From positions 343,098 to 390,676 of the forward strand of contig NZ_LT732526.1 of the NCBI RefSeq assembly GCF_900155545.1: a stretch of DNA of 47,579 nucleotides. Direction: 5' to 3'. Below, in pieces: positions 1 to 47,579 of the stretch; within the stretch, counting starts at the first letter, position 1, and each line of letters opens with the position of its first letter. The translations under genes and the position numbers were made by a program. Below the pieces are notes generated by a model, which saw only the letters and a program-made list of their open reading frames with translations, had not been told where the DNA came from and searched no databases. This stretch comes from Clostridium sp. Marseille-P2415 (GTDB taxonomy: Bacteria; Bacillota; Clostridia; Lachnospirales; Lachnospiraceae).

Positions 1-107
1 TGGGTCCTGGCAAATTCCGGACTGCCGGCCCAGGCTGTGGCCGCCGGTCCGGAAACAGTGAGCACTGCCGCAAGACAGCATGCGCTGATCTGTTTCCATT
101 TTCTCAT
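1..107 (-). CDS. Secreted protein, N-terminal fragment (cut by window edge)
   Basis: Reading leftwards from the ATG at 107, the first 35 codons form a classical export signal: a basic start (MRKWK), a hydrophobic core (ISACCLAAVLTVSG) and an Ala-rich stretch ending near AWA, which would suit signal peptidase I. An AGGAG site lies at 116-120, eight bases before the ATG. The rest of the gene is outside the window, so its function cannot be named. Cys residues sit inside the core, but no clear lipobox follows. Confidence 0.6.
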   Translation of the reverse strand, partial: MRKWKQISACCLAAVLTVSGPAATAWAGSPEFART

Positions 108-267
108 CCTGAATTCTCCTTTATTGGGATTTTTATTGTAATCACAAAACAATTTTATTATAGCGTGACCCAATGAATTGATTCTAGCGCTATTATGTTT
201 AAATTATATTTATAAATTGTTACAAAAATATTATTATAAAACTTAAGAAGTGTTTACAGAAAATAAG

Positions 268-299
268 ACGGCACAGAGAAAATGAATTCTCTGTACCGT
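268..299 (-). terminator. Probable terminator of the DUF1801/YdeI gene
   Basis: A 13-bp inverted repeat with one mismatch (268-280 against 287-299, 6-nt loop) lies downstream of the stop codon at 358. Read on the minus strand it is followed by CTTATTTTCTG, a weak T-rich tail. The tail is imperfect, so this is a moderate call. Confidence 0.45.
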
Positions 300-357
300 A
301 ACAAATCTTATCCTTTATTTTTCATGTGGAAATCAAAGAACAACAGGCTTTTATTTC

Positions 358-975
358 CTATTTCCTTGCGGAATATGCCATGCCCATGTAGGCATCGCCG
401 GAGCGCAGCTCGTCAAGCATCTGGTTGATCCGCTTCTGCCGTGTTTCCGGACGTTTGGCCTGGTTGATCCAGCCGATATAGTCATTTCGCTGGTAAGGCG
501 GGCGGGCTTCGTACTGCTCCGTCAGTCCTTCGCGCTGTAGCTCTGTCATTACATCATCCGGCATGGGATAACGCGGACGCAGCACCTTTTCGGTTTTCTT
601 ACCCGCTTTTTTCTCTTCTATAAGCGCTTCCTGCTCCGCTATCCGAAACCGGACCATTCTGCCGATGAGATCAAGGGGCAATGGTTTCTCATAGGGAAAC
701 TGGACCGTGCCCTTTGAGCAGCGGTAATCAGCAAGTTCTTTTTGAAAGGCTTCGATGGCACTTGGCGCCGGGTGAAATCCAATATGCTTCTTCTCAGCCG
801 AAAAATGCACCAGATTTCCATGATAGGCAAATGTAGCCATTCCCCAGCTTATTTTCTCAGTTGCTTCCGGTGCAGCTTTTGCAATGGCGCTGCGCAGCTT
901 TCGCAGAACCGGCTGTATTTCAGGATTGCAGCCGGCAATGTATTCATCAATGGTGGTTGGGACTTCCTGTGGCAT
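358..975 (-). CDS. DUF1801 / YdeI-OmdA family protein
   Basis: This 205-residue protein has two parts. An N-terminal DUF1801 domain spans about residues 8-110, with the KISWGMATFAYHGNLVHF and HIGFHPAP stretches typical of that fold. A C-terminal YdeI/OmdA-like tail holds the pattern PMPDDVMTEL, the YIGWINQAKRPETRQKRI segment and a final helix. The family is cytoplasmic and its biochemical role is not established; a link to bacteriocin or peptide stress has been suggested for YdeI members. The start is supported by AGGAGG ending seven bases before the ATG. It is a single-gene unit with its own terminator-like hairpin. Confidence 0.8.
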   Translation of the reverse strand: MPQEVPTTIDEYIAGCNPEIQPVLRKLRSAIAKAAPEATEKISWGMATFAYHGNLVHFSAEKKHIGFHPAPSAIEAFQKELADYRCSKGTVQFPYEKPLPLDLIGRMVRFRIAEQEALIEEKKAGKKTEKVLRPRYPMPDDVMTELQREGLTEQYEARPPYQRNDYIGWINQAKRPETRQKRINQMLDELRSGDAYMGMAYSARK

Positions 976-1168
976 AACGTACCTCCTGTTTCTGTTTTTA
1001 ATCTTTGCATTTTGTAAAGCTCATTTTTATTTTACCACAAAAAGCTTGATTCAATAGAAAAATTAGTAAGAGAGAAATTATTTGGATAATACACCATTGG
1101 TGTAAAAGCTGAGGGAACCTTTCAAAGGCCGGGCATACACAAGAAAGTGCTTGCACCGGCCCTGTGCC

Positions 1169-1186
1169 GCTCACGCATTTGTGAGC
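1169..1186. repeat. Short perfect hairpin downstream of the AIM24 gene
   Basis: GCTCAC and GTGAGC are perfect inverted 6-mers around a 6-nt loop, just after the minus-strand stop at 1196. No T-run follows on either strand, so this is not a convincing intrinsic terminator. It may simply protect the mRNA end. Confidence 0.35.
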
Positions 1187-1195
1187 CATATGGAT

Positions 1196-1951
1196 TTATT
1201 CGGTAGGAGCCATGAGAATTCTTCCGGATCCTCTGTATACATTGACCAGTCCTTCCCCGGAAACAGCAGAACCTATCAAAGACTTGGAGGAGCGTTCTAC
1301 CGTAAACTTCAGAGAGTTTGACCAGGCGATGGCCATGCTTCCGTCTATCTTTACTTCATCATCTTTTAATTCAAATTCGATCAATTCGTCTCTTGGCACA
1401 GGACTTTCCAATATGGCGAGGCCGTTTCCCGTTAAGCAAAGATTAAAAAATCCCTCTTTTCCGGCTACTGCAGAGGATAATGTCGTGCGGGCTACTATAT
1501 TCTGCTTAATGGAAGAGTCGCAGGCGAGAAAGAGTCCGTCCTCCAGAACCATGCTTCCCCATTCGGAAATATCCTCGAGCAATATATGCTTAAAGGTAGG
1601 TTCCAGCATAATCAGGCCGTTTCCCTTATACACCGGTTTAGCGGCAGATTCTTTTGTGACCTTGGAAGCCAGTGCTTTTCCAAGCAGATCTCCGACTCCC
1701 TTAATTCCGGAGGTCATTGATACAGACCCGGATGTCCATTGCATTGCACCCGCCTGAAGCGTGAATGAATTTCCGTTTAGTTCGATTAATACCTGCCTTT
1801 TCCGGACATTCATTTTTGCTGCATAATAAGCCGCTATGGCAGAGGAAGCATTGACGCTTAAGTCTTTTTGATGTTCAAAAACTTTTACGCAGCCGCGTTC
1901 GGCAATTTTCAGCATATTGCCATTGTCATAAAGATTTTTAAATGTAACCAT
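1196..1951 (-). CDS. AIM24 family protein
   Basis: The 251-residue product is a repetitive beta-rich protein with a G-rich pattern (GNGLIMLEPTFKHILLE, then GEGLVNVYRGSGRILMAP at the C-terminus). This is the signature of the AIM24/TRAP-like beta-barrel family. These are cytoplasmic or membrane-associated proteins of unclear function, widespread in Clostridia. I chose the ATG at 1951 over the in-frame TTG at 1969 because AGGAG lies eight bases upstream of it, whereas the TTG would overlap that site. It is monocistronic. The 216 bases to the next gene (1952-2167) hold no promoter I could define with confidence. Confidence 0.8.
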   Translation of the reverse strand: MVTFKNLYDNGNMLKIAERGCVKVFEHQKDLSVNASSAIAAYYAAKMNVRKRQVLIELNGNSFTLQAGAMQWTSGSVSMTSGIKGVGDLLGKALASKVTKESAAKPVYKGNGLIMLEPTFKHILLEDISEWGSMVLEDGLFLACDSSIKQNIVARTTLSSAVAGKEGFFNLCLTGNGLAILESPVPRDELIEFELKDDEVKIDGSMAIAWSNSLKFTVERSSKSLIGSAVSGEGLVNVYRGSGRILMAPTE

Positions 1952-2167
1952 ATCAGATCTCCTTATCAATTGTCTATTAAAAACTCCAATATAGATATCG
2001 TCATGGGGCCTGAATTATTAATGGTACTTTTTGAATTCCATATCAGACCGGCATCTGTATTCTGCAAAGCAGCTTCGCGGTATTTTCAGAAATTTCTGTA
2101 CATATTCAGCACCGGCCTTATGTAGGACTCATAGTATATGGGGAGAAAATTTCTTGGAGATGACACA

Positions 2168-2734
2168 ATGAATTATTATGAATCCGGCAGTTATCGTCCT
2201 TATTCCCATGGACAGATTCAGCCGTATATGATTCCGGCTGCTGAGCCTGTGTCATATCAACAGACAATGGATGCAGACATATACACATATCCGCAGAATC
2301 TTCAGGATGCCCTGGACCTGATCCGGGAGGCAGTTACAGGTGAATCCGAGGACAGGATGTTTTATACCTGGCTGATCTCGCAGGCGCCTTCGGATGAAGA
2401 CATAGAGATTATTTCCGGTATCCGTGACAATGAAATCCGGCATTATGCATTGTTTCGGCAGATCTACTATGATCTGACCGGCGTGATACTGCCGCAGTCA
2501 GGAGAAGAGGAGTTTAACCAGCCCGTATCCTATTTCGAAGGCCTGGCTCAGGCCCTGATGGGCGAACAGAACGCCGTACAAAAATACCGTAAAATCTTTT
2601 ATGCCATGCAATCGCGCATTCATATGAATATGATGATCGAAATCATTACAGATGAAATCCGGCACGGAATTCTTTATAACTATCTTTACTCTAAAAATGG
2701 TATCGGAAGCCTGATGCAGCCTTACAACTATTGA
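2168..2734 (+). CDS. Ferritin-like / rubrerythrin-type protein with Tyr-Pro-rich N-terminus
   Basis: The first 45 residues or so are rich in Tyr, Pro, Gln and Ser and look disordered. The rest is a predicted four-helix bundle carrying spaced carboxylate/His pairs: EAVTGESED, DNEIRHY, GEQNAVQKYRKI and TDEIRHG. The two EIRH motifs and intervening Glu residues match the ExxH pattern of ferritin-like di-iron proteins, so a di-metal site is likely. Similar proteins occur in spore-forming Clostridia, some tied to spores or oxidative stress; the role here is unassigned. I preferred the ATG at 2168 (GGAG nine bases upstream) to the in-frame ATG at 2138. A strong hairpin follows the stop. Confidence 0.7.
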   Translation: MNYYESGSYRPYSHGQIQPYMIPAAEPVSYQQTMDADIYTYPQNLQDALDLIREAVTGESEDRMFYTWLISQAPSDEDIEIISGIRDNEIRHYALFRQIYYDLTGVILPQSGEEEFNQPVSYFEGLAQALMGEQNAVQKYRKIFYAMQSRIHMNMMIEIITDEIRHGILYNYLYSKNGIGSLMQPYNY

Positions 2735-2752
2735 ATAGCAGTGCACATAAAG

Positions 2753-2775
2753 CAGCCGGATTATGAATCCGGCTG
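2753..2775. terminator. Bidirectional hairpin between convergent genes
   Basis: A perfect 10-bp stem (2753-2762 with 2766-2775, 3-nt loop) of the CAGCCGGATT type sits between the ferritin-like gene and the convergent Cys-rich gene, whose stop codon lies inside it. T-rich but imperfect tails follow on both strands. It probably serves as a shared terminator. Confidence 0.65.
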
Positions 2776-3069
2776 TATCGTATCATTTACTTTATATTCT
2801 GTAAGCTGTAACAGAGGTTCCAATTTTTGGTTGACCATGATATGAAAGCAATTGGGCAGATGATCCTGGTGTGCCCGGTGTATTGATACACATTCTATGC
2901 ATTTTCCGTGAAATTTGCACGCTTTTTTGCAGGAACAATGGTCTTGCGTTCTTAGCACATTGCGCAGCTCATCAACAAACTCATCCTGAATTTTTAATCC
3001 TTCCGCCCGGTTCCCACGGCGGAACGCTTTCATCGCCTTTTTTTCCTTAGGGTTTCCATCAATTGTCAT
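2761..3069 (-). CDS. Small Cys-rich putative metal-binding protein (DUF6485-like pattern)
   Basis: This 102-residue protein is basic at the N-terminus (PKEKKAMKAFRRGNRAEG). In the middle it carries a compact Cys/His cluster, CSCKKACKFHGKCIEC, followed by HRAHQDHLPNCF. The spacing C-x-C-x3-C-x3-HGxCxxC with a later LPxCF resembles the small DUF6485-type proteins of Clostridia, which probably bind zinc or an Fe-S centre. That assignment is from memory of the pattern. The start has a good GGAAAGGAA site. It is transcribed convergently with the ferritin-like gene, whose 3' hairpin it shares. Confidence 0.65.
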   Translation of the reverse strand: MTIDGNPKEKKAMKAFRRGNRAEGLKIQDEFVDELRNVLRTQDHCSCKKACKFHGKCIECVSIHRAHQDHLPNCFHIMVNQKLEPLLQLTEYKVNDTIQPDS

Positions 3070-3225
3070 CTCAAAATTCCTTTCCTTTTTTATCAGCGGC
3101 AGCTAAGAGTAAATATAATTGACTCTTATTAATCTCCGGTGATATGATAATATCATCATTTATATGATAGAAATATATAAATATTGGCTGTTTTATATAA
3201 TAATATTAACATACAGGGGTTAATA

Positions 3226-4113
3226 ATGAAAAATTCAAATTGGTATGTGCATTCCGTGAACCCTTTACAGGATACCGGTTTTCCGTTTTTAACTTTAAAA
3301 ATAGAAAATACAGAGTGTTTTCCACCGAATTTTGGGTTTAAAAAGATGCACTGGCATGAAGATATACAATTTATTTTTATTCTGAAGGGAAAAGCCCGTT
3401 TTCAAACGACCGGCAGCTCAATGGATTTAAATGAGGGAGAGGCTGTCTTCATAAATAAAGGGGTTTTGCACAAGACAGAACCTCAAATGGGCTGCCATTA
3501 CAGGAGTTTTATTTTTCCGGAGTCTTTTCTTACCTTTTATCCGGGAAGCTTTATGGCGAAAAACAATGTACTGCCCATTACAAATAATGCCGCTCTCCCC
3601 ATGATTGTCTTCAAGCCTTCAAAACAATGGCAAAAGCAGATTATAAGCTTACTGAGCCAGTTGGATCAATTGGCAGAAAAAAGGGAGAACGTGGAATTTT
3701 ATGAGTATACGGTTCTTGTAAAATTAGTGAGCATCTGGTTAAAGATCATTGCTAACATAAAGGTGCCGTGCACGGATCTGCCAAAATCGGATTTTTCCAG
3801 GCAGGAACGAATGCGTAGTTTTCTTTCTTTTTTGGAGCACAATTTTGACCGGAGCTTGTCCTTAGAGGATATAGCAGGGAGTGCCCATGTCAGCAAAACA
3901 GAGTGCATCCGCTGCTTTAAGAGTATTTTGCAGACAACGCCCTACGAATATCTGATGAAATTGAGGCTTACAAAAAGTATAGAGCTGTTAAAAAACACGG
4001 ATGATACTGTGACCCAAATAGCTTATATGACTGGTTTTAACAGTACAAGTCATTATATTAAATATTTTAAGGAGGAGATGAAAATGACTCCGTTAAAATA
4101 CCGGAAAGCTTAA
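3226..4113 (+). CDS. AraC family transcriptional regulator with cupin sensor
   Basis: The 295-residue protein has an N-terminal cupin/AraC-binding domain. The MHWHEDIQFIFILKG stretch and the later GEAVFINKGVLHK are the usual His-rich ligand pocket. About 100 C-terminal residues contain two helix-turn-helix units: LSLEDIAGSAHVSKTECIRCFK, split across helices, and VTQIAYMTGFNSTSHYIKYFK, ending in the family's P-L-K-Y-R signature. It should bind DNA near its own or a neighbouring promoter in response to a small ligand, probably a sugar. I rejected the upstream TTG at 3184 because the ATG at 3226 has AGGGGT nearby and gives the usual family length. Confidence 0.85.
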   Translation: MKNSNWYVHSVNPLQDTGFPFLTLKIENTECFPPNFGFKKMHWHEDIQFIFILKGKARFQTTGSSMDLNEGEAVFINKGVLHKTEPQMGCHYRSFIFPESFLTFYPGSFMAKNNVLPITNNAALPMIVFKPSKQWQKQIISLLSQLDQLAEKRENVEFYEYTVLVKLVSIWLKIIANIKVPCTDLPKSDFSRQERMRSFLSFLEHNFDRSLSLEDIAGSAHVSKTECIRCFKSILQTTPYEYLMKLRLTKSIELLKNTDDTVTQIAYMTGFNSTSHYIKYFKEEMKMTPLKYRKA

Positions 4114-4220
4114 GGGCGTCCATTCAATTCATGATCTGCAAAAATATTTACACCTGGGGAAAGCATTATGGTATGATACATGTATTAGGTCAGGCAGGCG
4201 ATTAGAAAGGTGGAAAAATC

Positions 4221-5087
4221 ATGGTCATATCGGAAAGCAAAAACCAAAATCACAGCGAGGAAAGCATGAAAAAAGGCGTAGGGTTAATCAATGAGATAAA
4301 CCGGTGCATGCCGGTTCCCGGAGAGGCGGCAATCTGGTGGCTGGGCCAGATGGGCTTTGCAGTAAAGCTGGGAGATAAAACGCTTTATCTGGATGCTTTC
4401 TTATCCGGGCAGCCGGACAGGAAGGTCCCTCCCTTGCTAAAGCCCGAGGAAGTGACAAATGCGGACTATTTCTTTGGCAGTCATGACCATAAGGACCATA
4501 TCGACAGGGAAATCTGGCATCAGCTGTCAGTCAGTTCTCCAAATGCAAAATTCATAGTTCCCAGGCTGCTGGTCCATTCTCTTTCCCACGATCTTAACAT
4601 TAAGGAGGACCGGTTCATCGGACTTGATGATGGAATGACGCTTCAGCTGACAGATCATATCAGAATATCAGGGATTGCTGCCGCCCATGAATTCCTTGAC
4701 AGGGATCCGGCTACGGGCGCATACCCATATCTGGGCTGCGTGATAGAAGGAAACGGCTGCCTCCTGTACCATTCCGGTGACACCTGTATTTATGAAGGTC
4801 TGTACGGCAAGCTTAAGAAATTCGGGGAAATTGATGTAATGTTCCTTCCCATCAATGGACGGGACGCCAGGAGATACAGGGAAAATATCATTGGGAATAT
4901 GACATATCAGGAAGCAGTAGATATGGCCGGTACTTTAAAGCCCGGCCTTGTCATTCCGGCGCACTATGAGATGTTTGATAAAAACAAGGAAGACCCGGCG
5001 CTTTTTGCGGATTACATTACGGCCAAATATCCTGGCATATGCTATTGGATCGGCGGGCATGGGGAAAGGATCCTTCATAAGCGCTGA
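4221..5087 (+). CDS. MBL-fold metal-dependent hydrolase, UlaG-like
   Basis: The 288-residue protein carries the metallo-beta-lactamase signature SHDHKDHID near residue 91. Downstream metal-ligand candidates are AAHEFLD, YHSGDTCIYEG, and the C-terminal PAHYEMF and GHGER. The IWWLGQMGFAVKLGDKTLYLDAF start is typical of the UlaG (L-ascorbate-6-phosphate lactonase) branch. It should be a cytoplasmic metal-dependent hydrolase; the substrate is not known and ascorbate genes are absent here. GAAAGGTGG precedes the ATG. It follows the AraC gene by about 110 bases on the same strand, so it may be that regulator's target, which is inference. Confidence 0.8.
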   Translation: MVISESKNQNHSEESMKKGVGLINEINRCMPVPGEAAIWWLGQMGFAVKLGDKTLYLDAFLSGQPDRKVPPLLKPEEVTNADYFFGSHDHKDHIDREIWHQLSVSSPNAKFIVPRLLVHSLSHDLNIKEDRFIGLDDGMTLQLTDHIRISGIAAAHEFLDRDPATGAYPYLGCVIEGNGCLLYHSGDTCIYEGLYGKLKKFGEIDVMFLPINGRDARRYRENIIGNMTYQEAVDMAGTLKPGLVIPAHYEMFDKNKEDPALFADYITAKYPGICYWIGGHGERILHKR

Positions 5088-5168
5088 GCCGTTTAAAAAT
5101 TGAATATCCGGAATTGGGAAGAAAATCACCGGGAGCCTTTGTTATAATATCAGCAGGGAGGTGAAAGC

Positions 5169-5624
5169 TTGTACTTTGAATATGGCAGTAAGGAAACGGA
5201 GTATTTGAAAAAGAAAGACAAGCTGCTTGGTGCGGCGATCGACCGGATCGGACATATTGAACGGGCCGTGGACTGCAGCCTGTTTTCATCGGTGGTCCAT
5301 CATATCATCGGACAGCAGATTTCCACCAGCGCTCAGGGGCTTTCTGCTTTGAAAGGGATCGGTGTATGGACGGCTGAAATGATCATGACATTCTGCATGC
5401 AGCGCCCGGATGTTGTAAGCTTTGGGGATCTTGCCATTCACAGGGGAATGCGCATGCTGTACCATCACAGAAGCATTGACCGGAAAAAGTTTGAGAAATA
5501 CGCGAAAAGGTATTCCCCCTATGGCACGGTGGCCAGTTTATACCTCTGGGCCATTGCCGGAGGCGCGGTTCCGGAAATGAGGGATTATGCACCCAAAAAG
5601 AAAAAGGAGACAGAAATGGGATGA
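5169..5624 (+). CDS. alkA: DNA-3-methyladenine glycosylase II, internally deleted
   Basis: The first gene of a repair cassette encodes an HhH-GPD base-excision glycosylase. The start MYFEYGSKETEYLKKKDK, the IGQQIS stretch near 47-52, the helix-hairpin-helix LKGIGVWTAEM (61-71) and the catalytic Asp87 in SFGDLAIHRG are all present. Only about ten residues separate IGQQIS from the HhH. Family members of this type are near 200 residues long and have a block of roughly 60 residues between those motifs. This 151-residue product therefore appears to carry an in-frame internal deletion and may be inactive. Translation probably starts at TTG 5169, eight bases after AGGGAGG. Its stop overlaps the start of adaA (ATGA). 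Confidence 0.8.
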   Translation: MYFEYGSKETEYLKKKDKLLGAAIDRIGHIERAVDCSLFSSVVHHIIGQQISTSAQGLSALKGIGVWTAEMIMTFCMQRPDVVSFGDLAIHRGMRMLYHHRSIDRKKFEKYAKRYSPYGTVASLYLWAIAGGAVPEMRDYAPKKKKETEMG

Positions 5625-6169
5625 CGGAAGAGGAAATGTGGAGGGAGGTAATCGAAAACGATGAATCCTATGACGGCATCTTTTTCTATGCAGTAAAATC
5701 CACAGGAATCTATTGCCGTCCTTCCTGCAGATCAAAGAGGCCGAAACAGGAAAATATATGTTTTTTTGAAACTGCAAAAGAAGCAAGGGATGCCGGCTTT
5801 TGCCCATGCAAGCGGTGCAGAAGCGATCTTTTCGATTACCAGCCTATGAAGGAAATTGCAGAAAAAGCAAAGCAGCTGCTGGAGCAGTCGTTTCATAAGA
5901 GACTGGAACTGGACCGGAAGTTAAAAGACATGGGAATTTCCCTGCGCCGCATGGCTGAAATATTTAAAGAGGAATACGGGATCACTTTGTTTGAGTATGT
6001 GGGGCGCCTGCGTTTGGCAGAAGCGAAACGGCTTCTGTCGGATACGGATGACGGGATCATTGATGTTGCATATTCTGCAGGATTTAATGGAGTGTCTTCC
6101 TTTTACCGCTTTTTTAAGAACCGGACAGGCATGTCACCTGCCAGATACAGGAAGGAGCATCGTATATGA
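5621..6169 (+). CDS. adaA: AdaA: methylphosphotriester-DNA methyltransferase and activator
   Basis: The 182-residue protein combines an Ada-type zinc domain (about 1-75) with an AraC-type DNA-binding domain (about 80-180). The four zinc Cys are present with correct spacing: Cys32 and Cys36 in YCRPSC, Cys63 and Cys66 in CPCKRC. In the family the first accepts a methyl group from DNA phosphotriesters and turns the protein into an activator. The second HTH (IIDVAYSAGFNGVSSFYRFFK) and the MSPARYRK end are standard. It overlaps alkA by four bases (ATGA) and ogt by four bases (ATGA), so the three genes are translationally coupled as an adaptive-response operon. Confidence 0.92.
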   Translation: MTEEEMWREVIENDESYDGIFFYAVKSTGIYCRPSCRSKRPKQENICFFETAKEARDAGFCPCKRCRSDLFDYQPMKEIAEKAKQLLEQSFHKRLELDRKLKDMGISLRRMAEIFKEEYGITLFEYVGRLRLAEAKRLLSDTDDGIIDVAYSAGFNGVSSFYRFFKNRTGMSPARYRKEHRI

Positions 6170-6621
6170 AACGGTACGGATTTTATGATTTTAAATTTGG
6201 AATTCTGAAAATTGGATATACCGATACGGCAATCGTATTTTTGAAGAAAGTGGATGAAATCGATGCCCAAAATGAACGTTCCGCGCTTTCGGATCTGGCT
6301 TATGACCAGGTATGCCGGTATCTGAAAGGAGAGCGAAGGTCCTTTGATTTCCCATACGAACTGGAGGGTACGGATTTTCAGAAAAAGGTCTGGGGCGCTC
6401 TCTGCCGGATTCCTTATGGAGAAACACGTACATACAAACAGATCGCAGAGGCTGTGGGAAATCCAAAGGCCGGCCGGGCTGTTGGCATGGCCAATAACAA
6501 AAACCCTGTTACCATCGCTGTTCCGTGCCATCGGGTGGTCGGGACGGACGGCAGCCTGATTGGCTATGCAGGCGGCCTGGAAATGAAAAAGACCCTGCTT
6601 GCGCTTGAAAAAGGACTTTGA
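6166..6621 (+). CDS. ogt: Methylated-DNA-protein-cysteine S-methyltransferase
   Basis: The 151-residue suicide methyltransferase repairs O6-methylguanine by moving the alkyl group onto its own Cys. The active-site PCHRV places the acceptor at Cys121. The upstream helix-turn-helix GETRTYKQIAEAVGNPKAGRAVG and the NKNPVTIAVP segment are family hallmarks. Length is normal for Ogt/AdaB proteins with a short N-terminal domain. The gene starts in the ATGA overlap with adaA, so AdaA probably induces it together with alkA. Confidence 0.93.
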   Translation: MKRYGFYDFKFGILKIGYTDTAIVFLKKVDEIDAQNERSALSDLAYDQVCRYLKGERRSFDFPYELEGTDFQKKVWGALCRIPYGETRTYKQIAEAVGNPKAGRAVGMANNKNPVTIAVPCHRVVGTDGSLIGYAGGLEMKKTLLALEKGL

Positions 6622-6729
6622 AGTTTATAATTTTGTATGTAAAAATATACAAAAAAGTTGAAATAAATGTAGCATTTGCTGGATTATTGAATATATTTAT
6701 TATAGTGAAATAGGAAAGGAAATGCGTAT

Positions 6730-7299
6730 ATGGCTATTAAAATATTTATCGATCAAGGTCACAACCCCAGCGGATTTTTTAACAGTGGTGCGGAAGCCAA
6801 TGGCCTTTTTGAATCGGAGATAAATTTCCAGGTGGGACTGTATTTACAGAATCTGTTAAATAATGATCCCAGGTTTGAGGCCCGTGTGTCAAGGCCGGAA
6901 CCTGACACCGTATTGGGAACAAATAATACCACCAGTCTGGCAGCAAGAGTTGGGATGGCCAATGATTGGCCGGCCGATTATTTTATCAGCATTCACTGCA
7001 ACTTAAATCCGAATCCTGCAATCAATGGGACAGAGGTATATATTTATCAATTTTTTACACAAGCTCAATGGCTGGCGGAGCAGATCATGACCGGAGTGAC
7101 CCAGATGGTGGGAACGAGAAATAATGGGATCAGAGAAAACCCGTCTTTGTATGTTTTGAGAAATGCGGATATGCCGGCTAATCTTATTGAAATGGGATAT
7201 TTGAGCAATCTGTCGGATGCCGAGAAATTACGTGATGACCAGTACGGATTTGCTTATGGCATTTATCTGGGGTTCATGAGATATTTTGGTTTTGCATAA
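6730..7299 (+). CDS. N-acetylmuramoyl-L-alanine amidase (Amidase_3)
   Basis: A 189-residue stand-alone catalytic domain. The zinc site is visible: His11 in IDQGHNP, Glu28 or Glu30 in GLFESE and His89 in ISIHCNLN. The catalytic Glu154 lies in LIEMGYLSN. The enzyme cleaves the amide between muramic acid and the peptide stem of peptidoglycan. There is no signal peptide or cell-wall binding domain, unlike exported autolysins. It may therefore be released by lysis, leave by a non-classical route, or act in the mother cell like other cytosolic Clostridial amidases. A GGAAAGGAA site precedes the ATG. No neighbouring phage genes were seen. Confidence 0.88.
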   Translation: MAIKIFIDQGHNPSGFFNSGAEANGLFESEINFQVGLYLQNLLNNDPRFEARVSRPEPDTVLGTNNTTSLAARVGMANDWPADYFISIHCNLNPNPAINGTEVYIYQFFTQAQWLAEQIMTGVTQMVGTRNNGIRENPSLYVLRNADMPANLIEMGYLSNLSDAEKLRDDQYGFAYGIYLGFMRYFGFA

Positions 7300-7418
7300 T
7301 ATTTTCTGGAAATTTAAGGCATTTAATGCTATGATAATGTCACATAATTATAAAGGCCAAGTATAAAAATATTATACTAGAGGAAAATATAGAGTGAGAC
7401 AATAAGGAGGACATTATC

Positions 7419-8000
7419 ATGAATCATTTGATCGTTTTTGCGCATCCAAATCCAAACAGTTTTGGAAAAGGAATCGTTGATGCGGCAGTAAAAGCTTCAG
7501 AAGAAAAAGGAGCAAACGTTGAGGTCAGGGATCTGTACGCGATGGGCTTTGATCCAATTCTCAAACCGTCGGATTTTGAAGCCTTTCAAAGCGGAAAAAT
7601 TCCGGAAGATATCCTGACAGAACAGAAATATATTAAATGGGCCGATGTTATTACCTTTATTCATCCGATCTGGTGGTCTGCACAGCCTGGCATAATGAAG
7701 GGGTATGTTGACCGGGTATTCTCCAATGGATTTGCCTATGAATATGTCGATGGCGCAGCCCATGGCCTTCTTTCCGGAAAGAAAGGGATGGTTTTTGCGA
7801 CAAGCGGTTCGCCGAACGAAGCTTATGAAGCAAACGGCATGCATCATTCCATGAAGCAGATCACAGATCAGGGAATTTTTCATTTCTGCGGTGTGGAAGA
7901 AGTAAAGCATACCTTCTACGGAGCAGTTCCCTATGTGACAGAGGAAACCCGTAAAGATTATCTGAAGGAAGTTGCCGAAATCGTAAAAGGCATTCTGTAA
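7419..8000 (+). CDS. NAD(P)H-dependent flavin oxidoreductase (flavodoxin-like, quinone reductase type)
   Basis: The 193-residue protein has the flavodoxin_2 fold. The FMN/FAD phosphate loop is FAHPNPNSFGKGI (about 6-18). The IHPIWWSAQPGIMKGYVDRVFSNGFAYEY motif, here split over two strands, is the diagnostic region of KefF/MdaB/YwrO-type reductases. The later FATSGSPNEAY and a C-terminal FCGVEEVKHTFYGAVPY fit. It reduces quinones or other electrophiles in the cytoplasm with NAD(P)H. A perfect AAGGAGG lies before the ATG, and a hairpin terminator follows. Confidence 0.88.
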   Translation: MNHLIVFAHPNPNSFGKGIVDAAVKASEEKGANVEVRDLYAMGFDPILKPSDFEAFQSGKIPEDILTEQKYIKWADVITFIHPIWWSAQPGIMKGYVDRVFSNGFAYEYVDGAAHGLLSGKKGMVFATSGSPNEAYEANGMHHSMKQITDQGIFHFCGVEEVKHTFYGAVPYVTEETRKDYLKEVAEIVKGIL

Positions 8001-8013
8001 TACTTAAATTCAT

Positions 8014-8076
8014 AAAATAAGGAGTTTTTGTAAAATGAACGGAAGCGTTGATATTACAATGGCTCCTTTTTTATTT
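8014..8076 (+). terminator. Intrinsic terminator after the flavin oxidoreductase
   Basis: The outer stem AATAAGGAG pairs with CTCCTTTTTTATT, and TTGTAA/TTACAA pair inside it. The T-rich run lies at 8067-8076. The long loop makes it less compact than usual. Confidence 0.6.
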
Positions 8077-8145
8077 TACAGGAAAGCTCTCACTCCGTGC
8101 AGGATGCGCATGACGCTTAAGGGGAAGATGTCAAAAAACTTCTTC

Positions 8146-8174
8146 TTGTCCTTCCATTAAAAATTTTGTATAAT
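8146..8174 (+). promoter_or_regulatory. Sigma-A promoter of the first LacI gene
   Basis: TTGTCC (8146-8151) and TATAAT (8169-8174) are spaced by 17 bases, about 46 bases before the ATG at 8220. Confidence 0.7.
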
Positions 8175-8176
8175 CA

Positions 8177-8211
8177 TAAACAGATATATGAAAGTTCATA
8201 AAAACTGTTTA
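8177..8211. promoter_or_regulatory. Inverted repeat in the first LacI leader (possible operator)
   Basis: TAAACAG (8177-8183) and CTGTTTA (8205-8211) are perfect inverted 7-mers separated by 21 bases, directly downstream of the -10 box. It could be an autoregulatory site or an mRNA hairpin. It does not resemble the operator found before the next two units. Confidence 0.35.
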
Positions 8212-8219
8212 AAGAATGG

Positions 8220-9233
8220 ATGGAGAAAATGAAAGTAAGTGTACGGAAAATCAGTGAAGTGACGGGCTTTTCACCGGCAACCGTGTCCAATGCATTAAAC
8301 CGTAAAAAAGGAGTGAATAAAGAAACTGCGGAAAAGATTTTTGAAGCAGCCGAAAAACTTGGATATCATTCCGGGGAGAAGATTACCAAAATTAAATTTG
8401 TCATGTTCAGAAGGAATGGCCTGATCATTGATGACAGTGCTTTTCACCCTGCTGTGATCGAAGGGGTGGAGAAGCAGGCAAAGGAAATGGGGTATGAGAC
8501 GGTGTTCACTTATGTGGATATCAGCGATCCGGAAAGCTGCAGTCAGATCAAAGGCATTACGGAAGACACCAGTGCGGCGGTGGTACTTCTTGGGACTGAG
8601 ATGCTGGAAGAGGATTTTAAACTGTTCGCAGATGCAAAATGCCACATCATACTTCTCGACGGCTGGAGCGATATCTTCTTTTTCGATGCGGTTTTAATCA
8701 GCAATACCGATGCGGCCTGCCGGGCCATGGAATACCTTGTTGAAAAAGGACACAGGAGGATCGGATATATCGGCGGTGATTTCAGGATCCAGGCTTTTAA
8801 ATACAGGGAGATCGGATACAGGAGGGTTATGGAAAAATACCGTCTGCCTGTAGAGGACAAATATCAGGTTCTGGTGGGGACGAAGATCGAGACTGCTTAT
8901 GAGAAGATGAAAGAGTATCTGGAACATAACAACGAATTGCCGACAGCTTTTTTTTCGGACAATGATATTATAGCAATCGGTGCAATGCGGGCTCTTCAGG
9001 AAAAAGGCTACCGGATTCCGGAAGACGTTTCTGTTGTCGGGTTTGATGATTTAAATTTCGGTCTGGTTTCCAATCCGCCTCTGACCACAGTTCATGTATA
9101 CAAAAGGGAGATGGGGGAAATTGCGGTTCGGGAGCTGGCAGAGGCTATGCAGAATAAGAATAAAATGAAATGTAAAATACAGGTCTGTACGGAGTTTATC
9201 GAGCGCGGGAGCGTGAGGGATGTGGTTCAATAG
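8220..9233 (+). CDS. LacI family transcriptional regulator (complete)
   Basis: The protein has a normal LacI layout: an N-terminal helix-turn-helix (ISEVTGFSPATVSNALNRK), the hinge helix (EAAEKLGYH), then a periplasmic-binding-like effector domain from about residue 60. The effector part contains FFSDNDIIAIGAMRALQEKG and DVSVVGFDDLNFGL, the usual C-subdomain marks. It would bind a sugar and control the downstream sugar operon. Two in-frame ATGs (8220, 8229) are possible; GGAG at 8222-8225 is rather close to the second, so the start is uncertain by three codons. Its effector domain is collinear with that of the next gene, so the two are tandem paralogues. Confidence 0.9.
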   Translation: MEKMKVSVRKISEVTGFSPATVSNALNRKKGVNKETAEKIFEAAEKLGYHSGEKITKIKFVMFRRNGLIIDDSAFHPAVIEGVEKQAKEMGYETVFTYVDISDPESCSQIKGITEDTSAAVVLLGTEMLEEDFKLFADAKCHIILLDGWSDIFFFDAVLISNTDAACRAMEYLVEKGHRRIGYIGGDFRIQAFKYREIGYRRVMEKYRLPVEDKYQVLVGTKIETAYEKMKEYLEHNNELPTAFFSDNDIIAIGAMRALQEKGYRIPEDVSVVGFDDLNFGLVSNPPLTTVHVYKREMGEIAVRELAEAMQNKNKMKCKIQVCTEFIERGSVRDVVQ

Positions 9234-9250
9234 AAAATGAAAGATTTGTA

Positions 9251-9284
9251 AACCGGCTGTTTTGGGATGAACAGCCGGTTTTTT
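9251..9284 (+). terminator. Intrinsic terminator after the first LacI gene
   Basis: A perfect 11-bp stem (AACCGGCTGTT with AACAGCCGGTT, 8-nt loop) is followed by a run of six T. This separates the two LacI paralogues into different transcripts. Confidence 0.88.
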
Positions 9285-9344
9285 GTATGCACCGGGAAAT
9301 GTTTAGTAAAAAATTATATGCATTATTTATGCCTGGATAACAAT

Positions 9345-9370
9345 AAGGAGGACGAATGAGGGAGAAATAA
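9345..9370 (+). other. Orphan ribosome site with a four-codon ORF
   Basis: A perfect AAGGAGG (9345-9351) is placed four bases before ATG AGG GAG AAA TAA (9356-9370, MREK). It has no continuing reading frame. It may be a vestige of the start of a lost gene end, such as the missing DNA-binding part of the next LacI paralogue, but the reading after it shows no HTH remnant. Confidence 0.3.
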
Positions 9371-9431
9371 GTGGAATTAGGAAGAAAATAAACGATATAT
9401 AGATAATTTCGGGTGAAAATCAAAAAAAATA

Positions 9432-9459
9432 TTGAAATATTTATATAAACGTTTATAAT
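9432..9459 (+). promoter_or_regulatory. Promoter with palindromic operator, second LacI paralogue
   Basis: TTGAAA (9432-9437) and TATAAT (9454-9459) are spaced by 16 bases. A perfect 14-bp palindrome, TATAAACGTTTATA (9444-9457), with the central CG typical of LacI-family operators, covers the spacer and most of the -10. The same TTTATA-N6-TTTATAAT arrangement recurs before the isomerase gene at 10599-10618. Confidence 0.75.
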
Positions 9460-9505
9460 GAAATCAGGAATAAAACATGGAATGCTTTTGGGAAGGGAGA
9501 GGGCG

Positions 9506-10453
9506 ATGAAAATAAGTTCAAACGAGGGACGGGCTGCTAAGATCCGGTTTGTTACCTTCCGGAAAAATGGGCTGATCATTGATGAGAATCCTTTCTTTGC
9601 GGAACTGATCCAGGGGGTGGAAATGCAGGCCAGGGAATATGGGTATGAGACCACCTTTATCTATCTGAATTATGAATCTCAGGAGTTTTATGGCCAGCTT
9701 GCCGGTGTACTGGAGGATGTGTCATCTTTTCTGGTTCTTCTGGGGACGGAGATGATGGAAGAAGATTTTTTGTTATTTCAGGGTTTTAAAGGGGATATGG
9801 TTTTGGTGGACTGCTGGAGCGATACGGTCACTTTTGACGCGGTATTGATAAATAATACGGATTCTGCATATCATGCGGTCCGTTATCTGATCGACAGGGG
9901 CCATAAGGTCATCGGCTATCTGAGAGGCTGTTACAGGATCAAGGCATTTGAATACAGGGAATATGGCTATTGCAGGGCGCTTAAGGAAGCGGGGTTAAAG
10001 GAACATCCGGAATATGAGATTACCCTCGGGACTCAGCTAAAGACAGCTTATGAGGGGATGATGGAATATCTGGAAAGCCATGAAAAAGAGCTTCCGGATG
10101 GGTTTTTTGCGGACAATGATCTGATTGCCATGGGAGCGATCCGGGCATTGCAGGAAAAGGGATATAAGATACCGGAAGATGTGTCCGTTGTTGGGTTTGA
10201 CGATGTGAAATTTGGAGTGGTATCAAATCCGGGGCTGACTACGGTGCATGTGTTCAAGGAAGAAATGGCCAGAATGGCAGTCCGCAGAGTATTGGATAAG
10301 GCTAGGCATCCGGCCGGCGGGATCATGACAAAGATACAGGTAGAAACCAGGTTTGAGGAAAGAGAAAGCGTAGCAGATAAAAACAGGATAAGCCATGACC
10401 TTTTACAAACAGAGCTATATAAACATTCATATGAAAAAAATAATAATGGTTGA
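9506..10453 (+). CDS. LacI-type sugar-sensing protein lacking the DNA-binding domain
   Basis: About 316 residues, starting directly at the effector domain (KIRFVTFRKNGLIIDENPFF). Nothing resembling a LacI helix-turn-helix or hinge precedes it. The rest aligns by eye with the complete paralogue just upstream (LVLLGTEMMEEDF, VSVVGFDDVKFGVVSNP). I chose ATG 9506 because AGGGAGAGGG sits just before it; the in-frame ATGs at 9458 and 9482 would add only a few unrelated residues and no HTH. No signal peptide is present, so it is not an exported binding protein. It may form mixed dimers with the full repressor or act as a ligand buffer, which is inference. Confidence 0.85.
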   Translation: MKISSNEGRAAKIRFVTFRKNGLIIDENPFFAELIQGVEMQAREYGYETTFIYLNYESQEFYGQLAGVLEDVSSFLVLLGTEMMEEDFLLFQGFKGDMVLVDCWSDTVTFDAVLINNTDSAYHAVRYLIDRGHKVIGYLRGCYRIKAFEYREYGYCRALKEAGLKEHPEYEITLGTQLKTAYEGMMEYLESHEKELPDGFFADNDLIAMGAIRALQEKGYKIPEDVSVVGFDDVKFGVVSNPGLTTVHVFKEEMARMAVRRVLDKARHPAGGIMTKIQVETRFEERESVADKNRISHDLLQTELYKHSYEKNNNG

Positions 10454-10589
10454 AAGACTGGGACTGGAAATTAACAGAAACGATGTAAAATATCCAGCGG
10501 GATCAGAAAGAAATATATACATAATGCACAAAAAAATAGCTTTATAAATGGAAATAATCAACAAAGTGTTATTTTGTTTTGAAAAACTA

Positions 10590-10618
10590 TTGAAAATGTT
10601 TATACAAATATTTATAAT
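10590..10618 (+). promoter_or_regulatory. Promoter with repeated operator motif, sugar operon
   Basis: TTGAAA (10590-10595) and TATAAT (10613-10618) are spaced by 17. TTTATA boxes at 10599 and 10611 have the same 12-base period as the boxes at 9440 and 9452 before the HTH-less LacI gene, so both promoters probably answer to the same regulator. The central CG palindrome is not kept here. Confidence 0.72.
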
Positions 10619-10671
10619 AAAAACAGAACAAATGAAGTAAATGTTTAGATGACTAAAAGGAGGAATCACCA

Positions 10672-12072
10672 ATGGCAGCAATCAAATTAGGATTTGCACC
10701 GACAAGAAGAAGCATATTCAGCGCTCCCGATGCCATTAAGTACAGGGGACTGACGGCCAGACGGCTTAAAGAGCTGGGCATTGACTTTGTGGATATAACC
10801 GATATCAACGAGGAAGGACTTCTGTATGACGATAAGGATGTTGAAAAAATCGCGGCTAAATTTAAGGCAGAGGGTGTGGATGGACTCATGCTTCCTCACT
10901 GCAATTTCGGTACGGAATATGTGTGTGCAAGGCTTGCCAAGGAGTTGGGGATTCCGGTCCTGTTATGGGGACCGTTAGATGAGCGGCCGGAACCGGATGG
11001 GGTGAGGCTGAGGGATACACAGTGCGGCCTCTTTGCTACCGGGAAGGTTTTAAGAAGATTTAAAGTTCCATTTACATATCTGACCAACTGCAGGCTGAGT
11101 GACCCTGTATTTGAGCGGGGCGTAAGGGATTTCATGGCAGTATGCAATGTGGTAAAAACCTTCCGGAAGACCCGCATTCTCCAGATCGCCCCCAGACCGT
11201 TTGATTTCTGGACTACCATGTGCAATGAAGGCGAACTGCTGGAGCGGTTCAATATCCAGCTGTCTCCCATTCCCATGACAGAACTGACAGAAGAAGTTAA
11301 GGCTGTGAAGGCAGAGGGCGGGAAACTGAAGGAAATGGTTTCCTATATCTGCGAAAATATGGAGGTCCTTATAAAGGATAATGAAGTAGAGAATGTTGCA
11401 GCTCTTGCAGTGGCGGTCAAGAACCTGGTAAACAAATATGGATGCAATGCGGCGGCCATTCAGTGCTGGAATGCGCTGCAGACCGAGCTGGGCGTCATGC
11501 CGTGCGCAGCCAATGCGATCTTGAATGATGAGGGGATCCCGGTTGTCTGTGAAACGGATATCCACGGAGCCGTTACGGCGCTGCTGGTAGAAGCCGCAGG
11601 CATGGATGAGACAAGAAGCTTCTTTGCGGACTGGACCATCCGCCACCCTGACATTCCAAACGGCGAATTATTACAGCATTGCGGGCCGTGGCCCATCTCA
11701 GTTGCCAGAGAAAAAGCAAAGCTTACTTATCCGCTGGCATTTGACCATCCGGGCAGCCTCACTGCAGAAGCAAAACACGGCGAGGTGACCCTGTGCAGGT
11801 TTGACGGGGACAACGGGGAATATTCGCTTTTGCTTGGAAAGGCAAAGGGCGTGGACGGCCCGGCCTGTATGGGCACTTATCTTTGGGTCGAGGTCGAGAA
11901 CATCAAGCGCCTGGAGGCAAAGATCGTGGAGGGCCCATATATCCATCATTGCGTAGGAATCCACAAAGATGTGGTTCCGGTGCTCTATGAGGCATGCAAA
12001 TACATTGGTGTAAAACCTGATTTTTATGATCCGATCGAAGAGGAGGTAAAAGCATATCTGCGCGGGGAGTGA
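10672..12072 (+). CDS. L-fucose/L-arabinose isomerase family sugar isomerase
   Basis: The 466-residue protein matches the FucI/AraA superfamily. An N-terminal Rossmann-like domain holds GVDGLMLPHCNFGTE. A central domain carries the metal ligands in VVCETDIHGAVTAL, where Glu and Asp are spaced as in FucI. A late GPYIHHCVGIH supplies His candidates. It should interconvert an aldose and a ketose in the cytoplasm using a divalent metal. As the first gene of an operon with a split transketolase and an FGGY kinase, its best candidate substrate is a pentose such as D-apiose (giving D-apulose). The sequence alone does not prove the substrate. AGGAGG precedes the ATG. Confidence 0.82.
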   Translation: MAAIKLGFAPTRRSIFSAPDAIKYRGLTARRLKELGIDFVDITDINEEGLLYDDKDVEKIAAKFKAEGVDGLMLPHCNFGTEYVCARLAKELGIPVLLWGPLDERPEPDGVRLRDTQCGLFATGKVLRRFKVPFTYLTNCRLSDPVFERGVRDFMAVCNVVKTFRKTRILQIAPRPFDFWTTMCNEGELLERFNIQLSPIPMTELTEEVKAVKAEGGKLKEMVSYICENMEVLIKDNEVENVAALAVAVKNLVNKYGCNAAAIQCWNALQTELGVMPCAANAILNDEGIPVVCETDIHGAVTALLVEAAGMDETRSFFADWTIRHPDIPNGELLQHCGPWPISVAREKAKLTYPLAFDHPGSLTAEAKHGEVTLCRFDGDNGEYSLLLGKAKGVDGPACMGTYLWVEVENIKRLEAKIVEGPYIHHCVGIHKDVVPVLYEACKYIGVKPDFYDPIEEEVKAYLRGE

Positions 12073-12126
12073 TGCTTAAGGCTGTTGTAAACAGGGGATT
12101 AAAAAAGGTGAAAGGAAGATAATGTG

Positions 12127-12951
12127 ATGAATTTAAAAGTACTGGCTTATGAACTCAGGCAGGATACCATTGACGTCATCCGTGCAGGAAAGACCGGGCA
12201 TATAGGCGGAGATATGAGCGTGATGGAGATACTGGTGGAGCTGTATTTTAAACAGATGAATATCAGCCCGGAAAATATGGATGAGAAAGACCGGGACTTA
12301 TTTGTACTCAGTAAGGGGCATTCCGTAGAAGCCTATTATTCCGTTCTTGCGGCAAAAGGATTTTTTCCAAAAGAGCAGCTCTTAAAAGAATACAGCCGGT
12401 TTGGTTCCCGCTTTATCGGACATCCGAATAACAAGCTTCCGGGAGTGGAGATGAATTCCGGTTCTTTAGGACACGGGCTTCCGGTCTGCGTGGGTATGGC
12501 GAAGGCAGGCAAGATGGATAACAGAAGCTACCGGGTATATACCGTTATGGGAGACGGGGAGCTGGCAGAGGGCTCTGTATGGGAAGGCGCCATGGCGGCC
12601 AGCCATTACAGGCTGGATAACTTATGTGCGGTGGTAGACAGAAACCGCCTTCAGATTTCAGGAAATACAGAGGACGTAATGGCTCACGACGATCTGCATG
12701 AGCGGTTTAAAAGCTTTGGCTGGCATGTGATCGATGTAAAAGACGGAAATCACATAGATGAACTGGATGTGGCATTTGAGGAGGCGAAAGCAGTGAAAGG
12801 AAAGCCGACCGTACTCATTGCCAATACCATAAAGGGCAAGGGGTCTCCAGTCATGGAGAACAAGGCGGGCTGGCATCACAAGGTACCGACGGATGAAGAA
12901 TATGCACAGATCATGGCGGATTTAAAAGCGGCAAAGGAGGCATTGGGGTAA
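12127..12951 (+). CDS. Transketolase, N-terminal (TPP-binding) subunit
   Basis: About 274 residues equal the first third of a full transketolase. SKGHSVEAYYSVLAAKG and HGLPVCVGMAKA precede the thiamine-diphosphate motif GDGELAEGSVWEGAM, followed by DRNRLQ. This half binds TPP-Mg and must pair with the next gene product. A GTG at 12124 is the alternative start; GGAAG lies 7-10 bases upstream of either. In the proposed apiose route the pair moves a two-carbon unit between apulose-4-phosphate and glyceraldehyde-3-phosphate. An ordinary pentose-phosphate role is also possible. Confidence 0.9.
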   Translation: MNLKVLAYELRQDTIDVIRAGKTGHIGGDMSVMEILVELYFKQMNISPENMDEKDRDLFVLSKGHSVEAYYSVLAAKGFFPKEQLLKEYSRFGSRFIGHPNNKLPGVEMNSGSLGHGLPVCVGMAKAGKMDNRSYRVYTVMGDGELAEGSVWEGAMAASHYRLDNLCAVVDRNRLQISGNTEDVMAHDDLHERFKSFGWHVIDVKDGNHIDELDVAFEEAKAVKGKPTVLIANTIKGKGSPVMENKAGWHHKVPTDEEYAQIMADLKAAKEALG

Positions 12952-13883
12952 TGGAAAAGATTGCAAATAAGCAGATCATTTGCGAAACGCTGATGGTGGC
13001 TGCTAAAACGGATAAAAATGTTGTGGTAATGTGCAGTGATTCCAGGGGAAGCGCTTCCCTGACGGCCTTTGCAGACACCTATCCGGAACAATTCGTGGAA
13101 ACGGGAATCGCGGAACAGAATCTGGTGAGCATTGCCGCAGGTCTGGCAAAATGCGGAAAGAAAGTATATGCCGCATCTCCGGCCTGTTTCTTATCAGCAA
13201 GAAGCTACGAGCAGTGCAAGATTGACGTGGCATATTCCAATACCAACGTAAAGCTCATTGGAATCAGCGGCGGTATCAGCTATGGGGCTCTGGGAATGAG
13301 CCACCACTCTTTGCAGGATATAGCGGCCATGAGCGCCATTCCCAATATGAGGGTATACCTTCCCAGTGACCATCTCCAGACAGAAAAGCTTATAAAAGCA
13401 CTTTTAGAGGACGAAAAGCCGGCGTATGTGCGGGTAGGACGAAATGCTGTTGAACCGGTATACGAGGAAGGAAATGTGCCGTTTGAAATGGATCAGGCAA
13501 CCGTTGTCCAGGAAGGAAATGATGTGGCCGTCATTGCCTGCGGGGAAATGACAGGGCCTGCAAAGGCTGCGGCCCGGCTTCTGAAGGAAGATGGAATAAG
13601 CGCCTGCGTGATCGACATGTATTGTGTAAAACCTCTGGATGAGGCGGCAATTATCACAGCAGCAGAAAAAGTAAGGGCAGTGGTAACGGTTGAGGAGCAT
13701 TCTCCATTTGGCGGTCTGGGTTCCATGGTGGCGCAGGTAGTTGGGGCAAACTGTCCGAGGAAAGTGGTTTCCATGTCGCTTCCGGATGAACCTGTGATTA
13801 CCGGAACCTCCGGGGAAGTGTTTGATTATTACGGACTGAATGCGGAAGGAATCGCACAAAAAGTAAAAGAGGTTTTAAAGTAG
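12951..13883 (+). CDS. Transketolase, C-terminal subunit
   Basis: The 310-residue product holds the pyrimidine-binding and C-terminal domains of transketolase. ETGIAEQNLVSIAAGLA carries the catalytic Glu for TPP. It continues with SYGALGMSHHSLQDIA and the end domain VVTVEEHSPFGGLGSMVAQV. Start and stop of the two subunits overlap by one base (TAATG), so they are co-translated and probably form a heterotetramer. Split transketolases are common in Clostridia; what is specific here is the position between a sugar isomerase and a sugar kinase. Confidence 0.9.
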   Translation: MEKIANKQIICETLMVAAKTDKNVVVMCSDSRGSASLTAFADTYPEQFVETGIAEQNLVSIAAGLAKCGKKVYAASPACFLSARSYEQCKIDVAYSNTNVKLIGISGGISYGALGMSHHSLQDIAAMSAIPNMRVYLPSDHLQTEKLIKALLEDEKPAYVRVGRNAVEPVYEEGNVPFEMDQATVVQEGNDVAVIACGEMTGPAKAAARLLKEDGISACVIDMYCVKPLDEAAIITAAEKVRAVVTVEEHSPFGGLGSMVAQVVGANCPRKVVSMSLPDEPVITGTSGEVFDYYGLNAEGIAQKVKEVLK

Positions 13884-13925
13884 CAGGATAAATAAAACAG
13901 AAAAATGATAATGGGGGAATCGAGA

Positions 13926-15407
13926 ATGCCGGAGAGATATATCATCAGCATTGACCAAAGCACTCAGGGCACCAAGGCACTTCTGTTCGATGGCGGAGGG
14001 GCACTGTTAAAACGGACGGATCTGGCTCACCGCCAGATCATTGATGACAGGGGCTGGGTGTCCCATGATCCCGTGGAAATTTACCGGAATACGGTCCTGG
14101 CTGTGAAAGCTCTAATAGAAGAGTCGGGAATTGATAAAGAAAAGGTGGCTGGGATCGGAATCAGCAACCAGAGGGAGACTTCCCTTGCGTGGGACCGGTT
14201 AACAGGAGAACCGGCGGCGGATGCCATTGTGTGGCAGTGTTCCAGGGCGGCCGGAATCTGCGAACGGATTGAACGGCAGGGCTTTGGGGAAATGATACGC
14301 CAAAGAACAGGATTAAAGCTTTCTCCCTATTTCCCGGCTTCTAAAATAGCCTGGCTTCTGGAAGAAGTGGAAGGCGTTAAGGAAAAGGCAGAGCGTCATG
14401 AGCTCTGTTACGGGACTATGGATGCCTGGCTGGTATATAAGCTGACAAATGGACGTTCTTATAAGACGGATTTTTCCAATGCCTCCAGAACACAGCTTTT
14501 CAATATTTTTAAACTCAAATGGGATGAAGAAATCTGCGGCATATTCGGGATTGATCCCCTTGATCTTCCGGAGGTCTGCGATTCAGACAGTTATTTTGGA
14601 GAAACGGATTTTGAAGGATTGTTTTCCGGACCGGTTCCGATCCATGCTGTGCTGGGGGATTCCCACGGCGCCCTGTTCGGTCAGGGCTGCTTAAAAAAGG
14701 GGATGATGAAATCCACTTACGGAACCGGCTCCTCGATTATGATGAATATCGGAGAGACGCCGGTCTTAAGTAAGCATGGAGTGGTGACTTCCCTTGCGTG
14801 GATGATGAATGGAACGGTAAGCTACGTACTGGAAGGGAACATCAATTACACGGGTGCGGTCATTACCTGGCTGAAGGATGAGGTGCATATGATCTCATCA
14901 CCCGGGGAAACCGAAGCCCTTTGCCGGGAAGCGGACCAGACTGACAGCTTATATTTCGTGCCTGCGTTCACCGGTTTGGGTGCGCCCTATTGGGACAGCC
15001 GCGCAAAAGGCTCTCTGACAGGGATTACAAGGACAACAGGAAGGGCTGAGATCGTCAGGGCAGGCGTGGAATGCATTGCATACCAGATTGCGGATATTGT
15101 AAATGCAATGGGGAGAGATACAGGGTTACAGGCAGAGGAAATCCGGGTGGACGGAGGACCTGCAAAAAACAGATATTTAATGCAATTCCAGAGCGATATC
15201 TTAAATGCCAGGGTCATGGTACCTGAAGCAGAGGAATTGTCTGGGATCGGGGTTGCTTATGCGGCAGGGCTTGCGCTTCATATTTATGAAGAAGACATTT
15301 TTAACAGGCTGGACAGAAGGGTGTATGAACCCGGGTTTACAGAGTGCCGCAGGAAGCAGAAATATGATGGATGGAAAGAGGCAGTGAATTCTGTCTTATC
15401 CAGATAA
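13926..15407 (+). CDS. FGGY family carbohydrate kinase
   Basis: About 493 residues with both FGGY domains. The N-terminal ATP/sugar loop is SIDQSTQGTKALLFD. NQRETSLAWDRLTGEP and the catalytic-Asp segment GDSHGALFGQG lie in the middle. The C-terminal FGGY signature region includes VDGGPAKNRYLMQFQSDIL. The start looks glycerol-kinase-like, but the operon (isomerase, transketolase, pentose ABC transporter) points to a ketopentose such as D-apulose or a xylulose-type sugar. I chose ATG 13926 (GGGGGA eight bases upstream) over 13905. It lies 42 bases after the transketolase. Confidence 0.87.
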   Translation: MPERYIISIDQSTQGTKALLFDGGGALLKRTDLAHRQIIDDRGWVSHDPVEIYRNTVLAVKALIEESGIDKEKVAGIGISNQRETSLAWDRLTGEPAADAIVWQCSRAAGICERIERQGFGEMIRQRTGLKLSPYFPASKIAWLLEEVEGVKEKAERHELCYGTMDAWLVYKLTNGRSYKTDFSNASRTQLFNIFKLKWDEEICGIFGIDPLDLPEVCDSDSYFGETDFEGLFSGPVPIHAVLGDSHGALFGQGCLKKGMMKSTYGTGSSIMMNIGETPVLSKHGVVTSLAWMMNGTVSYVLEGNINYTGAVITWLKDEVHMISSPGETEALCREADQTDSLYFVPAFTGLGAPYWDSRAKGSLTGITRTTGRAEIVRAGVECIAYQIADIVNAMGRDTGLQAEEIRVDGGPAKNRYLMQFQSDILNARVMVPEAEELSGIGVAYAAGLALHIYEEDIFNRLDRRVYEPGFTECRRKQKYDGWKEAVNSVLSR

Positions 15408-15439
15408 ATGAAATATTTCAATTAGAGGAGGAAGTTAGG

Positions 15440-16501
15440 ATGAAGGTATTTAAAAAATTTTTATCAGTATTGGCGGTAACAGCAATGACCGGTGCAATGA
15501 TTGCGGGGTGCAGCACAAAACCGGCGGCGGAAACAACTGCGAAAGAGGAAACAGCAAAAGAGACAACAAAAGAGGCAGCAGCAAAAGAGGAAACGGCAAA
15601 GGAAGAAGGCAATTCGGAAACTGCGTTAAAGGGCGGCGGCTCCAATATCATGTATATCATTACCCCTTCCGTTTCCAATCCGGCATTCAAGGCGGAGGCA
15701 GATACGGCGGCAGCAAAGGCTAAGGAACTGGGCTATGAAATAAAGACAGCCTCCCACGATGATGATCCCACCAAACAGGCAGAGCTGTTCGACAGTGCGA
15801 TCGCAGATAAGGCAGCAGCCATCATCTGTGATAATGCAGGTGCGGATGCCACCATTGAAGCGGTCAAGAAGGCACGGGAGGCAGGAATCCCCACGTTTTT
15901 GATTGACCGTGAGATCAACGAAGAAGGAGCTGCCATCGCGCAGATCGTGGCCAACAATTACCAGGGAGCAAAAGCCATTGCTGAGAAATGGGTGGAAGCC
16001 ATGGGAGAAAAGGGAAATTATGCCGAGCTTCTGGGAAAGGAATCCGATACCAACGCAGGCGTACGCTCCAGCGCATTCCATGAAGTGATCGACCAGTATC
16101 CGGACCTTGTTATGGTGGCACAGCAGACAGCAAACTGGGAAAAGACAGAGGCATTTGAGAAGGTGGAATCCATTCTGCAGGCAAACCCGGATTTAAACGG
16201 TATCATCTGCGGAAACGACACCATGCTGGAAGGGGCGGTAGCAGCCTGTGAGGCTCATGGTTTAAACATACCGGTCATCGGCGTGGACGGATCGGATGAA
16301 GTGGCGGCTCTCATTGCTTCCGGAAAAGCCACAGGTACGGCACTGCAGCAGTTTGCCAAAATCGCTGAGACCGCGGTAGTCCAGGCAGACAAGTATTTAA
16401 AAGAAGGGACCACAGGAGAAGATGAAAAACAGCTGATCGATTGTGTCGCAATTACAAAGGACAATGTTGATAAGCTGAAAGGATTTATTTATTCGGAATA
16501 A
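15440..16501 (+). CDS. Sugar ABC transporter substrate-binding lipoprotein (RbsB type)
   Basis: The 353-residue protein has a lipoprotein signal with the lipobox MIAGC (Cys24). A low-complexity Ala/Thr/Glu/Lys linker follows (about 27-65). The periplasmic-binding fold starts at NIMYIITPSVSNPAF and shows TFLIDREINEEG, GICGNDTMLEGA (NGIICGNDTM region) and VIGVDGSDEVAALI. It captures a monosaccharide at the outer membrane face of the cell and delivers it to the permease. The long charged linker is typical of Clostridial lipoproteins. GGAGG lies eleven bases before the ATG at 15440; the track-like earlier starts overlap the kinase end and have no signal peptide. Confidence 0.9.
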   Translation: MKVFKKFLSVLAVTAMTGAMIAGCSTKPAAETTAKEETAKETTKEAAAKEETAKEEGNSETALKGGGSNIMYIITPSVSNPAFKAEADTAAAKAKELGYEIKTASHDDDPTKQAELFDSAIADKAAAIICDNAGADATIEAVKKAREAGIPTFLIDREINEEGAAIAQIVANNYQGAKAIAEKWVEAMGEKGNYAELLGKESDTNAGVRSSAFHEVIDQYPDLVMVAQQTANWEKTEAFEKVESILQANPDLNGIICGNDTMLEGAVAACEAHGLNIPVIGVDGSDEVAALIASGKATGTALQQFAKIAETAVVQADKYLKEGTTGEDEKQLIDCVAITKDNVDKLKGFIYSE

Positions 16502-16531
16502 CGCGCTTATGGAAGAGTGAAGGAGGCCCTT

Positions 16532-17179
16532 ATGAAAAGACGTATGTCAGTATTTTGTCTGATACTGGTAATTGCAGCATCCCTTCCGGCGCTTACAGGC
16601 TGTGTAAAAGTGGTAAAGATCGGAGAAGAGGGGAAATACACGGGGAATGCGGAATTCAATGCAGGCGATGATGTGGCACAGATATGGGAATCCGGTGCAA
16701 TGCCGGAATTAAATGAAAAAGCAGTGGAGTTAAAGGATTTCCTGACAGAGGCAGGAGGTAATTTGGCGTCATTGGCTGACAAATACGGAAAGTACTCCAT
16801 GGGGACATCCGGGGAAATTAACTATGTGGTAAAGGGAACCGGCACGGTTACAGAGGTCAATACGGAGTCAAGGGCCGGATATGTGAAGGTGAGCCTTGAC
16901 GGCTATGAAGGTCCGGAGACCGTGAAGCTTCAGATCGGGCCGGTGTATAAAGGATCCTCCGTCCGTGATTCCCTGGATTTCATCAAATTCGGCGACTATA
17001 AGAATCAGCAGGACTGGGCGGCAATATCCCAGAACATTAATAAGCTGATTGACGAAACTGTGGTACAGCCTGCGGACCCGGCTTCCTTACAGGAGAAGAG
17101 CATATCATTTACAGGTGCATTTACCGTAAACGGAAATGAAGAACTGCTGATCACGCCGGTCGTGCTTAAGGTGCAGTAG
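16532..17179 (+). CDS. DUF2291 family lipoprotein
   Basis: A 215-residue protein with a lipoprotein signal (MKRRMSVFCLILVIAASLP, then LTGC with Cys24). It has a mostly beta C-terminal part containing YVVKGTGTVTEVN and VKLQIGPVYKGSSVRD. This is the DUF2291 pattern, a family repeatedly found inside ribose-type sugar ABC operons. The role is unknown; it might support the binding protein or permease at the membrane surface. AAGGAGG precedes ATG 16532. It sits between the binding protein and the ATPase, 30 bases after the former. Confidence 0.82.
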   Translation: MKRRMSVFCLILVIAASLPALTGCVKVVKIGEEGKYTGNAEFNAGDDVAQIWESGAMPELNEKAVELKDFLTEAGGNLASLADKYGKYSMGTSGEINYVVKGTGTVTEVNTESRAGYVKVSLDGYEGPETVKLQIGPVYKGSSVRDSLDFIKFGDYKNQQDWAAISQNINKLIDETVVQPADPASLQEKSISFTGAFTVNGNEELLITPVVLKVQ

Positions 17180-17194
17180 GATAGGAGGCAAGGT

Positions 17195-18739
17195 ATGGCT
17201 GACGAATACCAATGCAGGGATGATGTATTTTTGCACGCAGAAAAGATCAGTAAGATTTATCCCGGTACCATAGCCTTAGATGGCGTTTCCTTTGATTTGT
17301 TAAAAGGGAAGGTAAACGTGCTGATCGGGGAAAATGGTGCAGGCAAGTCCACATTAATGAGGATGATCGCCGGAATTGAGCAGCCCAGCGAGGGCAAAAT
17401 GTACATTGGGGATCATGAAGTGTGTTTTAAGGACACAACGGAAGCGAGAAAACATGGAATCGGCATCATTCACCAGGAATTAAGCCTGTTTCCCAATCTT
17501 AATGTATACCAGAATATTTTCATGGGCCGCGAGAAAATAAAGGGCGGGGTTATCCTGGATAATAAGATCCATATGGAACGGGCAAAAAAGGTGCTGGAAA
17601 AGCTGGAGCATCCCGTTGATTTAAATACACCGGTGGGAGAACTGCGGGTGGGACAGCAGCAGATCATAGAAATCGCCCGCAACCTTGTGGCGGATGATTT
17701 AAAGGTGCTGATCATGGATGAGCCCACATCCTCCTTAAGCCGGCAGGAGGTCTCCGTTCTGTTTAAAATCATGAGAGAGCTTACGGCAGAGGGAATCTCG
17801 ATCGTTTACATATCCCACAGGCTGGAAGAAATCATGCAGATAGGAGATCACATCACCATACTCCGGGATGGAAAATATGTGGCCAATGCAGAGGTGAAGG
17901 ACATCGATGTTCCGTGGATCGTGCATCAGATGACCGGAGGGGAAAAATCTTACCCCAAGCGGGACCGTACCGTAGACTGGAAGCAGACACAGACCGTGCT
18001 GGAGGTAAAAAACCTGTGCCTTCCCAAGCCGGGCGGCGGTTTTCTGGTGGATCATGTAAGCTTTGAGCTTAAAAAGGGAGAAGTTCTGGGAATCTATGGG
18101 CTTATGGGATCCGGGCGGACGGAAGTTTTTGAATGCCTTATGGGTTTGCAGCCGGAGCACACGGGAGAGGTTTATCTGGAGGGAAACAGGCTTGACATTA
18201 AGTCCATTGACCAGCAGATCGACAGAGGGTTTGCGCTGATACCGGAGGGCCGGCAGGAGCAGGGCCTGGTGCAGACTCTGGATATAGAGAAAAACTGCTC
18301 GCTGTCGGCATTAAAACGCTATACGATCGGACCGTTTTTAAACAGCAGGCTGGAAAACATTAAGGTGGACCAGCAGATCAACGATATTCATATTAAAGCA
18401 GCAGACAAGAAACTGCCAATTTTATCCTTATCAGGCGGCAATCAGCAGAAGGTCGTCATCGGTAAGGCAATTCTGACGGAGCCAAAGATCCTGTTAATGG
18501 ATGAGCCAAGCCGGGGCATTGACATCGGCGCCAAGACCGAAGTATTTGAGATCATAAACAAATATGCGGAAGAAGGGCTTTCCATCATAGTGATATCTTC
18601 GGAGCTTCAGGAAATCATGGCGATTGCCGACCGGGTCATGGTGCTCTCAAACGGCAGAAAGACCGGAGAGTTCTCTGGCGATGAAATACAGGAAGACTTA
18701 TTGGTACTGACCTCGTATAAGGGACATCATCAGGATTAA
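17195..18739 (+). CDS. Sugar ABC transporter ATP-binding protein (RbsA/MglA type)
   Basis: The 514-residue protein contains two fused ABC domains. The first has a full Walker A (GENGAGKST, 45-53), Q-loop, and Walker B (LIMDEPTSSL). The second has the degenerate P-loop GLMGSGRTE near 301, followed by the ABC signature LSGGNQQK near 411 and LLMDEPSRGIDIG. This asymmetry is normal for the carbohydrate uptake transporter-2 family. It powers import with the adjacent permease. AGGAGG lies eight bases before the ATG, 15 bases after the DUF2291 stop. Confidence 0.93.
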   Translation: MADEYQCRDDVFLHAEKISKIYPGTIALDGVSFDLLKGKVNVLIGENGAGKSTLMRMIAGIEQPSEGKMYIGDHEVCFKDTTEARKHGIGIIHQELSLFPNLNVYQNIFMGREKIKGGVILDNKIHMERAKKVLEKLEHPVDLNTPVGELRVGQQQIIEIARNLVADDLKVLIMDEPTSSLSRQEVSVLFKIMRELTAEGISIVYISHRLEEIMQIGDHITILRDGKYVANAEVKDIDVPWIVHQMTGGEKSYPKRDRTVDWKQTQTVLEVKNLCLPKPGGGFLVDHVSFELKKGEVLGIYGLMGSGRTEVFECLMGLQPEHTGEVYLEGNRLDIKSIDQQIDRGFALIPEGRQEQGLVQTLDIEKNCSLSALKRYTIGPFLNSRLENIKVDQQINDIHIKAADKKLPILSLSGGNQQKVVIGKAILTEPKILLMDEPSRGIDIGAKTEVFEIINKYAEEGLSIIVISSELQEIMAIADRVMVLSNGRKTGEFSGDEIQEDLLVLTSYKGHHQD

Positions 18740-18760
18740 GTTTGAAAAGGAGATAAAATT

Positions 18761-19816
18761 ATGGCAGGAAATGGTAAAACGATGTCAAATAACAAATTGG
18801 CCATGACCCTTTTAAAGGGGAGGACCTTTATTGTACTAATCATATTGCTGGTTTTCTTCAGCATCAGGGCTGATAATTTCTTAAGCCCCGGTACCTTGAT
18901 GATTGTGGCAAAACACGTTGCCTTATACGGCATCCTGGCGATCGGTATGACCTATGTCATCATAACCAGCGGCATTGACTTATCCGTGGGTTCCATTGCT
19001 GGCCTGGCAGGCATGATCGCAGGGGGGCTGATCGAAGAGGGCCTGACTCTTAAGATGTTTGGTGTGACCATGTATTTTAATGTCCCGCTGATCGTCCTGG
19101 TTACGGTGCTTCTGGGTACGGTCATGGGCATGGTCAATGGTATCGTGATCACAAAATGCAAGGTGGCTCCGTTTATTACAACGCTTGGTACCATGTATAT
19201 ATGCCGGGGACTGGCCAATATCCGTTCCGACGGCAAGACATTTTCCAAACTGTCCGGTCATGCAGGCCTTGGCAATACCGGTTTTGAATTCTTCGGACGC
19301 ACCCTGGGAAATACAGGAATTCCTGTGGGCGTTATCATCCTCGCTATCCTTGCAGTGATCGCAGGCGTAATACTGAAGAAGACACCCTTTGGCTGGCATG
19401 TCCTTTCCATCGGCGGCAATGAGAAAGCCTCCAGGCTGTCAGGGATAAAGGTTGACAGGGTGAAGATCTGGGTATATGCATTTTCCGGCTTCTGTGCGGC
19501 AGTGGTAGGAATCATCGCGACCTCCCAGCTGGTATCTGCGACACCAAAGACAGGCGAGTCATGGGAGATGAATGCCATTGCGGCATCGGTGCTTGGCGGA
19601 ACCTCCATGGCCGGCGGTGTGGGAACGATCGGCGGAACGATTGTGGGGGCATTTGTAATCGGCGTGATCAACGACGGCATGACCATGTGCGGTGTCACGG
19701 AATTCTGGCAGAAAATCATCAGAGGGCTTGTTATCATACTGGCGGTCATCATTGACCAGTTCCAGAGAAAGCTGCAGGCTAAGATGGCTCTGCAGGCCCG
19801 CAACGAGAATAAATAA
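18761..19816 (+). CDS. Sugar ABC transporter permease (RbsC type)
   Basis: A 351-residue, strongly hydrophobic protein with about eight to ten membrane spans. It contains the BPD_transp_2 landmarks GMTYVIITSGIDLSVGSIAG, GGNEKASRLSGI and ASVLGGTSMAGGVGT. It forms the membrane channel for the sugar held by the upstream lipoprotein; one gene probably makes a homodimer. It ends the operon: a hairpin terminator begins six bases after the stop. Confidence 0.92.
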   Translation: MAGNGKTMSNNKLAMTLLKGRTFIVLIILLVFFSIRADNFLSPGTLMIVAKHVALYGILAIGMTYVIITSGIDLSVGSIAGLAGMIAGGLIEEGLTLKMFGVTMYFNVPLIVLVTVLLGTVMGMVNGIVITKCKVAPFITTLGTMYICRGLANIRSDGKTFSKLSGHAGLGNTGFEFFGRTLGNTGIPVGVIILAILAVIAGVILKKTPFGWHVLSIGGNEKASRLSGIKVDRVKIWVYAFSGFCAAVVGIIATSQLVSATPKTGESWEMNAIAASVLGGTSMAGGVGTIGGTIVGAFVIGVINDGMTMCGVTEFWQKIIRGLVIILAVIIDQFQRKLQAKMALQARNENK

Positions 19817-19821
19817 TGTGG

Positions 19822-19861
19822 AAGGCGCAGTCCGGGGCTCCGGAGTGCGTCTTTGCTTTTT
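19822..19861 (+). terminator. Terminator of the apiose-type sugar operon
   Basis: A 13-14 bp stem with one mismatch (19822-19835 against 19840-19853, loop GGCT) is followed by a T-rich tail interrupted once (TTTGCTTTTT). Confidence 0.75.
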
Positions 19862-19877
19862 CCTGGAAAGCCTGATG

Positions 19878-19906
19878 TTGATGAGAAGGCGTATTGTGTG
19901 TATAAT
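19878..19906 (+). promoter_or_regulatory. Promoter of the RpiR regulator
   Basis: TTGATG (19878-19883) and TATAAT (19901-19906) are spaced by 17 bases, 48 bases before the ATG. Confidence 0.7.
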
Positions 19907-19953
19907 ATATAGAAGAAAAGAATCGATCAATCATACAAAGGCGGTGATAAAAT

Positions 19954-20700
19954 ATGACATTGTTTTCCAATCAGGTATTAAGCCGGTTTACCGAACTTGA
20001 TTATGAGGTCTATAATTTCATCTTGAAAAACAGCGGCAAGATTCCCTATATGACCATAAGAGAGGTTGCAGGGGAGGCCCATGTCTCCACGACCACCATA
20101 ACCCGATTCTGCAGGAAGGTAAACTGCAGCGGATTTTCTGAGTTTAAGGTCCGGTTTAAGCTGGAAAAAGAGCACGAAAATACACGGAAAAAGGAGTTCG
20201 ATTTCAGTTCCATCCAGGATTTTTTTCAAAGGGTCAATACGGAAACATTTCAAAAGCAGCTGGAGACCATAGCGGAAATTATGGCAAAAAAGAAACAGAT
20301 CATCTTTCTCGGCACAGGAAATTCCGGGATCATTGCTGAGTATGCCAGCCGGTACTTCTGCAATATCGGTATTTTTTCCACGGGGATCAGCAATCCCATG
20401 TTTCCGATCAATCTTGAATTTCCCGGGGAAAGCATCCTGATTGTTCTTTCCGTTGAGGGAGAAACGAATATACTGATAGAAAATTCGGCAATTTCAAAGC
20501 AGAAAAACAGCACGGTCGTGTCCATCACCAACAGCAAAAACAGTACATTGGCCAGGATATCCGATTATAATATTTCCTATTATATCCAACGGGAACTGGC
20601 GGCGGACAAGGAGATGAGGGTGGACATCACCTCCCAGATACCGGCAGTTTATATTGTGGAGGCATTGGCAAGGTTAACGGTGCAGAGAAAGCAGGGATGA
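19954..20700 (+). CDS. MurR/RpiR family transcriptional regulator
   Basis: The 248-residue protein has an N-terminal HTH_6 domain (YMTIREVAGEAHVSTTTITRF, split over two helices) and a C-terminal SIS sugar-isomerase-type domain from about residue 105. The SIS domain carries IIFLGTGNSGIIAEYASRY and a later LSVEGETN phosphate-sugar pocket. Such regulators sense phosphosugars. With its own promoter it stands between the sugar operon and the GH4 gene and could control either. The GH4 gene, whose product acts on phosphorylated glycosides, is the likelier target; that is inference. Confidence 0.88.
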   Translation: MTLFSNQVLSRFTELDYEVYNFILKNSGKIPYMTIREVAGEAHVSTTTITRFCRKVNCSGFSEFKVRFKLEKEHENTRKKEFDFSSIQDFFQRVNTETFQKQLETIAEIMAKKKQIIFLGTGNSGIIAEYASRYFCNIGIFSTGISNPMFPINLEFPGESILIVLSVEGETNILIENSAISKQKNSTVVSITNSKNSTLARISDYNISYYIQRELAADKEMRVDITSQIPAVYIVEALARLTVQRKQG

Positions 20701-20717
20701 AACACCCTGTTTTTTTT
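20692..20717 (+). terminator. Terminator after the RpiR gene
   Basis: CAGGG and CCCTG form a short stem overlapping the stop codon, followed by eight T. The GH4 gene is therefore probably a separate transcript. Confidence 0.65.
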
Positions 20718-20829
20718 ATGAAACAAATGCCTAAACAGTATGGTTTGTGACCAAATGAGCCGGCCTTATTTCAAATAAATCTGTTTTGGAGTATGCTTTA
20801 GCTATCGACATGAAAAAGGAGGAAGACTT

Positions 20830-22203
20830 ATGAAAGGGAATTTAAAGATTGTAACCATTGGTGGCGGTTCCAGCTATACGCCGGAATTAATAGAAGGCTT
20901 CATCAAAAGAAAGGATCAGCTGCCGGTCCGTGAGATCTGGCTGGTTGATATTGAGGAAGGAAAAGAGAAGCTCGAGATCGTGGGAAATCTGGCAAAACGT
21001 ATGGTAAAGGCAGCCGGCCTTGACTGGGAAATTCATCTGACCCTGGACCGGAGAACCGCCTTAAAGGATGCGGATTTTGTATCTACCCAGTTTCGTGTGG
21101 GGCTTTTGGATGCCCGCATCAAGGATGAACGGATCCCTCTGTCCCACGGGATTCTGGGCCAGGAGACCAACGGTGCAGGAGGGATGTTAAAGGCATTCCG
21201 TACCATCCCGGTAATCCTTGATATTGTAGAAGATATGAAGGAACTTTGCCCCAATGCATGGCTGGTGAACTTTACGAACCCATCCGGTATGGTGACAGAG
21301 GCAGTGATGCGTTACGGAAAATGGGATAAGGTGGTCGGATTGTGCAATGTTCCCATTATGTGCAGAAAAATTGCGGCAGGAGCCCTGCAGGAGAAGGAAG
21401 AGGACCTGTTTTTCCGCTTTGGAGGACTGAATCATTTCCACTGGCACCGGGTATGGAACAGGCAAGGGGAAGAAAAGACCGGAGAGGTAATTGAAAAAGC
21501 ATATACCTCGGCAGAGGGACTTAAAAAGGCAATGCAGGGAATCAAGAGCTCCGGCGTCCAGAATATTCCCAATATCTCCTTCCTGGCAGGACAAATCAGG
21601 AATCTTGGGATCATTCCGTGTATGTATCACCGGTATTATTATATTACCGACGATATGCTGAAGGAAGAGCTGGAAGCCTATGAAAAGGGAGAAACCAGGG
21701 CGGAACTGGTAAAACGCACGGAAGCGGAACTGTTTGAGCTCTATAAGGACCCGGATCTAAAGGTGAAGCCGGTTCAGCTGGAAAAACGGGGAGGCGCGTT
21801 CTATTCTGACGCAGCCTGTGAACTGATCGCCTCCATTTTTAATGATAAGAAAAGCCATATGGTAGTAAGTACAAGAAACAACGGCGCGGTCTCAGACCTG
21901 CCGGATGATGTGGTCGTAGAAGTGAGCAGCATCATTACCGCTCACGGGCCGGTTCCCATATCCTGGGGAAGCTTTGAGCCTTCCAGCAGAGGCTTACTGC
22001 AGTTAATGAAGGATATGGAGCTGACGACCATAAAGGCAGCAGTGACCGGCGACTATGATACCGCTCTCCAGGCCTTTACCTTAAATCCTCTGGTCCCAAG
22101 CGGCAAAATAGCAGGGAAGCTTCTGGATGAGCTTCTGGTGGCCCATAAAAAGCATCTGCCCCGGTTTCAGGAGAAAATTGAGGCTCTGGAAGCCAATGGA
22201 TAA
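20830..22203 (+). CDS. GH4 family 6-phospho-glycosidase
   Basis: The 457-residue protein is a glycoside hydrolase family 4 enzyme. The NAD-binding start is IVTIGGGSSYTPEL, then STQFRVGLLDARIKDE, NFTNPSGMVTEAV, the metal Cys172 in CNVP and the metal His in LNHFHWHR. GH4 enzymes open glycosidic bonds by an NAD- and Mn-dependent oxidation-elimination route and usually act on 6-phospho-beta-glucosides. There is no PTS gene nearby, so the source of a phosphorylated substrate is not visible. AAGGAGG precedes the ATG. Its promoter region (20718-20829) holds a weak TTCAAA/TATGCT pair. Confidence 0.87.
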   Translation: MKGNLKIVTIGGGSSYTPELIEGFIKRKDQLPVREIWLVDIEEGKEKLEIVGNLAKRMVKAAGLDWEIHLTLDRRTALKDADFVSTQFRVGLLDARIKDERIPLSHGILGQETNGAGGMLKAFRTIPVILDIVEDMKELCPNAWLVNFTNPSGMVTEAVMRYGKWDKVVGLCNVPIMCRKIAAGALQEKEEDLFFRFGGLNHFHWHRVWNRQGEEKTGEVIEKAYTSAEGLKKAMQGIKSSGVQNIPNISFLAGQIRNLGIIPCMYHRYYYITDDMLKEELEAYEKGETRAELVKRTEAELFELYKDPDLKVKPVQLEKRGGAFYSDAACELIASIFNDKKSHMVVSTRNNGAVSDLPDDVVVEVSSIITAHGPVPISWGSFEPSSRGLLQLMKDMELTTIKAAVTGDYDTALQAFTLNPLVPSGKIAGKLLDELLVAHKKHLPRFQEKIEALEANG

Positions 22204-22206
22204 AAC

Positions 22207-22236
22207 TTGACATCATAAGCGGAAAAGTGCTATACT
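22207..22236 (+). promoter_or_regulatory. Promoter of the queuosine precursor operon
   Basis: TTGACA (22207-22212) and TATACT (22231-22236) are spaced by 18 bases. This places the start of transcription near 22243 and creates a leader of about 220 bases before queD. Confidence 0.85.
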
Positions 22237-22252
22237 TTTTATCGCAGTAAAA

Positions 22253-22294
22253 GACAGTTCATTTGTACCATCCTGTCTCTAAATAAAACTAGGG
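22253..22294 (+). ncRNA. PreQ1 class I-like riboswitch aptamer
   Basis: A 5-bp stem GACAG/CTGTC (22253-22257 with 22273-22277) encloses a loop starting TTC and containing ACC. It is followed by an A-rich tail ending AAAACTAGG (22287-22293). This matches the short H-type pseudoknot of preQ1-I aptamers, whose tail is AAAACTAAGG-like. It stands directly after the promoter and before the genes that make preQ1, as expected. Further down, 22318-22351 can fold into another long hairpin, and 22366-22395 is an intrinsic terminator, so control is probably by premature termination when preQ1 is bound. Confidence 0.75.
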
Positions 22295-22365
22295 CTGATT
22301 TTAAATATGATAGGGTAAGAGGAAAGGCAGAGGATCTCTCTGTTTCTCTTGCGGATGAATATATA

Positions 22366-22395
22366 AAATAGGCATAGTGATATGCCTATTTTTTT
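22366..22395 (+). terminator. Riboswitch expression-platform terminator
   Basis: An 11-bp perfect stem (AAATAGGCATA with TATGCCTATTT, loop GTGA) runs straight into a T-tract. It lies inside the que leader, 70 bases before queD, so it acts as an attenuator rather than as an operon end. Confidence 0.88.
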
Positions 22396-22465
22396 GTCCG
22401 GTTATTTCAATATCCTGAAAAATTAATCATATTGGCCCTTTGATCATGAAAGGATGTAAAGGCTT

Positions 22466-22903
22466 ATGTATTATTTAAAAACAGAGCAAAGCTTTGATTC
22501 GGCTCATTTTCTGGCGGATTATGAAGGCAAATGCAGGAATATCCATGGTCACAGATGGCGCGTGGCAGTGGAAGTGATGAGTTTGACTCTGCAGGAAGAA
22601 AAACAGTTAAACGGCATGGTTGTGGACTTTACGCAGTTAAAAAGGGATTTGAAAGAAGAAACCGATCTATTTGATCATGCATTGATCCTTGAGAAGGGGT
22701 CCTTAAAGGCGCTCACCCTTGCGGCATTAAAAGAAGAGGGATTCCGTATGGCTGAGGTGGATTTTCGCCCGACTGCCGAACGGTTCTCCAAATATTTTTA
22801 TGACCGGATGACCCGCAGGGGATATGGGGTGAAATCTGCGGCTGTTTATGAAACTCCGTCCAATTGCGCTTCTTATGAGGAGGAAACCGATGACACGGTA
22901 TAA
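22466..22903 (+). CDS. queD: 6-carboxytetrahydropterin synthase QueD
   Basis: The 145-residue enzyme converts 7,8-dihydroneopterin triphosphate to 6-carboxy-tetrahydropterin, the first committed step to preQ1. Zinc ligands are His14 (SFDSAHF), His27 and His29 (CRNIHGHRW), with catalytic Cys23 nearby. FDHALILEKG and the ETPSNCASY end are typical of QueD/PTPS proteins. It is the first gene behind the riboswitch. Its end overlaps the start of queE by 14 bases. Confidence 0.92.
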   Translation: MYYLKTEQSFDSAHFLADYEGKCRNIHGHRWRVAVEVMSLTLQEEKQLNGMVVDFTQLKRDLKEETDLFDHALILEKGSLKALTLAALKEEGFRMAEVDFRPTAERFSKYFYDRMTRRGYGVKSAAVYETPSNCASYEEETDDTV

Positions 22904-23558
22904 GGTTGTGGAAAAGTTTGTAAGCATCAACGGCGAAGGCGTTCTGGCAGGGCAGCTGGCTGTTTTCATACGCTTTAAAGGGTGCAATCTTTCCTGCTCC
23001 TACTGTGATACCGCCTGGGCGAATGAAAAGCAGGCAGACTTTGTTTTCATGACCGGACTTCAGATCTACCGGTATATAAAAGAAACCGGTATAAAAAATG
23101 TAACATTAACAGGCGGTGAACCCCTGCTGCAGCCGGATATCCGGGACCTTCTCAGTATGCTTTCCGGGGATAAGGATCTGCATATCGAAATCGAAACAAA
23201 TGGCAGCATCGGTTTGTCGGATTTTATAAACTTTAAGAATCCTCCTTCTTTTACGATGGACTATAAGCTTCCGGGCAGCTTCATGGAATCAGAGATGCTC
23301 ATTTCGAATCTGAAACTGCTGACTAAAAAAGATACCGTAAAATTTGTGGCAGGCAGTACCGAAGATTTAAACCGCGCAAAAGAAATCATGACAGCCCATG
23401 AGCTGACGAAGAAATGCCATGTCCATATCAGCACCGTATTCGGAAAACTCGGTTTAAAAGAAGTGGTGGAGTATATGAAGCAGAATGGGATGAATGATGT
23501 GACCCTGCAGCTGCAGATGCACAAAATCATCTGGGGCCCCGGGGAAACGGGGGTCTGA
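22890..23558 (+). CDS. queE: 7-carboxy-7-deazaguanine synthase QueE
   Basis: A 222-residue radical-SAM enzyme that contracts the pterin ring to 7-carboxy-7-deazaguanine. The cluster-binding motif is CNLSCSYC in the family's C-x3-C-x2-C form. [18 protein letters not shown] precedes it and [11 protein letters not shown] follows. I chose the ATG at 22890, preceded by GAGGAGG, rather than the upstream in-frame ATG inside queD, because the family starts at the [14 protein letters not shown] stretch. Translation is coupled to queD. Confidence 0.92.
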
Positions 23559-23587
23559 TCCATTGGGGAAAGGTGAGGTGGCCGAAA

Positions 23588-24166
23588 ATGGCAATTGATA
23601 CGGAAGCGATCAAAAAGCATGTAAAAGGCATACTTGCGGCATTGGGCGATGATCCGGAACGGGAGGGATTAAAAGATACTCCTGCGCGTGTGGCACGCAT
23701 GTATGAAGAGGTATTTGAGGGCATGAACTATACCAATCATGAAATTGCCCGTATGTTTCAGAAAACATTTAAAGAGAATCCGGAGATGGAACAGGGCAGG
23801 AACGATATGGTCATTATGCGGGATATCGAAGTGTTCAGCTATTGCGAACATCATCTGGCACTGATGTATGATATGAAGGTTACCGTGGCTTACATACCAA
23901 ACGGCAGGGTGATCGGGCTCAGTAAGATCGCAAGAATCGCGGATATGGTCTCAAAGCGGCTGCAGCTTCAGGAGCGGATCGGCTCTGATATTTGTGAAAT
24001 CATGCAGGAAATAACCGGTTCCGGAGATGTTGCGGTCCTGATCGAAGGAAGTCACGGCTGTATGGGGAGCAGGGGGATTAAGAAGCCATCGGCCAGAACC
24101 CATACCTCCACATTGCGGGGCCGTTTTCAAACGGATGCCGCATTGCAGATGCGTTTGAAATTATAA
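23588..24166 (+). CDS. folE: GTP cyclohydrolase I FolE
   Basis: The roughly 192-residue enzyme makes dihydroneopterin triphosphate from GTP, feeding both folate and queuosine. Its presence inside the que operon supports the pterin-to-preQ1 supply. Zinc and catalytic residues lie in [11 protein letters not shown] and [33 protein letters not shown] is a strong family stretch. A GTG at 23573 is an alternative start five codons earlier; ATG 23588 has GAGGTGG six bases upstream. Confidence 0.92.
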
Positions 24167-24185
24167 AATGGAATGGAGAAGAAAA

Positions 24186-24866
24186 ATGAAAGCATTGGTA
24201 TTATTAAGCGGCGGAGTTGACAGTACGACCTGTCTTGGGCTGGCGGTCCGTCAATATGGCAGGGAAAATGTGTCCGCACTGGCTGTTTCCTATGGACAGA
24301 AACATACAAAGGAATTAGATGCAGCGAAAAAAATAGCGGCTTATTACCAGGTGGAGTTTCTGTGCCTGGATTTGGCAAAAATATTTGAGCAGAGTGACTG
24401 TTCCCTTTTGCAGCATTCGGATCAGGAGATTCCAAAGGAAGCCTATGGAAAGCAGCTGAAAACCAGCGGAGGGAAACCGGTGCCGACCTATGTCCCGTTT
24501 CGCAACGGGCTGTTCTTATCGGCCGCAGCGAGCATTGCCTTATCAAAAGGCTGCAGCCTGATTTATTATGGTGCTCACAGTGATGATGCGGCGGGAAATG
24601 CGTATCCGGACTGCAGCAGCGCCTTTCAGGAAGCCATGAACCAGGCAATAACCATAGGAAGCGGTAACCAGCTGCAGATCCGGGCTCCTTTTGTTTTATG
24701 GACCAAGGCGAAGGTGGTTGAAAAAGGATTGGAGCTGAAGGTTCCATATGAATTGACCTGGAGCTGTTATGAAGGTGGAGAGAAGCCATGCGGAAAATGC
24801 GGCACCTGCATTGACCGCGCAGCAGCCTTTGAGATAAACGGCATAAGCGATCCGGCAATGGAATAG
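24186..24866 (+). CDS. queC: 7-cyano-7-deazaguanine synthase QueC
   Basis: A 226-residue ATP-dependent enzyme turning the carboxy- into the cyano-deazaguanine (preQ0). The PP-loop SGGVDSTT is at residues 8-15. [15 protein letters not shown] and the zinc-binding Cys series [16 protein letters not shown] near the C-terminus are diagnostic. I chose ATG 24186 (GGAG about nine bases upstream) over ATG 24168. The gap to folE is only 19 bases. Confidence 0.93.
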
Positions 24867-24882
24867 TGGAGGGAGAATAATT

Positions 24883-25380
24883 ATGACAGGAAGAAATGCA
24901 GAAGAAAGAAAAGAGCTCACGCTTCTGGGAAGCCGGGGAACAAAATATGAAATGGATTATAATCCGGGCATATTGGAAACCTTTCCCAATAAGCATCCGG
25001 AAAATGATTATTTTGTCAAATTTAACTGCCCCGAATTTACCAGCCTTTGTCCCATTACCGGACAGCCGGATTTTGCTACCATTACAATTTCCTATGTGCC
25101 CGGTGAAAAAATGGTAGAAAGCAAATCCCTGAAGCTTTATTTATTCAGCTTCCGCAATCACGGGGATTTTCACGAGGACTGCATCAATATCATCATGAAA
25201 GACTTAATTTCCCTGATGGATCCCAAATACATTGAGGTGTGGGGGAAATTTACTCCCCGCGGCGGAATATCCATTGATCCCTACTGCAATTACGGCCGGG
25301 CGGATACCAGATGGGAAGAGACCGCATGGAACCGGCTGGCCGGTCATGACTTATATCCGGAAAAGGTGGATAACAGATAG
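24883..25380 (+). CDS. queF: NADPH-dependent preQ0 reductase QueF
   Basis: The 165-residue single-domain (unimodular) QueF reduces the nitrile of preQ0 to the amine of preQ1, the riboswitch ligand. The catalytic Cys56 sits in [14 protein letters not shown] and the family motif ESKSLKLYL starts at Glu79. The C-terminal [17 protein letters not shown] fits. It closes the operon 17 bases after queC. A convergent exporter gene begins its stop only six bases later, with a GGGAC/GTCCC hairpin potential at that junction. Confidence 0.93.
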
Positions 25381-25386
25381 CCTTCT

Positions 25387-26346
25387 TCACGAGTGGGACA
25401 AAACAAAGTCCCGTTTTAGCATCAGCAGTCTTTTGATCTGATTTAAAATATAAAACAGGATCGCCCTGGCCTCAAATTCCTCCCGGTCAGAAGGAAGCTC
25501 GTGGCCCTTTAAATCCTGAAACAAAAGGTCCAATTCCTGTAAGAGCCCTTCCACCGTATTGTTTCTGTGATAACCGCGTTCAATCCCTTCCAACAGTTCC
25601 GCTACCTGCTTTGCCTGTCTGGGCAGGCAGGTAATGCTTTTGATGTTTTCATAAATTTCCTTCAGTACTATGCTTTGCTGCTGCCGCATCTGGATATAAT
25701 CAACTTCATAGGTGTCTTTTTTCCAGAGTGCATTGTTATAATTATTCCACGCGCATGCTTTTGCCAGCTTCAGGCTTTCCTGCAGCTGGTCCAGGCATTC
25801 CGGACCGTATTTGCTTTTATCCTCTTCTAAAAGCCAGTGGGACATGCGGTTCAGGACTCCCTTAATCTGATGATCCACATCATCCGCCAGTTTTTGAAAC
25901 ACGTTTCCCCTTTTGCGCAGGTGCATATTGACCAGGACGCCTACCGTAGTGCCGATCAGGAACAGAGCGATCTCGTTCATCATCAGAGAGGCGGACATGG
26001 ACTTCTCTGACAGAAAATGGGTGATCAAAACGGAGTCCATGGCAATTGCTTCTCCCCAGTCCGCATACAGGCACAGAAGGGCAAAGAGCAGAAGATATCC
26101 TGCAAAAGCAATGAGGGTAAAGCCCAGAAGGCGAAATACACCTGCGGCCAGTATCAAAGCCCATACAAATGCCAGTGTCCTGTTTCTGGCACTTTTGATG
26201 GTTTCCCTCTTTGTGTTCTGAATGCTGAGCACCGTAATGATGCCGGCTGTAGCAGAATATTTTAAACCGATCTCGGCTGCAGCCGTAATTGCAAATACTG
26301 CTGCAAGGGCAATCTTAATACTTTTTATCACTTTTTCTTTGTCCAT
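25387..26346 (-). CDS. Aromatic acid exporter family (ArAE_1) membrane protein
   Basis: The 319-residue protein has about five N-terminal membrane spans (IKIALAAVFAITAAAEIGL onwards, through LMMNEIALFLIGTTVGVLV). A charged cytoplasmic C-terminal half of about 170 residues follows, matching the ArAE_1 plus ArAE_1_C arrangement of putative aromatic-acid exporters. The N-terminal SATAGIITVLSIQNTKRETIKSARNR stretch, in two pieces, is typical. The substrate is unknown. GAGGTGAG precedes the ATG. It is monocistronic and convergent with the que operon. Confidence 0.8.
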   Translation of the reverse strand: MDKEKVIKSIKIALAAVFAITAAAEIGLKYSATAGIITVLSIQNTKRETIKSARNRTLAFVWALILAAGVFRLLGFTLIAFAGYLLLFALLCLYADWGEAIAMDSVLITHFLSEKSMSASLMMNEIALFLIGTTVGVLVNMHLRKRGNVFQKLADDVDHQIKGVLNRMSHWLLEEDKSKYGPECLDQLQESLKLAKACAWNNYNNALWKKDTYEVDYIQMRQQQSIVLKEIYENIKSITCLPRQAKQVAELLEGIERGYHRNNTVEGLLQELDLLFQDLKGHELPSDREEFEARAILFYILNQIKRLLMLKRDFVLSHS

Positions 26347-26488
26347 GTGATCTCACCTCTTGTATGCAATCGGATAACAAGGTCTTGAGTTGATGATAAG
26401 GCGGTTTGTGTTCCCAGTATATCATATTTTTAAGGACATCACATCAAAAACTTTGCTGTTCGTATGATTGGGCGGGAGAAAATAGATA

Positions 26489-26517
26489 TTGCCATTTCAC
26501 ATACAAATTAGTATAAT
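26489..26517 (+). promoter_or_regulatory. Promoter of the DUF1456 gene
   Basis: TTGCCA (26489-26494) and TATAAT (26512-26517) are spaced by 17 bases, 45 bases before ATG 26563. Confidence 0.65.
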
Positions 26518-26562
26518 TCTTTTTATGGTACAGAAACGGTTATGTTTAAAAAAAGGAGTCAT

Positions 26563-27081
26563 ATGGATAACAACGATATATTAATAAGATTCAGATATGC
26601 AGTGGATATAAAGGATTCGGATATGGTCGGGATATTCAAACTGGGCGGAATCACAGTAACGAAAGAAGAACTTCAAAAGATCCTGTTAAAGCCGCAGGCC
26701 GGTCAGGGGCTTTCCGGTGAGGATAAGCCTGTCAATGAAAACAGAAGGATATGTGATAATTTTATGCTGGAATCCTTTCTGAATGGTTTCATTATTTTTA
26801 AACGTGGAAAACAGGAGCCAAAACCAGGGGAACCGGAGAAGCCCTTGTATATGATCAGAGATAATAAATCGGTCAATAATGTCTTCCTGAAAAAAGTAAA
26901 AATTGCGCTGTCTCTTACGGGAGACGACATGCTCGCTATATTTAAGGCCGCCGGATTAAATCTGTCAAACGGTGAATTAAGTGCAGTATTGCGAAGAGAA
27001 GGGCAGCGGAATTATAAAGAATGCCAGGATCGGTATGTCAGAAATTTCTTAAAAGGTCTGGCAATCAGATATAGAAAATAA
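26563..27081 (+). CDS. DUF1456 family protein (two-repeat)
   Basis: The 172-residue protein is made of two related halves. Each half has an acidic helix pair (DILIRFRYAVDIKDSDMVGIF, split, and VFLKKVKIALSLTGDDMLAIF), then a glycine-linked TKEELQKIL or SNGELSAVL helix and an F-L-x-G-x-x-I end. This is the DUF1456 (YehS-type) pattern. The function is unknown; the internal duplication suggests an all-helical, perhaps nucleic-acid-binding fold. I chose ATG 26563 because AAAAGGAG ends six bases before it; ATG 26542 lies upstream of that site. Confidence 0.82.
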   Translation: MDNNDILIRFRYAVDIKDSDMVGIFKLGGITVTKEELQKILLKPQAGQGLSGEDKPVNENRRICDNFMLESFLNGFIIFKRGKQEPKPGEPEKPLYMIRDNKSVNNVFLKKVKIALSLTGDDMLAIFKAAGLNLSNGELSAVLRREGQRNYKECQDRYVRNFLKGLAIRYRK

Positions 27082-27111
27082 GAATGAAAAACAGCCGGTT
27101 TGGCTTTAAGC

Positions 27112-27163
27112 CCCTGTATGTCTGCAGCCGGAGCGATACAGGGTATTGCTTATTATTTTTTTT
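27112..27163 (+). terminator. Possible terminator after the DUF1456 gene
   Basis: CCCTGTAT (27112-27119) and ATACAGGG (27136-27143) form an 8-bp stem. An eight-T run lies 13 bases further on, too far for a canonical terminator. A -10-like TATAAT follows at 27169-27174, so this stretch may hold both an end and a new start. Confidence 0.4.
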
Positions 27164-27282
27164 GTGTTATAATATAATTGATTGTTAAAACAATGATTTT
27201 TAAAAGAATAGATGTATTCTTTCGGGATTGTATTTAATATTCGTTAACAATTGAATGATCTACAAGTAAAGAACCGTCTTTT

Positions 27283-27340
27283 AAAGAAGGGCTTTTGGTA
27301 TTGTGTTAAGGCACAGATATGAAAAGCCCTTCTTTTTTTT
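27283..27340 (+). terminator. Strong intrinsic terminator inside a 5' leader
   Basis: A perfect 14-bp stem (AAAGAAGGGCTTTT with AAAAGCCCTTCTTT, 25-nt loop) ends in a run of eight T. It finishes only 15 bases before the ATG at 27356, so transcripts started upstream must read through it to express that gene. The stretch 27180-27282 before it shows no clear ORF. It may be an uncharacterised attenuator leader, or a small RNA ending here. Confidence 0.85.
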
Positions 27341-27355
27341 GAAAGGAGAGGAAAT

Positions 27356-28135
27356 ATGAAGTTAGAAGGAATGGCAGTAAGCCATATGAAGTTCGGAGAG
27401 GGTACCGTAAAGGAATTAGGGGAAAAATATATTACCATATTGTTTCCGCAGGGAGAAAAAAAGTTTTTATATCCAAATTCCTTTGTGAAATTTCTGACCC
27501 TCAAGGACAAAAATATGCAAACAGAAATGGATAAAATGCTGGAACACATCATACAGGAGGAAGAAAGCAGAAGAGCAGATGAAATCAGTGAACAGGAACG
27601 CCTGGAGGAGATACACAGCTTGAAAGTCCGTCCGGATTCACAGGCGGCCTTTGGATTTGTCGAAAATGACAGGCAAAGCGTTTTTTCTTCATGGTCGGTA
27701 TATGCAGGCTCCTACCAGAGCGGAAGCTCGAAAGGAAAACCCAAGCTTCCGGTGAGGCTCAAGTTAAATTCAGCCTGCCTCCTTACGGAATGTCCAAAGG
27801 GAACCGCAGAAAAGAGACGGCGTATCATAGGTGCTTTTATGCTGAAGGATAATTTTGAAAGTTCAGCCTGCAGGGATGGAATGATCCGGAGCCATGAAAA
27901 ATACAGGATCTGTCTGGAAGGCAAAGAGACCCTGTACTATTGGGATTATTTTTCCGAAGATTCGGAAATTTCAAAGTGGGGAAATGTGGAATTAAAATAT
28001 TTTTCCAATATAACCATGCAGCAGATTTTAAATGATATGAAAAATATAATCAGCGATAAAGAGCGCCGGCAGGAAGCAGAAGAATTTTATCAATACTTTT
28101 GTTTCATAAACAAATTAACCGTGGTGCCATTTTAA
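27356..28135 (+). CDS. Hypothetical protein with N-terminal SH3/Tudor-like domain
   Basis: A 259-residue cytoplasmic protein. Residues 5-47 (VSHMKFGEGTVKELGEKYI, then LFPQGEKKFLYPNSF) match the small beta-barrel seen at the C-terminus of UvrD-like helicases and CarD-like proteins, which contacts RNA polymerase or nucleic acid. A Glu-rich helix (about 60-85) and a beta-rich C-terminal half that I do not recognise follow. No catalytic motif stands out. AAAGGAGAGG precedes the ATG, directly after a leader terminator, so expression is probably conditional. It may be a DNA- or RNAP-associated protein, which is inference from the N-terminal fold. Confidence 0.7.
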   Translation: MKLEGMAVSHMKFGEGTVKELGEKYITILFPQGEKKFLYPNSFVKFLTLKDKNMQTEMDKMLEHIIQEEESRRADEISEQERLEEIHSLKVRPDSQAAFGFVENDRQSVFSSWSVYAGSYQSGSSKGKPKLPVRLKLNSACLLTECPKGTAEKRRRIIGAFMLKDNFESSACRDGMIRSHEKYRICLEGKETLYYWDYFSEDSEISKWGNVELKYFSNITMQQILNDMKNIISDKERRQEAEEFYQYFCFINKLTVVPF

Positions 28136-28151
28136 ATACCGGTGCAATGGC

Positions 28152-28179
28152 TTGTAAAATGGAAAAAATCTGCTATACT
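28152..28179 (+). promoter_or_regulatory. Possible promoter of the MerR gene
   Basis: TTGTAA (28152-28157) and TATACT (28174-28179) are spaced by 16 bases, 33 bases before ATG 28213. Confidence 0.5.
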
Positions 28180-28212
28180 GTTTTTATGAATGGCTGTTTA
28201 GGGAGGGATATC

Positions 28213-29031
28213 ATGAATGAATTGTTTTCAATAGGAGAAGTTTCAAAATTGTTTCATATAGACGTCCGCCTGCTTCGCCACTATGATAAGATTTCCCTTC
28301 TAAAGCCGGAATTCCAGGATGAAAAAAACGGGTACCGGTATTATTCCACCCGGCAGTTTGAGTGTCTGAACACAATCCGTTATCTCCGTTCCTTAAATGT
28401 GCCCCTTCCTAAAATCCGGGATTTCTTTGAAAACCGTGATGATAAGAAGATGCTTGAAATTCTGAAAGAGCAGAAAAGGCAGGTCGAAGAAGAATGGGAG
28501 TACTTAGATCGGATAGAAAGAAAAATTCAGAGCAGGATCGTGCAGATCGAGGATGCTTATCAAACGGAATATGGCAGAATTGCAGAACGCCGGCTGGATG
28601 ATAGAATGATTGCCATTTTAAAGAAAGAAATTTCCGTTGCTGACGATCTGGAGCCTCCGATTCGTGAATTAGAGCGAAGCAATGGACTAAACTCAGTCAT
28701 GTTTCTGGGGAAAGTCGGGGTATCGATTTCAAGTGAGAATCTGAAGAAGGGTAATTTTGATAAATTTTCTGCAATTTTTGTGATCATGGAACCAGAGGAC
28801 GACAGCACGGACTGTGCCATGTGCCTGACCGGAGGCAGTTATCTCACCATGCGCTTTCACGGAACACATAAGGATGCAAAACCTGCCTATAATAACCTGT
28901 TTCGATATATGGAACAAAAGGGGTATGAGCTTGCCGGAGATTCCATTGAGTTTGCTTTGATTGATTATGGACTCACCAGCGATACTTCCAGGTTTACGAC
29001 TGAAATACAAATTCCATACAAAAAATATTGA
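28213..29031 (+). CDS. MerR family regulator with GyrI-like effector domain (BmrR type)
   Basis: The 272-residue protein has the MerR wHTH at the start (FSIGEVSKLFHIDVRLLRHYD, split over helix 1-2; NGYRYYS as the wing). A long dimerisation coiled coil (about 75-120) leads into a C-terminal GyrI/BmrR-type ligand-binding domain containing FHGTHKDAKPAYNNLFRYM and an end FTTEIQIPY. Such proteins sense hydrophobic drugs and usually activate a transporter gene. No efflux gene follows; the next gene is a DUF554 membrane protein behind a terminator. GGGAGGG lies seven bases before ATG 28213, which I prefer to upstream in-frame starts overlapping the previous gene. Confidence 0.87.
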   Translation: MNELFSIGEVSKLFHIDVRLLRHYDKISLLKPEFQDEKNGYRYYSTRQFECLNTIRYLRSLNVPLPKIRDFFENRDDKKMLEILKEQKRQVEEEWEYLDRIERKIQSRIVQIEDAYQTEYGRIAERRLDDRMIAILKKEISVADDLEPPIRELERSNGLNSVMFLGKVGVSISSENLKKGNFDKFSAIFVIMEPEDDSTDCAMCLTGGSYLTMRFHGTHKDAKPAYNNLFRYMEQKGYELAGDSIEFALIDYGLTSDTSRFTTEIQIPYKKY

Positions 29032-29060
29032 CCCTCTAACTATTGGAGGGTTTATATTTT
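29031..29060 (+). terminator. Terminator after the MerR gene
   Basis: CCCTCTAA and TTGGAGGG form an 8-bp stem (one G-T pair, 3-nt loop) followed by TTTATATTTT. Confidence 0.65.
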
Positions 29061-29079
29061 GGGGGAAGGAGGAATTATT

Positions 29080-29766
29080 ATGATAGGAACGGTTGTAAAT
29101 ACTGCTGCCATTCTGGCAGGCAGCGTAATTGGAAGCTGTGTTAAGAAAGGGATAGGAGAAAAATATCAGGATGCATTATACCATGCAATGGGACTTGCTG
29201 CCTGCGGCCTGGGCATCAATGCAATGGTTCAGAATATGCCTGAGAGCAGTTTCCCTGTATTGTTTATCATCAGTCTTGCAGCAGGCAGCCTCATGGGCAC
29301 CATGCTTAATCTGGTAGAACGGTTTGAAATGGTCACAGCCCGTTTCTCAAAAGGAAATCTGGGGCAGGGGCTGTCCTCTGCAATACTGTTATTCTGTATT
29401 GGAACCCTGTCAATTCTGGGTCCCATGGAAAGCGCGCTTCATGGCGACAATACTTACCTGTTTACAAATGCAACGCTGGACTTCGTTACTTCATTAGTCC
29501 TGGCATCTGCCTATGGGATTGGGATTGTCTTATCTGCAGTTGTTTTATTCTTGTGGCAGGGAAGCATCTATCTTCTTTCCGGGTACTTATCTGCTTTTTT
29601 GACGGCTGAATTACTGACTGAGATATCCATTGTAGGCGGCTTTCTGATTTTCAGTTCCGGTCTTTCCATTCTGAAAATCAAGGATTGCAGGACGTTAAAT
29701 ATGCTGCCATCTTTATTTGTACCGATTTTGTGGTTTTTAATAAAATCGATATTACATTCCTTTTAA
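29080..29766 (+). CDS. DUF554 family membrane protein
   Basis: A 228-residue, highly hydrophobic protein with six or seven membrane spans. It begins MIGTVVNTAAILAGSVIG and continues with LGINAMVQNMP, ILLFCIGTLSILGPMES and YGIGIVLSAVVLFLWQG. These glycine-rich stretches are typical of DUF554 (YdfK-like) proteins, whose transport substrate is unknown. AAGGAGG precedes ATG 29080. The stop overlaps by 15 bases with a convergent ORF ending at 29752. Confidence 0.85.
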   Translation: MIGTVVNTAAILAGSVIGSCVKKGIGEKYQDALYHAMGLAACGLGINAMVQNMPESSFPVLFIISLAAGSLMGTMLNLVERFEMVTARFSKGNLGQGLSSAILLFCIGTLSILGPMESALHGDNTYLFTNATLDFVTSLVLASAYGIGIVLSAVVLFLWQGSIYLLSGYLSAFLTAELLTEISIVGGFLIFSSGLSILKIKDCRTLNMLPSLFVPILWFLIKSILHSF

Positions 29767-29940
29767 TTTCAGTTTATTTACCAGGTCAACATAGAACTCA
29801 CAAACATCAAAGCCTTCAATGTTTTTGCGGGTCAGGTCGATGACATCGCCATGGGAAATGCCCTGTTTGCTTTTGGGTTTGAGTACGCCAAGAAAGCTGC
29901 CCCACGCCATGGAGTTTATGGAAACAAGTCCAGAGGGTAT
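29752..29940 (-). pseudogene. Possible C-terminal gene remnant, unrecognised
   Basis: A minus-strand frame ends at 29752 and reads sensibly from about 29940 (SINSMAWGSFLGVLKPKSK, then ISHGDVIDLTRKN and a charged C-terminal helix). The frame continues to an ATG at 30009. That first part (QQPVLPPTGPYYDPERHLNP) looks like the antisense of the plus-strand coding stretch opposite it, and the GGGAGG site is unusually close to the ATG. Codon choice in the remnant resembles neighbouring genes. I do not recognise the family. It may be the tail of a gene whose 5' end was lost. Confidence 0.35.
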
Positions 29941-30296
29941 CGGAAGAGGATTTAAATGCCTTTCTGGATCATAATAAGGGCCGGTCGGGGGAAGAACAGG
30001 TTGTTGCATTCTCCTCCCAGGATATGCGCCCCCATTTTACAAAAAGAACAGTTAATGTTTCAACGGTTGTGGAAATGGAGCAGATCCATAAAGACCAGTA
30101 TATGCGGATATCCAACACGCTGATTGCCATTATGAATGGCAAAGACCCTTCGATGCAGAATTCAACCATAAATATGAAATATTACGAAAAGGATGGGAAA
30201 TTGAAGATATTGCTTTGGGGTGAGCTTGATTTTATGGAAGAGATGTTAGGTACCATTTCCATGCTCGATGACACAGGATATGAAAACAAACAGTAA
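29909..30296 (+). pseudogene. Small gene with apparent frameshift or lost 5' end
   Basis: The uninterrupted ORF begins at ATG 30024 (MRPHFTKRTVNVSTVVEME onwards, 90 residues). Coding character clearly extends upstream in the same frame (VSEEDLNAFLDHNKG, GEEQVVAFSS, from about 29937), but no start codon occurs there. Dropping one G in GAGGG near 29932-29936 would join it to ATG 29918 and read METSPE-VSEEDLNAFLDHNK. Either a one-base frameshift or loss of the real 5' end explains this. The family is not recognised: a helical N-terminal part and an end with KYYEKDGKLKILLWGELDF. It lies 49 bases before the DUF4180 gene. Confidence 0.45.
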
Positions 30297-30345
30297 TAGA
30301 TATGAAAACACAGATCAAGGGTATTCTTTAAGGAGAATGATAAGC

Positions 30346-30714
30346 ATGGATGTAAAAATAATAATAAGAAACAGCATACCGGTTGCATGGATACAAAGTG
30401 AGTATCCATTGATCAAGGATGTCCCATCAGCTCTTGATTTGATTGCAACGGTAAAATATGAAACGGGCAGTGACTGTATGGTACTTTATAAGGCGGCCAT
30501 AACAGAAGATTTTTTTAAATTAAGTACTTGTCTTGCCGGAGAAATCCTTCAAAAATTTATAAACTATGGCATAAAAATTGCCATCGTCGGTGATTTTTCC
30601 GGTTATACCGGTAAGCCGTTCAAAGATTTTATGTATGAATGTAATCACGGAAAGGATTTTTTCTTTGTTGGTACCGTGGATGAAGGCATTGAGAAGCTGT
30701 CATCAGTGAGCTGA
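30346..30714 (+). CDS. DUF4180 family protein
   Basis: A 122-residue cytoplasmic protein with the DUF4180 pattern: VPSALDLIATVKYETGSDCMVLYK (in two strands), then FKLSTCLAGEILQKFINYGIKIAIVGDF and the conserved SGYTGKPFKDFMYECNHGKD ending in VDEGIEKL. The function is unknown; members often sit beside small regulators. I chose ATG 30346, placed nine bases after AAGGAG; ATG 30337 is too close to that site. Confidence 0.8.
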   Translation: MDVKIIIRNSIPVAWIQSEYPLIKDVPSALDLIATVKYETGSDCMVLYKAAITEDFFKLSTCLAGEILQKFINYGIKIAIVGDFSGYTGKPFKDFMYECNHGKDFFFVGTVDEGIEKLSSVS

Positions 30715-30739
30715 ATCAGTTGGGATATCCCGATGATAA

Positions 30740-30770
30740 CCCATTAGGAGAAGACCCCATTAGGAGAAGA
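30740..30770. repeat. Tandem 15-bp direct repeat
   Basis: CCCATTAGGAGAAGA occurs at 30740-30754 and again at 30756-30770, separated by one C. Each copy contains an AGGAGA ribosome-site-like core. It lies between the DUF4180 stop and the next promoter, immediately upstream of its -35 box. Confidence 0.85.
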
Positions 30771-30772
30771 AG

Positions 30773-30801
30773 TTGACAAGCCGGCGAAAGAAGTGTATGT
30801 T
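30773..30801 (+). promoter_or_regulatory. Promoter of the shikimate-dehydrogenase-like gene
   Basis: TTGACA (30773-30778) and TATGTT (30796-30801) are spaced by 17 bases, 40 bases before the ATG. Confidence 0.7.
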
Positions 30802-30840
30802 ATCGGTAATAAAAAATATCTGACTTAAGGAGAAAAGACG

Positions 30841-31710
30841 ATGGAAAAAAGAATATCAGGAAAGACGGGCTTGTTAGGACTGATTGGCTCACCGGTAGGA
30901 CATTCCGGATCGCCGGCTATGTATAATTACAGCTTTGAGAAGCTGGGACTGGATTACGCATATCTTGCTTTTGATATTAAGGTTGATGAAGTTGTAAAGG
31001 CAGTCGATGCCATGAAAACCTTTCATATGAGAGGCTGTAATGTAACAATGCCATGCAAGAACGAAGCTGCGAAATACATGGATGAGTTGTCGCCGGCTGC
31101 CCGTATCATCGGTGCGGTTAATACCATTGTAAATGAAGATGGAAGATTGATCGGCCACATTACAGATGGACAGGGCTTTGTAGATAATCTCCGTGATCAT
31201 GGAGTTGAAATCGCAGGTAAGAAAATCACTGTCTGCGGCGGCGGCGGGGCTGCTACCGCAATCCAGGTGCAGTGTGCGTTAGAGGGAGCAAAGGAAGTCT
31301 CCATTTTCAATATCAAAGATGCATTCTTTGAGAGGACCATCCAAACTGCAGAAAAAATCAGGCAGGAAATGCCGGAATGCGTGGTGAATGTATTCGATAT
31401 TGCAGATATGGAGAAGATGAGGGAAGAAATTGCTTCCAGCGATATTTTTGCCAATGCGACAATCGTAGGTATGAAGCCAATGGATGACGAAAGCGTTGTC
31501 AAGGACGTTACCATGTTCCATCCGGGCCTGGTTGTTGTGGATGCTGTTTATAATCCAAAGGAAACCAGGATGTTAAAAGAGGCAAAAGGGGCCGGATGTA
31601 CCTGCATAGACGGACAGGGAATGCTTGTGTGGCAGGGAGCTGCCGCATTCAAGCTTTATACAGGCCGGGAAATGCCGGTAGAAGAAGTGAAAGAGTTATT
31701 CTTCCGTTAA
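30841..31710 (+). CDS. Quinate/shikimate dehydrogenase-like oxidoreductase
   Basis: The 289-residue enzyme has the AroE/YdiB layout. The N-terminal substrate domain holds GLIGSPVGHSGSPAMYN, the catalytic Lys/Asp region is CNVTMPCKNEAAKYMDE, and the NAD(P) loop is VCGGGGAATAIQ. The C-terminal DAVYNPKETRMLKEAK and GMLVWQGAAAFKLYTG motifs are standard. It oxidises shikimate or quinate reversibly. The usual active-site NVTxPxK is kept (NVTMPCK). It stands alone behind its own promoter with no other aro genes, and next to a C4 acid-sugar locus, so a YdiB-like catabolic role rather than the biosynthetic AroE is plausible but unproven. Confidence 0.88.
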   Translation: MEKRISGKTGLLGLIGSPVGHSGSPAMYNYSFEKLGLDYAYLAFDIKVDEVVKAVDAMKTFHMRGCNVTMPCKNEAAKYMDELSPAARIIGAVNTIVNEDGRLIGHITDGQGFVDNLRDHGVEIAGKKITVCGGGGAATAIQVQCALEGAKEVSIFNIKDAFFERTIQTAEKIRQEMPECVVNVFDIADMEKMREEIASSDIFANATIVGMKPMDDESVVKDVTMFHPGLVVVDAVYNPKETRMLKEAKGAGCTCIDGQGMLVWQGAAAFKLYTGREMPVEEVKELFFR

Positions 31711-31871
31711 CAGAAAGAGAGATACATCTTGGGATACAGGTTTTTCCGGGGACACATATAATAGTCATAAACGAAAATAAAAAAAAGAAAACATAAATAA
31801 TACTTGTGAAAACAATGTTAAAATAGTAAGATAATAGAAGAGAAAATTATGGGAAGGAAAGGAAGACTGTA

Positions 31872-32636
31872 TTGATAAACAAGAGGATGGAATTTATACT
31901 GCAGGAATTGGAAGAAAAAAGCAGCATAAGAGTAGCGGATGTCAGCAAACAGCTGGAATGTTCGGAAGTAACCATCCGCAATGATATCCAGAAGCTGGAA
32001 GAGATGGGATTATTAAACCGTATCCACGGCGGCGCGACAAAAGCAGGAGCCCAGGTAGTGGTATTGTACAATGCGGAAACCGTATATAAAAATGCCGATA
32101 AGAAGCAGAGAATTGCGGAAAAAGCTTATGAATATATCGAAGATAACGATACCATTATTTTGGATGATGCTTCAACAAGCTATTATCTTGCACGTATCAT
32201 AAAGGAGAATCCTTCCAAGCACTTGCTTGTAATTACTAATTCGCTGGTGGCAGCAGGAGAACTGTCAGATGCCAGGCATGTGAATTTATTTTTACTGGGA
32301 GGACAGGTTGGCGGAAAGCTGTCTTCGACAATGGGAGATGCGACCATTGGTAATCTGGAGGAATGCCATGCGGATAAGGCATTTATCAGCGCCCATGGAA
32401 TCAATTTTGATGTAGGGATCACGTCGATCGGGTCCCCGCAGATGCAGGTGAAGAAAGCAATCCTAAAAGCCTCAAAAGAAGTATATCTTTTGGTGGACAG
32501 CAGTAAATTCGGGGGCGGTTATGTACTTGTGGTAAGCCCTCTGTCCGAAATAACCAGAATCATTACAGATAATGAAATAAAAAAAGAATATCTTGAAATG
32601 GCCCATCGGGATCATGTGGCGATTGATATCGTTTAA
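31872..32636 (+). CDS. DeoR family transcriptional regulator
   Basis: The 254-residue protein has the DeoR wHTH (IRVADVSKQLECSEVTIRNDI, split over two helices, then LNRIHGGA) and the C-terminal DeoRC sensor fold. Sensor marks are DDASTSYYLAR, ITNSLVAAGEL and LLVDSSKFG. Members sense phosphorylated sugars. It lies beside and in line with the divergent tpiA and pdxA2 operon, so it is the likely regulator of that pathway. Translation probably begins at TTG 31872, seven bases after AAGGAAG; ATG 31887 is the alternative. A terminator follows. Confidence 0.88.
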   Translation: MINKRMEFILQELEEKSSIRVADVSKQLECSEVTIRNDIQKLEEMGLLNRIHGGATKAGAQVVVLYNAETVYKNADKKQRIAEKAYEYIEDNDTIILDDASTSYYLARIIKENPSKHLLVITNSLVAAGELSDARHVNLFLLGGQVGGKLSSTMGDATIGNLEECHADKAFISAHGINFDVGITSIGSPQMQVKKAILKASKEVYLLVDSSKFGGGYVLVVSPLSEITRIITDNEIKKEYLEMAHRDHVAIDIV

Positions 32637-32641
32637 GATAA

Positions 32642-32676
32642 GGCAGCTGTTGAGAAATCGGCAGCTGCCGTTTTTT
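32642..32676. terminator. Terminator between DeoR and convergent tpiA
   Basis: GGCAGCTG and CAGCTGCC form an 8-bp stem (12-nt loop) followed by six T on the plus strand. The tpiA stop codon is three bases further on. Confidence 0.8.
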
Positions 32677-32678
32677 AT

Positions 32679-33485
32679 TTACGCGGGCAACGAGCCAAAC
32701 GACCCCGAACTTTTGTAAGCCTGCATCGTATTTCGGATCAGTTTGTTAAAGGCATGGGCTTCCCAGGCACTTCTTCCGGTAAACAATCCGTCAATGGAAG
32801 GCTTTCTGATAAGCTCGCCGGCGTTTCCGGGGTTGACGCTTCCGCCGTATAAAACGGGGATATCCCTGGCGGCCTCTCCAAACAACTCTATCAGGCATTT
32901 TTTGATTGCCAGGTGCTTTTCCTCCGCATATTCTGCCGAAGCCGGAATTCCGTTTGCCCCAATGGCCCAGACGGGTTCGTAAGCGATCCAGATGTTTGAA
33001 AGTCCGGCAACCGGGATATCATGAAGGCCGATTTTTAATTGGGTACGGAGCACTTCAACGCTGATACCGTAATCTTTCTCTTCCAGAGTCTCGCCAATGC
33101 AAAGAAGAGCGGTCATATTATGCTCCAGGGCGCATTTGACTTTCTGATTCTCTATGGGGTCCGTCTCGCCGAATACGTGACGCCTTTCCGAATGTCCGAT
33201 CATAATCAGATTGATATCCATTTCTTTTAACATCAAGGGTGAAATCTCGCCCGTAAACTGCCCGTTTTCTTTCCAGCACATATTTTGAGCTCCCAGAGTA
33301 ATGTACTGTTTATCAATGCTGGAAGCAGCACTGCTTAAGGAGGTGTAGGAAGGTATGACGAATAATTCCATTTCCTCCCGGCTGATTTCTTCTGTAAGGC
33401 TTTGCAAAAGCCGTACGTATTCCGTTGTTTCTCTGATGTTTTTATACATTTTTAAATTGGTACCGAAAAATAATTTTTTCTTCAT
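32679..33485 (-). CDS. tpiA: Triose-phosphate isomerase paralogue
   Basis: The 268-residue TIM-barrel enzyme keeps all catalytic residues: Lys12 (GTNLKMY), His98 (IGHSERR), Glu170 (AYEPVWAIG) and the phosphate loop YGGSVNPGNAGEL. Canonical TpiA interconverts DHAP and glyceraldehyde-3-phosphate. Here it stands divergent from a pdxA2-kinase-rpiB-kdgT operon rather than with gapdh/pgk, so it is probably a second, pathway-specific copy. It could handle the DHAP made by PdxA2, or act on a tetrulose phosphate like EryH-type TIM paralogues. GLFTGRSAWEAHAF near the C-terminus differs from the usual VGGASL ending of canonical enzymes. Confidence 0.85.
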   Translation of the reverse strand: MKKKLFFGTNLKMYKNIRETTEYVRLLQSLTEEISREEMELFVIPSYTSLSSAASSIDKQYITLGAQNMCWKENGQFTGEISPLMLKEMDINLIMIGHSERRHVFGETDPIENQKVKCALEHNMTALLCIGETLEEKDYGISVEVLRTQLKIGLHDIPVAGLSNIWIAYEPVWAIGANGIPASAEYAEEKHLAIKKCLIELFGEAARDIPVLYGGSVNPGNAGELIRKPSIDGLFTGRSAWEAHAFNKLIRNTMQAYKSSGSFGSLPA

Positions 33486-33819
33486 GAATGATTTTCCTTT
33501 CTGGAATGAATCTTAAAATGAGGCAGCAGATTAATTATGAGAATAGTGTAAAACAAAATAGTATATTTTTCAAGATAAAAAGAAATAAAAAAGAATAAAT
33601 AATAAGATAAAAGAAATTAAACGAAAATAAATAGCTTGTATAAAATGCACTAAAACGGTCGGATAAAAACAGTAATAATGACAAAAAAATATATTTGTAT
33701 TGAAAAACATAGAAAATAGTTGTAATATATACATAAACACGAAAATGAAACATAAATAAAGCAAACAAGAAAAAAGAAAAAAGAAGTTAAAACAAAACAA
33801 AAAATGAGAGGAAAGTAAA
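33486..33819. other. AT-rich divergent regulatory region
   Basis: These 334 bases between tpiA (leftwards) and pdxA2 (rightwards) are very AT-rich and hold no believable gene; open frames here are low-complexity Phe/Leu/Ile artefacts. A clear rightward promoter lies at 33700-33728. I could not define the leftward one. AACATAAATAA occurs near 33748 and again near 31792, just before the DeoR gene, and might be a shared site. Confidence 0.5.
33700..33728 (+). promoter_or_regulatory. Promoter of the pdxA2 operon
   Basis: TTGAAA (33700-33705) and TAATAT (33723-33728) are spaced by 17 bases, about 90 bases before the pdxA2 ATG. Confidence 0.68.
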
Positions 33820-34845
33820 ATGATTGATGTAAAGTTTAAACCGGTTACCGCAATAACCATGGGAGATCCGGCGGGCATAGGACCGGAGACAGTTGCCGCA
33901 GCCATGCTGGCACCGGAAATTCATGAGTGCTGCAAACCATTCGTCATTGGCAGCATCGATATCCTGAAGCGGGCAGCCAAAATATTAAATAAGGAATTAA
34001 GCTATCATAAGATTACAGATCCTTCGGAAGCGAACTATGAAATGGGATGCGTTGATGTGCTTGAGACCGGAAGCTATGATACGGATTCCGTTGTCTGGGG
34101 AGAAGTACAGGCGCTGGCCGGACAGATGAGCATTGACTGGATCATGAAATCCATTGAGCTGGGCATGGCAGGCCGGGTGGATGCGGTTTCTACCGCACCC
34201 ATACATAAGGGTGCGATCAAGCTGATTGGTATCAAAGAACCGGGGCATACAGAAATCTATCAGAACGTGACAAAATCCCCCTATGCATTGACCATGTTTT
34301 CCTGTCATAAGCTGCGGGTCTTCTTTGTAAGCAGGCATATGTCCCTTTTGGATGCATGCAGATATGCTACGAAGGAGAGAGTATTGGAATATGTCATCAA
34401 CATTGATAAAGAACTAAAAAAGGTTGGAATTGAAAGACCGCGTATTGCGGTAGCTGCATTAAATCCCCATGGCGGTGATAACGGATTATTCGGGACAGAA
34501 GAGATCGATCATTTGATTCCGGCTGTTAAGGCGGCACAGAATATGGGAATAGATGCTATCGGTCCCTGTCCTGCGGATTCCGTATTCCATATCGGAAAAT
34601 CCGGATGCTATGATGGGATTTTATCGTTATATCATGACCAGGGACACATCGCATGTAAGACCCTGGATTTTGAAAAGTCCGTTACATTGACCTTTGGACT
34701 TCCTTTTATCCGAAGTTCCGTAGACCATGGGACCGCGTTTGATATTGCAGGCAAGGGAATCGCAGGAGCAGTCAGCCTGATTGAGTCCACCAGAGTCGTT
34801 TCAGAATATGCAGCGCTCATGCACCGCAAGAAAAGTGACAGGTAA
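33820..34845 (+). CDS. pdxA2: PdxA2-type 4-phospho-acid-sugar dehydrogenase
   Basis: The 341-residue protein belongs to the PdxA family. The start AITMGDPAGIGPETVA, VDAVSTAPIHKGAIKL, PGHTEIYQN, LNPHGGDNGLFGTEE and YHDQGHIACKTL supply the substrate and metal ligands. Next to a DUF1537 kinase such enzymes are the PdxA2 type, which oxidise and decarboxylate D-threonate- or D-erythronate-4-phosphate to DHAP. This differs from vitamin B6 synthesis, for which no partner genes are present. GAGGAAAG precedes the ATG. It is the first gene of the operon, and its stop overlaps the upstream untranslated part of the kinase gene. Confidence 0.88.
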   Translation: MIDVKFKPVTAITMGDPAGIGPETVAAAMLAPEIHECCKPFVIGSIDILKRAAKILNKELSYHKITDPSEANYEMGCVDVLETGSYDTDSVVWGEVQALAGQMSIDWIMKSIELGMAGRVDAVSTAPIHKGAIKLIGIKEPGHTEIYQNVTKSPYALTMFSCHKLRVFFVSRHMSLLDACRYATKERVLEYVINIDKELKKVGIERPRIAVAALNPHGGDNGLFGTEEIDHLIPAVKAAQNMGIDAIGPCPADSVFHIGKSGCYDGILSLYHDQGHIACKTLDFEKSVTLTFGLPFIRSSVDHGTAFDIAGKGIAGAVSLIESTRVVSEYAALMHRKKSDR

Positions 34846-34871
34846 TGAAGCCGGAGAATGGAGGAGACGGT

Positions 34872-36218
34872 ATGCCGCTTATTGGAGCAGTAGCTGACGA
34901 TTTAACAGGAGCCACCACCACCGGTGTGCTGCTTGCCAGGTCGAAAGCAAGAACAGCAGTGTTTTTTAACGAAGAAGCCGCAGAACATGCGCAGCAGGCG
35001 GAACAGCTGGACGCGATATTAGTGAGCAGCAACAGCAGGGCCCTGCCTGCAGACGAAGCCTATGAAAAAGTGCGATCAGCAACTCTGGCACTGCAGAGAA
35101 TGGGGGTAAAGTATTTTTCCAAGCGGATCGATACAACGCTTCGAGGGGGAGTTGGGGTTGAAATCGATGCGATGATGGATTGTATGGAGGAAGATGCGGT
35201 TGCGGTTGTTGTACCGGCCATGCCCCAGTCCAGACGGATCCTGGTAGGCGGTTTTTCCGTCATTGACGGAATGGCACTGATACGTACGCCGGTAGCCCAG
35301 GATGTGCGGACACCGGTATATGAAAACTACATCCCGCGCCTGTTGGAAAAGCAGACAAGACGGTGCGTGGGGCTTATTACATTGGATACGGTATTGCAGG
35401 GGGCCGAGGCAATAAAGGATAGGCTTACTAAGGTCAGATCAGAAGGGAAACAGGTAATTGTAGTGGACGGGGTCACGCTTGATGATGTGGAGGCGGCCGC
35501 AAAAGCCTGTGTGGAGCTGGAGTGGAATGTGGTAGCCGTTGATCCCGGTGCGTTTACGGCGAAGCTGGCATTTTGCAGGAACCTCATAAAAAGAGAGGAA
35601 CCCAATATTCCGGATGGCAGCGGAGAAGGATTAAACAAGACCGTATTAATCGCGGCAGGCAGTGCAACCCCTGTGACCAAACGCCAGATGGAGGTATTGT
35701 GTGAGGATCAAAGGGTGATACGAATCCCTGTTGAGCCGGTACCGCTTATTAATGGGAGCGACGAAGCTTTGGCAGAAGTGGGAAAAGCAGTCCGCTCCGC
35801 ACTTCAATGCTTAAAGGAAGAGACTCTGCCCAGAGCCATTCTTATTGAAACAGCACTGCACGGAGAGTTGTTAAACTTATCGGAAGAGGATGCCAAAAGA
35901 CAGTATTCCGGTGGCATGTGCGCAAACAGAATCAATGCAGGGCTTGGGATGATTGTATCAAAAATACTGGAAGCAGCAGGAAGAGATAAGATAGCCGGAC
36001 TCTATACAACAGGCGGTGATACCATGGTGAATGTCTGTTATCAGCTGGGTGTTGAATGCATTGAAGTTCTGGACTACGTGATTGCACAGACGGATGTCGG
36101 CCGGCTGTCGGGAAATTATGACGGATTGCCGATTGTAGGCAAGGGAGGGCTTACCGGTACGGACCGCACCGCAATCGATATTGTGGACCGTCTGTTTTTA
36201 GAAGCAACAAGAACTTAA
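34872..36218 (+). CDS. Four-carbon acid sugar kinase (DUF1537 family)
   Basis: A 448-residue kinase with the N-terminal substrate domain signature GAVADDLTGATTTGVLL and SKRIDTTLRGGVG. The C-terminal nucleotide domain holds IAAGSATPVTKRQ and GGDTMVNVCYQLG, plus KGGLTGT at the end. DUF1537 proteins phosphorylate C4 acid sugars such as D-threonate, L-threonate or D-erythronate. Paired with PdxA2, the D-threonate (DtnK) type is the closest known match. No LtnD/DenD dehydrogenase or LtnC/DenC aldolase partner is present. I chose ATG 34872, preceded by GGAGGAG, over ATG 34845. Confidence 0.88.
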   Translation: MPLIGAVADDLTGATTTGVLLARSKARTAVFFNEEAAEHAQQAEQLDAILVSSNSRALPADEAYEKVRSATLALQRMGVKYFSKRIDTTLRGGVGVEIDAMMDCMEEDAVAVVVPAMPQSRRILVGGFSVIDGMALIRTPVAQDVRTPVYENYIPRLLEKQTRRCVGLITLDTVLQGAEAIKDRLTKVRSEGKQVIVVDGVTLDDVEAAAKACVELEWNVVAVDPGAFTAKLAFCRNLIKREEPNIPDGSGEGLNKTVLIAAGSATPVTKRQMEVLCEDQRVIRIPVEPVPLINGSDEALAEVGKAVRSALQCLKEETLPRAILIETALHGELLNLSEEDAKRQYSGGMCANRINAGLGMIVSKILEAAGRDKIAGLYTTGGDTMVNVCYQLGVECIEVLDYVIAQTDVGRLSGNYDGLPIVGKGGLTGTDRTAIDIVDRLFLEATRT

Positions 36219-36232
36219 AGGAGGATAAGGAA

Positions 36233-36697
36233 ATGAAAGTGGCAATTGGATGTGATGAAGCAGCTTATTGTTTGAAATCGGAAGTCATGAAGCATCTTAA
36301 TGATATCGGTGTGGAATATGAAGATTTTGGCGCCGGACCGGGAGAAGTGGTTCTTTATCCGGATGTGGCAGTAAAGGTTGCGGAGGCAGTTGCAAGAGGT
36401 GATTTTGAACGGGGGATATTGGTCTGCGGAACAGGAATCGGAATGGCGATCACTGCAAATAAGGTTCCGGGTATCCGTGCCGCGGTGTGCCATGATCCGT
36501 TCTCAGCAGAACGGTCCAGAAAAAGCAACGATGCGCAGATCATGTGTATGGGGGAACGGGTCATCGGGGCAGAGCTTGCAAAATGTCTGGTTGATATCTG
36601 GTTAAAATGCGATTTTTCAGGAGGTGGTTCCGCGCCAAAGGTAGATAAGATCATGGAATATGAAAGAGAGTATCTGGAGAAGGAAAGAAGTAATTAA
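36233..36697 (+). CDS. rpiB: RpiB/LacAB family sugar-phosphate isomerase
   Basis: A 154-residue member of the ribose-5-phosphate isomerase B family. It has GCDEAAYCLKSEVMKHL at the start, LVCGTGIGMAITANKV for the catalytic and phosphate region, and SNDAQIMCMGERVIGAELA near the end. Besides ribose-5-phosphate, paralogues act on allose, galactose or tetrulose phosphates (EryI/DerI types). Sitting between a C4 acid-sugar kinase and a KdgT permease, and near a TIM paralogue, it more likely serves a tetrose phosphate than the pentose pathway. This is inference. AAGGAGG lies upstream, 14 bases after the kinase. Confidence 0.85.
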   Translation: MKVAIGCDEAAYCLKSEVMKHLNDIGVEYEDFGAGPGEVVLYPDVAVKVAEAVARGDFERGILVCGTGIGMAITANKVPGIRAAVCHDPFSAERSRKSNDAQIMCMGERVIGAELAKCLVDIWLKCDFSGGGSAPKVDKIMEYEREYLEKERSN

Positions 36698-36721
36698 TCA
36701 AATGTATGGGAGGTATTTACG

Positions 36722-37747
36722 GTGAAGGATGCAAATAATGCAGAGAAACAGGGGACAGATCTGGATTTACTGAATAAGATGAAAAAGCTGCCTGGTGGTC
36801 TGGTTATCATACCATTGGTAATGGCTGTTTTAATTGCAACATTTTTTCCGCAGGCATTTCAGATCGGAGGATATGTAACGGCTTTGTTCTATCAGGGGAA
36901 CGCTGCCATGATGGGGTTGTTCCTGATCGTTTGCGGATCATCCATTAATATCAGGCAGGTTGGAATGCCCCTTTATAAAGGCATCACCCTGACTGGGATC
37001 AAATTTATTTTTGGTGTTGTGATCGGATTGCTGGTGGGAAAATTATGCGGTGTGAACGGTTTCCTGGGAATCGCTCCCTTTGTATGGATCGCTGCCATTA
37101 CAAACTCAAACGGATCCTTATATATTTCGTTATCCTCACAGTTTGGCAATGCGACGGACACAGGCGCGATTTCCGTACTATCCTTAAATGACGGACCGTT
37201 CTTTACCCTGATCGCATTGGGGGCAACAGGACTTGCTTCGATTCCGATCAACAGCCTGGTCGCAACCATAATCCCCATATTGATCGGTTTTATCTGGGGA
37301 AATATCGACAAAGAGTTCCGCAGGGTGTGTGCCACCGCACAGCCGATCATCACATTCTTTATGACCATTTCAATCGGAGCGAAAACGGATATGAAAACAA
37401 TCATAACAGCCGGCGCTTCCGGAATCATACTTGGCCTTATATCTGCGGCTACTGCAGTGGTGTTCTTTTTATTGTTTAATCTTCTTCTTCCAAAGAAGGA
37501 GAGAAACGCTATGGGAGCGGCAATCGGTACCACAGCCTTAAATTCCGCCATGACACCGGCTGCCGTTGCCGAGGCAGATCCAACCATGGCCCAGTACACA
37601 GAAATGGCAACCGCTCAATGTGCCACAGCTTCCATCATAACCTTGTTCCTGTGTCCGTTTATTGTGGCCTTTTTTGACAACATGATGAGAAAGAGGAAAG
37701 CAGGAATCTATTCTCCGGAAGGCTGGGCGGCTGCTAAAGCGAAATAA
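36722..37747 (+). CDS. kdgT: KdgT-type 2-keto-3-deoxygluconate/acid-sugar permease
   Basis: The 341-residue protein has about ten membrane spans and KdgT features (PLVMAVLIATFFPQ, GIAPFVWIAAITNSNGSLY, ALGATGLASIPINSLV, ATIIPILIGFIWGNID). It is a secondary transporter for acid sugars; here it probably imports the C4 acid degraded by the operon. Translation likely starts at GTG 36722, eight bases after GGGAGG. It follows rpiB by 24 bases. Confidence 0.86.
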   Translation: MKDANNAEKQGTDLDLLNKMKKLPGGLVIIPLVMAVLIATFFPQAFQIGGYVTALFYQGNAAMMGLFLIVCGSSINIRQVGMPLYKGITLTGIKFIFGVVIGLLVGKLCGVNGFLGIAPFVWIAAITNSNGSLYISLSSQFGNATDTGAISVLSLNDGPFFTLIALGATGLASIPINSLVATIIPILIGFIWGNIDKEFRRVCATAQPIITFFMTISIGAKTDMKTIITAGASGIILGLISAATAVVFFLLFNLLLPKKERNAMGAAIGTTALNSAMTPAAVAEADPTMAQYTEMATAQCATASIITLFLCPFIVAFFDNMMRKRKAGIYSPEGWAAAKAK

Positions 37748-37798
37748 AATCATAAGGGGGCAGGTTTTAAGTCTTAAGCAGGCGGATTGGAGGTATCT

Positions 37799-38293
37799 AT
37801 GAAAATTAACGTCAGAATGAAAAGTGAGTTTCTCTATGATTTATTGTTGTTCCATACTTATTCAAAATTTTCAGGCTTTCTGATAAATGTACTTGGTCTT
37901 TCCGTCATGATCACAGGCGGGATCCTGCTTGGCATGGATAAAATAGAAGTCCCCCAGGCAGTCATGTATGCAGCTGCAGGTATGCTGTTTTTATCTTATA
38001 CACCCTTTACCCTAAAGATGAGAGCCAGGAAAATGATGATGGCTCCCTGCTATCAGCAGGAAATCTCCTATGTATTCCATGAACAAGGGATCTCGGAACG
38101 GATTCTGGAACGTGAGAACAGCTATTCCTGGAGTCAGGTTGAAAAAGCCATTTCAACTCCAAAGGACATTGCCTTTTATGTCGGCAAAGAGGAAGCGCTC
38201 ATATTACCGAAGGAAAGCTTTGGAGAATTCTTTATACCGGTAATGAAGCTGATTGCAGAAAATGTGACAAGAGATAAAATTTATATCAGATAG
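37799..38293 (+). CDS. YcxB-like membrane-associated protein
   Basis: A 165-residue protein with two adjacent membrane spans (about 25-45 and 53-72: FLINVLGLSVMITGGILLG; AVMYAAAGMLFLSYTPFT). A cytoplasmic C-terminal domain of YcxB type follows (YVFHEQGISER, YSWSQVEKAI, LILPKE). The function is unknown. It sits between kdgT and the PFK gene with short gaps (about 50 and 8 bases), so it is in the same transcript. GGAGG lies five bases before ATG 37799. Confidence 0.72.
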   Translation: MKINVRMKSEFLYDLLLFHTYSKFSGFLINVLGLSVMITGGILLGMDKIEVPQAVMYAAAGMLFLSYTPFTLKMRARKMMMAPCYQQEISYVFHEQGISERILERENSYSWSQVEKAISTPKDIAFYVGKEEALILPKESFGEFFIPVMKLIAENVTRDKIYIR

Positions 38294-38301
38294 GAGTTTT
38301 T

Positions 38302-39522
38302 ATGAAGAATCTTTTGATAGCCCAGTCCGGAGGGCCTACGGCAGCGATCAATGCAAGCCTGGCGGGAGTCATGGAAGCCGCACTCATTAGTGCTGGGGTG
38401 GATGGCATTTATGGTGCGGTCAATGGAATCCAGGGGGTGTTTGAAGAGAAAATCATTGACTTAAAAGAAGCAGTAAAGAGCGCCATGGATATTGAACTGC
38501 TTTGCCAGACCCCTTCCTCTGCTCTGGGGTCCTGCCGTTTCATCCTGAAACCCTGGAAGGAACAGGAAGGACAGTATGAGGAATTTATCCGCATCATGAG
38601 GAAATACAGCATCTCCTATTTTATTTATATCGGGGGAAATGATTCCATGGATACGGTTTATAAGCTTTCCGAATACTGCAGGGAAAAACAGATCGAAGAT
38701 ATCATGGTTGCAGGAGTGCCGAAAACCATTGATAATGATCTTGCAGAAACGGACCATTGTCCGGGGTTTGGTTCGGCGGCGAAATATATCGCAACTACGT
38801 TTGCAGAACTGGAGAGGGATATATCCGTTTATCCTGTACCGGCTATTACCATTGTGGAGGTCATGGGAAGAAATGCCGGCTGGCTCACTGCGGCATCGGC
38901 TCTATCCAGGATAAACGGCGGAGCAGGGCCGGAATTGATTTATTTGTGTGAACATGTTTTCAGCAAGGAGAAATTTCTTTCCGATGTAAAAGAAGCCATG
39001 GAACGGAAAAAAGCACTTCTGATCGCGGTCAGCGAAGGACTGAAGGACCGAAACGGCAAGTATATATCGGAAGAAGCACAATCGGATATGGCGGATGCCT
39101 TTGGCCACAAATATATTTCCGGAACAGGCAGGATACTGGAATCGCTTATCCGTGAAAAAATCGGGTGCAAAGTAAGGTCAGTTGAATTGAACTTAATGCA
39201 GCGCTGCGCTGCCCATGTCGCCAGCGATACGGATTTAAAGGAAGCCAGAATGCTTGGCGGGAAAGCTCTGCAGTGTGCGGTGGAGGGAAAAAACGGAGTA
39301 ATGGCGTCCATCCGGAGGCTGGGTTCCAGCCCTTATGCCGTGGAGTATACATCGGTTCCGGTGGGCCGCGTAGCCAACCGCGAAAAAAAGGTTCCGGCTG
39401 AAATGATACATGAAAATGGTCATGATATTACTGATGAAATGATGCAATATCTGCTCCCTCTGATACAGGGGGAAGCGAATGTCATGTATGTGAATGGAAT
39501 TCCTTCCCATATCATCATCTGA
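38302..39522 (+). CDS. 6-phosphofructokinase family enzyme, probably PPi-dependent
   Basis: The 406-residue protein has the PFK fold: IAQSGGPTAAINASLAG at the start, GGNDSMDTVYKL at the phosphoryl-donor site and PKTIDNDLAETDHCPG at the sugar site, followed by EVMGRNAGWLTAASAL. ATP-type enzymes carry GGDGS and no Lys before TID. The Asp in GGNDS and the Lys in PKTIDND indicate pyrophosphate dependence. It should convert fructose-6-phosphate and the bisphosphate reversibly. It ends the C4 acid-sugar operon, only eight bases after the YcxB-like gene, which is an unusual place for it. Confidence 0.85.
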   Translation: MKNLLIAQSGGPTAAINASLAGVMEAALISAGVDGIYGAVNGIQGVFEEKIIDLKEAVKSAMDIELLCQTPSSALGSCRFILKPWKEQEGQYEEFIRIMRKYSISYFIYIGGNDSMDTVYKLSEYCREKQIEDIMVAGVPKTIDNDLAETDHCPGFGSAAKYIATTFAELERDISVYPVPAITIVEVMGRNAGWLTAASALSRINGGAGPELIYLCEHVFSKEKFLSDVKEAMERKKALLIAVSEGLKDRNGKYISEEAQSDMADAFGHKYISGTGRILESLIREKIGCKVRSVELNLMQRCAAHVASDTDLKEARMLGGKALQCAVEGKNGVMASIRRLGSSPYAVEYTSVPVGRVANREKKVPAEMIHENGHDITDEMMQYLLPLIQGEANVMYVNGIPSHIII

Positions 39523-39590
39523 AAAGAGAGAAGCCAGGTTGCTGATGGCACTTTTCCGGTTGAAAATAAAAAGAAAATGTGTCAAAATAA

Positions 39591-39620
39591 ATGAGGAACG
39601 GTCGGAATACCGCTCCTCAT
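39591..39620 (+). terminator. Terminator-like hairpin after the PFK gene
   Basis: ATGAGGA and TCCTCAT pair, with CGGT/ACCG inside. The tail TTTCTGCTT is only weakly T-rich. Confidence 0.5.
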
Positions 39621-39725
39621 TTCTGCTTATGATATGATATAATTAAGCATGTCCGTATAAATAAGAAATGATATCGAACAATTATCTGCTCGAATCAATA
39701 GAATAAAGGAAAGGAATCAGTGATT

Positions 39726-40337
39726 ATGAACCAGAAGGAAAGAATGCTTGCAGGACTGCCTTACAAAGCCTGGCTGGATGGACTCAGTGAAGAGAGAATG
39801 GAGAATAAGCTTAAGATTTATGAGTATAATTCGCTGCGCCCGGATGAAGAAGAAAAAAAGGATGGATTAATTCGGCGTATTCTTGGAAAAGTAGGAGAGA
39901 ATGTCCACATTGAAGCGCCGTTTCGTTGTGATTATGGAACGAATATCGAGGTTGGAAACAACTTTTTTGCCAATTACAATTGTACGATCCTTGATGTCGG
40001 CAAGGTGGTGATCGGTGATAATGTGATGTTCGCACCCAATGTTTCAATTTATACCGCTGGCCACCCGGTTCATCCGGATTCCAGGAATTCGGGGTATGAA
40101 TACGGGATCGCAGTTATCATAGGGGACAATGTGTGGATCGGAGGCAATGTCATCATTAATCCCGGGGTTACCATAGGAAACAATGTGGTGATCGGCGCGG
40201 GCAGTGTTGTGACCAGGGATATACCGGATAATATGATTGCTGTGGGAAGCCCTTGCAGGGTAATCCGGGAGATCGTGGAGGAGGACCGGAAATATTATTA
40301 TAAGGATAGAGAATTTGATGTACAGGACTATCGGTAA
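39726..40337 (+). CDS. Sugar O-acetyltransferase (maltose acetyltransferase type)
   Basis: The 203-residue protein has the Maa/NodL layout: N-terminal KERMLAGLPYKAWLDGL, then left-handed beta-helix hexapeptide repeats (IEAPFRCDYGTNIEVGNNF, split; GNVIINPGVTIGNNVVIGA). The catalytic His is in TAGHPVHP. Acetyl-CoA is the donor; the sugar acceptor is unknown. I chose ATG 39726 (AAAGGAAT upstream) over the GTG at 39720. It is monocistronic and followed by a long perfect palindrome. Confidence 0.9.
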   Translation: MNQKERMLAGLPYKAWLDGLSEERMENKLKIYEYNSLRPDEEEKKDGLIRRILGKVGENVHIEAPFRCDYGTNIEVGNNFFANYNCTILDVGKVVIGDNVMFAPNVSIYTAGHPVHPDSRNSGYEYGIAVIIGDNVWIGGNVIINPGVTIGNNVVIGAGSVVTRDIPDNMIAVGSPCRVIREIVEEDRKYYYKDREFDVQDYR

Positions 40338-40345
40338 TGCAGGAA

Positions 40346-40373
40346 AAGGAAAAGGCAGGCCTGCCTTTTCCTT
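40346..40373. terminator. 28-base perfect palindrome after the acetyltransferase gene
   Basis: AAGGAAAAGGCAGG is followed directly by its exact reverse complement, centred at 40359/40360. As RNA it gives a stem of about 12 bp with a tiny loop. Its purine-pyrimidine bias leaves TTTTCCTT at the 3' edge but no downstream T-run. It probably acts as a terminator or mRNA end for the gene ending at 40337. Confidence 0.55.
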
Positions 40374-40424
40374 CTGATATGCCGGTATATGTTTCATGTA
40401 TTATCCGAATATAACGGGAAATGG

Positions 40425-40630
40425 TTAAAACGTTTTCCCCAGTCTTTCTGCGGTCTCAAGCGCGGAAGTGTTTCTGATATCACTTCTTGCATTAACGCCG
40501 GGTACGGCCAGGATCCCTCTGTCAGTCCATTTTTGATAAGCGGCTATGCTTTTATAGGTAGCGGTTATGCCATCAAAATCAGCGGTATCTCCTGTTTCTC
40601 CGCATGTAAGAAGCATACACTCTTTGATTT
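40425..40630 (-). pseudogene. C-terminal remnant of a flavodoxin-type NAD(P)H oxidoreductase
   Basis: The minus-strand frame ending at the TAA at 40425 reads ECMLLTCGETGDTADFDG, TYKSIAAYQKWTDRG, ILAVPGVNARSDIRNTSAL and ETAERLGK. This is the C-terminal third of an Fe-S flavoprotein/NADPH-dependent FMN reductase. The FMN-binding N-terminal two thirds are absent. Upstream of about 40630 the frame only reads the antisense of the HxlR remnant. It is a truncated, surely inactive gene. Confidence 0.7.
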
Positions 40631-40875
40631 TTATGTACTGGTTATCCGAGCATAAAACGGTCATGCGGTTCAATGAGCTCAAGCGATGTATCGGTACCAT
40701 TTCATTTAAGACGCTGAGTACCACGCTGAAGGAAATGGAAGCGGACCAGCTGATCATCCGGACGGAATATCCTCAGATTCCGCCAAAAGTGGAATACTGT
40801 TTATCCGAGAGAGGAAAGTCGCTAATACCTGTTCTGGATATGATGTGCGTCTGGGGCAGTGAGAACAGGATCTAG
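40621..40875 (+). pseudogene. HxlR family regulator, 5' end missing
   Basis: The frame reads IFMYWLSEHKTVMRFNELK, then CIGTISFKTLSTTLKEMEAD, YPQIPPKVEYCLSERGKSL and PVLDMMCVWGSEN. This is the wing and C-terminal helices of an HxlR winged-helix regulator. The first 25-30 residues of the family (Cys-Pro start and GGKWK helix) are missing; the ORF start at ATG 40567 reads unrelated residues with no ribosome site. A possible stray NGKWL lies in the same strand at about 40405. DNA binding is unlikely to survive. Confidence 0.7.
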
Positions 40876-40991
40876 GCGGCATCTGCTTTTTTAAAATGAT
40901 TTTCTTCGCACATAATAAAATTTTACCAAAAGCGTATACTAATGACAGGACAGATGCACAAGCGGAAGAAAATTAATTTAAGGAGGCGGCA

Positions 40992-41225
40992 ATGATGAAA
41001 AAGTTGTTTGATTATGCAAACATATATGTTCAAAGGTGTGAGTTAAAGGATTTCGCACTTTTAAAGATATGCCTGTGTGCAGTAGGGATCATGATAGGAT
41101 TATCAATTCCTGAGAAAAAGAGGAAATGGCCTCTTGCAGCAGCGGGTGTTGTTTTTGTATTCAGCTATATACTGCTTATGGCGGAATTTATAAAGATTGC
41201 AGTGGATGAAAAAATGGGAAGCTGA
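40992..41225 (+). CDS. Small two-span membrane protein
   Basis: A 77-residue protein with a cytoplasmic N-terminus (KLFDYANIYVQRCELKDF) and two hydrophobic spans (LLKICLCAVGIMIGLSIP and LAAAGVVFVFSYILLMAEF) separated by the basic loop EKKRKW. Similar small Clostridial proteins are often labelled as a phosphate ABC permease fragment, but nothing here supports transport. AAGGAGG lies before the two adjacent ATGs (40992 and 40995). A strong terminator follows, so it is a stand-alone expressed gene of unknown role. Confidence 0.72.
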   Translation: MMKKLFDYANIYVQRCELKDFALLKICLCAVGIMIGLSIPEKKRKWPLAAAGVVFVFSYILLMAEFIKIAVDEKMGS

Positions 41226-41242
41226 TTGTAATTGGCGCGAGG

Positions 41243-41297
41243 CTGGTTATATCCGTATGCTTGATGAAGCAAAGATACGGATATAACCAGTTTTTTT
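41243..41297 (+). terminator. Strong intrinsic terminator
   Basis: A perfect 16-bp stem (CTGGTTATATCCGTAT with its complement at 41275-41290), a GCTT/AAGC inner pair in the loop, and a seven-T run at 41291-41297. Confidence 0.93.
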
Positions 41298-41304
41298 ATT
41301 GCTG

Positions 41305-42012
41305 TTAATAATAAATCTGCCGGTGACCGTCAATGCTCTCCTGCAGGGAGCGTTTCAAATAACTGACCGCTCCGGAAAAGTCCCGTTCTTCAATATGGGT
41401 ACAAAGTTCATTTGTATTTTCATACAGTGCAGGAACTCCGTATAATGCGCAAAAGCGCAGCCACAGGGTACAGGTCAGTGATTTAAAAGAACGAAAGATT
41501 AACGGCAGCAGGGAATTGCCGGAAAACAGCGCAAGATGATGATGAAATGAAAATGCCTGATCTACGGCGTATTCCGGGTGATTGATACGGCCGATTTCTT
41601 CGGTGAAGGCGCGAAGCTGTGCGATTTCCTGATCCGTGATGCGCGCCGCAAAAAGTTCGATGGCCAGCGTATCCAGAGCAATACGGAGCTCTAAAATGGA
41701 ACGGACTTCCTCTCGCCGCAAGATGCCGCCATTATAATTAACGATTGATAAAAAGGTGTCAATGGTACCATCCTTCCGGTAATCGGCTACAAAAATACCT
41801 AAGCGTGGACGGATCACGAGAAAACCCTTGCCGGCCAGTTCTGCGATTCCGGCGTTGACCACCGAGCGGCTGACCTGCATGGATGAGGCAAGTTCCCTCT
41901 CGGGAGGAAGTCTGGTGCCCACCGGCAGGCGGCCGGAGAGAATGTAAGACTCCAGTTCTTTTATAAAAAGTTCTTTCAATGTAGGTGCGCTAAGCTTTCT
42001 GAATTCCATCAT
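41305..42012 (-). CDS. FadR-subfamily (FCD) GntR transcriptional regulator
   Basis: The 235-residue protein has a GntR wHTH (LPPERELASSMQVSRSVVNAG, split, then GKGFLVIRPRLGIFV) and an all-helical FCD sensor from about residue 95. The sensor contains the metal/ligand His/Asp pattern RSILELRIALDTL, FHHHLALFSGN and CTHIEERD. Such regulators sense carboxylates such as lactate, glycolate or gluconate. Its gene is divergent from the DUF5692-hypB-oxidoreductase-hypA operon. Two perfect TGGTATGACCA boxes lie between them, so it very probably represses both itself and that operon. Confidence 0.9.
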   Translation of the reverse strand: MMEFRKLSAPTLKELFIKELESYILSGRLPVGTRLPPERELASSMQVSRSVVNAGIAELAGKGFLVIRPRLGIFVADYRKDGTIDTFLSIVNYNGGILRREEVRSILELRIALDTLAIELFAARITDQEIAQLRAFTEEIGRINHPEYAVDQAFSFHHHLALFSGNSLLPLIFRSFKSLTCTLWLRFCALYGVPALYENTNELCTHIEERDFSGAVSYLKRSLQESIDGHRQIYY

Positions 42013-42043
42013 AAATGATCCCCCGCTGCTATTTTATTGTCAC

Positions 42044-42054
42044 TGGTATGACCA
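42044..42054. promoter_or_regulatory. FCD-GntR operator, copy 1
   Basis: TGGTATGACCA, the TGGT-N3-ACCA inverted repeat typical of FadR-family regulators, lies 32 bases upstream of the regulator ATG. Confidence 0.8.
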
Positions 42055-42149
42055 ATGACCACAACCATTATTTTACAGTTATCCTATACAAAAAGCAAGG
42101 GCTAAATCTGTTGAATATCCTGATTTTAGAACAATATATCAAATCGTCT

Positions 42150-42179
42150 TTGACATTCAAATTAAGAAAGCGTTAAAAT
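42150..42179 (+). promoter_or_regulatory. Promoter of the DUF5692-hypB-hypA operon
   Basis: TTGACA (42150-42155) and TAAAAT (42174-42179) are spaced by 18 bases. Operator copy 2 lies about 15 bases past the expected start site. Confidence 0.68.
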
Positions 42180-42199
42180 ATAAACAAATATTTTACTTT

Positions 42200-42210
42200 T
42201 GGTATGACCA
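42200..42210. promoter_or_regulatory. FCD-GntR operator, copy 2
   Basis: An identical TGGTATGACCA, just downstream of the rightward promoter and 40 bases before the membrane-protein gene. The position suits a roadblock or promoter-occluding repressor. Confidence 0.8.
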
Positions 42211-42249
42211 GAAGAAGTCGCCAAAGGTTTACATGATGGAGGTATGAAA

Positions 42250-43251
42250 ATGTTTGTATTTCATTATGGTGAGGGAGCTTCCCTCAGTTCTTCGCTGCTT
42301 GCATGGCTTTGTGTTTTTGCTGCGTTATTCCTTTTCAATGAGGTGTCCCGCCGTTATAAGGTCATGGGGGTCCTTTTTTTTGTTGTGATGCCGGTTGTTT
42401 TATCGGCCCTTTGGTTCACGGTTTTGAGAAAGAGAACCTATACCGACTGGTTCCACCTTGCCAAGGTCTATTCTGCAACAGCGGGCTGCATCGGCTTTTG
42501 GCTGATCCGCTATTTTGTGAGAAAACGCAGGGATGGAACGGTCTGGCGTCTTGCCGACAGCCGCATTGCACTGTGTTTCCCGCCTTTGATACTGGCTGTT
42601 AACATCCTGGAGGCTGTTACCCGGGATATACAAGTGGGAATTACCTGTCAATTGATGTCACAGGAGGTGACCGCTGACGTGCCGGTTCTTCTGATGGGAG
42701 GTCCCTGGAATTTTATGAATGCGGCTGCAGGACTGCTTAATATCGTCACCATAACCGGGTGGTCCGGCATCTGTCTCCGTAAGGTTACGAAAAAAGACGG
42801 CAGCCGGGATATGCTCTGGCCGGATATGCTGTGGTTCTGGATTGCAGCTTACGATCTGTGGAATTTTGCTTACACCTATAACTGCCTGCCCCATCATGCG
42901 TGGTATTGCGGCCTTGCCCTGCTGCTGGCACCCACCGTCTGCTCATTTACCATTGGAAAAGGGGCATGGCTGCAGCACCGGGCGCATACGCTGGCATTGT
43001 GGTGCATGTTTGCCCAGACGTTTCCGATGTTTCAGGATACCGGACGCTTCCGGGTCGATTCCACCTATAATCCAGGGATTTATTTTGCAGTCAGCCTGAC
43101 CGCATTGCTGTTCAATGCCGGCGTTACAATTTATATGGTTTACAAAGCACGAAAGAGTCACCGGAACCCTTATACCCAGGAACTCTATATTGATTTAAAA
43201 GCCTATCATACCGTAAAAATTCTGGCAGAAGAATCAGCAGCGGCAAGATAA
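42250..43251 (+). CDS. DUF5692-type multi-span membrane protein
   Basis: A roughly 333-residue protein with about eight membrane spans (LAWLCVFAALFLFNEVS, VMGVLFFVVMPVVLSALWF, ALCFPPLILAVNILEA, LWFWIAAYDLWNFAYTY, GLALLLAPTVCSFTIG). Short loops carry WNFMNAAAGLLN and HHAWYCG. It resembles the DUF5692 family as I remember it; the function is unknown. His/Trp-rich loops (NCLPHHAWYC) might bind a metal or cofactor. As first gene of the operon with hypB and hypA it could be a transporter or a membrane partner of the oxidoreductase. ATG 42250 has GGAGG seven bases upstream; ATG 42244 is too close. Confidence 0.72.
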   Translation: MFVFHYGEGASLSSSLLAWLCVFAALFLFNEVSRRYKVMGVLFFVVMPVVLSALWFTVLRKRTYTDWFHLAKVYSATAGCIGFWLIRYFVRKRRDGTVWRLADSRIALCFPPLILAVNILEAVTRDIQVGITCQLMSQEVTADVPVLLMGGPWNFMNAAAGLLNIVTITGWSGICLRKVTKKDGSRDMLWPDMLWFWIAAYDLWNFAYTYNCLPHHAWYCGLALLLAPTVCSFTIGKGAWLQHRAHTLALWCMFAQTFPMFQDTGRFRVDSTYNPGIYFAVSLTALLFNAGVTIYMVYKARKSHRNPYTQELYIDLKAYHTVKILAEESAAAR

Positions 43252-43272
43252 CAGAAAGGAGGAGAAACGGGC

Positions 43273-43938
43273 ATGAATGACTTACGAATACTGGAGATCA
43301 AAAAGAGCGTGTACGCAGATAATGACCGTGAGGCAGATAAACTGCGGTGTGAGCTGAAAGAGCAGGGCGTATTTCTGCTTAACTTAATGTCCTCTCCCGG
43401 AGCGGGGAAGACAACAACTCTGCGGGGGACCCTGGAACGGTTGAAACATGAGTTTTCCATCGGAGTTATGGAAGCGGACATTGATTCTGATGTAGATGCG
43501 CGTGCCATAGAAGAGACCGGTGTAAAGGTCATACAGCTGCACACCGGCGGTATGTGTCATCTGGATGCAGGCATGACGAGGCAGGGGCTTACAGGCCTTG
43601 GCACAGTTGGGCTTGACCTCGCTATTCTGGAAAATGTGGGAAACCTTGTCTGCCCGGCTGAGTTTGATACCGGAGCGGTGAAAAACGCCATGATTTTGTC
43701 AGTGCCGGAGGGGGACGACAAACCGCTTAAATATCCGCTCATGTTCAGCGTCTGCCAGGTGGTCCTGATCAATAAAATTGATGTGCTGCCTTATTTTGAT
43801 TTCAATCTTAAAGCAGTACGTGAACGGATCAGGGAGCGGAACCCAGGTGCAAAAGTGATCCCGATTTCCGCCCGTACCGGAGAAGGAATGGACGAATGGG
43901 CCGGCTGGCTGCGCGATGAGGTAAGGAGGTTCCTTTGA
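43273..43938 (+). CDS. hypB: Nickel-insertion GTPase HypB
   Basis: The 221-residue GTPase helps deliver nickel to metalloenzymes. The P-loop SSPGAGKTTT is at 40-49, with EADIDSDVDA as switch and NKID plus SAR as guanine-specific motifs. The metal site at the dimer interface is intact: Cys95-His96 (GGMCHLDAG) and Cys127 (NLVCPAEFD) have the same spacing as Cys166-His167 and Cys198 of the E. coli protein. The N-terminal CxxCGC high-affinity motif is absent, as in many HypB. It lies 21 bases after the membrane protein. No hydrogenase genes are in the window. Confidence 0.92.
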   Translation: MNDLRILEIKKSVYADNDREADKLRCELKEQGVFLLNLMSSPGAGKTTTLRGTLERLKHEFSIGVMEADIDSDVDARAIEETGVKVIQLHTGGMCHLDAGMTRQGLTGLGTVGLDLAILENVGNLVCPAEFDTGAVKNAMILSVPEGDDKPLKYPLMFSVCQVVLINKIDVLPYFDFNLKAVRERIRERNPGAKVIPISARTGEGMDEWAGWLRDEVRRFL

Positions 43939-43940
43939 AT

Positions 43941-46682
43941 ATGGCTGAAAAAACAATAAAACCTTCCACCGTGGACAGAAATGAAAAATACATCGGGAAT
44001 CCTAAAATTCTTGCTTTGGCAAATCACATTGGACGAAAGAAACCGGGGGCGAAAGACGCTTATGATTACAATGCACCCGAATACCGGATCCTGGAGCCGG
44101 TAGTTACCGATTCCATGGCTGATATCTGCATGGCCATGGCCATTCGCGAGAAGGTAACTGCCGAAACGGTTGCGGGACGCTTAAAGAAACCGGCAGAGGA
44201 ATGCCACCGGCTCCTTCTGGAGCTTGCGGATATTGGCGTGTGCTTTGTCAATACCATAGAAGGAAAGGATACCTTCTGGTATGATACCTGGGTACCGGGC
44301 ATTATGGAGATGATGACAAATCACCCCACCAATCCCATCAGGTATCCGCAGATCCCAGAGGCATTTGAAGCCTACGGCCGCATCCGCGGCGGAAAGACCG
44401 CAGGAATGACACCGGTGGGAATCGGCCTCATGCGGGTGATCCCTATTGAAAAAGCCATAAGCGGCGAGAGCCGCCGGGCTTCCTATGAAGAGTTATCAAA
44501 GCATATTGATGAGCATGACATTTTTTCCGTGTCCAACTGTTCCTGCCGTACGGTGCGGGAGATCATGGGAGAGGGCTGCGGACATTTAAAGGAGGATATG
44601 TGCATCCAGATGGGGCATGCAGCCGAATATTACATACGGACCGGGCGGGGAAGAAAGGTGGAAAAAGAAGAAGTCTGCCAGATCCTGCACCGGGCAGAGG
44701 AAAACGGCCTGATGCATGAGATACCGAACCTGGACGGAGACGGCAGGACTCACGCCATCTGCAACTGCTGCGGATGCGGCTGTCTTTCCATGCGGACCGC
44801 ACAGATGTTTCTGAATGCCGATATGGTCCGGTCAAACTATATCTCACAGATTGACCGGGAAAAATGTGTGGCCTGCGGACAATGTGTGGAAAACTGCCCG
44901 GTCAATGCACTTGTGCTCGGCCAGAAGATCTGTTCAACAAAGCCGGTGATAAACAGGATCGTACGTGAGGAAACACCCCGGAATACGGAATGGACGCCGG
45001 AGCGCTGGAATACAGAGTACCGCACCAACCGGAAAAATGTTGTTGATACCGGCACTTCTCCCTGTAAAACCCAATGCCCTGCGCACATTGCAGTACAGGG
45101 ATACATAAAGCTTGCCGCCCAGGGACGGTATACCGAAGCACTGGAACTGATTAAAAAGGAAAACCCGTTCCCTGCTGTCTGCGGAAGCATCTGTAACCGC
45201 CGGTGTGAATCGGCCTGTACCCGGGGAGACATTGATGAACCCGTAGCAATTGATGAGATTAAAAAATTTATCGCTTATCAGGACTTAAATGAAGCCCGTT
45301 GTTTTGTTCCGGAAAAACGCCACAGCTATGGCCGGCCCATAGCTGTGGTCGGAGCAGGTCCGGCCGGCCTTTCCTGTGCCTATTTTCTTGCAGTGGATGG
45401 ATATAAGGTGACCGTGTTTGAAAAGGAAAAGGAGCCAGGCGGGATGCTGATGATGGGAATCCCGTCCTTCCGTTTGGGAAAAGACGTGGTTCATGCAGAA
45501 ATCAATGTACTCCGCAAGCTGGGCGTGGAATTCAAAACAGGCGTGGAAGTGGGAAGGGATATTACCATCGGGCAGCTGCGCAGACAGGGATTTGAGGCTT
45601 TTTACCTGGCAATCGGCGCTCAGGAAGGCCGCGGTCTTGGGATAGAAGGCGAAGAAGCCGGGGGGGTATATTCCGGCATTGATTTTATCCGCCGTATAAA
45701 CCGTCTGGAAGATGTGAAGCTGTTTGGGAAGGCCATTGTGATCGGCGGCGGAAACGTGGCAATAGATGTTGCGCGCACGGCTGCCCGTGCGGAGGCTGAA
45801 AACGTGGAGCTTTACTGTCTTGAGAGCCCGGAGGAAATGCCGGCCTCACATGATGAACTGGAGGAGGCAAAGGAAGAAAACATAGGGATTCATAATGGCT
45901 GGGGCCCGGTCCGGATTATTGCGGAAAACGGACGGGTTACGGGGGTTGAGTTCCGGCGCTGTGTATCGGTGTTTGATAAAAACGGCCGTTTTACGCCTGT
46001 GTTCGATGATCGTGATACTATGATAGCGGAAGCTGACTGGGTATTGCTTTCCGTCGGTCAGACCATAAGCTGGGGCAATCTGCTTAAAGGCACAGGGATT
46101 GTCTGCAATCCTGACGGTACCATAAAGGCCGACCCCTTTACTTACCAGACTGATGAGCCGGATATCTTTGCCGGCGGAGACGCGTTTACCGGCCCCGGAT
46201 TTGCCATTGATGCGATTGCGGCGGGTAAGCAGGGAGCGGTTTCCATCCACCGGTTTGTACAGCCGGGCCAGAGCCTCGTCATTGGACGGGACCGCCGTGA
46301 ATATAAGTCCCTGGATAAAGATTCCCTTGTATTGGAGACCTATGACCGCATGCCCCGTCAGAAGGTCAGACAAAAGGCAAATCCTCACAGCTTCTCCGAT
46401 GAACGCGGTACCTTTACCGAAGAGCAGGTACAAAAAGAGACGGAACGCTGCCTGGGCTGCGGGGCCGCAGTGGTGGATGAATTCCTGTGCGTAGGCTGCG
46501 GCCAGTGTACCACCAAGTGTAAATTTGATGCAATCTCACTGATACGCCGATATGACGGGGAAGGCGTATCCCTGCTGGATATGAAAAAAGCGGTTTTGCC
46601 CCATGTGGTAAAACGCAGAGCGAAAATAACCATGAAAAAAATTCGTAAGGCAATGAGCAGACAGGAGGCGTTCCATGCATGA
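43941..46682 (+). CDS. Multi-domain Fe-S/FAD NAD(P)-binding oxidoreductase (GltD-like core)
   Basis: A 914-residue protein with three parts. The N-terminal third has a helical region, an NCSCR pair near 200, the dense Cys cluster CNCCGCGC near 274-281 and one ferredoxin motif CVACGQCVENCP near 309. The middle is a GltD-type module: Cys-rich CKTQCPAHIAVQGYI (375 on), VCGSICNRRCESAC, FAD loop VVGAGPAGLSCAYFL near 469, NAD(P) loop VIGGGNVAIDVARTA near 600 and FAGGDAFTGPGFAIDAIAAG. The C-terminus has CLGCG near 837 and CVGCGQCTTKCKFDAI. It should move electrons between NAD(P)H and an Fe-S partner. It lies between hypB and hypA, overlapping hypA by eight bases. ATG 43941 is preferred; TTG 43935 is possible. 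Confidence 0.85.
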   Translation: MAEKTIKPSTVDRNEKYIGNPKILALANHIGRKKPGAKDAYDYNAPEYRILEPVVTDSMADICMAMAIREKVTAETVAGRLKKPAEECHRLLLELADIGVCFVNTIEGKDTFWYDTWVPGIMEMMTNHPTNPIRYPQIPEAFEAYGRIRGGKTAGMTPVGIGLMRVIPIEKAISGESRRASYEELSKHIDEHDIFSVSNCSCRTVREIMGEGCGHLKEDMCIQMGHAAEYYIRTGRGRKVEKEEVCQILHRAEENGLMHEIPNLDGDGRTHAICNCCGCGCLSMRTAQMFLNADMVRSNYISQIDREKCVACGQCVENCPVNALVLGQKICSTKPVINRIVREETPRNTEWTPERWNTEYRTNRKNVVDTGTSPCKTQCPAHIAVQGYIKLAAQGRYTEALELIKKENPFPAVCGSICNRRCESACTRGDIDEPVAIDEIKKFIAYQDLNEARCFVPEKRHSYGRPIAVVGAGPAGLSCAYFLAVDGYKVTVFEKEKEPGGMLMMGIPSFRLGKDVVHAEINVLRKLGVEFKTGVEVGRDITIGQLRRQGFEAFYLAIGAQEGRGLGIEGEEAGGVYSGIDFIRRINRLEDVKLFGKAIVIGGGNVAIDVARTAARAEAENVELYCLESPEEMPASHDELEEAKEENIGIHNGWGPVRIIAENGRVTGVEFRRCVSVFDKNGRFTPVFDDRDTMIAEADWVLLSVGQTISWGNLLKGTGIVCNPDGTIKADPFTYQTDEPDIFAGGDAFTGPGFAIDAIAAGKQGAVSIHRFVQPGQSLVIGRDRREYKSLDKDSLVLETYDRMPRQKVRQKANPHSFSDERGTFTEEQVQKETERCLGCGAAVVDEFLCVGCGQCTTKCKFDAISLIRRYDGEGVSLLDMKKAVLPHVVKRRAKITMKKIRKAMSRQEAFHA

Positions 46683-47016
46683 GTTGGGTATTATCGCTGA
46701 GGTAGTGCGCGTGGTAGAGAATATCGCCCGCGAGCAGCAGCTGACAAAGGTGGAAACGCTGGTGCTGCAGATCGGCGAGCTGGCTTCGGTGGTACCTTAT
46801 TATGTGGAGCAGTGTTATCCCGCCGCTGTTTACGGCACGCTGCTGGAAAACACCCGTCTGGAGATTGAAATCATTCCGGGAAATGGACGATGCTGCCAAT
46901 GCGGTAAAGTATTCCATGTCCTGGAGAACTTACATAAATGCCCTGTTTGCGGGAGTACTTCCTGGGAATTGCTTGGCGGACGGGAGTTTATGATTAAAGA
47001 AATTGTGGCCTGTTAA
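46675..47016 (+). CDS. hypA: Nickel metallochaperone HypA
   Basis: The 113-residue protein starts MHELGI, where His2 and Glu3 help bind nickel. It carries a zinc site from CCQCG (73-76) and CPVCG (89-92), matching the two CxxC pairs of HypA/HybF. It partners with HypB to load nickel. It overlaps the oxidoreductase gene by eight bases and is the last gene of the operon. Length and all metal ligands are normal. Confidence 0.93.
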   Translation: MHELGIIAEVVRVVENIAREQQLTKVETLVLQIGELASVVPYYVEQCYPAAVYGTLLENTRLEIEIIPGNGRCCQCGKVFHVLENLHKCPVCGSTSWELLGGREFMIKEIVAC

Positions 47017-47026
47017 TGGAGTGCAG

Positions 47027-47078
47027 AAAAGCCGGTGTAAGGAGTTGATTTTTATCAAACTTTTATGCTGGCTTTTTT
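47027..47078 (+). terminator. Terminator of the hyp operon
   Basis: AAAAGCC (47027-47033) pairs with GGCTTTT (47070-47076), with an inner TTGAT/ATCAA stem, and ends in six T. Confidence 0.7.
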
Positions 47079-47116
47079 ACTACCGGAAAATAGCGTAAGA
47101 TAGCGGTAAAAAAAGA

Positions 47117-47145
47117 TTGACAAGAAAAATATTGAGGTGTAATAT
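47117..47145 (+). promoter_or_regulatory. Promoter of the PadR gene
   Basis: TTGACA (47117-47122) and TAATAT (47140-47145) are spaced by 17 bases, about 60 bases before the ATG. Confidence 0.8.
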
Positions 47146-47152
47146 AAAACCA

Positions 47153-47171
47153 ATATATCGATACGATATAT
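47153..47171. promoter_or_regulatory. Inverted repeat at the PadR start site (probable operator)
   Basis: ATATATCG and CGATATAT are perfect 8-bp arms around ATA, directly at or after the expected transcription start. A second ATCGATAT lies at about 47177-47184. PadR regulators commonly bind such A/T-rich inverted repeats over their own promoter. Confidence 0.6.
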
Positions 47172-47206
47172 ATATGATCGATATAAAATAGACAAAGGAG
47201 GCAATT

Positions 47207-47579
47207 ATGCTAGAATTCATAATTCTTGGATTCCTCATGAACGGTGAAAAAAGCGGATATGACTTAAAGCAATGGATGACTTATTCAACATCCTATTTCT
47301 TTGATGCGAGCTTTGGAAGTATCTATCCGGCGCTAAAGAGGCTGGAGAGTAAGCGCCTGGTTCTGTTTCATGAATCTGTTGAGGGGAGTAAGTATAAGAA
47401 GGTATACCGGATCACCGAGAGCGGAAAAGAAGCTTTTTTGAATTGGGTTGCGGAACCGGTCCTTTTCGAAAAGTCAAGACAAGACCATTTGGTAAAGATT
47501 TTCTTTTATGAATTTTTGCCCAAAGAAAATGCAATTGCCAATTTAAAAGCTCTTGTTAAAATGATTGAACCCGTTGTAA
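47207..47579 (+). CDS. PadR family transcriptional regulator (3' end beyond window)
   Basis: 124 codons are visible and remain open at the edge. The start LEFIILGFLMNGEKSGYDLK is the classical PadR N-terminus. FFDASFGSIYPALKRLESK is the recognition helix with wing, and KKVYRITESGKEAFLNWV follows. A Vir_C-type dimerisation domain begins (HLVKIFFYEFLPKENAIANLK). The protein is expected near 175-180 residues, so roughly a third is missing. AAAGGAGG lies six bases before the ATG. It probably represses itself through the inverted repeat at 47153-47171. Confidence 0.9.
   Translation, partial: MLEFIILGFLMNGEKSGYDLKQWMTYSTSYFFDASFGSIYPALKRLESKRLVLFHESVEGSKYKKVYRITESGKEAFLNWVAEPVLFEKSRQDHLVKIFFYEFLPKENAIANLKALVKMIEPVV

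Follow-up and report, generated by a model that had tools for sequence, protein, structure and literature searches.

The operon raises the question of which protein receives the nickel of its two chaperones, because hypA and hypB stand in it without any hydrogenase gene. The locus lies in a 47,579-nucleotide stretch of DNA from Clostridium sp. Marseille-P2415 (the window). The original prediction described a compact operon of DUF5692, hypB, a large Fe-S/FAD oxidoreductase (OX) and hypA, divergent from an FCD-GntR gene, and all five genes were confirmed by coordinates and profile matches (Table 1). The hypB, OX and hypA genes overlap one another, and a gap of 21 bases separates the end of the DUF5692 gene from hypB. 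An in-frame ATG at 43941 provides a second possible start for OX. In the gene list of the window, no hypC, hypD, hypE, hypF or hydrogenase subunit gene was present inside the operon, and all large-subunit and hypD matches in a genome-wide profile search fell outside the window, as predicted. The terminator proposed 3′ of hypA was recognizable by eye as a stem and T run, but was not listed by the scanner, which covers loops of 3–8 nt.

Table 1. Features of the operon and its control region (positions in the window).
Feature	Position	Strand	Remarks
FCD-type GntR repressor gene	41305-42012	-	PF00392 E 1.2e-13, PF07729 E 3.9e-11
Putative operator 1, TGGTATGACCA	42044-42054	.	exact 11-mer, identical to operator 2
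Sigma-70-like promoter TTGACA-18-TAAAAT	42150-42179	+	11/12 consensus bases
Putative operator 2, TGGTATGACCA	42200-42210	.	exact 11-mer, directly downstream of promoter -10
DUF5692 gene	42244-43251	+	PF18948 E 1.3e-114
hypB, nickel GTPase chaperone	43273-43938	+	TIGR00073 235.6 bits (cut-off 121.2)
OX, IsrA-like Fe-S/FAD oxidoreductase	43935-46682	+	915 aa from TTG 43935
Cys6 site of OX: C202, C204, C223, C276, C278, C283	44538-44783	+	proposed Ni/Fe-S cluster V
OX DPD-type 2x[4Fe-4S] and FAD/NAD(P) domains	45051-46226	+	PF14691 373-450, PF07992 469-764
OX C-terminal ferredoxin-type Cys set, C839-C862	46449-46520	+	Cys in 90/91 rows, one row gapped
hypA, nickel metallochaperone	46675-47016	+	PF01155 106.8 bits
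Probable terminator, long-loop stem then T run	47029-47078	+	read by eye, 3′ of hypA

HypB has the CH...C metal-ligand arrangement, with C95, H96 and C127 conserved in 24/24 sequences, and in HypA the MHE nickel site and the zinc CxxC pairs (H2, E3, C73, C76, C89 and C92) are conserved in 22/22. HypA scored over the PF01155 cut-off and 76.1 bits against the TIGR00100 equivalog, under the cut-off of 88.1: a divergent member of its family. When the genome was searched, the window's hypB was the only TIGR00073 match above cut-off. Three hypA matches were above cut-off, but they lie in copies of the same 2,390-bp block, which recurs unchanged around N gaps; a fourth, at 21.3 bits, was below it. 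The window's hypA and hypB are the sole clear copies in the genome. The same search found a NiFe hydrogenase (large and small subunits) with its maturation protease, hypF, hypD and hypE ≈450 kb from the operon, accompanied by a hypC-like frame read by eye; the hypA and hypB models had no match at this cluster. The operon is real, but its description as HypA/HypB without hydrogenase is wrong for this genome. The genome also encodes two copies of CODH and one LarA, so that further nickel clients are possible.

OX, hypB, DUF5692 and hypD were cross-tabulated in 393 genomes of the window's order, with hypD as a proxy for hydrogenase, which was itself searched in the window's genome. In this sample, whose members are related and therefore do not constitute 393 independent tests, hypB was present in 86/86 genomes carrying OX, and 73/73 genomes carrying DUF5692 also had OX, all 73 with hypB. 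Among the 294 hypD-less genomes, OX and hypB coincided exactly: 38 had both, none had one alone and 256 had neither. Every genome with hypB but no hypD, 38 from 26 genera, thus carried OX. The DUF5692–hypB–OX–hypA unit was found again across families. The core of the original interpretation, a non-hydrogenase client in a conserved unit, is well supported, although the hydrogenase is not absent from the genome.

That HypA and HypB (HypAB) serve the unlinked hydrogenase, OX and DUF5692 being co-transcribed neighbors or a redox aid to its maturation, would fit a genome that has a hydrogenase with hypFCDE and no other hypA or hypB above cut-off. We nevertheless consider this very unlikely, given the 38 hypD-less genomes and the lack of any genome with OX but without hypB (0/393). 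Moreover, in the 19 genomes with OX, hypD and a single hypB, the latter was <2 kb from OX in 18/19, and it was within 57 kb of hypD in none where both share a contig. The hydrogenase is not the primary client of the operon's HypAB, and a role as their sole client conflicts with the hypD-less genomes that have OX and hypB. That HypAB load some other nickel enzyme encoded away from the operon (CODH, lactate racemase or urease), with which OX would be co-regulated, is consistent with the CODH and LarA genes of the window's genome. This is equally improbable, however, since the hypD-less OX genomes had CODH in 10, urease in 2 and LarA in 11 of the 38, and none of the three in 20. In Acetobacterium wieringae, according to the discussion of PMC10134865, the CODH/ACS and lactate racemase operons bring their own maturation factors.

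Of the clients originally proposed (oxidoreductase, membrane protein or unlinked enzyme), the evidence favors OX. DUF5692 is encoded with hypA and hypB at many loci, and might be a nickel protein itself or a nickel transporter feeding HypAB. We regard this as highly implausible because none of its invariant positions (37 in 43 sequences) or near-invariant positions is Cys or His, and because it is missing from 13 genomes with OX and hypB. An AlphaFold2 model of DUF5692 (pLDDT 89.7) contained nine helices of at least 17 residues, and it is probably a multi-helix membrane protein. We propose that it is a substrate-handling partner of OX.

OX itself combines Fer4 in two stretches with DPD-type Fe-S and FAD/NAD(P) parts, and Foldseek matched it to NfnABC, StnABC, NfnL and DPD. 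The DPD-type 2x[4Fe-4S] and FAD/NAD(P) module is common to the Nfn/Stn transhydrogenases, GltD and dihydropyrimidine dehydrogenase, which were 27–36% identical to OX among the 50 matches listed. These relatives are not known to have the N-terminal Cys6 domain or the HypAB linkage. The Cys6 set was invariant in 91/91 OX rows (89 different). The cluster CNCCGCGC, suggested earlier as a metal site, is present at residues 276–283, but two of its cysteines, C279 and C281, are Cys in just 52/91 rows.

The closest described system is the isr operon of Acetobacterium wieringae ISORED-2, which encodes the putative isoprene reductase IsrA (PMC10134865). The two CxC pairs of Cys6 in OX are 74 residues apart, matching those of IsrA (Cys180/182 and Cys254/256; PMC10134865). 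By this spacing, by its domain layout, which is the full-length layout of clade 9, and by its hypA/hypB linkage, OX resembles the "clade 9" relatives of IsrA. It is 55% identical to a homologue in an A. woodii MAG (L128), an indirect tie to IsrA VUZ27132.1. Like the window's operon, isr combines hypA and hypB with an oxidoreductase of ≈900 aa that has N-terminal Cys6, ferredoxin, DPD-type, FAD/NAD(P) and C-terminal ferredoxin parts. In contrast, isr has two hypA genes, a separate ferredoxin, a gaseous substrate and, as described, no DUF5692, whereas the window's operon has one hypA, DUF5692, an FCD-GntR and no separate ferredoxin gene. The ISORED-2 genome lacks NiFe hydrogenase and hypCDEF (PMC10134865), unlike that of the window. 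The Acetobacterium cluster II clade-9 operons (PMC10134865; L128) share with the window DUF5692, hypB, OX and hypA on one strand, except that TetR replaces GntR and an oleate hydratase gene stands between DUF5692 and hypB. The cluster II product named "hypothetical protein" in PMC10134865 was matched to DUF5692 in the present analysis. The HypAB–OX idea is not new in outline: PMC10134865 had already proposed the Cys6 site and a supply of nickel from HypA/HypB to oxidoreductases of the IsrA type, and it reported DUF5692 as a frequent neighbor (0.40). New here are the phylogenetic profile, the dependence of DUF5692 on OX and the neighbors pointing to fatty acids. We found no biochemistry for any DUF5692-type OX in the literature, and IsrA is itself termed "putative".

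Oleate hydratase was encoded 2–7 genes from OX in three loci: L128, where all genes of the DUF5692–oleate hydratase–hypB–OX–hypA series share a strand, L095 (G312, of the window's genus; 5 genes away) and L106 (7 genes away). A linoleate-isomerase-like flavoprotein was found within 3 genes of OX in 8 rows, or 7 distinct loci, since L060 and L120 are one contig. For the two flavoproteins tested, the best solved relative was 2b9w (E 4e-22 and 3e-21), which we take to be the P. acnes linoleate isomerase. After removal of duplicates, a fatty-acid neighbor within 8 genes was present in 9/44 loci with DUF5692 vs. 1/45 without (P 0.007), while 79/89 distinct OX loci had no such neighbor. On the OX tree, each of the two linkages required 3 changes. 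The window's OX sits in a 37-row clade containing most of the neighbor-linked rows. The flavoprotein linkage comes mostly from a single clade, with 7 rows of which 6 are distinct, and L095/G312 has an OX that falls outside the window's clade. No fatty-acid gene was found beside the window's operon when the window, L017 and L018 were searched by hmmsearch with two profiles, which gave weak matches only, to OX itself. In the same-genus cassettes G082, G157 and G247, sugar ABC transporter-like genes came next, as judged by eye.

We give about even credence to the operon encoding a C=C reductase that depends on nickel and probably acts on unsaturated or conjugated fatty acids, its substrate being handled in the membrane by DUF5692. 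OX could instead be the client and reduce C=C bonds of another hydrophobic substrate, such as a terpenoid/isoprenoid, steroid or aromatic acrylate. IsrA was proposed for isoprene, and its authors suggested terpenes for homologues (PMC10134865); OX neighborhoods are diverse, and identities to the window's OX range from 44.5 to 75.7% across rows, so that substrates may differ. This is possible but rather unlikely in view of the recurring proximity of two enzyme families that act on fatty acids, nearly always at DUF5692-type loci and once in the window's genus. The reaction type proposed for OX is performed by the conjugated linoleate reductase of Butyrivibrio fibrisolvens, cited in PMC4478896 as membrane-associated and NADH-linked. 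A sequence for it was reported in 2007, but the 2015 genomic paper could not survey it, owing to its absence from family databases (PMC4478896).

The best NCBIfam match of the FCD-GntR was PdhR, with a score far under the PdhR cut-off. Its cluster had 15 members among the 41 stretches compared, and TGGTNNNACCA stood upstream of the GntR gene in 8/15 of these loci. The window has two identical palindromes flanking a promoter-like site, of which the stretch held 11 vs. 6.2 expected. With its FCD domain and PdhR-like putative operator, the regulator plausibly responds to a carboxylate inducer, as predicted. A hydrogenase operon under the same regulator would have spoken against the original prediction; a 20-kb region surrounding the hydrogenase held no TGGTNNNACCA site, a weak test because 7/15 loci with the regulator also lack the site.

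In the mechanism we favor, the fatty-acid reductase, HypB and HypA would bring nickel to Cys6 in the N-terminal part of OX and, in this genome, probably supply the unlinked NiFe hydrogenase as well. NAD(P)H would reduce the FAD, and the [4Fe-4S] clusters would relay electrons to Cys6, where a C=C bond, non-activated or conjugated, would be hydrogenated. DUF5692 would present or conduct the membrane-soluble substrate. Since oleate hydratase or the linoleate-isomerase-like flavoprotein is encoded near some related operons, this substrate is probably a long-chain fatty acid with unsaturated, often conjugated, bonds. The FCD-GntR repressor, on the paired putative operators, would silence the operon until its carboxylate ligand arrives.

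More tentatively, and with some doubt, the DUF5692-type IsrA homologues may be widespread HypA/HypB-loaded Ni-Fe-S enzymes with which anaerobic Clostridia of gut and sediment hydrogenate fatty acids, saturating double bonds, conjugated or isolated, in acids derived from linoleate or oleate at the membrane. If true, they would constitute a class of nickel enzyme new to biology and give HypAB a hydrogenase-independent role in dozens of genera. For annotation, hypA and hypB without hypD need not signal a broken hydrogenase system. If the proposal is right, it would provide a class of nickel enzymes for the reduction of plain C=C bonds, a reason why many hypD-less anaerobes keep hypB, a function for DUF5692 and a candidate gene family for the microbial biohydrogenation of dietary unsaturated fats.

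The operon begins with a gene for a DUF5692 protein and encodes, with the nickel chaperones HypA and HypB, an IsrA-like Fe-S/FAD oxidoreductase, referred to in the following as OX.

Features of the operon and of the divergent gap upstream of it (window coordinates)
Feature	Position	Remark
FCD-type GntR gene	41305-42012	divergent from operon
Palindrome TGGTATGACCA, exact copy 1	42044-42054	divergent gap
Good sigma-70-like promoter	42150-42179	in gap between GntR gene and operon
Palindrome TGGTATGACCA, exact copy 2	42200-42210	divergent gap
DUF5692	42244-43251	first gene of compact operon
hypB	43273-43938	operon gene after DUF5692
OX, 915 residues	43935-46682	operon gene after hypB
hypA	46675-47016	operon gene after OX

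A stretch that starts within the window and runs beyond its end (L017, contig G000:C9) contained an identical 2,390-bp block three times, at 287-2676, 4511-6900 and 7042-9431, with N gaps of 1,834 and 141 bases between the copies. The block comprises the end of OX, hypA and the beginning of a PadR gene, and its triplication is either an assembly artefact or an unresolved tandem amplification.

The original prediction that HypA and HypB occur without a hydrogenase fails for this organism: the genome (G000) encodes NiFe hydrogenase large and small subunits, a protease, hypF, hypD and hypE about 450 kb from the operon. The hydrogenase operon (L018:6011-14014) includes the protease gene, hypF, a hypC-like frame, hypD and hypE; the hypC-like frame was picked out by eye. 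The small subunit is preceded by a 139-aa protein with no NCBIfam match. The hypA and hypB models found no match at this locus, and the window's hypA and hypB were the only ones over the cut-off in the genome, barring repeats of the same hypA block. Since the hydrogenase locus has no hypA or hypB of its own, the unlinked hydrogenase probably borrows the chaperones of the operon.

The association of hypB with other genes was followed through an even draw of 393 genomes from the order (requested completeness ≥90), using hypD as a proxy for hydrogenase; the subunits themselves were searched in the window's genome only. DUF5692 was found in 73 genomes, hypB (E ≤1e-35) in 121 and hypD (E ≤1e-20) in 99. 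A search with the OX N-domain (E ≤1e-30) listed 88 genomes, of which 86 were kept; the two dropped (G044 and G108) had weak matches in 432-aa frames (E ~1e-34), and because both carry hypB and hypD, the partition is the same without them. All 86 genomes with OX had hypB, and all 73 with DUF5692 had OX. There were 38 genomes, from 26 genera, with hypB and no hypD, and OX was present in every one; 48 had OX, hypB and hypD together, 35 had hypB and hypD without OX, and 256 had none of the four genes. These cross-tabulated counts show that, at the cut-offs used, hypB occurs only where hypD or OX does. The genomes share kinship and are not 393 independent trials, so their Fisher P is not to be taken literally. 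Where OX and hypD accompanied a single hypB, that hypB lay <2 kb from OX in 18 of 19 genomes, the exception being G350. Another 16 genomes had hypD without hypB at the cut-off used, and hydrogenase maturation there apparently proceeds without HypB. Tandem pairs of hypB were seen in several genomes (G138:C19:34053-35341, G193:C1:1794002-1795417, G251, G348 and G379).

The same cross-tabulation rules out that HypA and HypB are leftovers or pure hydrogenase accessories, and the proposal of a non-hydrogenase client is supported by OX being present in every one of the 38 genomes that have hypB and lack hypD. Other nickel enzymes might fill this role, and among these 38 genomes 10 carried CODH, 2 urease and 11 LarA; the window's genome has two CODH, one LarA and no urease. 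However, 20 of the 38 had none of the three, and these enzymes were rejected as a client common to such genomes. The operon is a real and conserved HypA/HypB system, independent of hypD.

The center and C-terminus of OX resemble NfnABC, StnABC, NfnL, GltD and dihydropyrimidine dehydrogenase, folds that we take to lack the domain of the six-cysteine (Cys6) site. The first ~300 residues matched no Pfam family, and against solved structures mainly the ferredoxin part of the N-domain was matched (60 of 119 matches listed). The predicted model had a mean pLDDT of 74.6, with segments <50 including 172-185, 308-351 and 843-867. For the alignment, 92 of 121 stretches held an OX scoring >400 bits, and one protein of ≤840 aa was dropped to leave 91, of which 89 differ (L060 and L120 are the same contig, as are L091 and L138). 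C202, C204, C223, C276, C278 and C283 were invariant in all 91 rows, forming among them two CxC pairs spaced 74 positions from each other. The CNCCGCGC cluster, originally proposed as an unusual candidate metal site, retains C276, C278 and C283, but C279 and C281 vary, ruling out a special five-Cys motif.

The same CxC arrangement is described for IsrA, a putative isoprene reductase of Acetobacterium wieringae (Cys180/182 and Cys254/256; PMC10134865). The passages of that paper used here propose a Cys6 cluster V reached via a substrate tunnel and nickel supply by HypA/HypB, and describe the host as having neither hypCDEF nor NiFe hydrogenase. Near 988 IsrA homologues they report hypA at a frequency of 0.73, hypB at 0.56, DUF5692 at 0.40 and TetR at 0.21; they contain neither the order-wide hypD-less partition nor the dependence of DUF5692 on OX. 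Because it shares the cysteine arrangement and the HypA/HypB linkage, the window's OX, set against the published description of IsrA, looks like a member of this family.

We compared 40 stretches around DUF5692, ~20 kb requested for each (four were shorter, at contig ends), from 34 hypD-less DUF5692 genomes and six others. In many, hypB-OX-hypA was contiguous with DUF5692 ahead or behind; where DUF5692 was set apart, OX lay elsewhere in the same genome. Among 80 named loci, 11 were without a full OX; within four genes of the other 69 we counted hypA at least 47 times, hypB at least 38, DUF5692 at least 22 and the window-type GntR at least 16, all lower bounds because hypA or hypB can escape gene calling where an antisense frame covers the gene. 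The hosts of the best 80 of at least 169 relatives included Clostridia, Erysipelotrichaceae, Spirochaetota and Collinsella, with a few Pseudomonadota and Desulfobacterales records.

DUF5692 has no conserved Cys or His, and on this ground it was rejected as a metal protein. Fold searches gave generic helical-bundle similarity only, comparison with solved structures gave one chance-level match (E 0.11), and in the literature searched it was mentioned only in PMC10134865. A highly divergent DUF5692 protein (E 1e-6) precedes the OX cassette at L118:9136-10008, with the same cluster in L108 and L113 and an AraC-type regulator nearby in L113 and L118. In G204, the cassette next to DUF5692 (L093) has just a 202-aa piece of OX, and a full-frame OX lies on another contig. 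At L061:8732-13170 (G071), two DUF5692 genes flank proteins of 384 and 338 aa; among their homologues, one of the former matched no Pfam family and one of the latter is a metallophosphoesterase.

The putative operator of the window's GntR is presumably PdhR-like in nature. Among 15 loci carrying this type of GntR, 8 had TGGTNNNACCA upstream of its gene, 6 of them in a pair, and the other 7 had none. Altogether, 41 stretches held 40 sites, with 8.2 expected in all from mononucleotide shuffles, and 26 of the 40 were away from GntR genes. Within the window, three operator matches with ≤1 mismatch compare with 0.78 expected, a count reached in 3 of 100 shuffles. A scan of 20 kb around the hydrogenase found no TGGTNNNACCA.

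Fatty-acid genes accompany some OX loci. In an A. woodii MAG (L128), TetR, DUF5692, oleate hydratase, hypB, OX and hypA lie on one strand; in L095 (G312, the window's genus), oleate hydratase, together with GntR and a TetR_C_8 regulator, is divergent from hypB-OX-hypA-DUF5692. Near the Anaeromonas OX (L106) there is a TetR_C_8 regulator, with oleate hydratase seven genes away and a gene for a linoleate-isomerase-like (PAI-like) flavoprotein two genes away. This flavoprotein, of 400-440 aa, occurred ≤3 genes from OX at seven distinct loci, and its best solved relative by far, nearly full length, was 2b9w (E 4e-22 and 3e-21 for two members tested), which we take to be the P. acnes polyunsaturated fatty acid (linoleate) isomerase, producing conjugated linoleate. 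After removal of duplicates, an oleate-hydratase or PAI-like neighbor was present at 9 of 44 loci with DUF5692 versus 1 of 45 without (P 0.007, uncorrected for relatedness), the latter a 167-aa fragment; with duplicates, the counts were 10 of 46 and 1 of 45. The PAI and oleate-hydratase linkages each required three changes on a quick LG+G4 tree of OX. No fatty-acid gene was near OX at 79 of 89 distinct loci, and the window itself has no oleate-hydratase or PAI-like neighbor. Since the window's genus has three diverged OX types on this tree (the window; L095; L091, L092 and L094), their substrates may differ. Tex, GlgB, MscS and exonuclease III look like incidental neighbors. A protein of 328-354 aa recurs beside the PAI-like gene (L057, L060, L064, L106, L115, L117 and L158); the L117 copy matches helix-turn-helix domains and IS481-type transposases, suggesting either a regulator or a mobile element. 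The passages of PMC10134865 used here devote a single sentence to the oleate hydratase of two Acetobacterium species and contain no discussion of fatty acids as substrates of IsrA homologues.

The operon is a DUF5692 and GntR version of the IsrA-like family. OX is most likely a nickel-dependent double-bond reductase, and unsaturated fatty acids are the leading hypothesis for its substrate; by analogy, a conjugated diene that is made and then hydrogenated would fit a relative of an enzyme reducing isoprene, itself a conjugated diene.
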